Shown in pieces: positions 1 to 64,000 of a stretch of 64,000 bases of DNA. The notes under the pieces were generated by a model. It saw nothing but the letters and a program-made list of their open reading frames with translations, had not been told where the DNA came from and ran no database searches. Position 1 is the stretch's first letter. Every line of letters begins with the position of its first letter. The stretch is from Thermomonospora catenispora (lineage in GTDB: Bacteria; Actinomycetota; Actinomycetes; Streptosporangiales; Streptosporangiaceae): NCBI RefSeq assembly GCF_006363815.1, contig NZ_RRYT01000005.1, positions 1-64,000 on the forward strand. Direction: 5' to 3'. The translations under genes and the position numbers were made by a program.

Positions 1-1407
1 CCGGGCGGCGGGGCGCTGCCGTTCCTGCGCGGCGGCGCCGCTCCGGGCCGTCTCGGGCCATGGGGCGGGTGCGGGCGGTGCGGCGGGGACCGAAGGGGCG
101 GGATTCCCCTGCTGTGCCGCGCCGGTCGCGGGCGCGGCGGCGGGCGCGGGCGCGGGGTCGCTCTGCGGCGTCACCGGGGTCGCCGGGGTCGCCGGCGCCG
201 GCGGCGCCGACAGGGCCAGCGGGGCCGCGAGCGGTTCCGTGCCGCCCGTCGTGATCCGGCGTTCCAGCCGCTCCAGCCGGGCCATCAACGACGCCTCGTC
301 CTGGTAGGCGGCCGGGAGCAGGATGCGGGCGCAGATCAGCTCCAGCATCAGCCGGGGCGAGGTGGCGCCGCGCATCTCCGTCAGCCCGCGGTGCAGCAGG
401 TCGGCGGCTCGGGACAGCTCCGCGGCGCCCATCTCGGACGCCTGGCGGCGCATGCGTTCCAGCTCATCGGGGGGAACGTCCAGCAGGCCGGAGGAGCCCG
501 CGTCCGGGACGTTCGCCAAGATCACCAGGTCGCGGAGCCGTTCCAGCAGGTCGGTGGCGAACCGCCGGGGGTCCTGGCCGCTTTCGATCACCCGGTCGAC
601 GGCGGCGAACACCGCGGCTCCGTCGCGGGCGGCGAACGCGTCCACCACCTCGTTCAGCAGGGCCGAGTCGGTGTAGCCCAGCAGCGACACCGCCCGCGCG
701 TAGGTGATGCCGGACTCGTCGGCACCGGCCAGCAGCTGGTCCAGGATCGACAACGTGTCCCGGGCCGATCCCGCCCCGGCCCGCACCACCAGCGGGAGGG
801 CGGCGGGCTCGTAGGGGACGTTCTCCTTCTGGAGGATCTCCTCCACCAGTTCCCGCAGGGTGCCGGGCGGCACCAGGCGGAACGGGTAGTGGTGGGTGCG
901 CGACCGGATGGTGCCGATGACCTTGTCGGGCTCGGTGGTCGCGAAGACGAACTTCAGGTGCGGCGGGGGTTCTTCGACGAGTTTGAGCAGCGCGTTGAAG
1001 CCACCGGTGGTGACCATGTGCGCCTCGTCGATGATGTAGACCTTGTAGCGCGCCGAGACCGGCGCGAAGAAGGCCCGTTCTCGCAGGTCGCGGGCGTCGT
1101 CGATGCCGCCGTGCGAGGCGGCGTCGATCTCGATCACGTCGATGTGCCCGCTGCCGCCGGGGCCGAGGGCCACACAGGATTCGCACTTGCCGCACGGGTC
1201 GGGAGTGGGCCCCTGTTCGCAGTTCAGCGACCTGGCCAGGATCCGGGCGCTGGAGGTCTTGCCACAGCCCCGCGGCCCGCTGAACAGGTACGCGTGGTTG
1301 ATCCGGCCGTTGCGCAGTGCCTGCTGCAGGGGTTCGGCGACGTGCTCTTGCCCCTTGAGCTCGGCGAATGTCGCTGGCCGGTACTTGCGGTACAGAGCCA
1401 GACTCAT
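1..1407 (-). CDS. dnaX: DNA polymerase III subunit gamma/tau (3' end outside window)
   Basis: Clamp-loader ATPase of the replicative polymerase. Translation from ATG 1407 opens MSLALYRKYRPATF. It carries a Walker A loop GPRGCGKTS (about residues 44-52), four zinc-binding cysteines (C63, C72, C75, C78), a DEAH Walker B box (127-130) and a sensor-1 TTEP. The AAA+ and lid regions are followed by an Ala/Pro-rich linker typical of actinobacterial tau. The frame stays open to base 1, so 469 codons are visible and the C-terminus is missing. The SRP RNA gene lies just upstream on the same strand, an arrangement common in actinomycetes. No frameshift signal for a separate gamma product could be judged from the part seen. 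Confidence 0.97.
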   Translation of the reverse strand, partial: MSLALYRKYRPATFAELKGQEHVAEPLQQALRNGRINHAYLFSGPRGCGKTSSARILARSLNCEQGPTPDPCGKCESCVALGPGGSGHIDVIEIDAASHGGIDDARDLRERAFFAPVSARYKVYIIDEAHMVTTGGFNALLKLVEEPPPHLKFVFATTEPDKVIGTIRSRTHHYPFRLVPPGTLRELVEEILQKENVPYEPAALPLVVRAGAGSARDTLSILDQLLAGADESGITYARAVSLLGYTDSALLNEVVDAFAARDGAAVFAAVDRVIESGQDPRRFATDLLERLRDLVILANVPDAGSSGLLDVPPDELERMRRQASEMGAAELSRAADLLHRGLTEMRGATSPRLMLELICARILLPAAYQDEASLMARLERLERRITTGGTEPLAAPLALSAPPAPATPATPVTPQSDPAPAPAAAPATGAAQQGNPAPSVPAAPPAPAPWPETARSGAAAQERQRPAAR

Positions 1408-1433
1408 TGGGGGTCCGTCCGGTGAGTGCGAAA

Positions 1434-1521
1434 GGACCCCCCGCACACCCGCCAGAGCCTGCTTATCCTTGCTGCCTTCCGGCCCTGGGGAGGTTCACAG
1501 GGTGACGCCGTGCGAGGGGCC
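1434..1521 (-). ncRNA. ffs: Bacterial small signal recognition particle RNA (4.5S type)
   Basis: On the minus strand the segment holds the conserved SRP domain IV core (CAGGGCCGGAAGGCAGCA), where the Ffh M-domain binds. The flanks GGCCCCUCGCAC and GUGCGGGGGGUCC can pair to close a long hairpin, with one mismatch and a G-U pair. The RNA sits between tRNA-Ser and dnaX. The ends are set from the closing helix and may be off by several bases. Confidence 0.88.
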
Positions 1522-1711
1522 GTCTCCGAGTCTATGGCATCCGCCGCCTGCCTGGGCACGTTCGCCGTCCACACCTTCGTCGTCCGCCCGTCGTCCGCCC
1601 GGTGGTGTCCTCCCGGCATGCCCCGTCCTCGCCGCCGGTACGCCCCCGGCGAGGTCAAGAATGCGGGGGCGCACGGGGCACGAGGGGCGCAAGGAGTACG
1701 CTGCGGGCCTC

Positions 1712-2035
1712 ATGGGCGCGATCTTCCATGTGGCCCGCCGCTCGGACTGGGAGGCGGCCCGGGCGGCCGGGCGGCCCTATGCGATGTCGACGCGCGGGCG
1801 GACGCTGGCGGAGGTGGGGTTCGTCCACTGCGCGGCGAGCGGGGAGCAGGTCGCCGGGGTGTTGGAGAGGTTCTACCGGGACGTCCCTCCCGAGGATCTG
1901 GTGCTGTTGGTGATCGATCCGGCCGGTCTGGACGTGCGGTACGAGCCGGCCGAGGGGGAGCTGTTCCCGCACGTGTACGGGGCGGTGCCGGTGGAGTCGG
2001 TTATTGATGTCAGGTCCGTGCCGAAAACCCGGTAG
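1712..2035 (+). CDS. DUF952 family protein
   Basis: A 107-residue protein starting MGAIFHVARR, with the DUF952 signature: an N-terminal 'IFH..' strand, a central 'GFVHCA' segment (residues 36-41) and a C-terminal 'LFPHVYG' (84-90). The conserved histidines suggest a small enzyme-like fold, but no function is established for the family. The ATG at 1712 is chosen because homologous sequence begins there; the frame stays open far upstream in non-conserved sequence. The TAG stop lies within the probable -10 box of the following tRNA-Ser gene. Confidence 0.8.
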   Translation: MGAIFHVARRSDWEAARAAGRPYAMSTRGRTLAEVGFVHCAASGEQVAGVLERFYRDVPPEDLVLLVIDPAGLDVRYEPAEGELFPHVYGAVPVESVIDVRSVPKTR

Positions 2036-2038
2036 GAT
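2033..2038 (+). promoter_or_regulatory. Probable -10 box of tRNA-Ser(GGA)
   Basis: TAGGAT lies seven bases upstream of the tRNA 5' end (2046), the usual distance from a TANNNT -10 element to the transcription start. Its first three bases are the stop codon of the DUF952 gene. A good -35 at 17-18 bases was not seen. Confidence 0.45.
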
Positions 2039-2045
2039 TTGCAGC

Positions 2046-2130
2046 GGAGGATTCGCCTAGTGGCCTAGGGCGCACGCTTGGAAAGCGTGTTGGTGGCAAC
2101 GCCTCGCGAGTTCGAATCTCGCATCCTCCG
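2046..2130 (+). tRNA. tRNA-Ser (anticodon GGA)
   Basis: The acceptor stem GGAGGAT/ATCCTCC pairs fully. The anticodon stem CACGC/GCGTG encloses loop TTGGAAA with anticodon GGA. A long variable arm marks a class II serine tRNA, and the T-loop is TTCGAAT. It reads UCC and UCU codons. The 3' CCA is not encoded, so the CCA-adding enzyme at 48.9 kb must finish it. Confidence 0.97.
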
Positions 2131-2149
2131 CAGCGCCTGAACAGGCATG

Positions 2150-2183
2150 GTGAGGCCGGTGCGCTCGAGCGCACCGGCCTCAC
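2150..2183 (+). terminator. Strong hairpin after tRNA-Ser(GGA)
   Basis: A perfect 15-bp stem (GTGAGGCCGGTGCGC and its complement) with a TCGA loop starts 20 bases after the tRNA. No U-tract follows, as is common in high-GC actinomycetes. The rest of 2184-2499 shows no convincing gene. Confidence 0.75.
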
Positions 2184-2499
2184 TCATGTGCGGGGCCGGT
2201 CCGTGCACGCTCGTGCACGCCCGTGCGCGCGGCGGCCACGGCGGGCTCTCCCCCTCGCCCCACCGCGGACTGAGCGGACCTCACCGGGAACAGAGAAGGT
2301 GATTTGCACCACAATGTACTGTTCAGTGGGGCGTGGAGGACGCCCGCCGGCGACGGGCCGCCTCTCCGCGGAAGGCCGGAGGATGGGGCGTTTGCGACTC
2401 CGGTGACCCTTGTGACCACGGTGACGAAGCAAGATCACCCAGGTCAGGGCTCGTTCCGGCGTTTTCTCCGGTCTGCCGGGACGCCGTAGACTCGATGGG

Positions 2500-2799
2500 G
2501 TGATCTTCAAGGCAGTCGGCGAAGGGCGTCCCTACCCGGATCATGGACTCGGGTCGCGGGACTGGGCGGAGATTCCGCCCCGCCAGGTCCGCCTCGACCA
2601 GTTGATCACCACCAAGCGGGAGCTGGATCTGCAGTCGCTGCTCAGCCACGACTCGACCTTCTACGGCGATCTGTTCCCGCACGTCGTGCACTGGAAGGGC
2701 GAGCTGTACCTGGAGGACGGCCTGCACCGCGCCCTGCGCGCCGCCCTGCACCAGCGGTCCGTCCTCCACGCCCGCGTCCTCGACCTCGACGCCCGCTGA
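2500..2799 (+). CDS. Conserved small actinobacterial protein, ParB/sulfiredoxin-like motif
   Basis: A 99-residue protein beginning MIFKAVGEGRPYPDHG, with 'VRLDQLITTK' (about 30-39), 'STFYGDLFPHVV' (51-62) and 'LYLEDGLHRALRAAL' (69-83). It resembles a small protein conserved near full length in Streptomyces and relatives. The 'DGLHR' box followed by a helix and a 'VLHARVLDL' strand recalls the 'GHHR' core of the ParB/Srx fold; this is inference. The GTG start at 2500 follows TAGACT by exactly seven bases, consistent with a leaderless mRNA. It stands alone, after the tRNA-Ser terminator. Confidence 0.8.
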   Translation: MIFKAVGEGRPYPDHGLGSRDWAEIPPRQVRLDQLITTKRELDLQSLLSHDSTFYGDLFPHVVHWKGELYLEDGLHRALRAALHQRSVLHARVLDLDAR

Positions 2800-2899
2800 C
2801 CGGGCCTTCCCCTCCGCCGCGTCCCGCCGGCTCCTCTTTTCTCCGCCCCGTTCCATCCCCATCGCACGGCCGCCCGCCGCCGCACGCTCACCCGCCGCC

Positions 2900-2962
2900 C
2901 GCCGCCGCAGGATCGACGACCATTCGCCGTCCGCCGCCGCAGGGTCGCCGATCGCTCGCCGC
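2900..2962. repeat. Two tandem imperfect 31-nt repeats
   Basis: Two copies of a unit opening CCGCCGCCGCAGG(A/G)TCG lie head to tail in the GC-rich gap between the 99-aa gene and the propeller gene. They differ at several positions. No coding or regulatory role is apparent. Confidence 0.4.
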
Positions 2963-3043
2963 ACGCTCGCCGACCGCCCGCCGCCGCGCACTCGACGGCG
3001 CCGCCGCCCGCCTGCCGCGACCCCGCGCCGCGATCAGAGGCGA

Positions 3044-4192
3044 TCAGGGTTCGCCGTGCCGGGCGGTGACGCCCTTGCCGGCGGAGGCCGTGGCCGCGCC
3101 GAAACGCCGGGAGCCGACCATCCACACCGCAGGCCCGCCCCGGCGGGCGTCCGTCGCTGTGGAGGCGCGCCAGACGGTGGCGTCGCGCAGCCGTTCGGGG
3201 GCGGGGACCCTCCTCCAGCGGCGGCCGTCGTAGTGGGCCAGGTCGCCTCGGGCGCCGCCCACCCACACGTCGGCGGAGGAGAAGGCGGTCACCGTGTTGA
3301 CCGACTCGACGGGGACCTCGACCGGGGCCCAGGTGCGCCCGTCCCAGTGCAGGAGGCTGTCGCCGCCGGCGCACCAGGCGTCGTCGGGGGCGGTCGCCGT
3401 CACGTCGGTGAGCGGGAAGCGGGTCGCCGGGGCGGGGACCCTCCGCCATGCGGTGCCGTCGAAGTGGGCGATCAGCCCTTCCCGGCCGGCGGCGCCCACC
3501 GCCCACACGTCCCGGGGCGACGTTCCGCACACCGCCAGGAGCTTGCCCCGGTGCACGCCGGACGGCCCGTCGACCATGCGCCAGCGGCCGTCGCGCCAGC
3601 GCAGGGCGATCAGCGGGGCCCGGGGTCCGAAGCCGTGTCCCACCGCCCACGCCTCGGCCGGCCCCACCATCGCCACATCGGTCAGCACATAATCCCGGGC
3701 GGTGTCCGGCCCGCCGGGCAGGGCGGGAGCCGCCGCCTCCTCCCAGGCGGCGCCGTTCCACTGGCGGATCAGGGGGACCTCGGTGCCCAGCAGCCGGTCA
3801 TAGGCGCCGCCCACCGCGATCACCGTCGCGGCGGGGCCGCCGGGGCCGTCCGTCGGGCCGGCGGCGACCCCCTCCAGTCCCGCGCCGATGGCGGCGGCGG
3901 ACGGGGCGGGTCCGGGCGGCACCGACCACGTCTCGCCGTCCCAGTGCGCCGCCAGCGGACGGCCGTGGGCCTGGCCGACCGCCCACACGTCGTCGGGGGC
4001 CGTGGCGGCCACCCCGGTCAGCAGGTGCGGGGGCGGCATGGGGAACGGGTCCAGCGGACGCCACGGCGACGGATGCGCGGTCGCGTCATCGGTCAGGAGC
4101 ATCGCGACGCCCTCGACTCCGCCGGCGGGACCGGCTCCGTTCGCCTCCGGCCGCCGGCCGGGGAAGGAGGGGGAATCGTCGAGGAAGGTCAT
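3044..4192 (-). CDS. Predicted beta-propeller protein with DVWAVG repeats
   Basis: A 382-residue protein containing at least five repeats of the form 'DDVWAVG...(A/L)HWDG..W..VP' (about residues 66, 130, 180, 230, 275 and 315), spaced 45-60 residues. This matches the blades of a Kelch/WD-like beta-propeller. No signal peptide or membrane segment is visible, so it is probably cytoplasmic. Function unknown; propellers of this kind bind proteins or glycans. The start at 4192 has a poor ribosome site. An internal ATG at 4102, preceded by GAGGGC, is an alternative that removes 30 non-repeat residues. The 350 bases upstream (4193-4542) hold no recognisable gene. Confidence 0.65.
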   Translation of the reverse strand: MTFLDDSPSFPGRRPEANGAGPAGGVEGVAMLLTDDATAHPSPWRPLDPFPMPPPHLLTGVAATAPDDVWAVGQAHGRPLAAHWDGETWSVPPGPAPSAAAIGAGLEGVAAGPTDGPGGPAATVIAVGGAYDRLLGTEVPLIRQWNGAAWEEAAAPALPGGPDTARDYVLTDVAMVGPAEAWAVGHGFGPRAPLIALRWRDGRWRMVDGPSGVHRGKLLAVCGTSPRDVWAVGAAGREGLIAHFDGTAWRRVPAPATRFPLTDVTATAPDDAWCAGGDSLLHWDGRTWAPVEVPVESVNTVTAFSSADVWVGGARGDLAHYDGRRWRRVPAPERLRDATVWRASTATDARRGGPAVWMVGSRRFGAATASAGKGVTARHGEP

Positions 4193-4542
4193 CGATCGCG
4201 ACAGGGCTCCCGATAAGCGGCTTCAGATGGTCTGATGAACGTGCGCCTGGGGCTCGTTCCCGGCCGGAGGCGGCTCAAGCGGCTCCCGCGCGCCCCGCGT
4301 CAGCTTAGCCCTTCGCCCCTGGTCGCACGGGGAGTTCCGCTCGGGCGGCGACCGCCGCCGGCGATGCGGCCCTTCGCCCCTGCCTTCGCCTCGCCGCCGC
4401 CCTCGCCCTCATCCCGCCTTCGTCCCCCTTCGTCCTCGACCGCACGGGGCCTGAATCGCACGGGGCCCGACCGCAGGGAGTTCCCTCAGGCCGCGCCCGT
4501 CGCGTGGGCGGCGGCCCCGGGCGCGGCCCGGGCGGGGCGGGC

Positions 4543-5109
4543 TCACAGGTCCAGCACGGTGAGGGTGAAGCGGCAGATCCGTGCGCCCTCGTTGAGGTAG
4601 GAGTGGGGACGGTCGCCGGCGAACACCGCGGCGCTGCCGGCGGGGACCTGGGAGGAGCGGCCGTCCACGACCACGGTGAGGGTCCCCTCGTGGACGTAGG
4701 CGATCTCGCGGGTGCCGGGGCTGTGCGGGTCGCTGTGGCGGGGTTCGCCGGGGTGGAGCCGCCAGTGCCACAGTTCGACCGAGGGGCGGGCCTCGCTGCC
4801 GGCCAGGAGGGTGCCGGTGCCGCCCTCGGGGCCTCGCCAGAGGACGACCTGGCGCTCCGGGGGGAAGACCCGTACCGCCGGCTCCTCGTCGACCTGAACC
4901 AGGCGGGTCAACGGCACGCCGAGGGCCTCGGAGATCCGGATGAGGGTGCCGAGGTTGGGGTTGCCGCGGCCCTGTTCCAGGGCGACCAGGACGCCCTTGC
5001 TGACCCCGGCCCGGCCCGCCAGCTGGTCCAGGCTCCATCCGTGCGCGGCTCGCAGTGACCGCACGGTCCGCGCCACGGCCTCGCCGATCGCCGCCGTCTG
5101 GTCGCTCAT
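4543..5109 (-). CDS. XRE-family regulator with C-terminal cupin domain
   Basis: A 188-residue protein. Residues 5-62 form a Cro/CI-type helix-turn-helix ('WSLDQLAGRAGVSKGVLVALEQGRGNP'-like). Residues 105-180 form a single cupin barrel with 'WHWRLHPGE', 'HEGTLTVVVDG' and 'GDRPHSY'. Such regulators sense a small ligand in the cupin and often act on a neighbouring transporter. The ATG at 5109 is chosen for its AAGGAG ribosome site. The gene is divergent from the B3/4-EamA pair, so it probably controls that pair and itself; a 14-bp inverted repeat lies in the shared upstream region. Confidence 0.88.
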   Translation of the reverse strand: MSDQTAAIGEAVARTVRSLRAAHGWSLDQLAGRAGVSKGVLVALEQGRGNPNLGTLIRISEALGVPLTRLVQVDEEPAVRVFPPERQVVLWRGPEGGTGTLLAGSEARPSVELWHWRLHPGEPRHSDPHSPGTREIAYVHEGTLTVVVDGRSSQVPAGSAAVFAGDRPHSYLNEGARICRFTLTVLDL

Positions 5110-5198
5110 CGCATGCTCCTTGCGCGCCGGTCCACGCACGACACGGTAGGGCGTCGGGGGCCGGGCGCTCCCGTCGGTCGGTTTAATAGACCACGGAT

Positions 5199-5212
5199 GT
5201 CATTATGATGAC
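5199..5212. promoter_or_regulatory. Candidate operator between the XRE-cupin gene and the B3/4 gene
   Basis: The inverted repeat GTCAT-TATG-ATGAC lies in the divergent intergenic region, just downstream of an AT-rich TTTAATAGAC stretch that could hold the -10. If B3/4 translation starts at 5241, the repeat falls in its 5' leader or promoter, where the XRE-cupin protein could bind. Confidence 0.35.
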
Positions 5213-5240
5213 CGAATCATCTTCTGCCGAGGAGCCTGCG

Positions 5241-5915
5241 ATGCTCGCCGAGATCCGGGTCGAGGACGCCGTCCACGAGCTGCGTCCCGACTTCGCCGTC
5301 CTGGCCGTGACGGCCGAGGGGCTGCGCAACGGCCCCAGCGACGACCTGTCCCGAGGCTGGCTGGAGAAGGCGGGCGGCAACGCCGTCGCCGCCGACGACC
5401 CGCACGTCCTCGCCTGGCGCGAGGCCTACCGCGCGTTCGGCGCCAAGCCGCAGCGTACCCGCCCGTCCGTCGACGCGCTGCTGCGCAGGGCCGACCGGCT
5501 GCCCGCGATCAACCGCGTCGTGGACGCCTACAACGCCGTCAGCGTGGAATACGTGCTGCCCATCGGCGGGGAGGATCTCGCCGCCTACCGAGGGACGGCC
5601 CGTCTGGTGCGCGCCCGGGGCGATGAGCCGTTCGACACCGTCGCCGGCGGCGAGCAGGTCACCGAGCACCCCGACGCCGGCGAGGTGGTGTGGCGCGACG
5701 ACGCGGGCGTCACCTGCCGCCGCTGGAACTGGCGGCAGTGCGTGCGCACCCGCATCACCGAGTCCACCGGCGACGCGCTCTTCCTGCTGGAACGCCTGGA
5801 GCCCTACCCGCTGGAGCGCCTGCAGGAGGCCGCCGACGCGCTCGCCGGCCTGCTGCGGGAGATCTCCCCGCAGGTGCGGATCCGCACCCGCTTGATCGGA
5901 CCGGCCCGGTCATGA
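5241..5915 (+). CDS. B3/B4 tRNA-binding domain protein
   Basis: A 224-residue stand-alone B3/4 domain, the fold found in the beta subunit of phenylalanyl-tRNA synthetase, where it helps edit mischarged tRNA. The motif 'WREAYRAFGAKPQRTRPSVDAL' (about 57-78) and the later 'LPIGGEDLAAY' are family hallmarks. ATG 5241 is chosen because GAGGAG lies six to seven bases upstream; ATG 5205/5208 would add 11-12 residues without a ribosome site. The EamA transporter follows 13 bases later, so the two are probably co-transcribed. A role in amino-acid handling with the exporter is inference. Confidence 0.82.
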   Translation: MLAEIRVEDAVHELRPDFAVLAVTAEGLRNGPSDDLSRGWLEKAGGNAVAADDPHVLAWREAYRAFGAKPQRTRPSVDALLRRADRLPAINRVVDAYNAVSVEYVLPIGGEDLAAYRGTARLVRARGDEPFDTVAGGEQVTEHPDAGEVVWRDDAGVTCRRWNWRQCVRTRITESTGDALFLLERLEPYPLERLQEAADALAGLLREISPQVRIRTRLIGPARS

Positions 5916-5928
5916 GCGGAGTCCTCCC

Positions 5929-6870
5929 ATGGTGACGGCGCTCGCGCTGGGCGCCGCCCTGGCCTACGGCGTCGCCGACTTCATGGGCGGCGCCGCCTCC
6001 CGCCGCGCCGCCGTGCTGCGGGTCCTCCTGATCAGCGTTCCGGCGGGGCTGGTGTGCCTGACGGCGGCGGCCCTGCTGGTCGGCGGCGCCCCCACCGGGG
6101 CCGGTCTGGCCTGGGGCGCGGCCTCCGGCCTGGCCGGCGGGGCGGGACTGATCGCCTTCTACCGGGCGCTGGCCCAGGGCCCGATGAGCGTGGTGGCGCC
6201 CGTCTCCGCCCTCACCGCCGCCGTCCTGCCGGTCGCCCTGGGCACCCTGCGCGGCGAGCGCCTGGACGGCATGGTCCTCCTCGGCGTCGTGCTCTGCGTC
6301 CTCGCCATCGGCCTGGTCAGCATGGAGGAGCCCGGGCCCGCCGATCCCGTCCGCCGCTCCGGCTCCCGGCTGCGGAGGGCGGTCTCCAGCGGTCCCGCCA
6401 TGGCCGCGTTCTCCGGAGCGGCGTTCGGGGCGTTCTTCATCCTGCTGCACGAGGCCGGCGACACCGGCAGCCTGTGGCCGGTCGCGACGGCGCGGCTGGG
6501 CAACCTCCTGGTGGTCGGCGCCGCGCTGCTCGCCCTCCGCCTCGCCCGCCGGCCCGCCCTGTCGCCCGCAGGGCCGGCCGAGCGATCGACCGAGCGGCGC
6601 GCCGCCGGGCCCGGGCCGACGCTGCTCGGGCTGACCGGCGTCCCCCTCCTGCTGGCCGCATGCTCGGGGGTGCTCGACGGCCTGGCGAACGCGCTGTACT
6701 ACCTGGCCGCCCGACAGGGGCTGCTCAGCCTGGCCGCCGTGCTCACCTCGCTGTACCCGGCCGTCACCGTGCTGCTGGCCAGGCTCGTCTACAGCGAGCG
6801 CCTGCGCACCGTGCAGCGCGTCGGCCTGGCCCTGGCCGCCACCGGGGTGACCCTCGTCACCGTCGGCTGA
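5929..6870 (+). CDS. EamA/DMT-family transporter
   Basis: A 313-residue integral membrane protein with about ten hydrophobic segments in two EamA halves (residues 1-135 and 150-313), separated by an Arg-rich loop. The first helix carries 'AYGVADFMGG', common in actinobacterial DMT exporters, and the C-terminal half has 'LYPAVTVLLARLVYSERL'. Family members export amino acids and metabolites; the substrate here is unknown. It follows the B3/4 gene closely and is probably under the divergent XRE-cupin regulator. Confidence 0.88.
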   Translation: MVTALALGAALAYGVADFMGGAASRRAAVLRVLLISVPAGLVCLTAAALLVGGAPTGAGLAWGAASGLAGGAGLIAFYRALAQGPMSVVAPVSALTAAVLPVALGTLRGERLDGMVLLGVVLCVLAIGLVSMEEPGPADPVRRSGSRLRRAVSSGPAMAAFSGAAFGAFFILLHEAGDTGSLWPVATARLGNLLVVGAALLALRLARRPALSPAGPAERSTERRAAGPGPTLLGLTGVPLLLAACSGVLDGLANALYYLAARQGLLSLAAVLTSLYPAVTVLLARLVYSERLRTVQRVGLALAATGVTLVTVG

Positions 6871-6909
6871 CCGCCTCCTCCGGTCGGTGGACGCGGCAAA
6901 GGCGCCGGG

Positions 6910-8223
6910 TCAGCGGGCCGGGGGCGCGGCGGCGGCCCGCCGCGGGTCGGCGGCGCGTCGCGCCGCGGGGGCGCCCACCTCTTCGGCGGACATCCGCTCG
7001 GCGCTCCCCACGGCCCCGGGGCGGGCGGCGTGCCAGGCGAAGAAGGTCTCCGGCACCAGCCAGATCAGCAGCACCAGCAGCGGTGCGCTCCACGACCCGG
7101 ACGCCTCGTGCAGCGCCCCGATCAGGAACGGGCCCGCCGCCGCCAGCAGATACCCGGCGGTCTGCGCCATCCCCGACAGCCGCGCCGCCCACAGCGGGGT
7201 CGCCGACCGCAACGTGATCAGCGTGAAGGCCAGCGGGAAGGCGCATCCGGTGGCCACGCCCAGCACGATCGTCCACACCCAGCCGGCCTGGGGCGTCGTC
7301 AGCAGGCCGAGCACGCCCCCGATCAACAGCGCCATCACCACGGCCACCAGCGGACGCTGGTCGGCCCGCCGGGCCGCCAGCACCGGCATCACCAGTCCGG
7401 CCGGGATCCCCAGCAGCATCACCGTCGAGAGCATCAGCCCCGCCGTCGCCGCCGAGTACCCGTGGTCCCGCATGATCGCCGGCAGCCACGACATCAGCAC
7501 GTAGAACACCAGCGACTGCATCCCCAGGAACAGCGTCACCGACCAGGCCAGCCGGCTGCGCAGCGGCGAGCCGCCCGTCCGCTCGGCCCGGCCCGCGCCG
7601 TGCTCCGACGAGGCGCCGCTGCGCGGCGCCGAGCGGGCGCGCAGGGCCAGGGGGATCCACACCAGCACGCCCAGCAGCGCGGGGAACGCCCAGACCGCCA
7701 GGGAGAAGCGCCAGCCGCCCCGCTCCTCCAGCGGCACGGCCAGACCGGACGCCAGGGCCGCGCCGGTCGACATCAGCATCATCGTCAGGCCCGTGAACAG
7801 CCCCACCCGGGCGGGGAAGACGTTTTTGATCACGTACGGCATGAGCACGTTGCTCAGCGCGATGCCCGCCCCCGCCAGGACCGTGCCCGCGAACAGCAGC
7901 AGGGCGGCGAGCCCGTCGGGCCCCGGCAGCGTCCGCATCGCGATGCCGCCGGCGATCAGCGCCAGCGCCCCGACGAGCGTGGTCTCGGTGCCCAGCCGCC
8001 GGGCCAGCACCGGCGCCACCGCCGCGAACACGCCCAGGCACAGCACCGGCAGCGTCGTCAACGCGCCCATCGCCGTGCTCGGCAGGTTCAGCCGGTGCTG
8101 CAGCTCATCCAGCAGGGGCGCGACCCCGCTGATCGCCGCACGGAGGTTGAACGCCAGCAGCACCAGTCCCACGGCGGTCCATACGGCGGTGCGACGAGTG
8201 ATGCCAGGGGTTGCAGAGTTCAT
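6910..8223 (-). CDS. MFS transporter, CynX/NimT-like
   Basis: A 437-residue protein with twelve predicted membrane helices. It opens with 'VLLAFNLRAAISGVAPLL', the first-helix signature of the cyanate/2-nitroimidazole transporter group. The family moves small anions or drugs; the substrate cannot be read from sequence. The C-terminal 45 residues are Ala/Arg-rich and cytosolic. The FadR-type regulator lies 79 bases upstream in the same direction, which suggests an operon with its own controller. Confidence 0.88.
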   Translation of the reverse strand: MNSATPGITRRTAVWTAVGLVLLAFNLRAAISGVAPLLDELQHRLNLPSTAMGALTTLPVLCLGVFAAVAPVLARRLGTETTLVGALALIAGGIAMRTLPGPDGLAALLLFAGTVLAGAGIALSNVLMPYVIKNVFPARVGLFTGLTMMLMSTGAALASGLAVPLEERGGWRFSLAVWAFPALLGVLVWIPLALRARSAPRSGASSEHGAGRAERTGGSPLRSRLAWSVTLFLGMQSLVFYVLMSWLPAIMRDHGYSAATAGLMLSTVMLLGIPAGLVMPVLAARRADQRPLVAVVMALLIGGVLGLLTTPQAGWVWTIVLGVATGCAFPLAFTLITLRSATPLWAARLSGMAQTAGYLLAAAGPFLIGALHEASGSWSAPLLVLLIWLVPETFFAWHAARPGAVGSAERMSAEEVGAPAARRAADPRRAAAAPPAR

Positions 8224-8302
8224 GAACGTCTTCCGTCACGGGATGCGACACGGGCAGGGTCGGGACAGGGGAAGGGAGGCCGATCGGCCGGGGCGACCGG
8301 GG

Positions 8303-8986
8303 TCAGTCGGGGAGCGGCCCGGTGATGGAGCGGATCACCGCCTCCAGACAGGACTGGGTGGCCCGTCCCGCCGCCTCGGCGTCGCCCGAGGCCACGGCGT
8401 CGGCGATGGGCCGGTGCGGGACCTGGGCGTGGTCGAGCAGGTCCGCCGCCGTGGTGATCGCGGCGCGCAGGGCGTCCCTGAAGTCCCCGTACAGGTCCAT
8501 CAGCACCCGGTTGTGGGTGGCCTCCACGACCGCGGTGTGGAAGTCCAGGTCGGCTTCGACGAATCCGGCCCGGTCCCCCGCCGCCCGTCGCTCTTCGCAC
8601 CGTTGCAGCGCCCGCCGGATCGCCGTTACGTCCGCCTCGGTGCGCCGCATCGCCGCCAGCCGGGCCGCCTCGACCTCCAGTCCGCGTCGGACCTCGAGGA
8701 TCTCCAGCAGCTCCGCGGCCCGCAGCCGCCGCCGCATCACCCCCGACAGCTCGCTGGTGGCCCGCACATAGGTGCCGTCCCCCTGCCGGCACTCCAGCAG
8801 CCCGGCGTGCGTCAGCGCCCGCACCGCCTCGCGGACGGTGTTGCGTCCGACCCCGAGCATCTCCGAGAGCACCGGCTCGGGCGGGATCTTCGTCCCCACG
8901 GCCCACGCCCCCGTGGCGATCTCACCCTTGAGCTGATCGATCACCTGATCGACCAGCGATGAACGGCGGGCCGTGCGCAGCGTCAC
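8303..8986 (-). CDS. FadR-type GntR transcriptional regulator (FCD domain)
   Basis: A 227-residue protein. Residues 10-75 are a winged helix with 'IPPEPVLSEMLGVGRNTVREAVRAL' characteristics and the wing 'GDGTYV'. Residues 85-215 are an all-helical FCD effector domain with the metal-site pattern 'D.DFH.AVVEATHN' and a later 'HRPIADAV'. These proteins sense carboxylates. It precedes the MFS gene co-directionally. A palindrome 41 bases upstream of its start is a good candidate operator, implying autoregulation and control of the transporter. Confidence 0.9.
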   Translation of the reverse strand: MTLRTARRSSLVDQVIDQLKGEIATGAWAVGTKIPPEPVLSEMLGVGRNTVREAVRALTHAGLLECRQGDGTYVRATSELSGVMRRRLRAAELLEILEVRRGLEVEAARLAAMRRTEADVTAIRRALQRCEERRAAGDRAGFVEADLDFHTAVVEATHNRVLMDLYGDFRDALRAAITTAADLLDHAQVPHRPIADAVASGDAEAAGRATQSCLEAVIRSITGPLPD

Positions 8987-9026
8987 TCAAAACCCTCCAT
9001 GCTCGACGGGTCGGACCCGGTCATCC

Positions 9027-9041
9027 AAACATCCGATGTTT
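9027..9041. promoter_or_regulatory. Candidate FadR/GntR operator
   Basis: The perfect repeat AAACAT-CCG-ATGTTT stands out in otherwise GC-rich sequence, 41 bases upstream of the regulator's start. Its length and spacing fit an FCD-type dimer. Confidence 0.55.
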
Positions 9042-9749
9042 CAATGTTAGGCTAAATGCCGGAGTTCTCCGATTCGTCACGAACGTGAGGATCGCCTCAG
9101 CCGCGGAAGACCGCGGGAGCGGCGATCCCCGCCAGGTCGAGATCAGCCCCGGGAGAGCGCCGCGAACGCCCCCCGTTCGGGCGCCCCCAACGGCCCGGCG
9201 CAGGCGCCGGACCGGAGCGTGCCCTCTCCCGGTCCGGTGCGCAGCGCCCCCCGGTCCGATCCGATCCATCGGCCCGATCCCCCGCCCGATCCACCGCCCG
9301 GACCGGCGGCCCGGCGAACGCTCGCGCCGCGCCCGGCCGACGGGGACCGCCGCGGCCGCGCAGACCGGGCGCCGCGCAGACCGATCGGCCGCGCACGGCG
9401 CCACCGGCCGTGAGGGCTTCGCATCCGCAGCCTCCCGGCGGCCGGGACGACTCCCGGTGGCACGACCGGCCTTCGAGCGCGTCGGGAACGCGATCGGAAC
9501 GCGCAGGCGGCCTGGGGCACCGCCGGTGCGACGCCGATCGGCCATCCGGGCCCGTACCGGGCCGCATGGCGCCCCGCGGCCGACCCGCACCGCCGGCCGC
9601 CTCCCGCCGGCCCGGGCCGGCGGGTCCGCCCCGCCCCAGGAAGGGCGCCCCGTCAGGAAGGCGAGCCGCGCTCCCGTCGGTGACCGACGGGCGCCCCCCG
9701 GGGAACGCCCGGAACGCGCACGCCGGCCGGCGCCGCGGCCCGGCGCGGG
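9042..9749. other. Gap without a recognisable gene
   Basis: About 700 very GC-rich bases. Open frames here are Arg/Pro/Gly-rich on both strands, with no familiar motif and no ribosome site. I see no RNA gene. Confidence 0.5.
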
Positions 9750-11177
9750 TCAGGGGGCCGTGGGGAGGGTGGCGTCGGAGGTCACCGGGGAGTCGAAGGA
9801 GGCGGAGCGAAAGGACGGCTGCAGGCCGACGACCTGCAGCGCCCGGCGGTAGGCGGTGGTGGCGCCGGCCGGGTCCCCGGCGGACTCGAACAGCTCGCCC
9901 AGCTCGCGCAGCAGATGGGCGACGGGGCGGGCGGGAGCCCGCCCGCCGAGACGGTCCAGGGCGGCGAAGGTGCCCTGCAGGACGGTGACGGCGGTGTCGC
10001 GTGCGCCCATCGCCAGATGGGCACGGGCGATGATCAGCCGCGCCTGCACCACCTGCAGAGACCGGACGTCGAACTGAGGCGCGGCGTCGGGGCCGGGGTC
10101 CTCCGCACGGCCGTTGCCGTGCTGGCCGACGGCCTCGGCCAGGGCCGGCTCCCGCTCCACCGTCTCGATGGCGCGCGCCGGCTCGCCCAGCAGCACCAGC
10201 GCCCGGGCGGTCTCGATGGCGCACTCCACCGCCTCGGCGCCGTCCAGGTTCACGGCGGCGCCGCTGAGCAGGCCCATCGCCTCGGCCGCCGGATGGGGGG
10301 CGTCCCCGAACGGCCGGACGCCGCGCAGCAGCGCACGGGCGGCGGCCAGGTGCAGCCGGGCCTGGGCGCGCAGGCAGGCGGTCTCGTCGCGGGCGGCCAG
10401 CGCCTGGTCGGCCAGGTAGAGCGCGTCGCCGACGGCGCCCTGCTCCAGCGCCCGGCCGCTGGCCCGGTGGTAGGCGGCGGCGAGCTCGGCGGCGCTGGGC
10501 GCGCGGACGCTCAGCACCCTCCGGCCCAGCTCGTGGGCACGGTCCAATTCGGCGCGGTCGACATAGGCCAGCAGCAGCACCCGGGCGGCCTCGGTGTGCT
10601 CCTCGCCGGCGTTCAGCTCCAGGTCGCGCAGCCGGGCCAGGACGCGCTCGGCCAGCGCGATGCCCTGGCCCAGATCGCCGACCGCCCGGTAGCAGCGGGC
10701 CAGGGCGACCAGGGCGGGCAGGGCGCTGGAACGGCCGGAGTCGCGTTCGGCGTGCTCGCGCATCTCCTCGAACACGCCGATCGCCGTCTCGAAGCGACCC
10801 AGCGCCTCCAGGGCGCGGGCGCGGCCCCAGCGGGCGCGCAGGGTCAGCCCCGGATCGTCGCTGCCGGAGATCACCTCATCGAAGCCGGCCAGCGCGGCGG
10901 CGGCGTCACCGGTGCGCAGCGCCAGGCGGGCGTAGCGTTCCCGGACCTCCAGATGGGCGCGCTGCTCGGGCTCGATGCCCTCGGCGAGGTATTCGGCGGT
11001 GCAGCCGAGACGTTCGGCCAGCAGCCGCAGCACCGCCGGCGTGGGGGTGCGTTTCCCCGATTCGATCAGCGAGATGTAGCTGTCGGAGAGATCATGGCCG
11101 GCGAGCTGTGCCTGCGACATGCGTCTGGCCAGCCGCAGGTTGCGAACACGTTCACCGACGTTGCCTGGACCCGGCAT
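9750..11177 (-). CDS. XRE-family regulator with TPR-like repeats
   Basis: A 475-residue protein. Residues 5-62 are a helix-turn-helix with 'MSQAQLAGHDLSDSYISLIESG', the form typical of actinobacterial XRE-TPR regulators. The remaining 400 residues are Ala/Leu-rich helical hairpins ('ALARCYRAVGDLGQGIALAERVL', 'AGDPAGATTAYRRALQVVG') that fit TPR repeats. Such proteins often respond to peptides or partner proteins. It is the only gene in its transcription unit that can be recognised, and no operator was found. Confidence 0.85.
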   Translation of the reverse strand: MPGPGNVGERVRNLRLARRMSQAQLAGHDLSDSYISLIESGKRTPTPAVLRLLAERLGCTAEYLAEGIEPEQRAHLEVRERYARLALRTGDAAAALAGFDEVISGSDDPGLTLRARWGRARALEALGRFETAIGVFEEMREHAERDSGRSSALPALVALARCYRAVGDLGQGIALAERVLARLRDLELNAGEEHTEAARVLLLAYVDRAELDRAHELGRRVLSVRAPSAAELAAAYHRASGRALEQGAVGDALYLADQALAARDETACLRAQARLHLAAARALLRGVRPFGDAPHPAAEAMGLLSGAAVNLDGAEAVECAIETARALVLLGEPARAIETVEREPALAEAVGQHGNGRAEDPGPDAAPQFDVRSLQVVQARLIIARAHLAMGARDTAVTVLQGTFAALDRLGGRAPARPVAHLLRELGELFESAGDPAGATTAYRRALQVVGLQPSFRSASFDSPVTSDATLPTAP

Positions 11178-11416
11178 GTGGACTCACTTATCGGAAGTAA
11201 TCAGGCGGGAGGGGCGCCGACATGATTGCATGTCGCAGGTTCGTGTACCTCGAGAGTAACCCAAGCAATGCGGCCGAGATTGCCGATCAGTGTCATTTCG
11301 CGACCTCCCTGTCACCTCCGGGCGTCCTCGCCAGGGGGGCATGGGCCGGGCGACCGCGACGAAGCCTCGCCGACGAGGGCCCGCCCGCGCCGGTCCGGAT
11401 CGCCTGAGCCGGCGGG

Positions 11417-11941
11417 TCAGTCGTCGGAGTCCTCCTTGTTGGGGAAGATCATCTCGCAGACCTCGAGGTACAGCTGTTCGGGATAGGGCAGGTAGTCCAC
11501 CGTGCGCAGGGCCTGTTCCTGACCGGCCGACTCCAGCACGAACGAGCCGTAGCCCAGCAGCCGGCCCATGATCGACCGCTCGAAGCTCATGTCGGTGACC
11601 TTGGCCAGCGGCATCATGCCGACCTTGCGGGTGATCAGCCCGGTGGTCAGGATCATCCGCTGGTTGGTGATCACGAAGTAGTCCACCGACCACTCGGCCA
11701 CCCGCCACACGAACCAGCCCAGCAGCAGCAGCCAGCCCCACCAGATCCAGTTCATCGGCCGGTCCGCCGCGCCGACCCAGTTGGTCAGCACCGCGGCCAC
11801 GATCAGCCCGCCCAGCACCAGGCCCACCGGCATCATCAGCACCGCCGGGTGCCGGCGGACGGTGATGACCTGGCTCTCGTGCGGCAGCAGGTACTTGTTG
11901 ACCGAGGCGGGCGCGGAATCGCCGGGGGCGACGAGCCTCAT
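11417..11941 (-). CDS. PH-domain (bPH2-type) membrane protein
   Basis: A 174-residue protein with two adjacent hydrophobic helices (about residues 33-55 and 65-85), then a bacterial PH-like domain with 'VDYFVITNQRMILTTGLITRKVGMMPL' elements and 'DMSFERS..GRLLGYGSFVLESAG'. The acidic tail ends 'KEDSDD'. This is a common actinobacterial architecture of unknown function at the cell membrane. The ATG at 11941 is chosen because conserved sequence starts there; a GTG at 12031 would add 30 low-complexity residues. Confidence 0.82.
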   Translation of the reverse strand: MRLVAPGDSAPASVNKYLLPHESQVITVRRHPAVLMMPVGLVLGGLIVAAVLTNWVGAADRPMNWIWWGWLLLLGWFVWRVAEWSVDYFVITNQRMILTTGLITRKVGMMPLAKVTDMSFERSIMGRLLGYGSFVLESAGQEQALRTVDYLPYPEQLYLEVCEMIFPNKEDSDD

Positions 11942-12158
11942 GCCGCACCCGTACGCCGGCGCGCGTCCCGCCGCGACGGCCGCCGCGGCCTCCCCAGATC
12001 CCCACGGGGCGCAGCGGCCCTCGTGGCGCACTTGTCAACGGACACGACTGCCTCCCGGAGCAGGGTGACCCACGAACCCCAGGCCAGTCTTACACCCGCG
12101 GCGACCGTCGGCAAAGGAGTCGCGGGACGGCGCCCGCCCGCTCGGCGGGCCCGGCCGG

Positions 12159-12428
12159 TCAGGCGGTGCGGTCCGGTGCGGCCGCCCGGGCGGCGCGCAG
12201 CCGTGCGCGCTGTTCGGCGGCCACCGTCGCCAGCACTTGAAGATGTTTGCGGGCGATGCGTTCGACCAGGTCAGGCGGGGCCGATCCGGTGACGTCCTGA
12301 GCACCGTGCCGAGCGGCGGCCACGCACCGGGTGACCGTCGCGGTGTCGTGGACCCCGGCGAACTCCTTGGCCAGCCGTTCGCCGACCTCGCGGTACCCGG
12401 ACAGGTTGCTGTCCTCGTGGTAAGGCAT
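12159..12428 (-). CDS. Small conserved helical protein
   Basis: An 89-residue protein, MPYHEDSNLSGYREVGERLA..., predicted as three helices. It resembles a short protein family widespread in actinobacteria that I know only as a predicted three-helix bundle. No catalytic motif. ATG 12428 fits the conserved N-terminus; longer starts add Arg/Gly-rich sequence. A GGAACG-N8-CGTTCC inverted repeat lies about 60 bases upstream (12489-12508) and may be regulatory. Confidence 0.6.
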   Translation of the reverse strand: MPYHEDSNLSGYREVGERLAKEFAGVHDTATVTRCVAAARHGAQDVTGSAPPDLVERIARKHLQVLATVAAEQRARLRAARAAAPDRTA

Positions 12429-12641
12429 GCCGCATCCTCGCGCCTCGCTCACGCCCACCCGGTCCCCCCGTCGGCCGGGCGGCGGAGAGGAACGACAATC
12501 AACGTTCCGTAGCGACCTATTACCCACCGTGGTCGCCCAACGAACATCTCAGGCGTGTAACGACGCAAGGGCGCCAAGCGGCGTACCGGACGCGAAGGGT
12601 CGGCGAACGGTCAAGGACCGCCCATAGGCCGCGCCTCCGGG

Positions 12642-13280
12642 TCAGACCACCCCGTAGAGCCGGTCTCCGGCGTCCCCCAGTCCGGGCACGATGAAGCCGT
12701 TCTCGTCCAACTGCGCGTCAACGGCGGCGGTGACCACCCTGATCGGCGCGCTCGCACCGGCGAACTTCTCCTCCATGTGCTTGAGCCCCTCCGGGGCCGC
12801 CAGCAGGCAGATCGCCGTCACATCGGTCGCGCCCCGCTCCAGCAGCAGCTCGATGGCCGCGGCCAGCGTCCCGCCGGTCGCCAGCATCGGGTCCAGCACA
12901 TAGCACTGCCGTCCGGACAGATCCTCCGGCAGCCGGGTGGCGTACGTCTCGGCCAGCAGGGTGCCCTCGTCGCGCACCATGCCGAGGAACCCGACCTCGG
13001 CCGTGGGCAGCAGCCGGGTCATCCCGTCCAGCATGCCCAGCCCGGCGCGCAGAATGGGGACCACCAGCGGCTTGGGGCTGGCCAGCTGAACGCCCTGCGC
13101 CTCGGCCAGGGGGGTCTGCACGGTCGTTTCCGCGACCCGGACGTCGCGGGTAGCCTCGTAAGCGAGCAGTGTGACGAGTTCGTCGGCCAGCCGGCGAAAG
13201 GTCGGCGAGTCGGTGCGCGCGTCCCGCAGCACCGTCAACTTGTGTGCGACCAGCGGGTGGTCGACGGCCAGGGTCTCCAT
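12642..13280 (-). CDS. upp: Uracil phosphoribosyltransferase
   Basis: A 212-residue enzyme that converts uracil and PRPP to UMP in pyrimidine salvage. The PRPP loop '[13 protein letters not shown]' (about 128-140) and C-terminal '[11 protein letters not shown]' are diagnostic. Also seen are '[12 protein letters not shown]' and '[11 protein letters not shown]', which complete the uracil site. ATG 13280 gives [20 protein letters not shown], matching the family start and usual length. The gene is alone, divergent from a 60-residue gene 70 bases away. Confidence 0.97.
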
Positions 13281-13350
13281 GCAGATCACGGTAGCCCACC
13301 GTGCGAACGGCCTCGGGCATGGACGGCGCCGTTCGGGGAATGACCATGCA

Positions 13351-13533
13351 ATGAGCACCGAGCGCAACGGAGAACCGACCCCCGAGGAGGTCCGGGAGCG
13401 GCTGCGCAAGCGCGCCATCTTCTTGCGCGAGCTGGCCGAGGCCCGGGAGCTGCGGCGCCGTGTCACCCCGCATCGTTCCCGCCGCGCCCGCATCCACGCC
13501 GTGTTGCGCAGTCGCACCTTCCGCCTGCACTGA
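13351..13533 (+). CDS. Small basic conserved protein upstream of upp
   Basis: A 60-residue, Arg-rich protein, [20 protein letters not shown]..., ending 'RSRTFRLH'. It is mostly one long helix with a basic tail. Very similar short proteins ending in RTFR plus one or two residues occur beside upp in other actinomycetes, as far as I recall. Its charge suggests nucleic-acid contact, but function is unknown. Confidence 0.6.
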
Positions 13534-14298
13534 CCGCGCCCCGGCGCGCGGACCCTCCCGATGAGCCATGGGCCGCTCCGCCCCATGGCGGGGTCGCCTT
13601 GTGCTCCTTGTCCCGCCGCCCGGCGCCTTCAAAGGAGCGTTCCGAGCGCTCATGGGCGCCCGCCGCCCCTCGCCCGGAGGCCGCCCCGCCCGGCCCCCGC
13701 GGCCTGCTCGATCACTGCGGCCCGCCCGGTCGCCCGCCCGGCCCGATCCGCACCGCCCGATCCGCTCTGCACGTTCGGACCGCCCGCCGCACGACCCCAC
13801 GGCCTGCACGGTTCATGCGCGCCGCACGGGCCATGCGGTCCGCCCGGCCGGTTCTCGGGGCCCGGCCCCGCGCTCTCCCGCTCCGTCATCCTCCCCCCTC
13901 GTCGGCCTTCTTCGCTCCCCTCCCCGCCTTCCGCCTCGGCGTCCTCTCGCCCCCTCCGCCCCCGCGCACGGGTTCGTCCGCACCGCGGCATGCGGCCGCG
14001 CCGGGGCCCTCTCCGAGGCCGGGGCGCGATCGCGGCGACGCGGGTCCCGCCCTTCAGTGCCCTCGCGAGAGGACGGACGCACAATGTGATCAGATGAGGA
14101 CTTCGGTCGTTCCGGCGCTGAGAGGGAGATGTCGTCCACAGCGAACGCGCAGGTCGATCGGGCTGCGGTCGGCGACGGGCGGAAAGCGGGGGCGGCCCGC
14201 CTCCGGCAGCACGGGCCGCCGAGTTTCCCGGGTGCGCACGCGCGCGCGTTCGGCATCTGCGACCATGCCCAGGCAGGTATCGCGCCGGTGGGGTGAAG
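13534..14298. other. Gap without a confident gene
   Basis: About 765 GC-rich bases. Frames on both strands are Arg/Pro-rich and show no known motif. A 55-codon frame (14129-14296) with GAGGGAG directly before its ATG ends two bases before the next gene, but its protein shows nothing recognisable. The segment probably contains the promoter of the tadA cluster. Confidence 0.4.
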
Positions 14299-14784
14299 AT
14301 GACGGATCTTGACGCGACGGACTTCGCCGTCGTGGTGTACCGCGAGGACGACTGCTGGGAGGCCGAGGTGCTCCCGGTCGCGCTCACTCGGGACCTGGGC
14401 GGGCTGATCCACGCCCTCCGCCAGCAGCCCAGCATCGGCGGCACCATCGGTCTGGTCGCGGTCGGCGACGACTTCTTCGTGGCCATCCGGGTGCTCGGCG
14501 ATGAGGTGATGGTGTTCCTGTCCGATGTGACCGCCTCGGTGGACTGGCCGTTGGCCCGCCAGGTCCTGGAACATCTGGACATCCCGGTGCCCGAGGACGA
14601 GGAGCTGGACCAGGTGCTGCCGGTCGGCGACATGTCGATCTTCGCGGACCTGGGGCTGGACGAGATGGAGCTGGGCGCGATCTCCGGTGATCTTGACCTG
14701 TATCCGGACGAGATGCTGCTGAGCATCGCCGAACGGCTCGGCTTCGGTCAGCCTTTCGAGCGGGCGCTCGACACCATCGGGTAG
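14299..14784 (+). CDS. tRNA adenosine deaminase-associated protein (first copy)
   Basis: A 161-residue acidic protein with 'DFAVVVYREDDCWEAEVLP' at the N-terminus, 'GLVAVGDDFFVAIRVLGDEVMVFLSDVTAS' in the middle and an acidic C-terminus containing 'LDLYPDEMLLSIAERLGFG'. This family is found almost always next to tadA in actinobacteria and is thought to work with it, though no reaction is proven. ATG 14299 is preceded by GGTGGGGTG. The second copy follows 17 bases later. Confidence 0.85.
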   Translation: MTDLDATDFAVVVYREDDCWEAEVLPVALTRDLGGLIHALRQQPSIGGTIGLVAVGDDFFVAIRVLGDEVMVFLSDVTASVDWPLARQVLEHLDIPVPEDEELDQVLPVGDMSIFADLGLDEMELGAISGDLDLYPDEMLLSIAERLGFGQPFERALDTIG

Positions 14785-14801
14785 TCCTGGTTCACAATGA
14801 G

Positions 14802-15242
14802 TTGGTGTCGTACTTCGCCGCGGCCTTCGCGCGGACCCCGCAGGGATGGGTCGGCGCCGAGGCCACGCTGGACGAGGCCGAGGTCGTCGACGACCTGACC
14901 GATCTGATGCGGGAGGTCGCCGTCGAGTCCATCGCGGACACCGTGCTGCTGCTGGTGGAGGAGGACGACGAGTGGTTCGGCATCGTCCGGCTCGACGGTG
15001 AGAGCGAACCTCGGGCCTATGTCTCGACGGTCCGCGACGAAGGGCTGGGCGGGCTGCTCCACCAGCTCCTGGGGGACGTCCCCGACGGGGCTCCCGGCGG
15101 CGACCCGCATCTGCTGGACGACTTCGGGGTGAGCGCCGACCAGCTGGCCGAGCTGGGCGAACGGGTGCTGCCCGGGGACGCCCTGCTGGAGATCGCCGAG
15201 CAGGCCGGTTTCAGTGAGGAGTACGACGACCTCCATGGCTGA
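14802..15242 (+). CDS. tRNA adenosine deaminase-associated protein (second copy)
   Basis: A 146-residue acidic relative of the preceding gene. Both share the order hydrophobic N-terminal strand, central 'D(T/F)V.L.V...D.WF.IVR.DGE', 'YVS(T/D)', and a C-terminal 'P(G/D)(D/E)(A/M)LLEIAEQAGF', so they look like an old tandem duplication. The start is uncertain: TTG 14802 or GTG 14805. Its last eight bases overlap the tadA start, so translation is probably coupled. Confidence 0.82.
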   Translation: MVSYFAAAFARTPQGWVGAEATLDEAEVVDDLTDLMREVAVESIADTVLLLVEEDDEWFGIVRLDGESEPRAYVSTVRDEGLGGLLHQLLGDVPDGAPGGDPHLLDDFGVSADQLAELGERVLPGDALLEIAEQAGFSEEYDDLHG

Positions 15243-15732
15243 CCCCGCGCCCCCGACCGGCGAGGTCCCTCCCGAGGTCGAGTACGCGCCCGCGATGCGC
15301 CGCGCCCTCGCAGAGGCCGAACTGGCCCTGGAGAGCGGCGACGTCCCGGTCGGCGCCGTCGTGCTCGACCGGGCCGGGGAGGTCATCGGCGCCGGCCGCA
15401 ACGAACGCGAACGCACCGGCGACCCCACCGCCCACGCCGAGATCATCGCCCTGCGCCGGGCCGCGGCCCGGCTGGGCGAATGGCGGCTGACCGGCTGCAC
15501 CCTGGTGGTGACCTTGGAACCCTGCACGATGTGCGCGGGCGCGAGCGTGCTGGCCCGCGTGGACCGCATCGTGTACGGCGCGGTCGATCCCAAGGCGGGC
15601 GCCGTCGGTTCGCTGTGGGACGTGGTCCGCGACCGCAGGCTCAACCACCGGCCCGAGGTCCTCGCCGAGGTCCTCGCCGAGGAGTGCGGCGCCGTGCTGA
15701 CCGACTTCTTCGCCCGGCGCCGCGTCTCGTGA
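15235..15732 (+). CDS. tadA: tRNA(adenine-34) deaminase
   Basis: A 165-residue zinc enzyme that turns A34 of tRNA-Arg(ACG) into inosine. The cytidine-deaminase-type site is complete: HAE (H67, E69 proton shuttle) and PCTMC (C97, C100 zinc ligands). The length is normal. The ATG at 15235 lies inside the end of the upstream gene, giving an eight-base overlap. A serine tRNA gene follows within 200 bases. Likely essential, as in other bacteria. Confidence 0.95.
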   Translation: MADPAPPTGEVPPEVEYAPAMRRALAEAELALESGDVPVGAVVLDRAGEVIGAGRNERERTGDPTAHAEIIALRRAAARLGEWRLTGCTLVVTLEPCTMCAGASVLARVDRIVYGAVDPKAGAVGSLWDVVRDRRLNHRPEVLAEVLAEECGAVLTDFFARRRVS

Positions 15733-15892
15733 ACCCTCCGGCGCGGCGTCCCGTCCGGGGCCGGTCCGCGCTCTCGCCGCGCCGCCGCCCGCCCGCCGCG
15801 GCGCGGGCCTTCGCCCTCCGGCGGGCCGCCCGGTCGCCGGAACGCCGGCGGGGCCCGGTCTCCGGGGCCGCGGGCCGGGGGATGAATTCGAG

Positions 15893-15922
15893 TTCAACGC
15901 TCGCCCCAGATTCGGGTAGGCT
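15893..15922 (+). promoter_or_regulatory. Probable promoter of tRNA-Ser(CGA)
   Basis: TTCAAC (15893-15898) and TAGGCT (15917-15922) are separated by 18 bases. The -10 lies seven bases before the tRNA 5' end. Confidence 0.55.
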
Positions 15923-15929
15923 TCCGGGC

Positions 15930-16016
15930 GGTGGTGTCGCCTAGTGGCCGAGGGCGCACGCCTCGAAAGCGTGTGATGGGGCAACTCATCCGTGGGTTCA
16001 AATCCCACCACCACCG
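15930..16016 (+). tRNA. tRNA-Ser (anticodon CGA)
   Basis: The acceptor stem GGTGGTG/CACCACC pairs fully. The anticodon loop CTCGAAA in stem CACGC/GCGTG gives anticodon CGA, reading UCG. It has a long variable arm (class II) and T-arm GTGGG-TTCAAAT-CCCAC. CCA is not encoded. Confidence 0.97.
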
Positions 16017-16023
16017 CTCGTCG

Positions 16024-16053
16024 GGCCCCTGATCCGGAAACGGGTCAGGGGCC
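16024..16053 (+). terminator. Hairpin after tRNA-Ser(CGA)
   Basis: A 9-bp perfect stem (GGCCCCTGA/TCAGGGGCC) with a 12-base loop starts eight bases after the tRNA and is followed by TTGTG. Confidence 0.7.
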
Positions 16054-16177
16054 TTGTGCTGCCGGGCGAGTCCCGTCCACCGTTCTCGGCGTCCCTCGTC
16101 CGCTGGTCCCCGGCGTCGTCCGGGCGCCGTCCAGGGCGGGTGTCCTCGGTACCGTCCGGGCGGGGCCGGTCGGGTGC

Positions 16178-17293
16178 TCAGGCCGCCAGGCGGATGGGCA
16201 TCAGCAGATAGCGGTAGGCCTGCCGGGCGTTCGAGGCGTCCTCGTCGGCGGGGGTGAAGAGGACGGCCTTGGCGGGGCCGGTGCAGTGCAGCCGGGTGGC
16301 GGCGGCGGCGATGCCGGAGAGGCCGTCCAGCAGGAAGCGGGGGTTGAAGCCGAGGTCGATCTCCTCGCCGTGGAGTTCGGCGGGGAGGGTCTCGCTGGCA
16401 CGGGCGGCGTCCCCGGTGGCGGCGTGGACGCGGACGTGATCGCCGGAGAGGGTCAGGCGGACGGGGACGTTGCGGTCGGCGACCAGGGCGACGCGTTCGA
16501 CGGCCTCGAGGAGGGGGGCGGTGGGGATCTCGGCGCGAGTGGTCCACCGGCCGGTCAGCCGGGAACGGTAGTCGACGAACCGGTCGTCCAGCAGGCGGGT
16601 GGTGAGGGTGCGGCCGGCGCCGGACAGGCCCAGCAGGGTGTCGCTCAGCGACAGCTCGACCTCGGCGGCGGTGCGCAGGACCCCGGCCGCCTCCGCCAGG
16701 GTCCGGGCGGGGACGAGCGCGGCGGCGGAGAAGTCCGGGCGGGCCGGTGACCAGGCCAGTTCACAGCAGGTGAGCCGGTAGCGGTCGGTGCAGGCCAGGG
16801 TGATGGTCTCGCCCGCGATGTCGAGCCGGACGCCGGTCAGCATGGGCAGGGTGTCGTCGCGGCCGGCCGCCACCACCGCCCGGCCGACGGCGGCGCCGAA
16901 CGCCTCGCCGGGGACGGTCCCCGCGGCGGCGGGCGGCTCGGGAATCCTGGGGTGGTCCTCGGCGGGCATCGTCTGCAGGCCGAACTCGGCGCCGCCGCAC
17001 CGCACCACCGTCTCGGCCCCTTCGACGGCGACCTCGACCGGCCGGTCGGGCAGGCTCCGCACGATCTCGGCCAGCAGCCGGCCGGGGACCAGGGTCCGGC
17101 CGGGCTCGCTCACCGTCGCCTCCACCCTCGCCCGGGCCGAGACCTCGTAGTCGAAGCCGGTCAGCGTCACGTTCCCCTCGGCCGCGTCGATGAGCAGTCC
17201 CGCCAGCGCCGGCAGCACGGGCCGGGTCGGCAGGACGCGTGCCGCCCAGCCCACGGCGTCCTCGAGGGCCTGATGCTCTGCCTGGAACCTCAC
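16178..17293 (-). CDS. DNA polymerase III beta clamp-like protein (probable DnaN paralogue)
   Basis: A 371-residue three-domain sliding clamp. Recognisable pieces are 'LPTRPVLPALAGLLIDA', 'FDYEVSARA', 'LTGVRLDIAGETITLACTDRYRL' (domain 2), 'DDRFVDYRSRL' and the C-terminal 'YRYLLMPIRLA', which matches the canonical 'YLLMPVRL' end that shapes the partner-binding cleft. GTG 17293 is used since translation upstream is non-conserved. The main dnaN normally follows dnaA at oriC, which is not in this window, so this is most likely a second clamp. It lies 142 bases downstream of dnaB on the same strand and could be co-transcribed with it. Confidence 0.85.
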   Translation of the reverse strand: MRFQAEHQALEDAVGWAARVLPTRPVLPALAGLLIDAAEGNVTLTGFDYEVSARARVEATVSEPGRTLVPGRLLAEIVRSLPDRPVEVAVEGAETVVRCGGAEFGLQTMPAEDHPRIPEPPAAAGTVPGEAFGAAVGRAVVAAGRDDTLPMLTGVRLDIAGETITLACTDRYRLTCCELAWSPARPDFSAAALVPARTLAEAAGVLRTAAEVELSLSDTLLGLSGAGRTLTTRLLDDRFVDYRSRLTGRWTTRAEIPTAPLLEAVERVALVADRNVPVRLTLSGDHVRVHAATGDAARASETLPAELHGEEIDLGFNPRFLLDGLSGIAAAATRLHCTGPAKAVLFTPADEDASNARQAYRYLLMPIRLAA

Positions 17294-17435
17294 GCTGCCC
17301 CGCCGTGTCGTAGGCGAATACCGACACCGAGGACGATAACCGCCGCCACCGACACAAAACCGGCCACACTCGGCGCCGTCTCCCCGTCCATGGCAGGCGA
17401 GGCGGCGTCCGGCGCCGGAGGTCACCGGGCCGTCG

Positions 17436-18788
17436 TCACTGGGCCATGTCGACGAAGCGGCTGTAGTGGCCCTGGAAGGCGACGGTGACCGTGGCGGTGG
17501 GGCCGTTGCGGTGCTTGGCGACGATCAGGTCCGCCTCTCCGGCGCGGGGGGACTCCTTCTCGTAGGCGTCCTCGCGGTGCAGCAGGATGACCACGTCGGC
17601 GTCCTGCTCGATCGATCCGGACTCGCGCAGGTCCGACACCATGGGCCTCTTGTCGGTCCGCTGCTCGGGACTCCGGTTGAGCTGGGACAGCGCGATGACC
17701 GGCACGCCCAGCTCCTTGGCCAGCAGCTTCAGCGAGCGGGAGAACTCCGAGACCTCCACCTGCCGGCTCTCCACCCGCTTGTTGGAGGTCATCAGCTGCA
17801 GGTAGTCGACGATGACCAGGCGCAGGTCGTGCTGCTGCTTGAGCCGGCGGCACTTGGCGCGGATCTCCATCATCGACATGTTCGGGGAGTCGTCGATGAA
17901 CAGCGGCGCCTCGGCCACCTCGCTCATCCGGCGGGCCAGCCGGGTCCAGTCCTCGTCCTGCATGGTGCCCGAGCGCATGGCGTGCAGCGCGACCCGGGCC
18001 TCCGCCGACAGCAGCCGCATGGTGATCTCGTTGCGGCCCATCTCCAGGCTGAAGAACACCGTGGTCAGCCCGTGCTTGATCGCCGCGGCCCGGGCGAAGT
18101 CCAGCGCCAGGGTGGACTTCCCGATGGCGGGACGGGCGGCGATGATGATCATCTGGCCGGGGTGCAGGCCGTTGGTCAGCGCGTCCAGGTCGGCGAAGCC
18201 GGTGGGGACGCCGACCATCTGGCCGCCGCGGCTGCCGATCGCCTCGATCTCGTCGAGGGTGTCCGGCATGATCTCGCTCAGCGGAGCGTAGTCCTCGCCG
18301 GTGCGCTTCTCGGCGATGGCGAAGACCTCGGCCTGGGCGCGGTCGAGCACCTCGTCGGCGTCGGCGCCGTCGGAGGAGTAGCCGAGCTGGACGATGCGGG
18401 TGCCGACCTCCACCAGCCGCCGCAGCACCGCGCGCTCCCGCACGATCTTGGCGTAGTAGGCGGCGTTGGCGGCGGTGGGAACGGTGGCCATCAGGGTGTG
18501 CAGGTAGGAGGCGCCGCCCACCCGGTTGATCTCGCCGCGCTTGGTGAGCTCGGCCACCACGGTGACGGCGTCGGCCGGCTCGCCCCGCCCGTACAGGTCC
18601 AGGATCGTGTCGTAGAGGATCTGGTGGGCGGGCCGGTAGAAGTCCGAGGACTTGAGCACCTCCACCACTTCGGCGATGGCGTTGGGCGACAGCAGCATGC
18701 CGCCGAGCACCGACTGTTCCGCGGTGAGGTCGTGCGGCGGCGTCCGTTCGAACTCCCGCTCGGGCGACCCGAGTTCGGTCACGCTCAC
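17436..18788 (-). CDS. dnaB: Replicative DNA helicase
   Basis: A 450-residue hexameric 5'-3' helicase. The N-terminal domain has 'PPHDLTAEQSVLGGMLLSPNAI'-type sequence. The RecA-like domain has Walker A 'ARPAIGKST', Walker B region 'LVIVDYLQLM', and 'SQLNRSPEQR..KRPMVSDLRESGSIEQDAD'. It ends 'FQGHYSRFVDMAQ', as in Streptomyces DnaB. No intein interrupts it, unlike several mycobacterial dnaB genes. GTG 18788 is preceded by GGGGTGG; ATG 18806 or 18821 are alternatives. The upstream region carries several DnaA-box-like 9-mers. Confidence 0.96.
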   Translation of the reverse strand: MSVTELGSPEREFERTPPHDLTAEQSVLGGMLLSPNAIAEVVEVLKSSDFYRPAHQILYDTILDLYGRGEPADAVTVVAELTKRGEINRVGGASYLHTLMATVPTAANAAYYAKIVRERAVLRRLVEVGTRIVQLGYSSDGADADEVLDRAQAEVFAIAEKRTGEDYAPLSEIMPDTLDEIEAIGSRGGQMVGVPTGFADLDALTNGLHPGQMIIIAARPAIGKSTLALDFARAAAIKHGLTTVFFSLEMGRNEITMRLLSAEARVALHAMRSGTMQDEDWTRLARRMSEVAEAPLFIDDSPNMSMMEIRAKCRRLKQQHDLRLVIVDYLQLMTSNKRVESRQVEVSEFSRSLKLLAKELGVPVIALSQLNRSPEQRTDKRPMVSDLRESGSIEQDADVVILLHREDAYEKESPRAGEADLIVAKHRNGPTATVTVAFQGHYSRFVDMAQ

Positions 18789-18925
18789 GGAACCACCCCG
18801 TCTCATCGCTCCCGTGCGCACCCGCCGCCCCCCCCTGGAGCGGGCGCCGCACCGGCCCAGGAGGCACCTGTCTAACCGGTGGGTACGACATTCTCCGAGC
18901 CCGTCTCACGGGACGCAAAAGCACC

Positions 18926-19002
18926 TGTGGACACTGCTGTGGATGACTTGTGCATACACGCCGAGCGGTGTGTGCACGACCTGTGGACAACCTTGGGGAC
19001 AA
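18926..19002. promoter_or_regulatory. Cluster of DnaA-box-like 9-mers upstream of dnaB
   Basis: Five TGTGNNNAN-like 9-mers lie within 77 bases: TGTGGACAC (18926), TGTGGATGA (18938), TGTGCATAC (18949), TGTGGACAA (18982) and TGGGGACAA (18994). The fourth is the exact complement of TTGTCCACA, the actinobacterial DnaA box. All have the same orientation. The segment lies 138-214 bases upstream of the dnaB start, in the gap before the MATE gene. Confidence 0.55.
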
Positions 19003-19339
19003 CTCCGTCCGTTTTGTCAGCTCACCCTTTCTGACCTGCGAATACGTCATCCACGTGCTGTGGTCGAAGAAAAAACTCGCCGGCGTCCGCACCCGGGGCT
19101 CTGTAAGGTATGTCAAAAAAAGACGCTCATTACAGCACTGGTAGGGTTGGGCTCCCGACATGCCCCCTTCAGCACACGTTCTCCAGCGGCTGTGCGCCCT
19201 CCTGCGGCGAGACGGATCCGGCCGGGCCCGAGCGGCCGAGGCGCGGCCGCACCCCCGCACGCCCGCCCGCCCCCCGGCCGGCGACGCGCCCCCCGGCGAG
19301 GACCCTCCGCCCGCCGGCGACCGGGGGCGGGCGCGGCGC

Positions 19340-20656
19340 ATGCCGCTCCGGCACCCGCACGACCGGGAGATCCTGCGGCTGGCGGTGCCGGCGTTCGGGG
19401 CGCTGGTGGCCGAGCCGCTGTTCCTGCTGGCGGACAGCGCGATCGTCGGGCGGCTGGGCACCGAGCCGCTGGGCGGGCTCGGCGTCGCCGGGCAGGCGCT
19501 GGCCACCGGGGTCTACCTGTTCGTGTTCCTGGCGTACGGGACCACCGCGGCCGTCGCCCGGCAGGTGGGCGCGGGCAACCTGCGGGCGGCGGTCCGGCAG
19601 GGCATCGACGGCATGTGGCTGGCGCTGGCCCTGGGCGCCGCGCTGATCACGGTCGCCCTGCCGCTGGTGCCGCGCATCGTCGAGCTCTTCGGCGCGAACG
19701 CCGCGGTCGCCCCCCATGCGGAGACCTACCTGCGGATCAGCCTGTTCGGCATCCCCGGCATGCTCGTCGTCCTGGCCGGCACCGGGGTGCTGCGCGGGTT
19801 GCAGGACGCCCGGACGCCGCTGGTGACCTCGGTGGGCTCCTTCGGCCTCAACCTGATCCTCAACGCCGTGTTCGTGCTGGCGCTCGGCTGGGGCATCGCC
19901 GGGTCGGCCTGGGGGACGGTGATCGCGCAGAACGCCGGCGCGGCCGTGTACGTGGCCATCGTGCTGCGCGCCGCCCGCCGCCACGGCGCCCCGGTGCGCC
20001 CGTCGCGGTCCGGGCTGCGGGCGGCGGCGACCGCGGGCGTGCATCTGCTGATCCGCACGCTCGCGCTGCGCCTGGTCCTGATCGTGGGGACCGCCGTCGC
20101 CGCGCGGATGGGCACCGCGGAGACCGCCGCCTACCCCGTCAGCTTCCAGGTGTGGACGCTGCTGGCGTTCGCCCACGACGCCATCGCGATCGCCGGACAG
20201 GCCATCACCGGGCGCTATCTGGGCGCCGGCGACGCCCCCGGCGCCCGGGCCGCCACCCGCCGGATGGTGGAGTGGGGCCTGCTGGGCGGCATGGTCTTCG
20301 CGGTCGGGCTGCTGGCGGCGCGCCCCTGGGTGCCCGCCCTGTTCACCTCCGATCCCGGTGTGCACGAGCTCCTGCTGACCGCGCTGGTGCTGGTGGCCCT
20401 GCAGCAGCCGATCGCCGGGGTGGTGTTCGTGCTGGACGGGGTGCTGATCGGGGCGGGCGACATGCGCTACCTGGCGGCCACCACGCTGATCGCCACGGCG
20501 GTGTTCCTGCCCGCCGCGCTGCTGGTGCACCGGCTGGACGCCGGGCTGGTGGGACTCTGGCTGGCGATCGGGCTGTGGATGCTCACCCGGCTGATCACCT
20601 TGAGCCTGCGCGCCCGAGGGGACGCCTGGCTGGTGACCGGTGCGGTGCGCGACTGA
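19340..20656 (+). CDS. MATE-family efflux transporter
   Basis: A 438-residue protein with twelve membrane helices in two homologous halves, opening 'HDREILRLAVPAFGALVAEPLFLLADSAIVGRLG', the DinF-like MATE signature. It would export drugs or metabolites in exchange for Na+ or H+. The ATG at 19340 begins the conserved part; an upstream in-frame start at 19160 would add 60 Pro/Arg-rich residues. A MATE gene also sits between rplI and dnaB in Streptomyces, as I recall, so the place is conserved. Confidence 0.88.
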   Translation: MPLRHPHDREILRLAVPAFGALVAEPLFLLADSAIVGRLGTEPLGGLGVAGQALATGVYLFVFLAYGTTAAVARQVGAGNLRAAVRQGIDGMWLALALGAALITVALPLVPRIVELFGANAAVAPHAETYLRISLFGIPGMLVVLAGTGVLRGLQDARTPLVTSVGSFGLNLILNAVFVLALGWGIAGSAWGTVIAQNAGAAVYVAIVLRAARRHGAPVRPSRSGLRAAATAGVHLLIRTLALRLVLIVGTAVAARMGTAETAAYPVSFQVWTLLAFAHDAIAIAGQAITGRYLGAGDAPGARAATRRMVEWGLLGGMVFAVGLLAARPWVPALFTSDPGVHELLLTALVLVALQQPIAGVVFVLDGVLIGAGDMRYLAATTLIATAVFLPAALLVHRLDAGLVGLWLAIGLWMLTRLITLSLRARGDAWLVTGAVRD

Positions 20657-20853
20657 CCCCACGGATCCCACGCAGGCGGGGTGGACGCCCTGATCCGACG
20701 GCGCTGACCGCGTGCGCGACTGACCCCACGGACCCCACGCAGGTCCGGCCGTGGCCGGTCGGCGGACCGGCTGGTGCGTGCACGGTCATGGGGACACCCC
20801 GACGACGATTTTTCGAAAGTATGCTCGAACGAGCCGCCGATTCCGCTACCCTT

Positions 20854-20869
20854 TCGAACATGTGTTCAA
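20854..20869. promoter_or_regulatory. LexA (SOS) box overlapping the start of a mini-gene
   Basis: TCGAAC-ATGT-GTTCAA matches the actinobacterial LexA consensus TCGAAC-N4-GTTCGA except for one outer base. The ATG of the next gene is inside the box. TACCCT (20847-20852) lies seven bases before that ATG, giving a leaderless promoter that LexA would cover. Confidence 0.65.
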
Positions 20870-21048
20870 CCAAGGGTGAGCGACTGGCCCGTCTGTCCCA
20901 GGCGATCGACGACCTGGCCGCCGAGGGTCTGGTCGGCCTGCCTCCGGAGACGCTGGTGGAACGAGTGGCGGGGATCTGGTCCCTGGTCGAGGGCATCGAC
21001 CCCGAGATCGCCCGCCGCCGCACCCGCTACACCACTCCCCACTGCTGA
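20860..21048 (+). CDS. 62-residue DUF222-like mini-protein under a LexA box
   Basis: MCSTKGERLARLSQAIDDLA... is a helical protein resembling the N-terminal helix region of DUF222/13E12 proteins ('L..AID.LAAE.L.GLP...L.ER'). It stops before any HNH nuclease domain would begin. The ATG lies inside a near-perfect LexA box, as I recall for full DUF222-HNH genes. It may be a trimmed stand-alone regulator or a relic; no HNH sequence follows in the next 600 bases. Induction by DNA damage is inferred. Confidence 0.55.
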   Translation: MCSTKGERLARLSQAIDDLAAEGLVGLPPETLVERVAGIWSLVEGIDPEIARRRTRYTTPHC

Positions 21049-21688
21049 CACGCCCCGCCGGGCCCGTCCGGGCCCGGCGCGTCCCTTCCCGCGCTCCTTC
21101 TCCGCTCACGCGACGCCTCGACCGCATCCCGGGCCGCGCCCGTCTTTCCGCGGGGCCCTCGCCCTCAAGACGCGCCGGACCACAGACCGCCGCACGGCTC
21201 CCGGCCACGCGCCCGATCACCGCGCGCACGCACGGCCGCCGGTCGCACATGGTCAACCGATCACGCATACGACCGTCGATCGCACACGGCCGCCGGTCGC
21301 CTCGACGCGCCACGGCCGGCGTCCCGACCGGCGGGACCTTCGCCGGCCTCCCCTGCCGAGGCCTCTGCTGAGGCGGGCCGGCCTTCGGTGCGCCACGTCG
21401 GCCTTTCCAGCCGACCTCGCCTACAGCGCGTCGTGGACTCTTCACGAGCCGCGCCGCCCTCCCGCACGGCGCGCCCTGGTCCTTCCCGCAAGCCACACCG
21501 GCCCGCGCACGGCGCGCCCCGGCCTCTTCGGCGAGGCCCACCAGCCGACGCCGCGCCTCCTTGAACGGCCTCCGGTCAAGGGGCGGGAGGAGGGATGGGA
21601 GGGCGCATCGAGCGGCCCGCTCTCATCCCGCGGGCGCCTCTCCGGCACGCGGGCGTGCCGGCCCCGCCGGCGGCCGGGCTCGGGCCGG
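21049..21688. other. Gap without a recognisable gene
   Basis: About 640 bases between the mini-gene and the end of the amidase gene. Frames are Arg/Pro-rich without motifs. CGGCCGCCGGTCGC occurs twice (near 21234 and 21286), a short direct repeat. No trace of an HNH domain or RNA gene was found. Confidence 0.4.
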
Positions 21689-22456
21689 TCAGGACCCGCC
21701 GCCGCGCGGCGGCGGGATCAACGGCCGAACGGATGAGGCGTCAGCGGGATGCAGGGCGAGCGGGGAGACGCGTCCGCCCTTGCGGTGCAGACGGTGGGCG
21801 ACCTCCTCGCGCAGCTCCGGCAGCCGGCCGTAGAGGGCGTCGCCGGGACAATCGGTCTCGCCGAAATCGCGATGGGCCCGGATGGCCTGGGAGGGGTTGA
21901 GGTCGTACACGTCGCACAGCCACACACAGGTGTCCACCAGCGAGGACCACAACTGGGCGGGAACGGGGTCCTTGGAATAGGTGCCCTCGTTCTCGATGCC
22001 GATGGTGTGGTGATTGTGACCGAGCAGCTGGGCGCCCATCACATGCCGGCGCGCCCGGATGGCGGCCAGCGAACGGTTGCGCCCCTCCATCACATAACCG
22101 CCGCGGCTGATGGTGAGCTGCTCGCCGATGTCGTCCCAGCCCAGCTCCTCCATATGGAAACGCTGGATGATCCGGGAGAGGCGATAGGCCTGCTCCTTGG
22201 AGAAGTCCTTGGTGTTCGGCGTCGCGGTGTGGTGGATGATGATCCGATCGGGAGCCCGGTCGAGGACCTGAGCCGGCCGCCGGGGAGGTCTGGCCTTCCA
22301 GGCCTTCCGAGTGTGGATCTGCAGCCGGTCACCTCCCCGGTCCTGCGCCACCGTGACGCCCTCGGCCCGCGGCGGGAAGGTCGCCATGAGCCCCGCGCCC
22401 GCCGTCCCGCCGAGCAGCACCCGGCGGCTGATCTCGTGTCCCCTGCGACCGGTCAT
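21689..22456 (-). CDS. Tat-exported N-acetylmuramoyl-L-alanine amidase (Amidase_2/PGRP)
   Basis: A 255-residue zinc hydrolase that would cut the bond between MurNAc and the stem peptide. A twin-arginine signal 'ISRRVLLGGTAGAGLMATF' covers residues 9-27. The catalytic domain (about 70-225) has 'IIIHHTATPN', 'GHNHHTIGIENEGTY' and 'AHRDFGETDCPGDAL', which supply the zinc histidines and cysteine. ATG 22456 is preceded by GAAGGGAGG. It acts outside the membrane on peptidoglycan. It lies between the rplI operon and the MATE gene. Confidence 0.9.
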   Translation of the reverse strand: MTGRRGHEISRRVLLGGTAGAGLMATFPPRAEGVTVAQDRGGDRLQIHTRKAWKARPPRRPAQVLDRAPDRIIIHHTATPNTKDFSKEQAYRLSRIIQRFHMEELGWDDIGEQLTISRGGYVMEGRNRSLAAIRARRHVMGAQLLGHNHHTIGIENEGTYSKDPVPAQLWSSLVDTCVWLCDVYDLNPSQAIRAHRDFGETDCPGDALYGRLPELREEVAHRLHRKGGRVSPLALHPADASSVRPLIPPPRGGGS

Positions 22457-22950
22457 CGGCCTCCCTTCAGCCGCTTGCTCGACCACGGACGCTAACCAGC
22501 AGGACACGAACGCCCAAGCGCATGGGCCGCCCTTACGCAGATCGCACTCCACATTGCCCGCACCGCAACGAACCGCCCCGCCGCATTGAGCCGGTCATGA
22601 CGCTTCATTGAACCGTCGGAAAACCGCTCCGGCCGCTTCTCGCGGCCGTGCCCGACCGACGCCCGAAACGGTCGCCGAACGCCCGAAACCGGGGCGGAAG
22701 AGGCGTGAGGGACCTGGACTGGAAAACACCCGGAACCGGACCCGGAAGACGCCCGAGGCCGAGGGCCGGAGGACTCCGAGCCGGACCGGGAAAAGAACGA
22801 AGAAACGGCCGGGACCGTCCAGGAGACGTCGGGGGTGCGCGCGTGCACGACGCCCGGTGTCGCCTGGGAGGGTCCCGGCCGCTCGGCGATCTTCGATATG
22901 GCAACGGCGGGCGGGCCGCAGGCCCGTTCCGCCGGATGGCGGACCGTCTC
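22457..22950. other. Gap downstream of rplI
   Basis: About 490 bases with no convincing gene on either strand. It should contain the amidase promoter and the end of the ribosomal operon transcript. No clear terminator hairpin was recognised. Confidence 0.35.
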
Positions 22951-23397
22951 TCAGAGAGCGGCCACGTTGAGCTTGATGGTGGCGTTGACCTCCGGGTGCA
23001 GCCGGACGGTGACCTCGTGGGCGCCGACCATCTTGATGGGGTTGCGGATCTCGATGCGCCGCTTGTCGAGCTCCGGACCGCCGGCGTCCTTGACGGCGGC
23101 GGCGACGTCGGCGGCGGTCACCGAACCGAACAGCCGACCGCCCTTGCCGGCGCGGGTCCGCAGCGTCACCTTGAGACCGGCCAGCTGCTCGGCGATCTCC
23201 TGGGCCTGCTCCAGAGTGGCGATCTCACGGGCGGCGCGGGCCTTCTTGATCGCATCGACCTCGCGCTGGGCGCCCGGGGTCCAGCGGATCGCCAGACCCC
23301 GCGGGACCAGGTAGTTGCGGCCGTAGCCGTCCTTGACCTCGACCACGTCGCCCGGCTCGCCGAGACCGGAGACCTCCTGCTTGAGAATGAGCTTCAC
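22951..23397 (-). CDS. rplI: 50S ribosomal protein L9
   Basis: A 148-residue protein of normal length. The N-terminal rRNA-binding domain reads '[24 protein letters not shown]' in kind with '[14 protein letters not shown]', then the long connecting helix and the C-terminal domain ending '[20 protein letters not shown]'. It is the last gene of the rpsF-ssb-rpsR-rplI operon, 14 bases after rpsR, with GAGGCCCT ahead of the start. Confidence 0.97.
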
Positions 23398-23411
23398 CTC
23401 AGGGCCTCCTC

Positions 23412-23648
23412 TCAGCGCGCGGTGCTGGTGTAGGGCAGCAGCGCCATCTCACGGGCGTTCTTGATCGCGGTGGCGACGTCCCGCTGGTGCTGGGTGCAGT
23501 TGCCGGTCACTCGCCGAGCCCGGATCTTGCCGCGGTCGGAGATGAACTTCCGCAGCAGAGCGGTGTCCTTGTAGTCGACGTAGGAGATCTTCTCCTGGCA
23601 GAACACGCAAACCTTCTTCTTCGGCTTGCGCGGCGGTTGCTTGGCCAT
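23412..23648 (-). CDS. rpsR: 30S ribosomal protein S18, zinc-type (C+)
   Basis: A 78-residue protein with 'CVFCQEK' (C14, C17) and a later '[10 protein letters not shown]', the cysteine set of zinc-binding S18. '[26 protein letters not shown]' is the family core that pairs with S6. Actinobacteria often keep a second, cysteine-free copy elsewhere for zinc starvation; none is in this window. A strong AAAGGAGC site precedes the start. Confidence 0.97.
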
Positions 23649-23720
23649 CGTGGTGCTCCTTTGATCAGAGCCCCGCTGACGCGGGAATGGTCGTGTGGAC
23701 TGGTGAAAGAGCCCGGCGCT

Positions 23721-24227
23721 TTAGAACGGCGGCTCGTCGGTGAATCCTCCGCCCCCGGTGGCCCAGGGGTCGGCCGGCGGGGCGCCTCCGCCGGCGGGAG
23801 CGGCGGCCGGGCCGTCAAAGCCGCCCGAGTCGAACCCGCCGCCGAATCCGCCGCCCTGCCGCTGGGTCCGGTTGACCTTGGCGGTGGCGTAGCGCAGCGA
23901 CGGGCCGACCTCATCGACCTCGACCTCGTAGACGGTGCGCTTCTCGCCCTCACGCGTCTCGTACGAGCGCTGCTTCAGGCGACCCTGCACGATCACCCGC
24001 ATGCCCCTGGTCAGGCTCTCGGCCACGTTCTCCGCCGCCTGCCGCCAGACATTGCAGGTCAGGAAGAGGGGCTCGCCGTCCTTCCACTCGCCGGACTGCC
24101 GGTCGAAGAACCGCGGCGTGGAAGCGACGCGGAACGACGCCACCGCCTGACCGCTGGCGGTGAAACGCAGGTTCGGGTCCTCGACGAGGTTCCCGACGAT
24201 CGTTATCTGGGTGTCGCCTGCTGCCAT
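23721..24227 (-). CDS. ssb: Single-stranded DNA-binding protein
   Basis: A 168-residue protein. The OB fold (1-115) has '[30 protein letters not shown]' character and '[35 protein letters not shown]'. A Gly-rich linker follows and the acidic tip reads 'DEPPF', which recruits replication and repair partners. The setting between rpsF and rpsR is the standard one. LexA-type boxes 700 bases upstream could add damage-induced read-through, which is inference. Confidence 0.97.
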
Positions 24228-24270
24228 CGGGCTGGCTCCATCTGTCGGGGCGGCCCACCGGAACCGGTGG

Positions 24271-24561
24271 TCAGTGGACCTCGGGGCGAATGACCTTCGT
24301 GCGCATGACCGTCTCGCTCAGGTTGAGCTGCCGGTCGAGCTCCTTGACGACGGCGGGCTCCGCGGTGAGGTCGATGACCGCGTAGACGCCCTCGCTCTTC
24401 TTCTTGATCTCGTATGCCAGGCGCCGACGGCCCCAGATGTCGACCTTCTCCACCGAGCCGCCGCCGTTCTTGACGACGTTCAGGAACTGGTCGAGCGTGG
24501 GGGCGATGGCGCGCTCCTCGATCGAGGGGTCGAGGATGACCATGACTTCGTAGCGACGCAT
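24271..24561 (-). CDS. rpsF: 30S ribosomal protein S6
   Basis: A 96-residue protein, first gene of the operon. '[17 protein letters not shown]', '[23 protein letters not shown]' and the C-terminal '[14 protein letters not shown]' are typical. AAAGGAGG precedes the start. S6 with S18 often represses its own operon by binding the leader RNA; hairpins in this leader are listed separately. Confidence 0.97.
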
Positions 24562-24592
24562 GTTGTGTCCCTACCTCCTTTGGACTCAGGCG

Positions 24593-24611
24593 GTCACGGC
24601 GTCTCCGTGAC
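24593..24611 (-). promoter_or_regulatory. Hairpin in the rpsF leader, possible S6:S18 control site
   Basis: A perfect 7-bp stem GTCACGG/CCGTGAC with a five-base loop lies about 30 bases before the rpsF start, next to a second hairpin GGACG-CCAA-CGTCC. Many bacteria have an S6:S18-binding structure at this place; I could not match its known bulged core with confidence. Confidence 0.35.
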
Positions 24612-24725
24612 AGGAGGACGTTGGCGTCCGGTCACACTGCCGCGCCATGGTGCGCGCGGCCTGCGGGAACCGGTCCAGGCTACCAAGGCCGCGGCGGCCG
24701 TGCGGCCAAGCCGGGCGGGTCGCCG

Positions 24726-24914
24726 TCATCGCCGGACCCCGGGTGCGGACGGCGCGGCCCCGGCGGCCTCGGCCGCGGCGCGCCGCCGCCGGTCGAGCTC
24801 GGCCATGATGTCGGCCATCCGGGCCCGCATCCGGGCCGTCTGGGTGGTCAGCATCGACAGCTCCTCGACCAGCTCGGCGTCACCGATGAGCTCGAGATCG
24901 CTCGTGTCCACCAC
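24726..24914 (-). CDS. 62-residue helical protein behind tandem LexA-like boxes
   Basis: MVDTSDLELIGDAELVEELS... is a single long helical pair ending in an Ala/Arg tail. It resembles the DUF222 segment 'ELV..L......AR..AR....AELDRR'. GGGAGG lies at good distance from GTG 24914. TACGCT and two overlapping LexA-like boxes lie just upstream. It is co-directional with, and 165 bases ahead of, the rpsF-ssb operon. Function unknown. Confidence 0.6.
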   Translation of the reverse strand: MVDTSDLELIGDAELVEELSMLTTQTARMRARMADIMAELDRRRRAAAEAAGAAPSAPGVRR

Positions 24915-24934
24915 CTGCTGCCTCCCGAGTCCGT

Positions 24935-24962
24935 TCGAAGCGATGTTCGAAGTCGCGTTCGA
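24935..24962 (-). promoter_or_regulatory. Two overlapping LexA-like boxes
   Basis: Read on the minus strand, TCGAAC-GCGA-CTTCGA (24962-24947) and TCGAAC-ATCG-CTTCGA (24950-24935) each match TCGAAC-N4-GTTCGA except for one base. They share four bases, so their centres are 12 bases apart. A -10-like TACGCT (24967-24962) abuts the first. Their position over the promoter fits repression. Confidence 0.5.
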
Positions 24963-25080
24963 GCGTACCCCCGCTCACCGACAAATGCCGCCTCAAGCCG
25001 CGAACACCCAGGTCAAAGCAGGTTGAACGACCGCAGGCAGGGCATTGGGACCACACGCTCGCACGTTCGGGAGGTGTGCC

Positions 25081-25392
25081 ATGCCGCAGGAGACGATCCC
25101 GCGACGGCGTCGGCGCCGCGCCGGCCCGCCCGCCGGGGACGCCCGCCGTCACCCCCTGGAGAACGCGTTCACGGTGACCGGGTTCGTGCTCGGGATGTGC
25201 GCGCTGGTGTTCGGGTTCATCCCGGCCACGCACTTCCTCGGCGCCCTGGCGGCCCTCCTCGGCCTGCCGACCGCGCTGTACGCCCAGCTCATCTCCGCCA
25301 CCACGGGGGAACGCTTCGCCAACGTCATCGCGATGATCGCCGCGTTCGTCGGCGGCGCGATGGCGCTGCGCCACGGCGGGTTCTCCCTGTGA
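25081..25392 (+). CDS. Small membrane protein
   Basis: A 103-residue protein with a basic N-terminus ('RRRRRRAG'), then '[39 protein letters not shown]' forming two helices and a final helix near '[15 protein letters not shown]'. The pattern resembles DUF4190-like membrane proteins, but I am not certain. ATG 25081 follows GGGAGGTGTGCC. It lies 91 bases before the nfo-like gene in the same direction. Confidence 0.6.
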
Positions 25393-25483
25393 GGCCCTCC
25401 CCGTGAGCCCGTCCCGTGAGACGGCGTCGCGGCAGAGCCCGGTCGGCCGGTCGGCGTCGCCTCCGGCGGCTAGTCTCGGTGCC

Positions 25484-26254
25484 ATGCGCATCGGAGCCCA
25501 CGTCGACCGGCACGATCCCCTGACCGCCGCCCGCGCCCTCGGGGCGGACGTCGTGCAGTTCTTCCTCGGCGACCCGCAGGGGTGGAAACAGCCGGAGGTG
25601 CCGGAGGAGGCCGGTCTGGTGGCGGGCTCCGGCGTGGACGTCTACATCCACGCCCCGTACGTGGTGAACGTGGCGACCTCCAACAACCGGATCCGCATCC
25701 CCAGCCGCAAGCTCCTCGCCCAGCAGCTCGAGGCGGCGGCGGCGATCGGGGCCAAGGCGCTGATCGTGCACGGCGGGCACGTGCTGGCCAAGGACGATCC
25801 GCAGACCGGCTTCGAGAACTGGCGCAAGGTCTTCGAGCGCCTGGAGTGCCCCATCCCGATCTACATCGAGAACACCGCGGGCGGCAACAACGCGATGGCC
25901 CGCTCCTTCGAGCGCATCGCCCGGCTGTGGGAGGTGCTCTCGCAGGTCCCCGACATCGACGACAAGCTCGGCTTCTGCCTGGACACCTGCCACGCCCACG
26001 CCGCCGGCGAGGAGCTGATCGACGCCGTCGACCGGATCAAGGCCATCACCGGCCGGATCGACCTGGTCCACTGCAACAACAGCCGCGACGCGTTCGGCTC
26101 CGGCGCCGACCGGCACGCCAACCTCGAGAGCGGCACCATCGACACCGATCTGATCGTGTCGGTGGTCCGCGCCGCCGGGGCGCCCGTGGTGGTCGAGACG
26201 CCTCAGCAGGGCCAGGCCGACGACATCGCCCTGCTGCGCGCCCGCCTGTCCTGA
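25484..26254 (+). CDS. nfo: Deoxyribonuclease IV (endonuclease IV family)
   Basis: A 256-residue TIM-barrel AP endonuclease that cuts 5' of abasic sites in base-excision repair. Metal-site segments are visible in order: 'YIHAPYVVN' (His), 'LIVHGGH', 'IYIENTAGG' (Glu), '[12 protein letters not shown]' (Asp, His), 'LVHCNNSRD', 'DRHANLESG' and 'VVVETP'. The three-zinc site looks complete. ATG 25484 follows TAGTCT by seven bases, so the transcript is probably leaderless; no ribosome site is seen. Confidence 0.93.
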
Positions 26255-26288
26255 CCGCGGCCGCCGCCCGCGCCCCGGCGCGGCGCCG

Positions 26289-28438
26289 TCACGGCTCCTT
26301 CGGGTCCTCCTCCGGCCTGCGCAGGTCGAACGCGGTGACCCCGTGCTCCCCGGCGACCAAAAGCACCTCGTCGGCGGCCAGCAGCAGCGAGGCGATCGGG
26401 AAGCCGACGATGAAGCGGATCGTGATCCCGGCGACCATGTCCCAGACCACGACCATGCCGTCCGCCCAGGCCGCGGCGATCAGCGGGCCGCCGGCACCGA
26501 GGAGGGCGTCCACCGCGACGACCCTCGTCGGACGGTGCATCGCCTCGCGGGGCTCCCGGGGATCCCCCGGACGCCACAGCACGAGCCTGCCGTCGGCTCC
26601 CCCGCTGACCGTCATGCTGATCGGGGAGGCGCCGCGAACGCAGGTCGCCGCCGTGATCGGCCCGCGATGCAGGGTGTGCTCGAGCGCCGTCGGCGTGTCG
26701 GAGTCCAGGTTCCACACGTGCAGCGTCCCGGCGTGATCGCCGCAGACGATCCGGGTGACCGCCTCGTCGGCGCCCAGCGCGGTGAACGGCCGGGGGGCGC
26801 CCACGGCCTTGACGAACGCCGTCGCGTCGATCCCGGACGCCGACGCTGGCGCCGCGTTCAGCAGCGAGCTGATCATCTCTGAGCGGCTCTCGGCCCGGGG
26901 CGCGCCGACCGCGCTCAGGAAGCCCGGGGAGTCCAGGCACAACAGGGTGCCGTCCGGGAACGACACCAGTCCCCGGAGATCGGTGCGCTCCCCGCGGATC
27001 CGGCCGGCGGCCGATCCGTCGGCGGGGGAGAGTACATGCAGCGGCCCGTCCGCCGCGACGGCCAGCACGTGCCCCGCCAGCCTGCCCCGGCCGCGTTCGA
27101 GCGCGCTTACCGCGCCGGGCCAGCGGTCGGCCTCGCCGGCGGGCGGGCGGGTGAGCGCCCAGCGGACGTCCCAGTCGGCCTCCGCGGCGCGGAGAGCGTA
27201 CCGTTCGGCGAGCTCTTCGTCGTGGTGGTGCACGGCGGCGAGCCTCAGCAGCGCCGCCCGGTCGGGGACGGGGGCGGTGGCGCAGCCCGCCCCGGCCGAA
27301 CGCCACACCCTCCGCTGCCGCCGGGCCCAGTCGCCGTCGACGGCGTCGAACGCGGCGACCACCGTCTCCGCACGGGCGTGCAGCAGCAGGTCGACATCGT
27401 CCAGCAGCCGCTCGAGCGTGCCTCCGGCGGCGGCGTGGCGGAGCAGATGCCTGGCGGTGTACCGATCTCGGCCCTCGCCCAGTCGATCCGGCCGTCGGCG
27501 CTCCGCGGCACGGCGGCGTGCAGCGCCCGGGTGAACGCCTGATCGATCTGCACGGCCGCCTCGGGGGTCCGCCGTCCCCTGACGGCCTGCCGCACGACCC
27601 TGCTCACCGTGTAGCGGTCGTCCCCGGTCCGGGCCACCAGGGCGCGCGCCGCCTCGACGGACTGCTGCGCCTGCCACCGGTCGCCCAGCAGCACCGCCGT
27701 CAGCTCACGCCAAGCGGCGGGCTCGAGGGAGTCGTGGGCGAAGCCGAGCGCCTCGACGGCGGGCCGGGCCTGCCACGGGATCGAGTCCGGCCACTCGCCG
27801 CGGCCGGCGCTCAAGGCCAGCTCCGCCGCCCCGACGTTGGGGAACATCTCCTCGGCCGCGGCGATGCGGCCCGGATCGGCCGTCCCCCGGGCGGCGGCCG
27901 TCGCACGCAGCCAGCGGCCGAACTCCTCCCGGTCCGTCAGTTCGGGCCGGTCCAGATCGATGACCTCCCCGCCCGCGGCGAACCCGGTGAGGAACTCCCG
28001 GCGGCCCTCGACCAGGAGCCGGACGTGGCGCGCCTGGAGCAGCGGCGCGAGCACCTCCTCGACCAGCGCGAACGCGGCCGACCCATCCAGGCCGAACCCC
28101 GATTCGTCCAGCTCGGTCACCACCACGGTGGCGGGTCTGCGGTCGGCGGCGATCTGCTCCACCACCTCGTGCGGAGCACCGCCGGTCACCGAGAGCTGGT
28201 CGGCCAGCGCCCAGGCCAGCGTCTGCGGGGTCAGCCCGCGGCCGCTGATCGTCGCGTGCACCGCGGACCGGCGGGAGACGACCGCCCAGACGGTGGTCCT
28301 GGTCTTGCCGCAGCCGGGAGCGCCGGTCACCATGCACAGCCGGGGGCGCAGCCGATCCTCCAGCCACCGGACGATCGCCGTCACGGCGGGTTCCCGGCCC
28401 GCTCCGATCGAGGTCTGCGGACTGTCCTGCACGGTCAT
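26289..28438 (-). pseudogene. P-loop NTPase with C-terminal WD40-like propeller, frameshifted
   Basis: Read from ATG 28438, the first part has an N-terminal P-loop 'VTGAPGCGKTRTTV' (about residues 37-50) and a AAA/STAND-like region with 'PATVVVTELDESGF'. The frame runs to 27245, but sense is lost after 'GRIDWARA' near 27470. It continues in the -1 frame as 'RDRYTARHLLRHAAAG...' to 26289, with propeller motifs 'CGDHAGTLHVWNLDSD', 'SGGADGRLVLWRPGD' and 'AAWADGMVVVWDM'. One missing base in the GGGCC run at 27470-27474 explains it. The whole would be about 715 residues. No slippery heptamer was seen, so decay or a sequencing error is likelier than programmed shifting. It lies 64 bases after the HEAT gene. 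Confidence 0.75.
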
Positions 28439-28502
28439 CGCTCTCAGTCGTCTTCTCGGTGCTCCGTCGGTTCCGGTCCGCGCGCGGCGGCCGCGGGGAC
28501 GA

Positions 28503-30486
28503 TCACCCGCGGATGCGCTCCAAGGCCCCGACGGCCTTGTCACGGTAGATGAGGTCGGTGCCGACGCCGTCGTTGGCGTCGATGGCGACCCTGTCGCTGA
28601 GGACGATGCGCGGATCGGTGGCGATCTCCTCCAGGGCGGGAACGGCGTCCGCCGCGGCCGGTCCGATGTCGGCCAGGCACTCCATGGCCAGCATGCCGGT
28701 CACGGAGCGGTCGACGGCCGCGACGAGATGCGGCAGCGTCCGCTCCACATCTCCGGTGAAACGGTAGAGCACGCAGGCGGCGGGGCCGGGATCCTGCATG
28801 CCCTCCAGCAGGGAGTCGATCAACCCGATCGCCGGGCGAGCGAACTCGCCCATCGCCAGCAACCGCCGGGCGGTGCCCGGGGGCACTCCCCGCTCCCATT
28901 CGGTGGCGGCCCGCTCCAGGGCCGGGGCGGCGTCGCCGGTGATCTCCCACAGCGCCCAGGCCACGTTGTACCGCACGATCTCGGCTTCCATCGGGGGAAG
29001 CCCCATCTCCTCGGGGTTCACCGAGCGCAGGAGGGGGACGGCGTCCGCCGCGGCCGGGCCCAGCCTCCCCAGCGCCGAGCTGACGGCGGCCACCAGCCGC
29101 CGCCGCTCCAGCAGCGCCAGCAGCTCCGGCAACGCCGGCCGCATCGCCGGCCCCCAGTCCCTCCACCAAGACGGACACGTGGTCAAGGACGTCCGGGTCG
29201 TCTTCGAGGTCCGTCCGCAGATGGGCCCGGATGCGCGGGAGCAGCTCGGCGGCGTGCGGCCGCATGCCCTTCAACGCCCGCTCCAGGTTCATCGGGTATC
29301 GCCGGGCGTCGATGCAGGCGTTGACGACGGGCAGGCAGCGGACGTCCCCGATGCTGGCCAGAGCCTCCGCCGCACAGCTCACGACGTGCGGCGACTCGTC
29401 CTCCAGCAGGGCGGCCAGCGTGTCCGACACCGCCGCGATGGCGATCGGGCCGCTCAGCGACAGGTGATACGCCGCGCTCTCCCGGACGCTCACGTCCGCG
29501 GCGTCACCGTCGGCGCACAGCTCGGCCATCGGCGGAGCCAGCCGGGCCGGTGCCGCGCGCCACCTTTTCATCACGTTCCCGGCGGCATCCACCAGGTCGC
29601 GGTCGCGGCGGGCGACCGCCGAGCGCAGCACTTCGGCGGCCGCATGGATCTGGGCGTCGGGATGGCCGTCGAGCGCGTCGAACCACAGGCGCGTGCCTCG
29701 GCTCCGTCCCGCTCGCCGGTGGGCCGTGAAGGCCGATTCCGGCCGGCACAGCGCCTCGGTCAGCGCCGCGACGGCCTCGTCTCCGAGCTCTCCGGAGATC
29801 CGCCGTCGGGCGACCGCGGCCGCCGCGCGCATCTCGACGGGATGGGGGCCCCCGACGATCTGCGCCAGCCAGTCGGCCAGTCGCCGATCTCCCTGCCGGC
29901 CGAGATCCCCCATCACCAGGAGCATCACCCCGGCCGCCCCCGGGTCGTCGTCGGCGAGAGCGGCGCGTTGCAGCGCGGGGAGAGGGTCCGTCGGCAAGGG
30001 GTCCGAGTCCTGGTCGTGCAGCTCGGCGAGCACGTCCGCGACGGCGCCGCGCACCCGAGGGTCGGGGTCCTCCAGCAGCCCGAGCAGCGTCGGCAGACCG
30101 GCGAGGACGGCCTCCCGCGCCTGACGGCCCCACTGCGCGTACCTCCGCCACGCCGCCAGGCCCTCCTCGTCGTGCTCTTCCTCGTTGTCGGCGACGTCCT
30201 GGAGATCCCAGACGGCGGTGCCGATCTCGGAGATCAGTTGCAGTATCCCGACGCGATGGTGCGTCTGCGGCCGGGCCGCCAGCTCGAGCAGCACCGGGAC
30301 GGCGTGCACGGTCGCCGAGTAGACGATCCCGTCGTCATAGAGCGCGCCGTCCACCGAGCCGAGCGCGTCCTCGGCCGTCTCCGGGTCCTCCGAGGCCATG
30401 GCGCGCAGCAGCTCGGGCAGATCGGCCGCGCCGCCGTCGGCGTGCTCCAGCTCCGCCCAGTCGACTTCGTCAAGTGCTTCCCACAT
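28503..30486 (-). pseudogene. HEAT-repeat protein, frameshifted
   Basis: From ATG 30486 the product begins 'MWEALDEVDWAELEHADGG', the usual opening of a HEAT-repeat family common in actinomycetes. Repeats such as 'GLLEDPDPRVRGAVADVLAEL' and 'ALLEDESPHVVSCAAEALASIGD' follow. After 'VSVLVEGLG' the frame fails at a run of five G (29151-29155 on the plus strand, C5). It continues at +1 as 'PAMRPALPELLALLERRRLVAAVSSALGRLG' to 28503. One extra G explains it. The intact protein would have about 660 residues. HEAT proteins scaffold other proteins. The gene precedes the NTPase gene in the same direction and is probably co-transcribed with it. Confidence 0.75.
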
Positions 30487-30715
30487 CACCGATCCGCCTG
30501 TCAGGGGTTGAGGGGGGATGAAAGGGCTTCTCTCACGCATGCTCCCGGCCTCGGCCGGACGAGGGCTCCGCCGTCACGCCCGCTGTCCGGGCCGCGGTCG
30601 CCCGAGCATCATCCGGCCGCGTGAGACGACCGGGATTCAACATGTGTTTACCTTCCTGTGAGACAGGACACATCTGAGGCATCACCGTCTCCCGCCCCAC
30701 CCAGAGGTGGTCCTC

Positions 30716-31006
30716 ATGAACCGCTCCGCTCCGGTCTCCCCCGCGCTCCCTCTCGGCGTCCAGGCCGACGGGACGCTCACCCCCGCCGCCACGGCCCTCG
30801 GCTTCGTCACCGGCACCGTGGCCGTCCTGACCCTGCTGCCCTTGGGCGTGCTGGGCATCATCCTCAACAACATGGGCCTGGAGCGGGTGCAGACGGCCCC
30901 GGACAGGGCCCGTACGCTCATCACCTGGTCCTGGGTGATCCTCGCCGCCTCCAGCGTGCTCGGCGTCGCCCTGGTCGTCGCCGCCCTGGCGCTGCAGGGA
31001 GGCTAG
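30716..31006 (+). CDS. Small two-helix membrane protein
   Basis: A 96-residue protein with hydrophobic helices at about 25-50 ('ALGFVTGTVAVLTLLPLGVLGIILNN') and 70-92 ('SWVILAASSVLGVALVVAALAL'). The short loop has 'GLERVQTAPDRAR'. I do not recognise the family. The start at 30716 follows AGAGGTGG. It is divergent from the HEAT gene. Confidence 0.55.
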   Translation: MNRSAPVSPALPLGVQADGTLTPAATALGFVTGTVAVLTLLPLGVLGIILNNMGLERVQTAPDRARTLITWSWVILAASSVLGVALVVAALALQGG

Positions 31007-31096
31007 CGCCCACCGGCCCTCCGGGCGCCCGGAGGGCCCGGCGTCGCCCCGCGGCGGACCGCCGGGCGGGCAGGGCGCGGCCTCGCCCCGGCCCGC

Positions 31097-32233
31097 TCAG
31101 CCCGCCCAGCCGCCCGAGGTGAAGGTCAGCAGCATCAGCACGGCGAACGGCGTGCTCGCGGCGATCACCGCCGCGTACAGGTTCGGGCGGCGGTCGCCCA
31201 CGGTCGCGACGGCGATCCACAGCGGCCACCACAGCAGCATGGCGCGCCCCACCGACAGGTAGTAGGACGACAGCAGCAGCGCGGCCAGCTGCGTGCCCAC
31301 ATACGTCAGTTCCGGCCATCGCCGCCTGCTCAGCAGGTATCCGCACAGCAGGACCCCGACCAGGGCGGCGAACATCTCGATCCGGAACGCCAGGGTGAAC
31401 TCATAATCGGTCTCCCACGCCGCCCGCCAGGTGGTCATGAACGACTCCCACGGCCAGACCAGATGGCGGTCCCAGCCCGCCTCCTGGGCGTGCTGCCAGG
31501 CCAGCCAGTCGCCGGTGCGCGTCCACTGGTACGCCGAGTAGGCCAGCAGCGGCGTGAACGGCAGCGCCAGCCAGCCCATCGGCCGCCAGCCGACCGCGCG
31601 CCGGCCGTGCTCCCCCACCAGGTACTCGACGATCAGCGCCAGCCCGAAGAACAGCCCGGTGATCCGCACCGCCGTGGCCGGGACGGCCAGCAGCGCCGCG
31701 CCCGCCCAGTGGCCGCGCCGCGCCAGCAGCCACGCGGGCAGCGCCAGCGCCAGGAACACCGACTCGGAGTACCCGGCGAACAGGAACACCGCCGGCGGCC
31801 CCGCCAGCACGGCGATCACGGCCCGCCGCCCGGTGCCCTCGCCGCCCTCCTGCTCGGCGAGCCGGGCCAGCGCCGCCACGGCGACCGCCCCGGCGATCAG
31901 CGAGATCGCCAGCCCGGCCAGGCGGTAGTCGGGGATCACCGTCCCGACCGCGCGCAGCAGCAGCGGATAGCCGGGGAAGAACGCCGGCCACCCGGGGTCC
32001 TCCGGCTGGCCGGGCACCCCGTCATAGCCGTAGGTGGCCAGGTTGATGAACCGGGCGGCGTCCCACTGCGCCCACCGGTCCAGGTAGGGCCGCCCGTCGT
32101 AGACGGTGGGCAGCACCCGGGGGATGACCGCGACGAAGAACATCACCCCCAGCCAGGCGCCCGTCCAGACGGCCAGCGCCGTCCGGTCGACCGTCCGCAG
32201 GAGGTGCGTGCGGCTGTGGGCTTCGTCGGTCAC
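31097..32233 (-). CDS. GT-C mannosyltransferase-like membrane protein
   Basis: A protein of about 378 residues with nine or more membrane helices. After the first helix comes 'RWAQWDAARFINLATYGYDG', an Asp-containing loop typical of PIG-V/GT-C polyprenyl-phosphate mannosyltransferases, then 'PGWPAFFPGYPLLLRAVG' and 'FAGYSESVFLALALPAWLLARRG'. It probably adds sugars outside the membrane, in glycolipid or glycoprotein assembly. Mycobacteria have a similar gene beside ponA1. The open frame reaches 32371, but a terminator at 32389-32436 leaves no room for a promoter before that start; GTG 32233 with an upstream AGGA is preferred and 32296 is possible. Confidence 0.75.
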   Translation of the reverse strand: MTDEAHSRTHLLRTVDRTALAVWTGAWLGVMFFVAVIPRVLPTVYDGRPYLDRWAQWDAARFINLATYGYDGVPGQPEDPGWPAFFPGYPLLLRAVGTVIPDYRLAGLAISLIAGAVAVAALARLAEQEGGEGTGRRAVIAVLAGPPAVFLFAGYSESVFLALALPAWLLARRGHWAGAALLAVPATAVRITGLFFGLALIVEYLVGEHGRRAVGWRPMGWLALPFTPLLAYSAYQWTRTGDWLAWQHAQEAGWDRHLVWPWESFMTTWRAAWETDYEFTLAFRIEMFAALVGVLLCGYLLSRRRWPELTYVGTQLAALLLSSYYLSVGRAMLLWWPLWIAVATVGDRRPNLYAAVIAASTPFAVLMLLTFTSGGWAG

Positions 32234-32388
32234 GATCGCGGTGTCCTCACGTGCGGTGCGGCCGTCGGGGCGGGCGTCGAGGTCGTCTGGAGACACGAGG
32301 GCGATTGTGCCCGCGGATGCGGGCGGGCGCAGAACCAGACCGAAATCGGTCACGAAACCGGTCCGGAACATCCTCGGAACCGGCCCGA

Positions 32389-32436
32389 AGCGACGAGCGG
32401 CGGGTCCGCCGTCAGGCGGACCCGCCGCTCGTCGCT
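32389..32436 (-). terminator. Very strong terminator after the PBP gene
   Basis: A perfect 22-bp stem with a four-base loop begins 65 bases after the PBP stop codon. It should separate the PBP transcript from the mannosyltransferase gene. Confidence 0.85.
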
Positions 32437-32500
32437 CAAGGCGCGGCGCCTCTTCCGACGTCCGGCCCCCGCGCCGGTCCTCACGGCCGGCGGGAGGGGG

Positions 32501-35107
32501 TCATCCGTCCGCCGGCCTGTTCCGGCCGCCGCCGCCGTCGCCGGGGTCCGGAGGCTCGGCCGTCGCCGTCGGGCCGGAGCAGCCGGGCCACTGCGGGAAC
32601 CGCTGGCAGTGGCTGGGCGGCTGGTCGCCCTGGTCGTCCGGGCCGGGGGTCTGCTGCGGACGGCAGCCGGGCGGGAAGTTGCCTCGGATGCAGGGCCGCT
32701 CCTCCCGGCGCTCCCGGCAGGGCTCCTCGGGGGTGCTCATCTGGCCCGGCTCGCACTGCGGCGTCTGGGACGGCGAGGGCGACGCCGGCGGGGTGGCGAA
32801 CTTCTGCTGGTTGCCCACCCAGGCCGGCGGCGGGAACTGCTCGACCTCCATGCCCCTGGTCGCCTGGGACATGTAGGCGTTCCAGATCTTGGCCGGACCC
32901 GTCCCACCTTCGAGGATGACGCCGTTGGCGACCACCGGCTTCTTCTCGTCGTTGTAGATCGTCACCGCGGTGGACAGCTGCGGGACGTAGCCGACGAACC
33001 AGGTGGCGACGTTCTTGTCGGTGGTGCCGGTCTTACCGGCCACCGGACGGTCGGGAAGGCGGGCGGCCACACCGGTGCCGTTCTTGACCACTGCCTGGAG
33101 GGCGTAGGTGACGTCGGCGGCGACGCCCTCCTTGTAGATGTTCTGCCGCTTCTTCCACTTGAGGATCTTGTAGATCGTCTTGTGGTCGCGGTGCAGCACC
33201 TTGTCCACCACGTGCGGCTGGATGTAGTCGCCGCCGTTGGCGAACGTGGCGTAACCGGCGGCCTGCTCGATCGGCCGGATGTCGTTGATGCCCAGCGACA
33301 GACCGTAGCTGCTCCTGTAGGGGGTCAGCAGGTCCTCGGCGATGCCCGCCTTGGTGGCGGTCTCGATCACGTTGGGCAGGCCGACCTTGAGGCCGAGCTG
33401 CACGAACGCGGTGTTGGTGGAGTTGGCGGTGGCCTTGATCAGGTCGATGGCCGGCCCGTCGTTGTGGCTGTTGGGGATCGGCGCGGTGGCGTTGGGGTCG
33501 TTGGGCGCCGGGTTGCCCTGACCGTCGAACCGCATGCCCGATCGGCCCTCGACGAGGCTCTTCAGGCTGTAGCCCTGTTCGAGGGCGGTGGCCAGCACGT
33601 ACGGCTTCATCGCCGACCCGGCCTGGGCCGATCCCCGCCAGACGTTGTCGTACTCGTGCTTGAGGAAGTCGGGCCCGCCGTAGAACGCCACGACCCGGCC
33701 GGTCTCGGTCTCCACCGAGGCGATGCCGACCTGCACGTGCTTGCCCTTGCGCTTGGGGTGCAGGGCGGGGAAGGTCTGCTCGGCCGCCTGCTTGGCCGCC
33801 GCCATCTTCTTCTTGTCGAAGGTGGTGATGATGTGCAGACCCTGGTCGATGATCTGTTCCTCGGTGATGCCCTGGTCGCGCTCCAGCTCCTTGATCGCCC
33901 GCTTGATCATGTAGCCGCGGTCGCCGGCGTAGGTCTGGTTGGCGTTCAGCGGCTTGGTCTCCGGCAGCTTGTCCTTGTACTTCTGCCGGTCGGCCTCCGA
34001 GAGCGCCTTGGTCTTGACCATGCCGTCCAGCACGTACTGGTAGCGGGCCAGCGTCTCGTCCCGGAAGTCCTCGCTGCGCGGGTCGAGCTGGCCGGGGCGC
34101 TGGATGATCGCCGCCAGCAGCGCGCCCTGGTCGGGGCGCAGCTTCTCCACCGGGACGCCGAAGTAGGTCTTGGAGGCGGCCTGGATGCCGTAGGCCTGGC
34201 GGCCGAAGTAGATGGTGTTGAGGTAGTCCTGGAGGATCTCGTCCTTGCTCTTTTGCTGGCCGAGCTTGATGGAGATGAACAGCTCCTTGAACTTGCGGCT
34301 CATCGTCCGCTCGTCGGTGAGGTAGTAGTTCTTGGCCAGCTGCTGGGTGATGGTCGAGCCGCCCTGCATCTCCCCGCCGGTGAGGTTGACGAGGACCGCG
34401 CGGGCGATGCCCTTGAACGAGACCCCGGGGTCGGTGCGGAAGCTGCGGTTCTCGGCGGCGATCACCGCCTCCTGGACGTGCAGCGGCACCTGCTTGATCG
34501 TGACCAGCTCGCGGTTCTTGCCCACCCGGCCGATCTCGGTCTTGCCGTCGCTGTAGTAGAAGATCGCGGCGGTCTTGGTGGCGTCCTCGTTCCCGGCCTC
34601 GGGCACCGGCGTCATCGCGTACGCCACGCCGACCAGGGTGCACAGGCTCAAAAAGCCCAGCCCCGCCAGGCCGAGCAGGACCTTCCAGGAGGGGATGAAA
34701 CGCCGCCAGCCGGTCTTTTCCGGAGGTTCCTCATCGCCGCCGCGGCGGCCTCGACCGCCGCCGCGCCCTCCGCCTCCGCCGACGCCGCCGGGCACACCGG
34801 GGCCGCCCGGGGGGCGGGCGCGGCGCGCTCCGGGCCCCGACGGTCCCGAGGGTCCAGGAGCGCCGGGAGGTCCGGCGGGACGGCGAGGGCGGCCGGGAGC
34901 GCCCGGTCCCATCGGGTTGCCAGCGGGGACACGAGGCCTGCCGCCGGGTGCGCCCGGACGGCCCGGCACACCGGGACGGCCTGGGGCGCCAGGGGAACCC
35001 GCGGCTCGTCCAGACCCGGCCGAGCCACCGGGAATGCCGGACCGGCGACCGGGGGCACCCGGTCTGGCCGGCCCGCGGTGCGGTCCGTTCTGGCTTGGGT
35101 AACTCAC
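32501..35107 (-). CDS. Class A penicillin-binding protein (transglycosylase/transpeptidase)
   Basis: An 868-residue bifunctional peptidoglycan synthase. Residues 1-130 are Gly/Pro/Arg-rich and cytosolic; a membrane helix lies at 143-163. The GT51 domain (about 200-390) has the catalytic Glu in 'AAENRSF' (E219) and 'GGSTITQQLAKN'. The transpeptidase domain has SxxK 'SAMK' (S498, K501), SxN 'STN' (563-565) and 'KTGT' (692-695). The C-terminal tail is Pro-rich and extracytoplasmic. GTG 35107 begins the family-like N-terminus. It corresponds to the ponA gene beside DUF5318, PadR and ino1 in other actinobacteria. Confidence 0.95.
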   Translation of the reverse strand: MSYPSQNGPHRGPARPGAPGRRSGIPGGSAGSGRAAGSPGAPGRPGVPGRPGAPGGRPRVPAGNPMGPGAPGRPRRPAGPPGAPGPSGPSGPGARRARPPGGPGVPGGVGGGGGRGGGRGRRGGDEEPPEKTGWRRFIPSWKVLLGLAGLGFLSLCTLVGVAYAMTPVPEAGNEDATKTAAIFYYSDGKTEIGRVGKNRELVTIKQVPLHVQEAVIAAENRSFRTDPGVSFKGIARAVLVNLTGGEMQGGSTITQQLAKNYYLTDERTMSRKFKELFISIKLGQQKSKDEILQDYLNTIYFGRQAYGIQAASKTYFGVPVEKLRPDQGALLAAIIQRPGQLDPRSEDFRDETLARYQYVLDGMVKTKALSEADRQKYKDKLPETKPLNANQTYAGDRGYMIKRAIKELERDQGITEEQIIDQGLHIITTFDKKKMAAAKQAAEQTFPALHPKRKGKHVQVGIASVETETGRVVAFYGGPDFLKHEYDNVWRGSAQAGSAMKPYVLATALEQGYSLKSLVEGRSGMRFDGQGNPAPNDPNATAPIPNSHNDGPAIDLIKATANSTNTAFVQLGLKVGLPNVIETATKAGIAEDLLTPYRSSYGLSLGINDIRPIEQAAGYATFANGGDYIQPHVVDKVLHRDHKTIYKILKWKKRQNIYKEGVAADVTYALQAVVKNGTGVAARLPDRPVAGKTGTTDKNVATWFVGYVPQLSTAVTIYNDEKKPVVANGVILEGGTGPAKIWNAYMSQATRGMEVEQFPPPAWVGNQQKFATPPASPSPSQTPQCEPGQMSTPEEPCRERREERPCIRGNFPPGCRPQQTPGPDDQGDQPPSHCQRFPQWPGCSGPTATAEPPDPGDGGGGRNRPADG

Positions 35108-35277
35108 GCGACCTCGTTCGGCTACTGGGATACGGCGTTGGTGCGTCGTCGTCCGACAGTACTGCGCAGGCGAATGAGGAGCGGCCGCCGTACAGCGCCC
35201 GATCCCGCCCACGGCGCCGGGGATCGATGACGGAACGCCCCCTCACCTCGCGATGCCGCCAGGCCCAGAAGGTTCCG

Positions 35278-35691
35278 TCAGCGCCCCGAGCCGGGTCCCC
35301 GCCGGCTGCGGGGATCCTCGCCATGGCCGAGGACGTACGACACCGTCAGGTGGTTCCAGGCACAACCCTGGCACACTTCGACCACATAAACCCTGAATTC
35401 TCCGTACTCACACGCCATCTCGGCAAGCTCATCCGTCGCCTTGGCCCGCCCCGCGTACGCTCCGAGTTCGTCGCCGTACACATAGCTGACATGGGTGAGC
35501 CTCTCCCTGCGGCAGACGGGGCACCGCTCATCGGTCGGCTCGCCATGGTACTTGGCGGCCCGCAGCAGATAGGGATGAGCGTCACAGGCCTCCGCTCTGG
35601 TCAGTCGCCCTGAGCGGAGCTCGGCGAGGGCCGCCCTCCGGGCGAGCCCGTAATCGACCACCTGACGCGGCCGCGGACCGGTCTGCCTCAT
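35278..35691 (-). CDS. DUF5318 family protein
   Basis: A 137-residue protein with a zinc-ribbon-like pair, 'CPVCRRERL' (about residues 57-65) and 'CQGCAWNHL' (about 107-115), and 'AEACDAHPYLLRAAKYHGE' before them. DUF5318 proteins sit beside class A PBP genes across actinobacteria; their role is unknown. It lies 170 bases upstream of the PBP gene on the same strand, so co-transcription is possible. Confidence 0.85.
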   Translation of the reverse strand: MRQTGPRPRQVVDYGLARRAALAELRSGRLTRAEACDAHPYLLRAAKYHGEPTDERCPVCRRERLTHVSYVYGDELGAYAGRAKATDELAEMACEYGEFRVYVVEVCQGCAWNHLTVSYVLGHGEDPRSRRGPGSGR

Positions 35692-35801
35692 CGCGCCCCC
35701 CTGACGGGTCTGCCTGCAGAGTACGTTCCTCCCCCCGCCCGCGAGAAGATCGCGCGATTCGGGCCCGCTTGCGAAGCTCTTGACCGAGCACGTATCTTGC
35801 C

Positions 35802-35822
35802 GATGTATCGGTCCGATACATC
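35802..35822. promoter_or_regulatory. Candidate PadR operator at the padR-ino1 promoter
   Basis: A perfect inverted repeat with 10-bp arms (GATGTATCGG) and a one-base centre lies 59 bases before padR. It contains the ATGT...ACAT ends seen at PadR sites. TTGACC (35780-35785) is a plausible -35, which places the repeat over the -10. Autoregulation and control of ino1 are inferred. Confidence 0.65.
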
Positions 35823-35880
35823 AAGGCGATGCATCGCCACGAGACATCTCGGTCGCCGACGCGACCGTGCAGGAGGGGCC

Positions 35881-36525
35881 ATGGCCGGCAGGAAGAGCTC
35901 GGGCGTGCTGGAGCTCGCTGTGCTCGGCCTGCTCCATGAGACCCCGATGCACGGTTACGAGCTGCGCAAGCGCCTCAACGCGCTGCTCGGCATGTTCCGC
36001 GCGTTCTCCTACGGGTCGCTGTATCCGTGCCTGAAGCGGCTCGTGGAGCAGGGGTTGATCGTCGAAGACCGGCCGGAGGACGACGACCCCGGCGGCGCGC
36101 TGCTGCTGCAGAGCCGGCGATCGAAGATCGTCTACAAGCTCACCGCCGACGGCAAGGAGCGGCTCCAGGAGTTGCTCACCGAAGCCGGCCCGGCGGCGTG
36201 GGAGGACGAAGGCTTCGGGGTGCGCTTCGCCTTCTTCTCCCACACCCGTGCCGACGTGCGGCTGCGGATCCTCGAAGGCCGGCGCAGCCGGCTGGAGGAG
36301 AGGCTGGAGAGCTTCCGCGCCGCTCTGGCGCGCACCCGGGAACGGGTCGACAGCTACACCCTCGAGCTGCACAACCACGGGCTCGAGTCGGTCGAGCGCG
36401 AGGTCCGCTGGCTGAACGAGCTGATCGGCCGAGAACGCGCCGAACAGGCCGGCGGGCGGAGCAAGCGACCAGACGAGCGGGCGGAAGAAGCCTCCGCAGA
36501 CGACACCTCGGACGGTGACCGCTGA
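35881..36525 (+). CDS. PadR-family transcriptional regulator
   Basis: A 214-residue protein. The winged helix (residues 8-95) reads '[23 protein letters not shown]' in kind, with '[17 protein letters not shown]' for the recognition helix. A long C-terminal coiled region (about 125-190) mediates dimerisation. The acidic tail is disordered. AGGAGG precedes ATG 35881. It is followed 41 bases later by ino1, an arrangement shared with mycobacteria and Streptomyces, so it probably controls inositol synthesis. Confidence 0.92.
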
Positions 36526-36566
36526 GCGGTCGCAGGTTCACACTGATCACGAGAAGGAGCATTGGG

Positions 36567-37646
36567 ATGGGTTCGGTGCGCGTAGCCATCGTCGGCGTCG
36601 GCAACTGCGCCGCGTCGCTCGTCCAGGGCGTCGAGTACTACAAGGACGCGGACCCGGCCACGCGGGTGCCCGGCCTGATGCACGTCCAGTTCGGCGACTA
36701 TCACGTCGGCGACATCGAGTTCGTCGCCGCGTTCGACGTCGACGCCAAGAAGGTCGGCATGGACCTGTCCGACGCCATCACGGCGAGCGAGAACAACACC
36801 ATCAAGATCTGCGACGTTCCGCCGACCGGCGTCACCGTCCAGCGCGGCCACACCCTCGACGGCCTGGGCCAGTACTACCGCCAGATGATCGAGGAGTCCG
36901 ACGTCGAGCCGGTGGACGTGGTGCAGGTGCTGAAGGACACCCAGGCCGACGTGCTGGTGTCCTACCTGCCGGTGGGCTCGGAGGAGGCCGACCGCTTCTA
37001 CGCCCAGTGCGCCCTGGACGCGGGCGTGGCGTTCGTCAACGCCCTGCCGGTCTTCATCGCCTCCGACCCCGAGTGGGCGGAGAAGTTCACCAAGGCGGGC
37101 GTGCCCATCGTCGGCGACGACATCAAGTCGCAGATCGGCGCGACCATCACCCACCGCGTGCTGGCCAAGCTGTTCGAGGACCGCGGAGTCGAGCTGCAGC
37201 GCACCTACCAGCTCAACTTCGGCGGCAACATGGACTTCATGAACATGCTGGAGCGCAACCGGCTCCAGTCCAAGAAGATCTCCAAGACCCAGTCGGTCAC
37301 CTCGCAGATCCCGCGCGAGATGGCCAAGAGCGACGTGCACATCGGCCCGTCCGACCACGTGCCGTGGCTGGACGACCGCAAGTGGGCCTACGTCCGGCTG
37401 GAGGGCAAGGCCTTCGGCGACGTCCCGCTGAACCTGGAGTACAAGCTGGAGGTCTGGGACTCCCCCAACTCCGCCGGCGTCATCATCGACGCCATCCGCG
37501 CCGCCAAGATCGCCAAGGACCGCGGCATCGGCGGTCCGATCCTGTCGGCCAGCTCCTACTTCATGAAGTCCCCGCCGAAGCAGTACAGCGACGACGAGGC
37601 CCGCGAGGCCGTCGAGGCCTTCATCCGCGGCGAGGTCGAGCGCTGA
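36567..37646 (+). CDS. ino1: Inositol-3-phosphate synthase
   Basis: A 359-residue NAD-dependent enzyme that makes inositol 3-phosphate from glucose 6-phosphate, the entry to phosphatidylinositol and mycothiol. '[16 protein letters not shown]' is the Rossmann loop. '[11 protein letters not shown]', '[11 protein letters not shown]', '[12 protein letters not shown]' and '[18 protein letters not shown]' are family motifs. Length is typical for the actinobacterial form. GAGAAGGAGC precedes ATG 36567. Co-transcribed with padR; a terminator follows at 37663. Confidence 0.97.
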
Positions 37647-37662
37647 CCCATAACCCGTGAAC

Positions 37663-37691
37663 GACGCCCGGGGCGGGCCGCCCCGGGCGTC
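37663..37691 (+). terminator. Terminator of padR-ino1
   Basis: A perfect 13-bp GC-only stem (GACGCCCGGGGCG) with a three-base loop, followed by CGTCCGTCTTTC. It lies 17 bases after the ino1 stop. No gene is seen from 37692 to 37966. Confidence 0.85.
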
Positions 37692-37966
37692 GTCCGTCTT
37701 TCGGCCCGGTCTCCTCCCCGACGCGGCACCCGGTCCCGGGCCTCCGTCTCCTTCCGCGCCGTCCGGCCCCTTCCGCTCCCCGTGCCGGGCCTCCGCCGTG
37801 CCCCGGCCGCCCGGGCGGCGGGACCCGGCCCGTGCGGCCCCGTCGGAGCCTCTCAAACGATCCGAAATCTCTTCCGGGCAAAGCGATGAGTTCCGGCGGT
37901 CCCGGCGGTCTGTCCCTGTGCAGGGGTCCGCAGGCGCGACCCCGGCCGATCGACACGGAGGAGCTC

Positions 37967-38620
37967 ATGCCGAAGCTTCGCGCGCACAACATCTCCGTCT
38001 CCCTCGACGGATACATGGCCGGTCCGCGGCAGGGACTGGAGCACCCCCTCGGAGTCGACGGGGAGAGGCTGCACGACTGGGTGTTCCGGACCCGCACCGG
38101 CAAGGCGATGGTGGGAGAGTCCGGCGGCGCCGAAGGGCTGGACGACGACTTCGTCAAGGAGGGCGAGACGGGGGTCGGCGCGACCATCATCGGGCGCAAC
38201 ATGTACGGGCCGATCCGCGGTCCGTGGGACCCCGAGAACGAGTGGAGGGGCTGGTGGGGGGACAACCCCCCGTTCCACCACCCGGTGTTCGTGTTGACCC
38301 ACCACCCGCACCCGTCGATCACGATGGAGGGCGGGACCACGTTCCACTTCGTGACCGAGGGGATCGAGGTCGCGCTGCAGCGGGCCTTCGAGGCGGCCGA
38401 CGGGGCGGACGTCCGGCTGGGCGGCGGGGCCTCGACGATCCAGCAGTACCTGCGGGCCGGTCTGCTGGACGAGCTGCACATGGCGATCGTCCCGGTGCTG
38501 CTGGGAGCCGGTGAACGGCTCTTCGACCGTCTGGACGGCGGGCCGGAGGGCTATGAGTGCACCGAGTTCGTCGTCTCCTCCGCGGTCGTCCACGTCCGGC
38601 TGACCCGCGCCCGCGCTTAG
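37967..38620 (+). CDS. RibD C-terminal/dihydrofolate reductase-like protein
   Basis: A 217-residue protein with the DHFR-like fold: 'ISVSLDGYMAGP' at the N-terminus, 'TIIGRNMYGP' in the middle, 'FVLTHHPHPSI' and 'VRLGGGASTIQQYLRAGLLDELHMAIVPVLLGAGERLF'. Proteins of this group are mostly of unknown substrate and are not the essential folate enzyme. ACGGAGGAG precedes ATG 37967. It stands alone, convergent with trxB. Confidence 0.9.
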   Translation: MPKLRAHNISVSLDGYMAGPRQGLEHPLGVDGERLHDWVFRTRTGKAMVGESGGAEGLDDDFVKEGETGVGATIIGRNMYGPIRGPWDPENEWRGWWGDNPPFHHPVFVLTHHPHPSITMEGGTTFHFVTEGIEVALQRAFEAADGADVRLGGGASTIQQYLRAGLLDELHMAIVPVLLGAGERLFDRLDGGPEGYECTEFVVSSAVVHVRLTRARA

Positions 38621-38814
38621 CGCGGCGCCGCAGGCCCTTCCCCGGCGAGGCCACCGCCCGGTCTCCGGGCCGGGCGGGCATGCGGGCGGGGACCGGTGTT
38701 CCTCGCCGGCGGCCCCGGGTCACCCGCCTCCCTCCCGTCGGGAGAGGCCGTGGACGGCACCGCATCCGGGCTCTGCTCTCCGGCCGGTCGCCTCGCCCCC
38801 GCGTCGAACGCGGC

Positions 38815-38850
38815 GACGCCCCGGGAACGAGAGGACGTTCCCGGGGCGTC
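38815..38850. terminator. Bidirectional hairpin between the DHFR-like gene and trxB
   Basis: A perfect 15-bp stem (GACGCCCCGGGAACG) with loop AGAGGA, centred between two convergent genes. Confidence 0.8.
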
Positions 38851-38890
38851 GGTCCTGTGGGCAGGGGCGGCCTCCGGACGCGAAGAGGCC

Positions 38891-38918
38891 GACGGCCGGT
38901 CCCTGCGGGCCGGCCGTC
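38891..38918 (-). terminator. trxB-proximal terminator
   Basis: A 9-bp perfect stem GACGGCCGG/CCGGCCGTC with a ten-base loop begins 15 bases after the trxB stop. It forms a tandem pair with the hairpin at 38815. Confidence 0.7.
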
Positions 38919-38932
38919 GCGCCCCTCACCGC

Positions 38933-39892
38933 TCAGGCGTCGGGCTGGTGGACGAGCTCGGCCTCGCCCCTGTCGGCCAGGTAACGCTCGGCGTCGATGG
39001 CGGCGGCGCAGCCGCTGCCGGCGGCGGTGACGGCCTGCCGGTAGATGTGGTCGACCACGTCGCCGCAGGCGAAGACGCCGGGGATGTTGGTGCGGGTGGT
39101 GGGGGAGTCGACGATCAGGTAGCCGTTCTCGTCCGTCTCGAGCTGTCCCTTGAACAGCTCGCTGCGCGGATCGTGGCCGATCGCGATGAACAGGCCGGTG
39201 ACGTCGAGGGTGGACTCCTCACCGGTCTTGCGGTTGCGGATGCGGACGCCGCTGACCCGGTCGTCGCCGAGCACGTCGACGACCTCGCTGTCCCAGACGA
39301 AGCGGATCTTGTCGTTGGCGAACGCCCGATCCTGCATGATCTTGCTGGCCCGCAGCTCGTCGCGGCGGTGCACCACGGTGACGCTCTTGGCGAACTTGGT
39401 CAGGAAGATCGCCTCTTCCATCGCGGTGTCGCCGCCGCCGACCACCGCGATGTCCTGGTCGCGGAAGAAGAAGCCGTCACAGGTGGCGCACCAGGAGACC
39501 CCGCGGCCCGACAGCCGCTTCTCGTTCTCCAGGCCCAGCTCGCGGTAGCCCGACCCGGTGGCGACGATCACCGCGTGCGCCCGGTACTCCTCCTCGCCGA
39601 CCTTGACGATCTTGGGCTCGGCGGTCAGGTCGACCTCGGTGACGTCGTCGGCGACCAGCTCCGCACCGAACCGCTCGGCCTGCTTGCGCATGTTGTCCAT
39701 CAGGTCCGGGCCCATGATGCCGTCGGGGAAGCCCGGGAAGTTCTCCACCTCGGTGGTGTTCATCAAGGCGCCGCCTGCGGTCACCGAACCCTCGAAGACC
39801 AGCGGCTTGAGGTCGGCCCGTGCCGCATAGACGGCGGCCGTGTAGCCCGCGGGGCCCGAGCCGATGATGATGACGTTGCGGACGTCGCTCAC
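38933..39892 (-). CDS. trxB: Thioredoxin-disulfide reductase
   Basis: A 319-residue FAD/NADPH enzyme that reduces thioredoxin. '[19 protein letters not shown]' binds FAD, the redox-active 'CATC' lies in '[13 protein letters not shown]', '[12 protein letters not shown]' binds NADPH, and 'VFACGDV' closes the FAD site. GTG 39892 is preceded by GGAAGGAAGG. In Streptomyces and mycobacteria trxA (or trxC) follows directly; here trxB ends at paired terminators and no thioredoxin gene is present in the window. Confidence 0.97.
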
Positions 39893-40080
39893 GTGTGCGC
39901 CTTCCTTCCGTGCCGGGTCGGTCGGATTCGGACCACCGTCGTCACCGCTCAGTCCTGGCGGGACCCGGTCCGCCAGTGGCGTCAACCGATCCTAGGCCCC
40001 GGGGATTCCCGGTGTGCCGTGCGCCCGTTCCTGATGGCAGGATGCCATCGGTTCCGACCAGCCGAGCAGAGGGGGACACG

Positions 40081-40650
40081 GTGGCGCGGATCCTGCTGCT
40101 GCACTCGATGTACGGGCTGCGCCCGGCGGTGCACGCGGCGGCCGATCGGATGCGGGCGGCCGGGCACGAGGTGCACGTGCCCGACCTGTACGTCGGCCGG
40201 TCGGCCACCGACGCCGAGCAGGCCAGGAAGATCCAGGAGGAGATCGGCCGGGACGAGCTGCTGCGCCGCGCGGTGGCGGCCGCCGCACCGCACTCCGACC
40301 AGGGCCTGGTGTACGCCGGGTTCTCCCTCGGCGGCGCCATCGCCCAGAACCTCGCCCTGGCCGACGAGCACGCCAAGGGTCTGCTGCTGCTGCACGGCAC
40401 CTCGCAGCTCCCCGACGACGCCTCCACCGACATCCCGGTCCAGCTGCACGTCGCCGATCCCGACCCGTACGAGACCCACGACTGGCTCACCGTCTGGTAC
40501 CTCAAGATGCGGCGCGCCGGAGCCGACGTCGAGGTCTACCGCTACCCGGGCGCCGGTCACCTCTACACCGACCCCGACCTGCCCGACCACGACGCCGAGG
40601 CCGCCGAACGCACCTGGCGGACGGCTTTGGACTTCCTCGCCGAGCTGTGA
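40081..40650 (+). CDS. Dienelactone hydrolase-like alpha/beta hydrolase
   Basis: A 189-residue protein. 'ILLLHSMYGLRPAVHAAADRMRAAGHEVHVPDLYVG' is the first half of the fold. The nucleophile elbow is 'GFSLGG', with Ser where classical dienelactone hydrolases have Cys. 'YRYPGAGHLYTDP' supplies the catalytic His. The substrate is unknown. GTG 40081 follows AGAGGGGGA. It lies between trxB and the anti-sigma gene, on the other strand, and ends at a shared terminator. Confidence 0.88.
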   Translation: MARILLLHSMYGLRPAVHAAADRMRAAGHEVHVPDLYVGRSATDAEQARKIQEEIGRDELLRRAVAAAAPHSDQGLVYAGFSLGGAIAQNLALADEHAKGLLLLHGTSQLPDDASTDIPVQLHVADPDPYETHDWLTVWYLKMRRAGADVEVYRYPGAGHLYTDPDLPDHDAEAAERTWRTALDFLAEL

Positions 40651-40683
40651 GGAAGGGCGGCGTGCGCAAAGGAGCCGGACACG

Positions 40684-40718
40684 ACAGAGCCTCGCGAGTC
40701 ATTCTCGCGAGGCTCTGT
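40684..40718. terminator. Bidirectional terminator
   Basis: A perfect 15-bp stem (ACAGAGCCTCGCGAG) with loop TCATT lies between the convergent hydrolase and anti-sigma genes. Confidence 0.85.
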
Positions 40719-40729
40719 GACGTCCCAGG

Positions 40730-41491
40730 TCACGGGGTGCGAGCGGGGATCGTGGTCTCCTCGACGACGGCGGGGTCGTCCGCCGAACAGGACGGGCCGG
40801 CCACCACGACGCGCCAGGTGGCGGAGTCTGTGGGGACCACCACGATGGTGGCCTCGCGGCTCTCATAGGTGGCGGCGTCGACCAGGACGGGCTTGGCCCC
40901 CCGAGTGATGCCCTGCACGCAACCCTGCAGCCGTTCCGACACCGAGTCCGCCGCGGGGAGCGAGCGGGACTTGGGGACCACGGCGGTGACCTGGTCGCCC
41001 AAGGTGGCGCTCCGGTAGGCGGTGCCGCTCCGGACGACGGTGAACGGGGCCGTCCGGGAACGGTCGGCGGGGGGAGGCTGCGTGGTCGCCGTGTGGTCGT
41101 CGCTACCGAGCAGAGAGCCGCGCATCAGCTCGACGCCCAGGAAAGCTCCGGCGCCGACCACGACCAGGGTGGCCGCAGCGGCGCCGATGACCCGCAGATG
41201 CCACTTTCTTCCGCGTTCGCGCACCCGTCGGTGATGTGAGATGCTCGCGACTTTGGCTGTGGCCATCGCCTCGGCCGCGATGGCCGCCTCGATGCGCTCG
41301 GCCACTTCCGCGGGCATGGGCGGGACGGGGACATCCGCCAGGATTCGGGACACCTCGGCGATCTCGGCCGAGCGCTCCCGGCATTCGGCACAGCTGTCCA
41401 GATGCGCGTTGGCGGAGGCGGCGTGGGCGTCGTCGAGCAGCCCTTCGGCCAAGTCGGCCAGGGCGTCGTGATCTAGGTGTGCGGGGTTCAA
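40730..41491 (-). CDS. rsmA: Zinc-binding anti-sigma factor (partner of SigM)
   Basis: A 253-residue membrane protein. The N-terminal ZAS motif 'NAHLDSCAEC' (H..C..C, about residues 29-38) would grip SigM in the cytosol. One membrane helix lies at about 100-120 ('VIGAAAATLVVVGAGAFLGVEL'). The rest is outside. The likely start is TTG 41491 with GGAGGTGG upstream. It follows sigM by 19 bases, the standard order. The symbol follows the mycobacterial SigM partner and rests on position and motif. Confidence 0.85.
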   Translation of the reverse strand: MNPAHLDHDALADLAEGLLDDAHAASANAHLDSCAECRERSAEIAEVSRILADVPVPPMPAEVAERIEAAIAAEAMATAKVASISHHRRVRERGRKWHLRVIGAAAATLVVVGAGAFLGVELMRGSLLGSDDHTATTQPPPADRSRTAPFTVVRSGTAYRSATLGDQVTAVVPKSRSLPAADSVSERLQGCVQGITRGAKPVLVDAATYESREATIVVVPTDSATWRVVVAGPSCSADDPAVVEETTIPARTP

Positions 41492-41510
41492 GGCCGGCCA
41501 CCTCCTTCCT

Positions 41511-42119
41511 TCATCTATCTGTGTCTTGGACGTTTCCGCGGGCCTGACGGTTCCTCAAGTGCGCCAGGCGGGGGGCGAGCCGGGCGCGACCGCGCGCACA
41601 GCGGCTCTTGATGGTCCCCGGGGGAACGTCCAGGAATTCGGCGGCGTCGTCCACCGCGTACCCCAGCATGTCCACCAGGACCAGCGCGGCCCGTTGCTCG
41701 AACGGCAGCTCCGACAGCGCGGCGGTGACGTCCAGCAGCGTGCCGTGACCGTCGGTGGGGTCCGGCAGCTTGGGCGCCAGCGCGTCGATCTTGGCCTCGT
41801 CGCCCATCGGCGTGGCGGGCCGGATCGACTTGCGACGCAGCCGATCCAGGCAGGCGTTCACCACGATCCGGTGCAGCCAGGTGGTCACCGCGGCGTCGCC
41901 GCGGAACCGGCCGGCCGCGCGGAACGCCGACAGGAACGCGTCCTGCAGCGCGTCCGCCGCCTCCTCCGGGTCGCCCAGAGTGCGCAGCGCGACCGCCCAC
42001 ATCCGCTCCCGATGCCGGGTGACCAGCTGGCCGAAGGCATGCGGGTCGCCTTGGGCGTGCCGGGCCAACAATTCCTTGTCGGAGACCTCGTCCATCGGTG
42101 ACGTGCTCACGGCCGTCAC
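41511..42119 (-). CDS. sigM: ECF sigma factor SigM
   Basis: A protein of about 202 residues with region 2 'HAFGQLVTRHRERMWAVALRTLGDPEEAADALQDAFLSAFRAAGRFRG' and 'TWLHRIVVNACLDRLRR', and region 4 'LPFEQRAALVLVDMLGYAVDDAAEFLDVPPGTIKSRCARGRARLAP'. This closely follows actinobacterial SigM, which responds to envelope stress. GTG 42119 with an upstream AGGA is chosen; ATG 42095 is also possible. Its neighbours (anti-sigma, pseudokinase, murJ) fit. Confidence 0.93.
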   Translation of the reverse strand: MTAVSTSPMDEVSDKELLARHAQGDPHAFGQLVTRHRERMWAVALRTLGDPEEAADALQDAFLSAFRAAGRFRGDAAVTTWLHRIVVNACLDRLRRKSIRPATPMGDEAKIDALAPKLPDPTDGHGTLLDVTAALSELPFEQRAALVLVDMLGYAVDDAAEFLDVPPGTIKSRCARGRARLAPRLAHLRNRQARGNVQDTDR

Positions 42120-42293
42120 GAGAGGGCGTCCTCGTGCTCGCAAGCAGCTGCTGGGGTAGACACGACGAAATTCCAGGGGGGTACGGGTACAGGACTACTC
42201 AGGGCACCATACCGACTTACGCCATCGCCGGGCACAGATCGACACTTTAGGAAACGTTTCGTAATCGGACCGCACCTATCGCCCACGCGATGA

Positions 42294-43910
42294 TCACCCG
42301 GGGTGCCCGTAGACGACCACCTCGCTGATCTGTGCCTTGTTGCTCACCGGCAGCTTGCTGATCCACAGCAGCACGTACCGGCCGCGGACCACCTGACCCG
42401 GCCTGACCTCGATCGTCCCGCTGTTGGTGGTGCGCTCGTCGATCCGCCGCATCTGCTGCCGCACGTCCTGGTCGCCGACCCGGATCTCCAGCGTCGCGCC
42501 GGCGCCGGCGTCCGGCACGGTCAGCTCGATCCGCTCCACCCCGACCGGCGAGCCCAGGTCGAGCATGACCCCGACGCCGTTCAGGAAGTTGCCGAACGCC
42601 GGGGTGGCATAGGTCTGCGACTCCCAGATGGTGCTCTTCTTGCCGTCGTGCACCAGCCGGGCGGTCTTGCCCACCGTGGCGTCGGGGTGGCCGGGCTGAC
42701 GCTCCTCGTACAGGCCGCGGGCGCTGTGGATCTCCAGCTTGCGCGCGGCCGGGGTCCGCTGGGCGTCGGCGGACGGGGTTCCGCCGCCGCTGTTCGGCCC
42801 GCCCTGGTCGCCGCCGCCGTTGGTCAGCGCCCACACGCCGACCCCGACGATCACGGTGACGGCCGCGGCGGCGATCGCCAGCAGCGTACGGTTGAGCCCG
42901 CCGCCGTCCCCGGCCGCGGACCTCCGGGAGGGCGGCGGCGAAGCCGCCGGAGCGGAGGGGGCGGACGGGGGGTATCCGGCGGCCGGCCGAGGCCGCGGGC
43001 GCGCGGCGGACGAGGCCGGCCGGGCGGGCCGCGAGGCGGGCCGTTGCGGAGACCGCTGAGGGACGACCTGCTCCGGACGGGTCGTCGCGGCGGGCCTGGG
43101 CCGCGAGGAGGAGCTCACGGCGGGGCCGGCGAACAGCGGCAGCGGAGTGCGCGGCACGCTCTTGAGCGCCGCGGCCAGCTCGGCGGGCGTGTTGATCGGC
43201 TGCTGCCCGTTCGGCAGCGGCAGCCCCATGGCCCGGCAGATGATCGAATCCAGCGCCGCCGACACCCCGGCCTGCACCTGGCGGGCCGCCTTGTACACCC
43301 CGTCCACCTGAGGGGCGGGCGGCAGGTCGCAGTCGGCGGGGTCGCCCGGCCAGCGCGCGGTGACCGCGGCGTACAGCATCCGCCCGAGCGCGCGGGTGTC
43401 CTCCAGCGCCGGGTCGTCGGAGCGCACATCGGCCAGCACCGCGTCCACCGCCACGCCCAGCAGCTTGACCGTGCCGCCGGTGGTCCACAGCAGGTGCCGC
43501 GGGCGCAGCCGCAGATGGGACAGCCCGGCGGCGTGCGCGGCGGCGATCGCCTCGGCCGCCTCATACAGCAGCGTGGTGGCCCGCCCGGGCTCCAGCGGGG
43601 CGCGCTTGAGCATCGCCTCCAGGCTCTGCCCGGCCGCCCACTCGCTGACCACATAGGCCTGCTCGCCGCTGTCGTCGGCGTCGAAGACCTGGGTCAGCCG
43701 CGGGTCGGTGAGCCGGCTGGCGGCGCGTGCGGCGGTGACCACCTCACCGACGCGGGGGAAGTCCGGGTCGAAGGTCCGTACGGCGACGGCACGCGCCAGG
43801 ATCTCGTCGATCGCCTTCCACAGCGTGGACCCCCCGGATCGGCCGACTCGCTCCTCAAGGCGGTACCGGCCGGAGAGGCGGGTTCCAGGTTCGATGATGG
43901 ACGTGCTCAC
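42294..43910 (-). CDS. Pseudokinase with membrane helix and extracellular discoidin-like domain
   Basis: A 538-residue protein. Residues 14-270 have the Ser/Thr kinase fold but lack key residues: the ATP lysine position reads 'AVAVRTF', the HRD loop is 'HLRLRPRHLLW' and the DFG position is 'LLGVAVD'. A Pro/Arg-rich linker (about 275-340), a membrane helix (345-365) and a C-terminal jelly-roll-like domain follow. In Mycobacterium the equivalent pseudokinase is fused to MurJ and binds FhaA to control cell-wall synthesis; here it is separate, 218 bases after murJ. GTG 43910 follows GCAGGA. Confidence 0.85.
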   Translation of the reverse strand: MSTSIIEPGTRLSGRYRLEERVGRSGGSTLWKAIDEILARAVAVRTFDPDFPRVGEVVTAARAASRLTDPRLTQVFDADDSGEQAYVVSEWAAGQSLEAMLKRAPLEPGRATTLLYEAAEAIAAAHAAGLSHLRLRPRHLLWTTGGTVKLLGVAVDAVLADVRSDDPALEDTRALGRMLYAAVTARWPGDPADCDLPPAPQVDGVYKAARQVQAGVSAALDSIICRAMGLPLPNGQQPINTPAELAAALKSVPRTPLPLFAGPAVSSSSRPRPAATTRPEQVVPQRSPQRPASRPARPASSAARPRPRPAAGYPPSAPSAPAASPPPSRRSAAGDGGGLNRTLLAIAAAAVTVIVGVGVWALTNGGGDQGGPNSGGGTPSADAQRTPAARKLEIHSARGLYEERQPGHPDATVGKTARLVHDGKKSTIWESQTYATPAFGNFLNGVGVMLDLGSPVGVERIELTVPDAGAGATLEIRVGDQDVRQQMRRIDERTTNSGTIEVRPGQVVRGRYVLLWISKLPVSNKAQISEVVVYGHPG

Positions 43911-44128
43911 GACGTCCTGCGCAAGTGGTCGAGTCCCATTATCGTGGCGCGGCAGCTTACGCCTCCGACCCTCCTCTTTGCGTTCCGCAGGGTGTCGCCC
44001 GGCAAGCTGTAGGCCCCACCATGGTAGTCCTTGACCGAGGTCCGGTCCCGCCTTACCTGCGTGCGTCTCGGCGCGTTTCCGCCCTTTGCGGCGAACACCC
44101 AGGTGAGCCGGGTGTCATCGATCGGCGA

Positions 44129-45955
44129 TCAGCCGCGTCCGGGCAGCCGCCGGGCGACGGTGGACAGCATGGTCTGCACCTCCGCGACGCCCAGCAGGCG
44201 AGCGAAGACCAGATACAGGATGCCACCTCCGAGGCTCCCGACGATCAATGACAGCAGAGCCGACACGAACCCGGGCCGCAGGGTGGCGTCCACGACCGCC
44301 TGCACCCCGTAGGCGAACCCGGCCAGCGGGCAGACCGCCGCCAGCAGCTTGGCGTGCGTGCCGACGATCCGGCGCAGGTCGAGGCCGCCGAGCCTGCGGC
44401 GCAGCACCAGCCACGACACCACCAGACCCACCGTCTGGGCGAGCGCGAACCCGCCCGCGATGGCGATCGCGACCTGCTCGGGGTCCAGCAGGGCGCTGGC
44501 GGTGACCGCGACGGTGATATTGGTGCCGATCACCGCCAGCACGATGAGCGCCGGGCTGCGGGTGTCGTTGTGGGCGTAGAAGACCCGCAGCGTCAGCTGG
44601 TAGGCGGCGAACGGCACCAGCGCCACCGCGAACACCTGCATGATGTGCGCGATCACCAGGCCGGACTCCCGGTCGATCTCGCCGTGCTCCAGCGCCACCG
44701 CGATGATCTCCGGCCCGAGCACCGCCATCAGCGCCGCCGCCGGCAGGATGATCACCGAGGCCAGCCGCAGGCCGGAGGAGAAGTCGTCGCGCACCAGCGC
44801 GGTCTTCCCCTCGGCGGCGTGCGCGCTCATCCGCGGCAGCAACGCGGTGATCACGGTGACGCCGATGATCGCGTACGGGAGCTGGAACAGCTGGTAGGCG
44901 TACGAGTAGGGGCTGTAGCCGTGCCCGGGGGCGGCGTCGCCGGCGGCGTTGAGCAGCGAGGTGGTCACCGCGAACGCGGTCTGCGTGGCCACCAGGTACA
45001 TCAGGCTCCAGCCGGCCATCGACGCGATCTGCCGCAGCTCGCCGCTCTGGAAGTCCAGCCGGGGCCGCCAGCGGAACCCCGAGCCGCGCAGCGACGGCCA
45101 CAGCGCCAGGGTCTGCATCGCGATGCCGCCGATGGTGCCCCCGGCCAGGATCGCCACCTGTCCGCCGGTGATCGATTCGGGGGTGACCGTCCCGGTGGTG
45201 ACCAGGATGAACAGCACGCCGGTGCAGCAGATGACGATGTTGTTGAGCACCGGCGCCCACATCGGCGCGGCGAACCGGTTGCGGGTGTTGAGGATCGCCC
45301 CGACGAACGCGCTGATCCCCAGGAAGAAGATCTGCACCGCGAACAGCCGGGTGAACAGCACCGCCAGGTCGCGCTTGTCCCCGGAGAAGTCCCGGGCGTA
45401 CACGTAGTCGATGAAGATCGGGGCCAGCAGCATCGCCGCCCCGGTCATCGCCGCCAGCCCCAGCACCGCCAGGGTGAACAGCCGCTGCTCGAACCGGGCG
45501 CCGTAGCCGGCGTCGCGTTCCTTGGCCCGCACGATCAGCGGCACCACCACGGCGGTGAGGATGCCGCCGAGCAGCAGGTCGTAGACGATGACCGGGATGG
45601 TGTTGGCGGTGTTGTAGACGTCGCCCAGCGCGGCCGTGCCGATCGCCGCGCCCAGCACCGCGGTGCGCAGGAAGCCGGTGATCCGGGAGAACACCGTGCC
45701 CAGCGCCATCAGCGCGCCCGCGCGCAGCAGGCCGCCGCCCCCGCCACCGGATCCCGCCGCGGGCCGCTCCTCCCGCCGGGGGGCGGGCGGCGCGGCGGCG
45801 GAGGCCGCCGCGGGGCTAGGGCTCGGCGGGCTCTGTGGGCTCTGTGGGTTTTGCGGGTTCGCCCGATCCGGCGGGGTCTGCGGGCTCGGCACGCTCGGCG
45901 GAACGGGCCGGTTCGTCGGGCCAGGGTGGTGGTTCGCCTCCGGATGCCCCGTCAC
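44129..45955 (-). CDS. murJ: Lipid II flippase MurJ
   Basis: A 608-residue protein with 14 or so membrane helices that flips lipid II to the outer face. 'ALMALGTVFSRITGFLRTAVLGAAIG' is the first helix pair. 'NTANTIPVIVYDLLLGGILTAVVVP' and 'RVFYAHNDTRSPALI' are MviN motifs. Residues 1-75 are Pro/Ala-rich and cytosolic. GTG 45955 is chosen since GGAGG lies six bases before it; the frame is open further to 46027. The gene therefore overlaps the upstream DUF6049 gene by 140 bases in another frame. Confidence 0.95.
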   Translation of the reverse strand: MTGHPEANHHPGPTNRPVPPSVPSPQTPPDRANPQNPQSPQSPPSPSPAAASAAAPPAPRREERPAAGSGGGGGGLLRAGALMALGTVFSRITGFLRTAVLGAAIGTAALGDVYNTANTIPVIVYDLLLGGILTAVVVPLIVRAKERDAGYGARFEQRLFTLAVLGLAAMTGAAMLLAPIFIDYVYARDFSGDKRDLAVLFTRLFAVQIFFLGISAFVGAILNTRNRFAAPMWAPVLNNIVICCTGVLFILVTTGTVTPESITGGQVAILAGGTIGGIAMQTLALWPSLRGSGFRWRPRLDFQSGELRQIASMAGWSLMYLVATQTAFAVTTSLLNAAGDAAPGHGYSPYSYAYQLFQLPYAIIGVTVITALLPRMSAHAAEGKTALVRDDFSSGLRLASVIILPAAALMAVLGPEIIAVALEHGEIDRESGLVIAHIMQVFAVALVPFAAYQLTLRVFYAHNDTRSPALIVLAVIGTNITVAVTASALLDPEQVAIAIAGGFALAQTVGLVVSWLVLRRRLGGLDLRRIVGTHAKLLAAVCPLAGFAYGVQAVVDATLRPGFVSALLSLIVGSLGGGILYLVFARLLGVAEVQTMLSTVARRLPGRG

Positions 45956-48068
45956 CAGCTGCCTCCATCTTGTTGCGGCGCCGCGCCCGCATCGCTCGAA
46001 AACCGACGCCGACGAAGAGTACGGCAAGGGAGCCTCCGGTGATAAGGAGGGCCACCGGGCCGTACCCGGTCGTGTTGATCCGGAGCGTATGGGCGGGACG
46101 GAATGCCTTGCCCTCCGGGGTGAGCAGCTCGATGTCGATCAGAGCCTGGCCCTGGGCGTAGGACTCGACCTCGAAGTCGATGCTGGGGCTCTCATGCGGG
46201 CCCACTTCGATGGTCCGGGTGTACTCGCCGATCTGCAGCCGGGCCGGGATCCGCGAAGTGATCTTCACCTGGAGCCGGACGGTGCGGTCGAGCCCGTTGG
46301 TGATGGTGAACGGCACCCGCCCGGTGCGCCCGGCGAGCTGCACGGTGTCGCCCCGGCGGGACACGCGGACCTTGTCGATCTCATCGTCGAGCAGCTCGCC
46401 GAACAGATCCCGGGCGGCGCGGGCGTGCCGGGCCCGGCTGCCGCCGCCGCGCCAGGAGCCGGACAGCGTCCGCAGCACCGCCCGCTCGTACGGCCAGCTC
46501 ATCGGCTGGAAGATGGTGGAGAAGGTGCTCGCCCGGGCGGCGATCTTCTTGACCTCGCCGAGATAGGCGCGGCCCAGCTCCTGGGCCTGGTGGTCGCTCG
46601 GGTAGCCGGTGAACGCCATCGGCTCGCGGCGCTTGGTCTGCGCGATCCGGTCGACCCGGGCCGGCCTCAGCCACGGCAGGTCGGCGGTCCAGCGCAGCAG
46701 GTTCTCGGCGAACGCCGGGTCGGGGTTCCAGCGCCGATGGGGGGCGATCACGATGACGCGGCTCTGCAGCGGCAGCTCTGCGGTGATCATCGCGGTCTCG
46801 GCCAGGAACCGCTGCTCGGCCAGCAGCCGGGCGCCGGGATCGCGGGTGCCGGCGCTGACGATCTCGCTGAGCACCGGGTCGTAGGCCACCACGTTCCGCT
46901 GGCCGGCCGCCGTCCGCACGGTGGTGGGCGCCCCGGGGGTGAACGTCGCCTGGGCGGGCTGGAAGAGCGCGCCGGACAGCAGGAACGAGTCGGTCCCCAG
47001 CTGCGCCATCCGCCCCAGCGTCCGGGTGCTGGCCGCGCCCTCCGCGGGCCAGCCGATCTCGAGGGGGGCGGGCCGGCCGAGCACCCGCTGGGCCGCCTCC
47101 ATGTGCTTGTAGGAGATCTCCAGATACCGGCCCATCCCGTTGCGCAGCAGCGCCTCGGCGTCCACGTCGGCGTACGGGAGCACGAAGTACGGGTCGCCGG
47201 AGGAGGCCTTCTTGAGCCGGTCCAGCCAGCTCCGGGCGTGGGAGCTGGCGGGCCGGTCGGTCTGCTTGCGGCCGGTGGTGCGCACCGTGTACGGCCGGGT
47301 CATCGCCTGCGCGTCGTCCAGCACCGCCGGGTCGATCGCCCAGGTGATCGGGGTACTGGTCTTCTCCGCGGCGGTGACGAGGCCGCCCAGCCGCCCGTCG
47401 GGGCGCAGCTGCCGGTCGAGCCCGTCGTCGAGGAACGCCTCGTCGGCGGTGCGCCGCATCCGGTCGGCCACCGGCCACACCCAGCCGATCGCCGTCGGCC
47501 GGTAGTTGCCGGTGGGGGGCCGCCACACCAGGAACGTCACCTGCCCGGCCAGCTGCTGCCCGGCGGCGGTGAAGAACTCCACCCCGATCGGGTACGCCCC
47601 GAAGTCCCGCAGCCCCAGATCCTTGGCCCGCACGGTGAGCTGCCACGGCACCGGGGCGTTGCCGGCCGCCAGGTTCCCCAGCGGCCGGGGCTCGGCGGCG
47701 TTCGGCAGGTTCGCCACGCTCCACCGGGCGGCCTGCGCGAGCTGGCCGCGGCTGGTCATCCGCTGGGGGAAGTAGCGGAACCGGTAGTAGACGCCGGTGA
47801 GCGGGCGGCCGGAGCGGTTGATCACATGGCCCTTGATGGTCAGGGTCGTCCGGGGCGTGACCACGCGTTCCGACATGCCGGTCAGCACCAGCTCCAGCGG
47901 GCTCTGCGCCTGCCGCGGCGCGGCCGCCGGCGGCGCCGCGGGCACCGGAGTGCGCGCGGTCGCCGAGGCGTGCCCCTGAGGGGCGGGCGCGGGGGCCGCG
48001 ATCATGAAACTGGAGAGCACGGCCGCAATCGCCGCGCGACACCACACCCTCAAGACATACCCGTCCAT
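45816..48068 (-). CDS. DUF6049 family membrane-anchored protein
   Basis: A 750-residue exported protein with an N-terminal signal sequence (about 5-28), a large extracytoplasmic part, one C-terminal membrane helix (about 672-695) and a basic then Pro/Glu-rich cytosolic tail. Segments such as 'WPVADRMRRTADEAFLDDGL', 'ITWAIDPAVLDDAQAM' and 'RPLTGVYYRFRYFP' are conserved in the family, which always precedes murJ (Rv3909 in Mycobacterium). Function unknown but probably in cell-wall synthesis. The last 140 bases overlap murJ. Confidence 0.88.
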   Translation of the reverse strand: MDGYVLRVWCRAAIAAVLSSFMIAAPAPAPQGHASATARTPVPAAPPAAAPRQAQSPLELVLTGMSERVVTPRTTLTIKGHVINRSGRPLTGVYYRFRYFPQRMTSRGQLAQAARWSVANLPNAAEPRPLGNLAAGNAPVPWQLTVRAKDLGLRDFGAYPIGVEFFTAAGQQLAGQVTFLVWRPPTGNYRPTAIGWVWPVADRMRRTADEAFLDDGLDRQLRPDGRLGGLVTAAEKTSTPITWAIDPAVLDDAQAMTRPYTVRTTGRKQTDRPASSHARSWLDRLKKASSGDPYFVLPYADVDAEALLRNGMGRYLEISYKHMEAAQRVLGRPAPLEIGWPAEGAASTRTLGRMAQLGTDSFLLSGALFQPAQATFTPGAPTTVRTAAGQRNVVAYDPVLSEIVSAGTRDPGARLLAEQRFLAETAMITAELPLQSRVIVIAPHRRWNPDPAFAENLLRWTADLPWLRPARVDRIAQTKRREPMAFTGYPSDHQAQELGRAYLGEVKKIAARASTFSTIFQPMSWPYERAVLRTLSGSWRGGGSRARHARAARDLFGELLDDEIDKVRVSRRGDTVQLAGRTGRVPFTITNGLDRTVRLQVKITSRIPARLQIGEYTRTIEVGPHESPSIDFEVESYAQGQALIDIELLTPEGKAFRPAHTLRINTTGYGPVALLITGGSLAVLFVGVGFRAMRARRRNKMEAAGDGASGGEPPPWPDEPARSAERAEPADPAGSGEPAKPTEPTEPAEP

Positions 48069-48152
48069 GTGCGCAGGGTGCCGGAACTCCGGACTACGGG
48101 CTCGATGGTAGTGCCTCGAGCACCGCGTCCGGCCGTCCTGCGCGAGGAGCGC

Positions 48153-48692
48153 TCAGCCCGCCCGGGCGGGGGCGCCCGTCTCCAGCGGCGCCTCCGGCGC
48201 CCGCCGGGGCTCCAGCGGCTCGGCCCGGCTCAGCCGGTACACGTCCGCCAGGCGGATCGCCAAGGCGGTCCACACCTCACCGGTCGCGGTGTAGACGACC
48301 TCCTCCTCCGGCGGCTCGCCGAGCGCCTCCCGGTCGGCCAGCACCGGGACGCCGTCCGGCAGCAGCAGCGGGCACACCAGATCGGCCGCATAATCGGTGA
48401 TCGAATTGACCAGGTCGGGGCGGGCGGGCCGGAGCAACCGGGCTTCCACCGCCGACAGCACCCGCTCCGGGGCGGGCATGTCGCCGGCGGGCGTGATCAC
48501 GGCGGCGAGGAAGCGTTCTCCGGTCGCGGCGCCCACACAGCCGAACATGCGCACGGCCAGGCAGCGTTCCGGCGGCAGATCGAGGACGTGCGGAAGGTCG
48601 TCGGCCTTGGAGACGGGGTGGCGCAGGCGCACGATCTCATGCGGGACCTGCTGTTCCAGCAGGAAGCGGTGAACGGCGAGTGCGTCTTTCAT
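48153..48692 (-). CDS. YbaK/EbsC-type aminoacyl-tRNA deacylase-like protein
   Basis: A 179-residue single-domain protein. 'VHRFLLEQQVPHEIVRLRHPVSKADDLPHVLDLPPERCLAVRMF' fits the YbaK N-terminus, and 'ITPAGDMPAPERVLSAVEARLLRPA' with 'GVPVLADREA' fits its C-terminus. Relatives hydrolyse mischarged tRNAs. The conserved editing lysine cannot be assigned with certainty. It occupies the place where I would expect the NUDIX gene between cca and the murJ block in other actinobacteria. Confidence 0.8.
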   Translation of the reverse strand: MKDALAVHRFLLEQQVPHEIVRLRHPVSKADDLPHVLDLPPERCLAVRMFGCVGAATGERFLAAVITPAGDMPAPERVLSAVEARLLRPARPDLVNSITDYAADLVCPLLLPDGVPVLADREALGEPPEEEVVYTATGEVWTALAIRLADVYRLSRAEPLEPRRAPEAPLETGAPARAG

Positions 48693-48883
48693 CGGCGACC
48701 TCCGGTGGCGCGAGGTGGACCGTACGCGCGCCCGTCATGATTCACTTGATTCACCACGGGGTGCTCAGAACGTAACCCGAGGAAAACTCCATGTGAACCC
48801 TGACAGCAAAAGTCCTACGGTATAGCGGGGACAGGCCGCCAAGATTTTTTGTTTGTAAGCCGTCTTGTGAGGTCATACGCTCG

Positions 48884-50347
48884 ATGCCCGTGCCCAACGC
48901 CCCCACCGACGAACCGACCCCGCAGCAGCGGCAGGCCATCGCCGAACTGCTGGCCCGCGTGATCCCGCCGGCGGCCGACGAACTGGGTCGTCGATTCGCC
49001 GCCGCGGGGCACGAGCTGGCGCTGGTCGGCGGACCGGTCCGGGACGCGCTGCTCGGCCGGCCCGGCAAGGATGTGGACCTGACCACCGACGCCACTCCCC
49101 AGCAGGTGCTGGCGCTGGTCGAGGGCTGGGCGGACGCGGTCTGGACGATCGGCATCGAGTTCGGCACGGTCGGGCTGCGCAAGGGCGACCTGCAACTGGA
49201 GATCACCACCTACCGCAGCGAGTCTTACGACCCCAAGTCCCGCAAGCCGTCGGTGTCCTATGGCACCTCCCTGGTGGAGGACCTGCGGCGGCGCGACTTC
49301 GCGGTGAACGCGATGGCGGCGCGGCTTCCCGGACACGAGTTCGTCGACCCGTTCGGCGGGCTGGGCGATCTGCGCCGCAAGGTGCTGCACACCCCCGGCC
49401 GCCCGGAGGACTCCTTCAACGACGACCCGCTGCGGATGCTGCGCGCCGCCCGGTTCGCCGCCCAGCTCGGGTTCACCGTGGCGCCCGAGGTGGTGACGGC
49501 GATGCGCGACATGGCCGCCCGCATCGAGATCGTCTCGGCCGAACGGATCCGGGACGAGCTGTCCAAGCTGATCTGCGCCGACCACCCGCGGGCGGGCCTG
49601 ACGTTGCTGGTGGACACCGGCCTGGCCGACCACGTGCTGCCCGAGCTGCCCAAGCTGCGGCTGGAGATCGACGAGCACCACCGGCACAAGGACGTGTACG
49701 ACCACACGCTGATCGTGCTGGAGCAGGCCATCGCGCAGGAGGAGGGCGAGCCCGACCTGGTGCTGCGGCTGGCGGCGCTGCTGCACGACATCGGCAAGCC
49801 CAAGACCCGCGCGTTCGAACCGGGCGGACGGGTGACGTTCCACCACCACGAGGTGGTCGGGGCGAAGATGGCCCGGCAGCGGCTGTCCGCCCTGCGCTAC
49901 CCCAAGGACGTGGTCGCCGACGTCGCCCGGCTGGTGGAGCTGCACCTGCGCTTCCACGGCTATGGCACCGGCGAGTGGACCGACTCGGCGGTGCGCCGCT
50001 ACGTGCGGGACGCCGGGCATCTGCTGCCGCGTCTGCACAAGCTCACCCGCGCCGACTGCACCACCCGCAACAAGCGCAAGGCCGAACGGCTCCGCCGCGC
50101 CTACGACGACCTCGAGGCCCGGATCGCCCGGCTGGCCAAGGAGGAGGAGCTCGCCAAGATCCGTCCCGAGCTGGACGGCAACGAGATCCAGGCCGTGCTC
50201 GGCATCAAGCCCGGCCCGCTGGTCGGCAAGGCCTACAAGTTCCTGCTCGACATCCGCCTGGACCGCGGCCTCATCGGCAAGGAGGCCGCCACGAAGGAGC
50301 TGCTGCGCTGGGCCCGCGAACAGGGCCTGGAGCCGCCGGCCTCCTGA
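48884..50347 (+). CDS. cca: CCA tRNA nucleotidyltransferase
   Basis: A 487-residue enzyme that adds the 3' CCA to tRNAs; neither tRNA gene in this window encodes CCA. 'LVGGPVRDALLGRPGKDVDLTTDA' holds the GG and DxD metal residues, 'RRRDFAVNAMA' and 'EDSFNDDPLRMLRAARFAAQLGF' bind the nucleotide, and an HD domain has 'LAALLHDIGKP'. ATG 48884 lies only two bases after TACGCT; GTG 48890, eight bases after it, is a likely leaderless start. It is divergent from ybaK and the murJ block. Confidence 0.95.
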   Translation: MPVPNAPTDEPTPQQRQAIAELLARVIPPAADELGRRFAAAGHELALVGGPVRDALLGRPGKDVDLTTDATPQQVLALVEGWADAVWTIGIEFGTVGLRKGDLQLEITTYRSESYDPKSRKPSVSYGTSLVEDLRRRDFAVNAMAARLPGHEFVDPFGGLGDLRRKVLHTPGRPEDSFNDDPLRMLRAARFAAQLGFTVAPEVVTAMRDMAARIEIVSAERIRDELSKLICADHPRAGLTLLVDTGLADHVLPELPKLRLEIDEHHRHKDVYDHTLIVLEQAIAQEEGEPDLVLRLAALLHDIGKPKTRAFEPGGRVTFHHHEVVGAKMARQRLSALRYPKDVVADVARLVELHLRFHGYGTGEWTDSAVRRYVRDAGHLLPRLHKLTRADCTTRNKRKAERLRRAYDDLEARIARLAKEEELAKIRPELDGNEIQAVLGIKPGPLVGKAYKFLLDIRLDRGLIGKEAATKELLRWAREQGLEPPAS

Positions 50348-50575
50348 CCCCCGGCCCGGCACGGTCCGGACCGATCCGGCGCGGTCGTGCCGAGAGTGCG
50401 GCCGTGCCGGAGTGCGCGGCGGTGCCGGGGGTGCGGCCGTTCCGGGGAGCGGGGTCGCGATCGCGTCCGAGGGCGGCCGAGAGCAGGGGGCTCGGCGTCG
50501 GCGCCGTGTACCGGGCGTCCGGTCACGGGCCGGGCCCGGGCGGAGAACGGGCGCCGGCGGCCTAGGCTTGCGGGC

Positions 50576-51898
50576 ATGGCGGAGCACGCGGCGATGAGTC
50601 CCGACGAGATCGAACGGCTGCTGGCGTTCGACCGGGAGCATGTGTGGCATCCCTACGGGCCGATGCCCGGAGCCGCGGACAGCCAGCTGGTGGTGGCGGC
50701 CGAAGGCGTGCGCCTGAAGCTGGCGGACGGGCGGACGCTGATCGACGGGATGTCGTCGTGGTGGGCGGCCGTGCACGGATACCGCCACCCGGCGCTGGAC
50801 GCGGCGGTCGCCGACCAGATCGGGCGGATGTCGCACGTGATGTTCGGCGGGCTGACGCACCCGCCGGCGCTGCGGCTGGCCTCGCTGCTGGTGGAGCTCA
50901 CCCCCGAGCCGCTGACCGCGGTCTTCTTCGCCGACTCCGGCTCGGTGTCGGTCGAGGTCGCGATCAAGATGGCGCTGCAGTACCAGCGCGCGCTGGGCCG
51001 TCACGAGCGGCATCGGCTGTTCACCGTGCGCGGCGGCTACCACGGCGACACCTTCGGCGACATGTCCGTGTGCGACCCGGTCAACGGGATGCACCACCTG
51101 TTCACCGGGGTGCTGCCCGAGCAGATCTTCGCTCCCCCGCCGCCGGGCGGCTACCACGCCGATCCCGACCCCGGTTACCTGGAGGAGCTGACCCGGCTCG
51201 CCGCCCGGCACGCCGGGGAGATCGCGGCCGTCATCGCCGAGCCGGTCGTGCAGGGCGCGGGCGGGATGCGGTTCTACTCCCCCGCCTATCTGCGGGCGCT
51301 GCGGGACCTGGCCGACGAGCACCGGGTGCCGCTGATCCTGGACGAGATCGCCACCGGGTTCGGCCGTTCCGGAACGTTCTGGGGAGCCGACCACGCGGGC
51401 GTCGTCCCCGACATCATGTGCGTCGGCAAGGCCCTCACCGGCGGTTACCTCACCATGGCCGCGACCCTGTGCACCAGTGAGATCGCCCGGGTGATCTCCC
51501 AGGGCGAGGGGGGCGGGCTCATGCACGGCCCCACGTTCATGGCCAACCCCCTGGCCGCCGCCGTGGCCTGCGCCTCCATCGAACTGCTGACCGGCCGGGA
51601 CGGCCGGGGACGCGACTGGCGCGCCGAGGTCCGTGCCATCGAGGAGATCCTGCGCGACGGGCTGGCCGAGACCCGCGACCTGCCGGGGGTGCGCGACACC
51701 CGAGTCCTGGGAGCGATCGGCGTCATCGAGACCGTCGAGCCCGTCGACGTCCCCGCGATCCAGAAGATCACCATGGAGCACGGGGTGTGGCTCCGCCCGT
51801 TCCGCAACCTGATCTACACCATGCCCCCCTACGTCTGCACCCCCGCCGAGGTCAGGCAGATCACCGAGGCCATGGTCGCCGCCGCCCGCTCGCTGTGA
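50576..51898 (+). CDS. bioA: Adenosylmethionine-8-amino-7-oxononanoate aminotransferase
   Basis: A 440-residue PLP enzyme of biotin synthesis that makes DAPA from KAPA, using SAM as amino donor. 'HVWHPYGPM' near the N-terminus, '[13 protein letters not shown]', '[17 protein letters not shown]', '[13 protein letters not shown]' and the PLP lysine in 'VGKALTGGY' are diagnostic for BioA. No other bio gene is in the window. ATG 50576 follows TAGGCT by seven bases, so the mRNA is probably leaderless. Confidence 0.94.
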
Positions 51899-51901
51899 CC
51901 C

Positions 51902-51919
51902 GGAGGCCCTCCGGCCTCC
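51902..51919 (+). terminator. Short hairpin after bioA
   Basis: GGAGGCC-CTCC-GGCCTCC starts three bases after the bioA stop. From here to 52240 I see no gene. Confidence 0.5.
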
Positions 51920-52239
51920 ACGACAATGCGTCGACCCCGGGCATGCCCGTCCGGAGCAGGCCCTGGCGCCCCGGCCCGACGTCCCGACGCGCTGTCCCGG
52001 CTTGGTGCTTCCTGCTCGGCATTTCGGAGTGGTATCCCGGCTCGGTGTCAGTGCAGGCCGTCGGGGACCTTCCCGGTGTGGAAGCACGCACGGCGGCTCC
52101 ACACCGCGTCAGGGGCCTTCACCCCCTTTCACGACCACCGGGCCTGTGCCACCAGCATGCTGCCGGGGCCCGGCGGCACAGTGCACTGCAGCGCGAGCCG
52201 CCCGGCAGGGTGGCCGCCGAGCCGGGCGATCACGCGCTA

Positions 52240-52734
52240 TAGGCCGCTCCCACGGTGGGTCGTCGACCACGGTGCATCTCCACCCCCTGCGAACAGGGGC
52301 AGATGCCGTTGCCGCCGGCGGTGACCGCCGACCAGCGGGCGGATGCTCCGCGGTTCGAGGCGGTGACGGCCGGCACCGGCGTTGCCCGCATCAGGCCGGG
52401 CCGTCCGCGGACCCGGCCCGATCGGGTGCGGGCCGATGAGGCGTACTCCTCCCGCGCGATCCGTGCCCACCTGCGCCGTCGTGGTATCGCCGCCACGATC
52501 CCGGTCCCGGCCGACCAGGCCCGGCACCGGCGGCGGAGCAGCCGCGGTGGCCGTCCGCCCGTCTTTGCCCCGGACGATTACCGGGGCCGTCGTGCGGTGG
52601 AGTGCGACATCACCCGTCTGGGGCGTCATCGGGTCGTGGCCACCCGCTATGACAAGCTCTCCGTCCGCTACCGGGCGATCCTGGAGATCACCGCCATCAA
52701 CGAATGGCTCCACCTACTTCGAAACGCGCCCTAA
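52240..52734 (+). pseudogene. Remnant of an IS5-family transposase (C-terminal part)
   Basis: In one frame the segment reads 'EQGQMPLPPAVTADQRAD', then 'GRPRTRPDRVRADEAYSSRAIRAHLRRRGI', 'RRRSSRGGRPP', 'RRAVECDITRLGRHRVVATRYDKLSVRYRA' and 'ITAINEWLHLL'. These match the second half of IS5-type DDE transposases, including the aspartate of 'RADEAYSS' and the Glu of 'AVECDI'. The earlier 'GG.TTK.HLA' motif is only found in another frame ('GGSSTTVHLHPL', near 52260), and the N-terminal half is missing. The stop overlaps the MFS gene stop. No inverted repeats were found. Confidence 0.8.
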
Positions 52735-54011
52735 ACCGTGGGGGCGGGACGTCGCGCGGTGGAGGTCCAGTAGGTCATGGCGCCGGCGAGGTAGGCGACG
52801 ATGACGACGCACAGCATCACCGGAGAGCGGCCGTCGGGCGGCATGGAGACGGCGGCCACCGCGGCGGCGCCCACGAACATCGCGTTGAACAGCATGTCGT
52901 ACACGGCGAAGACCCGCCCCAGATAGGCGTCCGGCACCGTCTCCTGCAGGATCGCGTCGACGCTGAGCTTCACCCCCTGGGAGACCACTCCGAGCAGGAA
53001 CGCCAGCACCAGCCAGGGCGCGTTCGCGAACGGCAGCCCGAAGACCGTCGACGCCACCGCGGCCGCCCCGAGCAGACCGGTGATCCAGGCGTTCTTGCCG
53101 ATCCGCGCGACCACCGGCGGGGTGAGCACGGCGGCCAGGAAATAGCCGGCCCCCGACACCGCCAGCACGCCGGCGGCCCGGTTCAGCCCCTCGTCCACGT
53201 CGTCACTGAACAGGTAGCGGTACAGCAGCAGCGTCATGACCAGCGTGATCCCGTACCAGAACCGGTGGAACGCGATCGCCCCCAGCGCCAGCGCCACCGT
53301 CCGGGTCCGCCCGATGTACCGGGCCCCGTCCGCGAGGCCGCGCAGCACGGTGCGCACCGCCTCCCGCGTCGTCGGGGGCGCCGCATCCAGGTCGGGACCC
53401 AGCCGCCACCGCTCCAGCCTCGTCGCGACCAGCCCGGCCAGCAGATACGCCCCGGCCGCCGACAGCAGGATCGCCGCCGTGCCGACCCGCCCGCCGCCGA
53501 ACACCAGCCGCAGCAGATAGCCCAGCCCGCCGCCGGCGAACGCGATGACCGTCCCCGACGTCACCGCGAACGTGTTCGCCGTCACCAGCAGCCGGTGCTC
53601 CACCACATGGGGCAGCGCCGCCGACAGCGCCGCCAGGAAGAACCGGTTGACCCCCATCACCACCAGCACGGCGAGGAAGAACCCTGCCCCGTCGTGCCCG
53701 GCCAGCAGCAGCCCTGCCGCGCCCACGATCACGCCGGCGCGCAGCACCGGCGCCCAGACCAGGACCTGCCGCCGGGACCACCGGTCGAGGAACACCCCTG
53801 CGAACGGTCCCAGCACCGAGTACGGCAGCAGCACCACCGCGAACGCCGCCGCGATCTTCCCCGCCGACGCCTGCCGCTCCGGCGAGAACAGGATGTAGCC
53901 GGCCAGCGCCGCCTGGAACAGACCATCGGTGCACTGTGACACCAGCCGTGTCGCATAAAGCCGCCGATAGTCCCGCCCGCGCACCACCGCCCGCAACTGT
54001 CCGACCCTCAC
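52731..54011 (-). CDS. MFS transporter
   Basis: A 426-residue protein with twelve membrane helices. It starts 'VRVGQLRAVVRGRDYRRLYATRLVSQCTDGLFQAALAGY' in type, and has 'LLPYSVLGPFAGVFLDRWSRRQVLVW' (MFS loop 2-3 motif) and 'LGRVFAVYDMLFNAMF'. It resembles drug-efflux-type MFS proteins with no assigned substrate. GTG 54011 follows TACGCT by six bases (leaderless pattern); an in-frame start at 54113 would add 34 charged residues. Confidence 0.85.
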   Translation of the reverse strand: MRVGQLRAVVRGRDYRRLYATRLVSQCTDGLFQAALAGYILFSPERQASAGKIAAAFAVVLLPYSVLGPFAGVFLDRWSRRQVLVWAPVLRAGVIVGAAGLLLAGHDGAGFFLAVLVVMGVNRFFLAALSAALPHVVEHRLLVTANTFAVTSGTVIAFAGGGLGYLLRLVFGGGRVGTAAILLSAAGAYLLAGLVATRLERWRLGPDLDAAPPTTREAVRTVLRGLADGARYIGRTRTVALALGAIAFHRFWYGITLVMTLLLYRYLFSDDVDEGLNRAAGVLAVSGAGYFLAAVLTPPVVARIGKNAWITGLLGAAAVASTVFGLPFANAPWLVLAFLLGVVSQGVKLSVDAILQETVPDAYLGRVFAVYDMLFNAMFVGAAAVAAVSMPPDGRSPVMLCVVIVAYLAGAMTYWTSTARRPAPTV

Positions 54012-54191
54012 CGGCTCAGCGTATTTCCCTCGGCGGGGCCGGACCTCGCCCTCCCCCCGGCCGAGGTCCGGTCGTCCTTCCGCGGCGGCTCGCTCCACCA
54101 TGGCCGGCCGCACTCCTCAGGCGGGGCTCAACCGCCCGGCCCGGTCCCGTCGCCGCAGGCCGCCGGTCGCGGTGCCGGCCGCCGCAGGGCG

Positions 54192-54325
54192 TGGCCGGCG
54201 GTGGCGGCCGGGCCCCGGCTCAGCGGCGTTCCAGCCAAAGACGGGTGTAGTCGTACGTCCGGGCGGCGGGCAGGAAACGCGCGCCGCGGACGCGGGTGGA
54301 GTGCCGGATCGGGATGGCGCGGTCG
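54192..54325. repeat. Inverted duplicate, copy A (3' end of SBP gene)
   Basis: This stretch, covering the last 35 codons of the substrate-binding protein gene and about 28 bases beyond, recurs in opposite orientation at 56125-56259 with about 90% identity by eye. Confidence 0.75.
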
Positions 54326-55878
54326 ACCAGCGGCACGATGGAGGCGTGCCGCATGGCCAGGCGGTCGAGCTGGTTCCACAGACCGGTGGCGCGGTCGACC
54401 GCGGAGGCGCGGAGGGCCTCCTTGAACATGTTCTGCACGAACAGGTCGGGGTGGTCCTCCACCAGCGGGGCCAGCCCGGAACGACCGTTGTGGCCGAACC
54501 AGTCGGGCCGCGGGGCCACCAAGGAGAGATCGGCGTCCTCATCGCCTGACGTGATCGTGATACGGCAGTTCGCCAGGCTCTTCTTCACCGCCTCGGCGAC
54601 CTCCTCATGGCCGTTGGCGGCGAGGGTCAGCGTCAGCCCGTTCGCGCGACCGGCCTTGATGAGCAGCCCTTGGCAGCGTCCCGGGTCGCCGGCGTCACCG
54701 GGCGTCGGATAGGCGATGTGCTCGAAATAGCCGAGGTTTCCGGGCGCGATCAGCGTGTGCAGCGGGCGGGCCGCCTCCGGGCCGCCGAACGCCCGGATCA
54801 CCGCGGTCCGGTCCACGGCGTACTGCACGGCCTCCCGGACCCGCCGGTCCTTGGTCGGTCCGCTCCGGCCGTTCATCACCAGGTACGGCGCGATCCCCGG
54901 CACCGGCTGGAACGTGAAGCCCTCCGCATCGCGCAGCCGCCCGATCTGTTCCGTCGGCACCGGCTGGTCCCACGACAGGTCCGCGGTCCCCCGCTCGATC
55001 TGCCGCTGCACCTCCTCCGGATCGCTCACCCCGAACGTGATCTGGATCCGGTCGACGTGGCGTTCCCGCACGGGATCCGCGGCGGCCCGCCAGGCCGGGT
55101 TGCGCTCCAGGAGGTAGGAGCGGCCGGGCCGGTAGGAGGCGATCCGGTACGGGCCGTTGGAGATGATGTTCTGCCGGAGCTCGGAACCGTCGGGCACGTA
55201 CCGGTCGTACTCCCGGGGAGCCGCGGCGGCGGACGGCAGCGTCAGCAGGTTGAGGAAGTCGGTGGCCGGACGGATCAACGTGAACACCAGCGTGTGCTCA
55301 CCGTCGGCCCGTATCCCGGAGATCGAGTGCTTCTTCTGGTACGCGGCCATCGCCTCGGCATCGTCGTCCGGCACCTTCGCGTAGCCGGCGCAGAACTCGG
55401 CCATCCCCTTGACGGTCGCGATGTAGTACTTCCGGTACGGCGACGGGGCGGCCGGGTTGCACAGCCGCTTGAAGCCGCGCACGAAGTCCTCGGCGACGAC
55501 CGGGCGCGGCGGCCGCGTGTCCCACTGCACGTCCCGGCGCAGCCGAACGGTGTAGGTCTTCCCGTCCTTGCTGATCCCGCCGTTCTCCGCGGTCGGCACC
55601 CGCTCGGCCGCGTCCGCCTGGATCTGCATCGCCTCGCTGAGGTCGTTGGACGCGCTCGTCGTGAACAGCGTCCGCGCGAACACCCGGTTCAGGGCGTAGG
55701 CGTGCGGGCCGCCCGCGGCGGCGGGGTCCAGATGCTCCACGTCCTTCGCCCCGACGATCCGCAGCGTCCCACCGGGCCGGGCGGCCCAGTCGTCGTTCAC
55801 CGCCCCGCACCCGGTCAGGGCGAGCACGACGACCCCGGCCCCCGCCGCCGCCCGGGCGCTCCGGATCCTCCGAGCCAT
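54220..55878 (-). CDS. Peptide/nickel-type ABC transporter substrate-binding lipoprotein
   Basis: A 552-residue family 5 solute-binding protein. The signal peptide ends in the lipobox 'LALTGC' (C about residue 24), so it is lipid-anchored outside the membrane. 'GGTLRIVGAKDVEHLDPA' opens the mature domain, and 'DVQWDTRPPRPVVAEDFVRGFKRL' and 'DRRVREAVQYAVDRTAVIRAFG' are family motifs. ATG 55878 is preceded by GGGAGG. No permease or ATPase genes are adjacent, so it is an orphan receptor or serves a transporter elsewhere. Confidence 0.92.
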   Translation of the reverse strand: MARRIRSARAAAGAGVVVLALTGCGAVNDDWAARPGGTLRIVGAKDVEHLDPAAAGGPHAYALNRVFARTLFTTSASNDLSEAMQIQADAAERVPTAENGGISKDGKTYTVRLRRDVQWDTRPPRPVVAEDFVRGFKRLCNPAAPSPYRKYYIATVKGMAEFCAGYAKVPDDDAEAMAAYQKKHSISGIRADGEHTLVFTLIRPATDFLNLLTLPSAAAAPREYDRYVPDGSELRQNIISNGPYRIASYRPGRSYLLERNPAWRAAADPVRERHVDRIQITFGVSDPEEVQRQIERGTADLSWDQPVPTEQIGRLRDAEGFTFQPVPGIAPYLVMNGRSGPTKDRRVREAVQYAVDRTAVIRAFGGPEAARPLHTLIAPGNLGYFEHIAYPTPGDAGDPGRCQGLLIKAGRANGLTLTLAANGHEEVAEAVKKSLANCRITITSGDEDADLSLVAPRPDWFGHNGRSGLAPLVEDHPDLFVQNMFKEALRASAVDRATGLWNQLDRLAMRHASIVPLVDRAIPIRHSTRVRGARFLPAARTYDYTRLWLERR

Positions 55879-56000
55879 CGACCGACCTCCCGACACTCGC
55901 CACCTGACCGACCGTCCTCAGATTCTCCCGCCGCAAAAGCGGACACTTACCCCCTTTCGGGTGTCACCTTCCTCACGTCTCACTCCGGTCGGCGCCCCGA

Positions 56001-56016
56001 TGTTTCACGTGGAACG
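56001..56016. promoter_or_regulatory. parS-like site (two mismatches)
   Basis: TGTTTCACGTGGAACG differs from the ParB-binding consensus TGTTTCACGTGAAACA at two positions. It lies in the gap upstream of the SBP gene. Confidence 0.6.
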
Positions 56017-56124
56017 CCATGCGCACCGGGCAGGCCCACGGGCCGTCGACACCCCCGTCATCGAAGCGCGAGGGGGCGCTCATGCGCACCAGACGTCCAT
56101 GCACCACTCCCGCACCGAGACGCC

Positions 56125-56259
56125 GGTCATCGCGCCATCCCGATCCGGCGCTCCACCCGCGTCCACGGCGCGCGTTTCCTGCCCGCCGCCCGGACGCACG
56201 ACTGCACCCGTCTTCGGCTGGAACGCCGCTGAGCCGAGGCCCGGCCGCCACCGCCGGCC
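56125..56259 (+). pseudogene. Inverted duplicate, copy B: fragment of SBP gene 3' end
   Basis: Read on the plus strand it encodes 'RAIPIRRSTRVHGARFLP' and ends 'TRLRLERR' plus stop at 56232, against 'RAIPIRHSTRVRGARFLP' and 'TRLWLERR' in the intact gene. Similarity runs past the stop into the non-coding flank. No start or upstream part is present, so it is a dead fragment. The remainder of 56017-56570 shows no gene. Confidence 0.75.
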
Positions 56260-56570
56260 CGCCCATCGGCACGGGGCGGCCGGCGGCCCGATCTGCACCC
56301 GGGCCGCATCGGCCGGTTCACCGCGCCGCGCCGCACCACCCGGCGAAGGACCGCCGCCGGCCGATGGCGGCCCTTCGCCGGACACGGCACGGCGCCCGCC
56401 CGGTCGGCCTCGGTGTTCGACCGGTGTCGATCTCGGGCGCAGGTCGACGGCGTGTCGCGGTGCGGCTCCGCCGCCCGAGGGGACCCGACGGTTCCCGCCC
56501 GCGTCATCGGGCGGCGATCATCCTCGTCACCGCTCCGTTCTCGATCGACCCACGCTTCGCCGGATGCGCC

Positions 56571-56969
56571 CTAGCCGAGTTCGTAGTCGAACCAGATCCG
56601 GTGCGTGCCGTCGGCATCGATGGCGATGCCGCCCGTCCCCGTGATCCCGGTCAGCGCTCCCGTTCCGCTCCCCGGGACGATCACGAAGAACGTGTTGTCC
56701 CTGCCTTCGCCCTGGGTCGTCGCAGAGTGCGCGAAGTTGAAGGTGCCGGTCCGGCCGTTGAGCGCTCCCTCGAAGGACTCCATCGCGACGTAGGTGCCGG
56801 TCCCCTGATCGAACGCGGAGGTGAACAACGTGGCGGAGCGCCCGACCACCTCGCCTTCGTACTGCTTCTCCATCGTGGAGATGGCGACGGGCAGTGCGGT
56901 CTTGATCGTCGAGTCCGGTGTCGGAGCCGGGGTGAAATCGGCGACTTTGAACGTCCCTGAAGCGTGCAT
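56571..56969 (-). CDS. DUF3224 family protein
   Basis: A 132-residue protein, 'MHASGTFKVADFTPAPTPDS...', with 'YEGEVVGRSATLFTSAFD', 'GTYVAMESFEGALNGRTGTFNFAHSAT' and 'GTGALTGITGTGGIAIDADGTHRIWFDYEL'. This is the DUF3224 beta-barrel (allene oxide cyclase-like fold). It is cytosolic, single-gene, of unknown role. Confidence 0.88.
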   Translation of the reverse strand: MHASGTFKVADFTPAPTPDSTIKTALPVAISTMEKQYEGEVVGRSATLFTSAFDQGTGTYVAMESFEGALNGRTGTFNFAHSATTQGEGRDNTFFVIVPGSGTGALTGITGTGGIAIDADGTHRIWFDYELG

Positions 56970-57122
56970 CCTCGGATGCTAAGGAACGCCACCGACAATC
57001 TGCCGTCGAGCCGTCCGCTCATGATCCCCCGGACACGGCCCGACGCCGAACGCCGATGGCCCCGTGCATCCGACCGGTGTCGATGAAGGCCGCCGTGTCA
57101 CAGAGCCCGCACGGGGACGCCT

Positions 57123-57533
57123 TCACTCGTCGGGATCCGTGCGCATGCGACCGGACGAATCGGCCAGACGGCGATCGAGGTCCGGATCCTCGTGCGGCCC
57201 CTCGAACTCGTCACGGATCTCCCACGACGGTCCGAGTTCCGCGCGCAGCCGCTCGAGGGCCCGGCGCACCGCCTCGTCGAACCGGGCCCGCTCCTCTTCC
57301 CCCCATGGCCCGGGGTCCGGTGGGTAATCCCGGTTCAGCGACGTGTCGTACCAGGCCACCAGGTGCTCCAGCTCCGCACGCAGGGATTGGCTGATCGGCA
57401 GCAGGGACAGATCGATCGGGTACCCCCACTCCTCGCTGTCCTCCGGCGTGGCGCCCCACAGAATCCCGCCCGACCCTGCGTCGAAGAAGAACCTGGCGCT
57501 GGGCATGGCGTGCTTCCCATCCATGTCGTTCAC
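57123..57533 (-). CDS. Conserved hypothetical acidic protein
   Basis: A 136-residue protein containing 'ARFFFDAGSGGILWGATPED', 'YPIDLSLLPIS', 'LEHLVAWYDTSLNRDYPPDPGPWGEEERARFDEAV' and 'RAELGPSWEIRDEFEG'. The 'AWYDTSL.W/RDYPPDPGPW' stretch occurs in a family of actinobacterial proteins of unknown role. The start is uncertain between 57533 and the internal ATG 57506. No partner gene nearby. Confidence 0.6.
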   Translation of the reverse strand: MNDMDGKHAMPSARFFFDAGSGGILWGATPEDSEEWGYPIDLSLLPISQSLRAELEHLVAWYDTSLNRDYPPDPGPWGEEERARFDEAVRRALERLRAELGPSWEIRDEFEGPHEDPDLDRRLADSSGRMRTDPDE

Positions 57534-58522
57534 GCGGCCGTCCCAGACGACGGGAAGTCCGCACCGCTTCTCGCAAACGCTCTCCGTTCAGATGAATCCA
57601 CCGAGCGCCGTGTTCCGCTCATCGCCCCGGGAACGGGCATCGTCACCGGCTCACGAGCCGTCGAGTCTCATGCATGACTCGTCGTCGAGCGCGGGCATCA
57701 CGCTCGACGACCGCGCCCGAAGACACCGCGGCATACGACACGACGTGCTCCGAGCGGCCCGCCGGTGAGTCGGTGCTTCGTCCAGAGCCCACGGTGACCG
57801 GGCCGTTCAGCCGCTCGCAGGCCGCCATGCTCGTTCGCCCGCCTCGCCCGCCCGCCGGCCGGGCGCACCGTCGCACCCGTCCGGCCGGCTCATCCGGTCG
57901 GATCACCGGTCGGCCGCCGCTGACTCATCCGGGTACGGCTCTCCAGGTGCGCGGCCCGCGTCCATGCGCCTCAGGCCCACGCGATCCCCCTCCGGGCACC
58001 TCACGCCCGCACCTCAGGCGCCTCGTGCCCGGGCGGTCCCGTCCCCCTGTCTCCGGCCGACCGCGTTCAGGTCGGCGACCCGCGACCTCGACCGCCGTGG
58101 CGGCCGGCATCCCGCGCTCGGAGCCTCATGAGCGACCGATGTTCCCGTTCCGGGAGTCCCCTTCCAGGGGCATCCCCGTGGGCGACCGCGCTCTGAGGCG
58201 GCATCGACCCGGGACCGGCGTCCGCGGCGTGCGGCGTTCACGACCTCAGCCTCGGCATCCCGCAAGGCGCGTTCCGCACGACCGCACCGGGGCGTGAAGG
58301 GACCGGCAGCGGCACACGCCGCCCCAGCGCTCCACGCGTCATGGCCGACGCCGGAAGAGCCATCCACACGACCGGCCGCCGCCGGGAGCGGCGCCACGAC
58401 CCCACGGTCGCAGAGCATCACCCGCGACCCCGTGCACGGCGGGCGCATCGTTCCGTTCACTGCGCGGCCCGGCGGGGCTCGACGCCGCCGGCGATCCGGC
58501 GGTCGACGCTTTCCGGGAAGGG
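57534..58522. other. Long gap without a recognisable gene
   Basis: About 990 bases between the hypothetical gene (start side) and the end of the GNAT gene. All frames on both strands are Arg/Pro/Ala-rich without motifs. No tRNA, transposase or parS site was seen. It could be decayed coding sequence. Confidence 0.4.
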
Positions 58523-59140
58523 TCAGACGGGACGGAGAGCGCCTTCGGGGGTCATGGAGCCGAGCAGGCGTTCCAGGGCGACCTCGACGTCCTCACGCCA
58601 GGAGAGGGCGGACTTGAGCTCCAGGCGCAGCCGAGGGAAGCGGTGATGGGGGCGGATGGTCTTGAAGCCGACCGCCAGCAGATAGTCGGCGGGGACCATG
58701 CACCCGCCCTCCTCGCCTTTGAGATCGCCGAACGCCTCGATGGCCTTGATGCCACGGCGGACCAGGTCCTTGGCCACCCCCTGCACCAGCATCCGGCCCA
58801 GCCCCCCGCCGGCGAACTCCGGAATCACATGGGCGGTCATCAGCAGAACGGCGTCGGCGCTGACCGGACTGGTCGGGAAGGCGATCGAACGAGGCACATA
58901 CAGCGGCGGCGCGTACAGCACGAAGCCGGCGGGCACCCCGTCGACATAGACGATCTTGCCGCAGCTGCCCCACTCCAGCAGCGTGGAGGAGATCCACGCC
59001 TCCTTCTCCAAGGCGGGGTCCCCGGCTTCGAGGGCGCGCTCCCCGCTGACCGGGTCCAGCTCCCAGAACACGCACTTACGGCACCGGGGCGGCAGATCGT
59101 CCAGGTTGTCGAGCGTGATGCTGACGAGCCGACGCGACAC
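58523..59140 (-). CDS. GNAT-family acetyltransferase
   Basis: A 205-residue protein. It starts 'VSRRLVSITLDNLDDLPPRCRKCVFWELDP', with a Cys pair, and continues 'LLEWGSCGKIVYVDGVPAGFVLYAPP'. The acetyl-CoA loop is 'FAGGGLGRMLVQGVAKDLVRRG' (Q/RxxGxG/A type). GTG 59140 is preceded by GGGGGTG. It is divergent from the PLP aminotransferase, a pair I associate with the parAB-trxA neighbourhood in actinomycetes. Substrate unknown. Confidence 0.88.
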   Translation of the reverse strand: MSRRLVSITLDNLDDLPPRCRKCVFWELDPVSGERALEAGDPALEKEAWISSTLLEWGSCGKIVYVDGVPAGFVLYAPPLYVPRSIAFPTSPVSADAVLLMTAHVIPEFAGGGLGRMLVQGVAKDLVRRGIKAIEAFGDLKGEEGGCMVPADYLLAVGFKTIRPHHRFPRLRLELKSALSWREDVEVALERLLGSMTPEGALRPV

Positions 59141-59248
59141 CAGATCGGCACCCCCTGGTGCTTGTTCCCGCGCCCGTCCACGGGCTGTCCGAGCCGACGG
59201 CGGCGGAGGCGCCGACCGCGTCCCCCGAGCCGCGGAACCTCTTCGGGC

Positions 59249-59262
59249 GTTGTCAAGACAAC
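59249..59262. promoter_or_regulatory. Palindrome in GNAT/aminotransferase divergent region
   Basis: GTTGTC-AA-GACAAC is a perfect inverted repeat about 110 bases before the GNAT start and 170 before the aminotransferase start. It may be an operator for either. Confidence 0.35.
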
Positions 59263-59431
59263 CCCTAGGGTCCCTGAGGCATCGTATCTGACAGGGACAT
59301 CGAGCGACCGGCGTCGACCGGAGCATCACGGAAACATGGCCGCACCGGGCGTGTCGTTGACCCGGACCATCACCAGACCGCCTGCGATCGTGACGCAGTT
59401 TGCCGTGTGGTTCCCGGCCCCGGAGGTATCC

Positions 59432-60724
59432 GTGCACCAGCACACGCGAACAGACCCCTACACCGACCGTTACGCCGCCCGGGCCGCCGGGATGGTGCCC
59501 TCGGAGATCCGCGCCCTGTTCGCCGTGGCCAACCGGCCGGAGGTGGTGTCGCTGGCCGGCGGGATGCCGTATGTGTCCGCGCTGCCGCTGGACATCGTCG
59601 GGGAGATGCTGGGGGAGCTGACCCGGCGGCGCGGCGCCCAGGCGCTCCAGTACTCCTCCGCGCAGGGCGATCCGGAGCTGCGGGCCAGGATCTGCGACGT
59701 GATGGCCCTGGAGGGGATCCAAGGGTCCCCGGAGGACGTCATCGTCACGGTCGGCTCCCAGCAGGCCCTCGATCTGCTCACCCGGATCTTCGTCGACCCC
59801 GGGGACGTGGTGCTCGCCGAGGCGCCCTCGTACGTGGGGGCGCTCGGCACGTTCGCCATGTACCAGGCGGACGTGGTGCATGTGCCGATGGACGAGGAGG
59901 GGCTGATCCCGCAGGCGCTGCGCGAGACCCTGGAGCGGCTGCGCCGGGCGGGTCGGCGGGTCAAGTTCCTCTACACCGTCCCCACCTTCCACAACCCCGC
60001 CGGCGTCACCCTGCCCCCCGCCCGCCGGGCCGAGATCCTGGAGATCTGCGCCTCCTGCGGGGTGCTGGTGATCGAGGACAATCCGTACGGGCTGCTGGGC
60101 TTCGACGGTGAGCCGATGCGGGCGCTGCGCGCCGACGACCCCGACCATGTGATCTATCTGGGGTCGTTCTCCAAGACGTTCGCCCCCGGCTTCCGGGTCG
60201 GCTGGGCGCTGGCCCCGCCCGCGGTGCGCGCCAAACTGGTGCTGGCGGCCGAGTCGGCGATCCTCAGCCACTCCGGCTTCTCCCAGTTCGCGGTACGCGA
60301 GTACCTGACCACCCAGCCGTGGAAGCAGCAGATCAAGTCGTTCCGGGAGATGTACCGCGAGCGCTGCGACGCGATGCTGGAGTCCCTGGAGACGCTGATG
60401 CCCGAGGGCACCGCCTGGACCCGCCCCGCGGGGGGCTTCTTCGTCTGGGTGACCCTGCCCGAAGGGCTGGACGCCAAGGCGATGGCTCCCCGGGCGATCG
60501 CCGAGCGGGTCGCCTATGTCCCCGGCACCGGCTTCTACGCCGATGGCCAGGGCCGGCGGAACATGCGGCTGTCCTTCTGCTTCCCCGAGCCGGACCGTAT
60601 CCGTGAGGGCGTCCGTCGTCTGGCCGCGGTGATCGAACGCGAGATCGACCTGCGGGACACTTTCGGCACCACACGGGCTCCGGAACGCAGCGGCATGGAC
60701 ACCCCGGGCCCCGACACCGCCTGA
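59432..60724 (+). CDS. PLP-dependent aminotransferase (class I/II, 2-aminoadipate type)
   Basis: A 430-residue fold-type I aminotransferase. 'VSLAGGMPYVSALP', 'LQYSSAQGDPELRARICDVM', 'TVGSQQALDLLTRIFVDPGD', 'YTVPTFHNPAGVTLPPARR', 'IEDNPYG' and the PLP lysine in 'LGSFSKTFAPGFRVGW' are all in place. It lacks the GntR-type DNA-binding domain of MocR proteins. GTG 59432 follows CGGAGG. Likely acts on aminoadipate or branched-chain/aromatic amino acids; the substrate is not fixed by sequence. Confidence 0.92.
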   Translation: MHQHTRTDPYTDRYAARAAGMVPSEIRALFAVANRPEVVSLAGGMPYVSALPLDIVGEMLGELTRRRGAQALQYSSAQGDPELRARICDVMALEGIQGSPEDVIVTVGSQQALDLLTRIFVDPGDVVLAEAPSYVGALGTFAMYQADVVHVPMDEEGLIPQALRETLERLRRAGRRVKFLYTVPTFHNPAGVTLPPARRAEILEICASCGVLVIEDNPYGLLGFDGEPMRALRADDPDHVIYLGSFSKTFAPGFRVGWALAPPAVRAKLVLAAESAILSHSGFSQFAVREYLTTQPWKQQIKSFREMYRERCDAMLESLETLMPEGTAWTRPAGGFFVWVTLPEGLDAKAMAPRAIAERVAYVPGTGFYADGQGRRNMRLSFCFPEPDRIREGVRRLAAVIEREIDLRDTFGTTRAPERSGMDTPGPDTA

Positions 60725-61823
60725 ACGCCCGATACCGCTTCTGCGCTCTCGAGCGCCGGGGTTCTGCGCCTCCGCCGAGCCCCGGGAGGACCTTTCGTCG
60801 GCGAAGGGGCATCGCGTCGGGGTCGGCCGGGTCGGCCCGCCCTCCACGGGGTCTCGCCGAGTTCCTGGAGAAGCCCGTCCCAAGAGAAGCCTGTTAAGGG
60901 GCTTAACGTAATGCTCCTTACGGCCTGTCCTGATCCGGGCCCGGGAGCAAGATCAGGCTCTCCTGTCTCGTCCCGCCCGCCGCACCCCGCTCGAACGGGT
61001 CCTGCACGGGCCCCGCCTTGATCCGACGGGAGTCACAGGCCCTCGATCCAGGGAAGTCGGGATCGGTCCAAGGACGAGGACTGATCCCGGGGAGCTGCAG
61101 GGCGTTCCCCTCCCGGGCTCCTGGATCGGCGATCGTGCCGGGCGCGCACGGTGCCGGCGCAGGCCGGCGTCGATGCGCTCGGGCGCCGCCCCGTCGTCCC
61201 ATCCCGGTTTCCTCGTCCCCACCCCGGTTTTCCGGCGGCCGCCTCCGCCTGCTCTCGCCGGCGGCGTGCACGCCGGTACGGCGTCTGCCGAGGCGGGGAA
61301 CCGTACGGCGGGGAGCGCCACGAGGTGACCGGCCCACGAGCAAGACCGTCTCCACGATCTCGTGGCGCGGACGCTCTTCCCCGCGGCCGTCCCTGCTCGG
61401 GCGGCAGCAGTGGTCGGCACGCGCCGTTCACCGGTCGGGCCCGAGAGGGGCAAGGCCGGCCTCCCCGCCCGCCCCCTCCCCGACTCGATCTCCGAAGCGT
61501 CACAGGCCCCGGAGCCATGCACAGAGCCGTTCGCGGGGAACCACCGTGCCCGCTCCGGGCAAAGAACAGATCGACATCGCCTGCACGCCCCGCACTCTGC
61601 GGGCGGTCCGGCCGGCAGCGGGGGCGCCGGCCGGGCCGGGCAGGCCCACGACACCGGACAGCGGAGCGCCTCCGCTGGACGGACCACCCGTGCCCTCTCG
61701 GATCCCAGCGGCTCGCCGGTAGATGCGCCTCCGCGATCGACTGAGGCGGTACACCGGCCCCCTACCATCGAGGGCCGTACAGGCGAGCCGGTGGCGGCAG
61801 AGCGGTGAGCCTGACCGGACGGG
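60725..61823. other. Long gap without a recognisable gene
   Basis: About 1.1 kb. Near its left end is an AT-richer spot with TTAAG-GGG-CTTAA (60894-60906) followed by GTAA-TGCTCC-TTAC. The rest is GC-rich, with motif-free Arg/Pro-rich frames. Confidence 0.4.
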
Positions 61824-61845
61824 TCTGCATGAAATCTGCATGAAA
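61824..61845 (+). repeat. Tandem 11-nt repeat before the Ddl-like gene
   Basis: TCTGCATGAAA occurs twice head to tail, ending 13 bases before ATG 61859. The second copy runs into GGTGAGC, so it may shape the ribosome site or bind a regulator. Confidence 0.6.
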
Positions 61846-61858
61846 GGTGAGCACGGGC

Positions 61859-62848
61859 ATGAGCATCCAGCAGGGACGGTTCGCCGCGGCAGAGAACGAG
61901 GAGCGCGAACTCGGCCATGTGATCGTTCTCGCCGGCGGACTGTCCTACGAGCGCGAGGTGTCGCTGCGCTCGGGCCGTCGGGTCGCCGACGCACTTCGCG
62001 CCCTCGATGTGGATGTGGAGATCCGCGACGCGGACGCGACGTTGCTGCCCGCCTTGCAGGCCTCTCCTCCCGACGCCGTGTTCCCCGTGCTGCATGGGGC
62101 GATGGGTGAAGACGGAGCCATCCGGGACGTCCTCGATCTGCTCGGCATCCCCTACGTCGGAGCCGAGCCGCATGCCTGCCGCATCGCCTGGGACAAGCCC
62201 ACCGCCAAGTCGGTGGTCCGCGCCGCCGGTCTGATCACCCCGGACTCGGTGACCTTGCCCAAAGAGGTCTTCCACGATCTCGGCGCCACCGCCCTGATGG
62301 ACAGCGTGATCCGCCGGCTGGGCCTTCCCCTCTTCGTCAAACCGGCACGGGGCGGATCCGCTCTGGGCGTCTCCGCCGTCCATGAGCCGTCCGAGCTTCC
62401 CACCGCCATGGTGGGCTGCTTCGCCTACGGCGACACCGCTCTCATCGAACGCTATGTCTCGGGGACCGAGATCGCCGTCAGCGTCATCGAGCGCGACGGT
62501 ATGCCCATGGCGCTCCCGCCTGTGGAGATCGTTCCCGCCGGGGATCTGTACGACTACACCGCCCGCTACGACGCCGGCGACACCGAGTTCATCACTCCCG
62601 CCCGTCTCCCCGAGGAGACCATCCGCCAAGCCACCGAGGTGGCGCTCACCGCGCATCGCGCTCTCGGCCTTCGAGACCTCTCCCGCACCGACCTGATCGT
62701 CGACTCCGCCGGGCAGATCCACTTCTTGGAAGTGAACGTGGCGCCCGGCATGACCGAGACCAGTCTCTTCCCCCGTGCGCTTCAGGCGGCCGAGCTGGAG
62801 CTGGGCCCCACCCTGGTGGACCTGATCCGCACCCGATGTTTCTCGTGA
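61859..62848 (+). CDS. D-alanine-D-alanine ligase-like ATP-grasp protein
   Basis: A 329-residue protein. 'VIVLAGGLSYEREVSLRSGRRV' and 'VFPVLHGAMGEDGAIRDVLDLLGIPYVG' match the Ddl N-terminal domain, 'GLPLFVKPARGGSALGVS' is the ATP-grasp loop and 'IHFLEVNVAPGMTETSLFP' carries the metal-binding Glu and Asn. It probably joins D-Ala-D-Ala for peptidoglycan or makes a related dipeptide. ATG 61859 or GTG 61847 could be the start. Its last codons and stop lie within a parS-like site. Confidence 0.88.
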   Translation: MSIQQGRFAAAENEERELGHVIVLAGGLSYEREVSLRSGRRVADALRALDVDVEIRDADATLLPALQASPPDAVFPVLHGAMGEDGAIRDVLDLLGIPYVGAEPHACRIAWDKPTAKSVVRAAGLITPDSVTLPKEVFHDLGATALMDSVIRRLGLPLFVKPARGGSALGVSAVHEPSELPTAMVGCFAYGDTALIERYVSGTEIAVSVIERDGMPMALPPVEIVPAGDLYDYTARYDAGDTEFITPARLPEETIRQATEVALTAHRALGLRDLSRTDLIVDSAGQIHFLEVNVAPGMTETSLFPRALQAAELELGPTLVDLIRTRCFS

Positions 62849-62852
62849 AACA
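62837..62852. promoter_or_regulatory. parS-like site (one mismatch)
   Basis: TGTTTCTCGTGAAACA differs from TGTTTCACGTGAAACA at one base. It spans the last codons and stop of the Ddl-like gene. Confidence 0.85.
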
Positions 62853-63097
62853 TGACCTCCGCCCGCGGCAGAGGCCTTGAGCCGAAGTCCTTCTGTGCAC
62901 CGACCGGTCATGCGCCCCGAGAGAGGAGCGACGCCCGCCCGACCCGGCGGGGAGCCTGCGAAGGGCGGCCCTGTCACGCCAGGGTGCCGGAGCACATCGC
63001 CTCTGAACACCCGACCGCCTCTCACGACGGGCGGCGCGCGCAGGCCTCCCGAGGACGAGGCGACGCGGAAGAGGGCATGCGGCGACCGTGAGGCCGA

Positions 63098-63113
63098 TGT
63101 TTCACGGGAAACA
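63098..63113. promoter_or_regulatory. parS-like site (one mismatch)
   Basis: TGTTTCACGGGAAACA differs from the consensus at one central base. It lies 261 bases from the site at 62837. Confidence 0.85.
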
Positions 63114-63341
63114 TCCGGGTGCGGATCCGTGCGCTGAAGGAAGCGGACTCCACGGCGAGTGCACGGGATCGCCAGGATGCGCCCCCGGACGGCCCTGTCT
63201 CTTCGGGGGTGGACTTTGCCGCAGCAGCCGGCGGGCGGGATGAGCCGCGACGGGTGAGCGGTGAAGAGTGCCCCGGAGGCGCCGCAAGCGCCTCCCTACA
63301 GACGCCGCAGGAACCCGGAGGAGCTGCACCCGCCCCTGTAC

Positions 63342-63421
63342 GCGGGTATCCGCCGTGCAGGGGGTTGACCCAGGTATCACGACGGGTGCGCGCGCCCAGT
63401 GGTGCGGGTACCCGTCGTGCA
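63342..63421. repeat. Imperfect direct and inverted repeats
   Basis: GCGGGTATCCGCCGTGCA (63342-63359) recurs as GCGGGTACCCGTCGTGCA (63404-63421) with two differences. CACGACGGGT (63378-63387) is the exact complement of ACCCGTCGTG (63410-63419). Confidence 0.6.
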
Positions 63422-64000
63422 TGACCTCCTCCTGAAGGCGGGTCACCCTCGTGCGGGTCGACCCTTCCCGCTTCACCGCCGTCCGCTCCGGCCCAGGAGA
63501 AGCCCCGGCGAGGCCTCACGCCTCCTCCACCGGCGTCCCGCTTCACCGCCGGCCCGGCGGTGAGGGCGTCGCACGCGGCGTTTCCCGATCATGCACCGCC
63601 CCGCACGGGCACCGCCGCCTCCGAACGTTCAACGGCACGGACTCGCGCGCACGGTCCTGCATGCCGAGCACACGGCCTGTCGCCGGGGGCCGGTCGACGA
63701 TGAGGGCGGCCCGCATCAGGAGAGCAGGCGTCCCCTGCCCGGGAACGAGGCGCCTCGCGGGAGATCAGACAGCCGTACCCCATGCAGGCATGCCCGCATA
63801 GCACGTGTGGGCGGGACTCATCGCCGCATGACACACCTGTGCGGGATCGGGAGGCGTCGCACAGGGGCGTGCCGGATCACCGGGTGCATGGGTCCGCCGG
63901 GTGGTCTGGAGATGATGCGGCGAACGCGAGGGGGCATCGGCGTATCCACCGCCTCCGAGTGCCCGATGGTGAACGCCGACGCACTTCTTCGGCATCGGTC

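Follow-up and report, generated by a model that had tools for sequence, protein, structure and literature searches.

The locus lies in the window, the 64,000 nucleotides of Thermomonospora catenispora contig NZ_RRYT01000005.1 analysed here, and is built around a gene of 62 codons (the mini-gene) whose start codon is embedded in a LexA box. To one side lie dnaB and a transporter gene, the latter assigned to MatE by Pfam (E 3.5e-42); beyond the mini-gene an amidase-like gene is followed by rplI, rpsR, ssb and rpsF, all on the reverse strand. Housekeeping gene names in this neighborhood were assigned by reading the sequences. Table 1 gives the positions of the features discussed below.

Table 1. 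Features of the mini-gene locus (positions counted from the first letter of the window).
Feature	Position	Strand	Remarks
dnaB	17436..18821	-	
MatE-family transporter gene	~19160..20656	+	
Degenerate second LexA-like box TCGAAAGTATGCTCGA spanning the -35 region	20813..20828	+	Predicted; kept in 14 of 75 loci
-10 hexamer TACCCT (TANNNT)	20847..20852	+	Ends seven bases 5' of the ATG
LexA box TCGAACATGTGTTCAA over the ATG	20854..20869	+	Based on conservation; consensus as before lexA and recA
Mini-gene, 62 codons (MCSTKGERLARLSQAIDDLAAEGLVGLPPETLVERVAGIWSLVEGIDPEIARRRTRYTTPHC)	20860..21048	+	ATG at 20860, TGA ending at 21048; stand-alone relative of the DUF222 N-terminal helical module, by profile methods
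Second small gene, 62 codons, GTG start	24726..24914	-	Upstream of and codirectional with rpsF-ssb-rpsR-rplI
Pair of overlapping LexA boxes with a fused -10	24935..24962	-	Upstream of the second small gene

The box, TCGAACATGTGTTCAA, departs from a full palindrome by one mismatch and is the sole zero-mismatch match to the box pattern in the 64-kb window; because the pattern was derived from the mini-gene site itself, the meaningful test is conservation. Elsewhere in the genome the same consensus occurs three times before lexA, once before recA, and again before an alkB-like gene (named by inspection; its first 150 residues had no match in Pfam) and a HEPN_SAV_6107 gene. SOS boxes of identical consensus are those of Mycobacterium tuberculosis (PMC4181829) and Streptomyces venezuelae (PMC9380542). 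Perfect LexA boxes were noted at two other loci. One (L086, G000:C87:61930-61945) stands directly 3' of a -10-like TAGATT and precedes an open reading frame of 112 residues, the C-terminal half of which looks helical and which has no significant match in Pfam; the other (L085, G000:C54:191274-191289) stands beside a second box-like sequence (GTGTTCGAACGAG) and precedes an open reading frame for an AAA_16 ATPase.

Conservation was assessed in 75 unique close loci, gathered by searching the family together with named genomes (the genome samples being drawn from a larger set); most are from Actinomadura, the others from Thermomonospora, Actinoallomurus and Spirillospora. At the start codon, 67 of the 75 have the 14-mer TCGAACATGTGTTC without change and the remaining eight differ from it by a single base; its position is fixed, and the original prediction of a LexA box over the ATG is thereby borne out. 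No locus departs from the T directly 5' of the box, and about 96% keep the TA of TANNNT. The -10 hexamer that had been predicted seven bases before the ATG is present at that spacing in T. catenispora, although in most relatives the interval is six bases; the degenerate second box is absent from most Actinomadura. On the basis of this operator we regard the mini-gene as a putative member of the LexA (SOS) regulon, and find its regulation by LexA well supported by the sequence.

The start region carries further marks of the operator. Seventy loci have TGT as their second codon and five have CGT, whereas neighboring genes prefer TGC (19 versus 6); TGT despite such a preference is expected if the operator fixes the codon. 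In 26 of the 75 loci the -10 region supplies a TAG that is an in-frame stop four codons 5' of the ATG, so that nothing longer can be translated there. The long in-frame open reading frame that spans 18652-21048 in T. catenispora was accordingly dismissed as an artefact of high GC-content. Given this exclusion of a longer protein, and a TANNNT six to seven bases 5' of the start, the -10 spacing indicates that the transcript is probably leaderless.

The mini-gene is under purifying selection: dN/dS averages approximately 0.16 (median 0.13), with most differences at third codon positions. The protein is 60-62 residues long in the compared loci, nearly all of which have 62 codons; one more locus (L115) reads 51. 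Two checks proposed with the original prediction, for homologues of the same length elsewhere and for high dN/dS, found the former to be common and the latter not to occur. Decay as a pseudogene is ruled out by dN/dS and the near-constant length. In the checked loci long enough to show both genes, the mini-gene is placed between rplI and dnaB, and the order rplI-mini-gene-(MATE)-dnaB persists at 40-45% identity, also where no MATE neighbor was detected. Among distant members, recognized by protein similarity, most begin with TANNNT and then GTGTGTTCGA or ATGTGTTCGA, the left half-site having drifted. No relative of the mini-protein was found among phage and plasmid records and an origin from a mobile element is thus not supported.

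Pfam and NCBIfam scans of the mini-protein returned nothing, and the Pfam DUF222 model (PF02720) matched neither it nor any of 22 aligned relatives. A profile of the mini-proteins, used to search 297 genomes of the class, retrieved a second short family (group B) of proteins of some 50-60 residues from other genera of the same family. Although group B was retrieved by protein profile alone, 5' of the start 14 of 15 of its genes show TATGATTCGAAC-N5-TTCGA, or a sequence close to it, in which a -10 runs directly into a LexA box. The four group B loci that were checked share a conserved location different from that of the mini-gene, between a YbhB/PEBP-like and a KamA-like gene (both named by inspection). 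In 375 genomes the group B profile matched full-length proteins from outside the family at E 5.5e-11 and 2.6e-7, with two weaker matches. By Pfam the top three are DUF222 proteins (E 1e-33, 1e-33 and 6e-28); the fourth, truncated by a contig end, is similar in appearance and likewise starts within a LexA box.

Profile-profile alignment (hhalign) relates the mini-gene family (group A) to DUF222 N-termini with P 1.2e-6, or 8e-6 once sequences selected by the query are left out; for group B against the same N-termini P is 8e-10, and for group A against group B 4e-8. Sixty column shuffles of each and nine unrelated families drawn from the same region scored far lower, the best P among the unrelated families being 0.0017. 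With an independent set of DUF222 sequences, drawn by Pfam, P was 9e-4 for group A, the weakest of the comparisons, and 1.2e-6 for group B. In the full proteins matched by group B, Pfam places the start of DUF222 at residue 29-30 or, in another, at residue 63. As read from these alignments, the mini-protein is the helix that precedes DUF222 plus about 25 DUF222 positions; the Pfam model misses it because most of it lies before the start of the model. The mini-protein ends at residue 62, and its relatives end likewise; an HNH motif is absent from it. Several full DUF222 genes carry the same unit of -10 and LexA box; one gene opens with gattcgaat-ATGTGTTTAC, its register being that of the mini-gene. 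Ancestry in the DUF222 N-terminal helical module is therefore well supported by profile methods, and by these alone, as is the proposal that this part exists as a complete, stand-alone short gene. As a separate observation, six full-length DUF222 proteins of one family (L128, L133, L135, L140, L144 and L148) apparently start Met-Cys, as does the mini-protein; their genes mostly have no LexA box at the start codon.

The second small gene in the window heads rpsF-ssb-rpsR-rplI. It is conserved in 40 unique loci, all 40 with TCGAAC-N5-TTCGA upstream, and in 39 the last T of TANNNT is shared with the box. Its candidacy as a further DUF222 fragment was not supported (P ~0.003), and it is probably a family separate from the mini-gene. 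From its position, damage-induced transcription could run through it into ssb.

The predicted structure of the mini-protein comprises three helices arranged as a hairpin (pLDDT 82.7, pTM 0.60). Comparison of the model by Foldseek and VIA-align turned up nothing beyond helical hairpins of a generic kind (E no better than 0.85; Z at most 6.1), and likenesses to CsoR/FrmR and to the ExoVII small subunit, not being significant, were set aside. A profile search of solved structures gave short partial matches only, and none of the solved structures matched a DUF222 protein by sequence. The protein has a net charge of -1 and no membrane segment (highest 19-residue hydropathy mean 0.87). It is most likely a soluble protein-protein contact module, which would act as adaptor or inhibitor.

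If the protein makes contacts, full DUF222-HNH proteins are candidates: a dedicated partner or inhibitor could pair with their N-terminal helices and tune the nuclease during the SOS response. It is precisely to these helices that the mini-protein is related, the two kinds of gene have a promoter-operator layout in common, and DUF222 genes are enriched among sampled carriers of the mini-gene (27/35 versus 35/86; Fisher p 3e-4, uncorrected for shared ancestry). Against this, eight of the 35 carriers have no detected DUF222 gene: seven sampled genomes, and T. catenispora itself, where a DUF222 match is absent even at E up to 1. A DUF222 partner is thus not required, and we judge a dedicated partnership unlikely, while a DUF222-linked role may exist where the two genes occur together. 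For the original suggestion of a trimmed regulator or partner rather than a nuclease this brings a refinement: partnership with a nuclease cannot fully account for the gene in a genome that has no DUF222 match.

The likeness to DUF222 might itself mislead. Short helical sequences yield chance matches easily, Pfam finds no match, and the predicted fold is a common hairpin, all of which would suit an unrelated family of small SOS helical hairpins that converged on DUF222 through short amphipathic helices. Such convergence would leave unexplained why the profile alignments are full-length and collinear when shuffled and unrelated-family controls are far weaker, and why the three strongest matches to group B from outside the family all proved to be DUF222 proteins; we consider it quite improbable. 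It could also be supposed that the site is a regulatory element for its neighbors, dnaB and the MATE gene, the reading frame being incidental or decaying, a view to which the constant proximity of dnaB, even where no intervening MATE gene was found, lends something. It is very hard to reconcile with strong coding constraint, near-constant length and third-position substitutions, or with a mini-gene that reads away from dnaB, and we give it hardly any credence.

We therefore think it likely that the mini-gene is a LexA-repressed, probably leaderless gene encoding a stand-alone helical module of the DUF222 N-terminal type. Gene, operator, conservation and relatedness are matters of record in the preceding paragraphs; from them we infer the repression, the leaderless start and the adaptor or inhibitor role, which may be pictured as follows. 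In the undamaged cell a LexA dimer would sit on the box spanning the starts of transcription and translation and, to judge from this anatomy, occlude RNA polymerase. Upon DNA damage RecA would promote self-cleavage of LexA and the mini-gene would be derepressed. The transcript would probably start at the A of the ATG and be translated without a Shine-Dalgarno sequence, a route for which the M. tuberculosis lexA mRNA offers precedent (PMC2897130). Its product, a predicted soluble helical hairpin of 62 residues, would most likely contact other proteins, a mode of action presumed also for the corresponding part of full DUF222 proteins, and its target would be something other than, or additional to, a DUF222 nuclease. 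A broader proposition, that the DUF222 N-terminal module is an independent SOS effector in Streptosporangiales, with at least two chromosomal families acting on core replication or repair and not on a DUF222 nuclease, we advance tentatively, as possible but short of what we would expect.

None of the open-access papers listed in the literature search appears to describe the mini-gene, and two small-protein families, both apparently undescribed, are thereby added to the SOS response. Small LexA-controlled proteins are familiar from SulA, DivS and SidA, the SOS-induced inhibitors of division, beside which the mini-protein may be set by general description; DivS and SidA have a membrane segment, whereas the mini-protein has none. 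In the mini-gene the operator bases are fixed within the first codons (Met-Cys-Ser). A parallel is offered by lexA of M. tuberculosis, which encodes a different protein and is leaderless, self-regulated and mapped at its 5' end (PMC2897130): there, as probably in the mini-gene, translation and transcription of a LexA-controlled gene start together, the 5' end of the mini-gene being deduced from spacing. The LexA regulon of S. venezuelae uses the same 14-base SOS box, TCGAACNNNNGTTC, its targets including recA and lexA; a stand-alone small protein of DUF222 type is not noted among the selected targets in the portion of that account drawn on here (PMC9380542).

The nearest relatives are the DUF222/13E12 proteins themselves (PF02720, many with a C-terminal HNH), whose N-terminal helical module is homologous to the mini-protein by profile comparison. 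Their genes are widespread in actinobacteria, often multi-copy, and damage-induced; in several the promoter or the start codon carries LexA boxes, as in the mini-gene, and the LexA regulon listed for M. tuberculosis includes HNH genes of the 13E12 family (PMC4181829). These proteins run to several hundred residues, whereas the mini-protein has 62 and neither the DUF222 core nor HNH; in contrast to them, the mini-gene is single copy, occupies a fixed chromosomal place and is extremely conserved. As a natural fragment that persists even in genomes with no full-length gene detected, it provides a small handle on the role of the N-terminal module.
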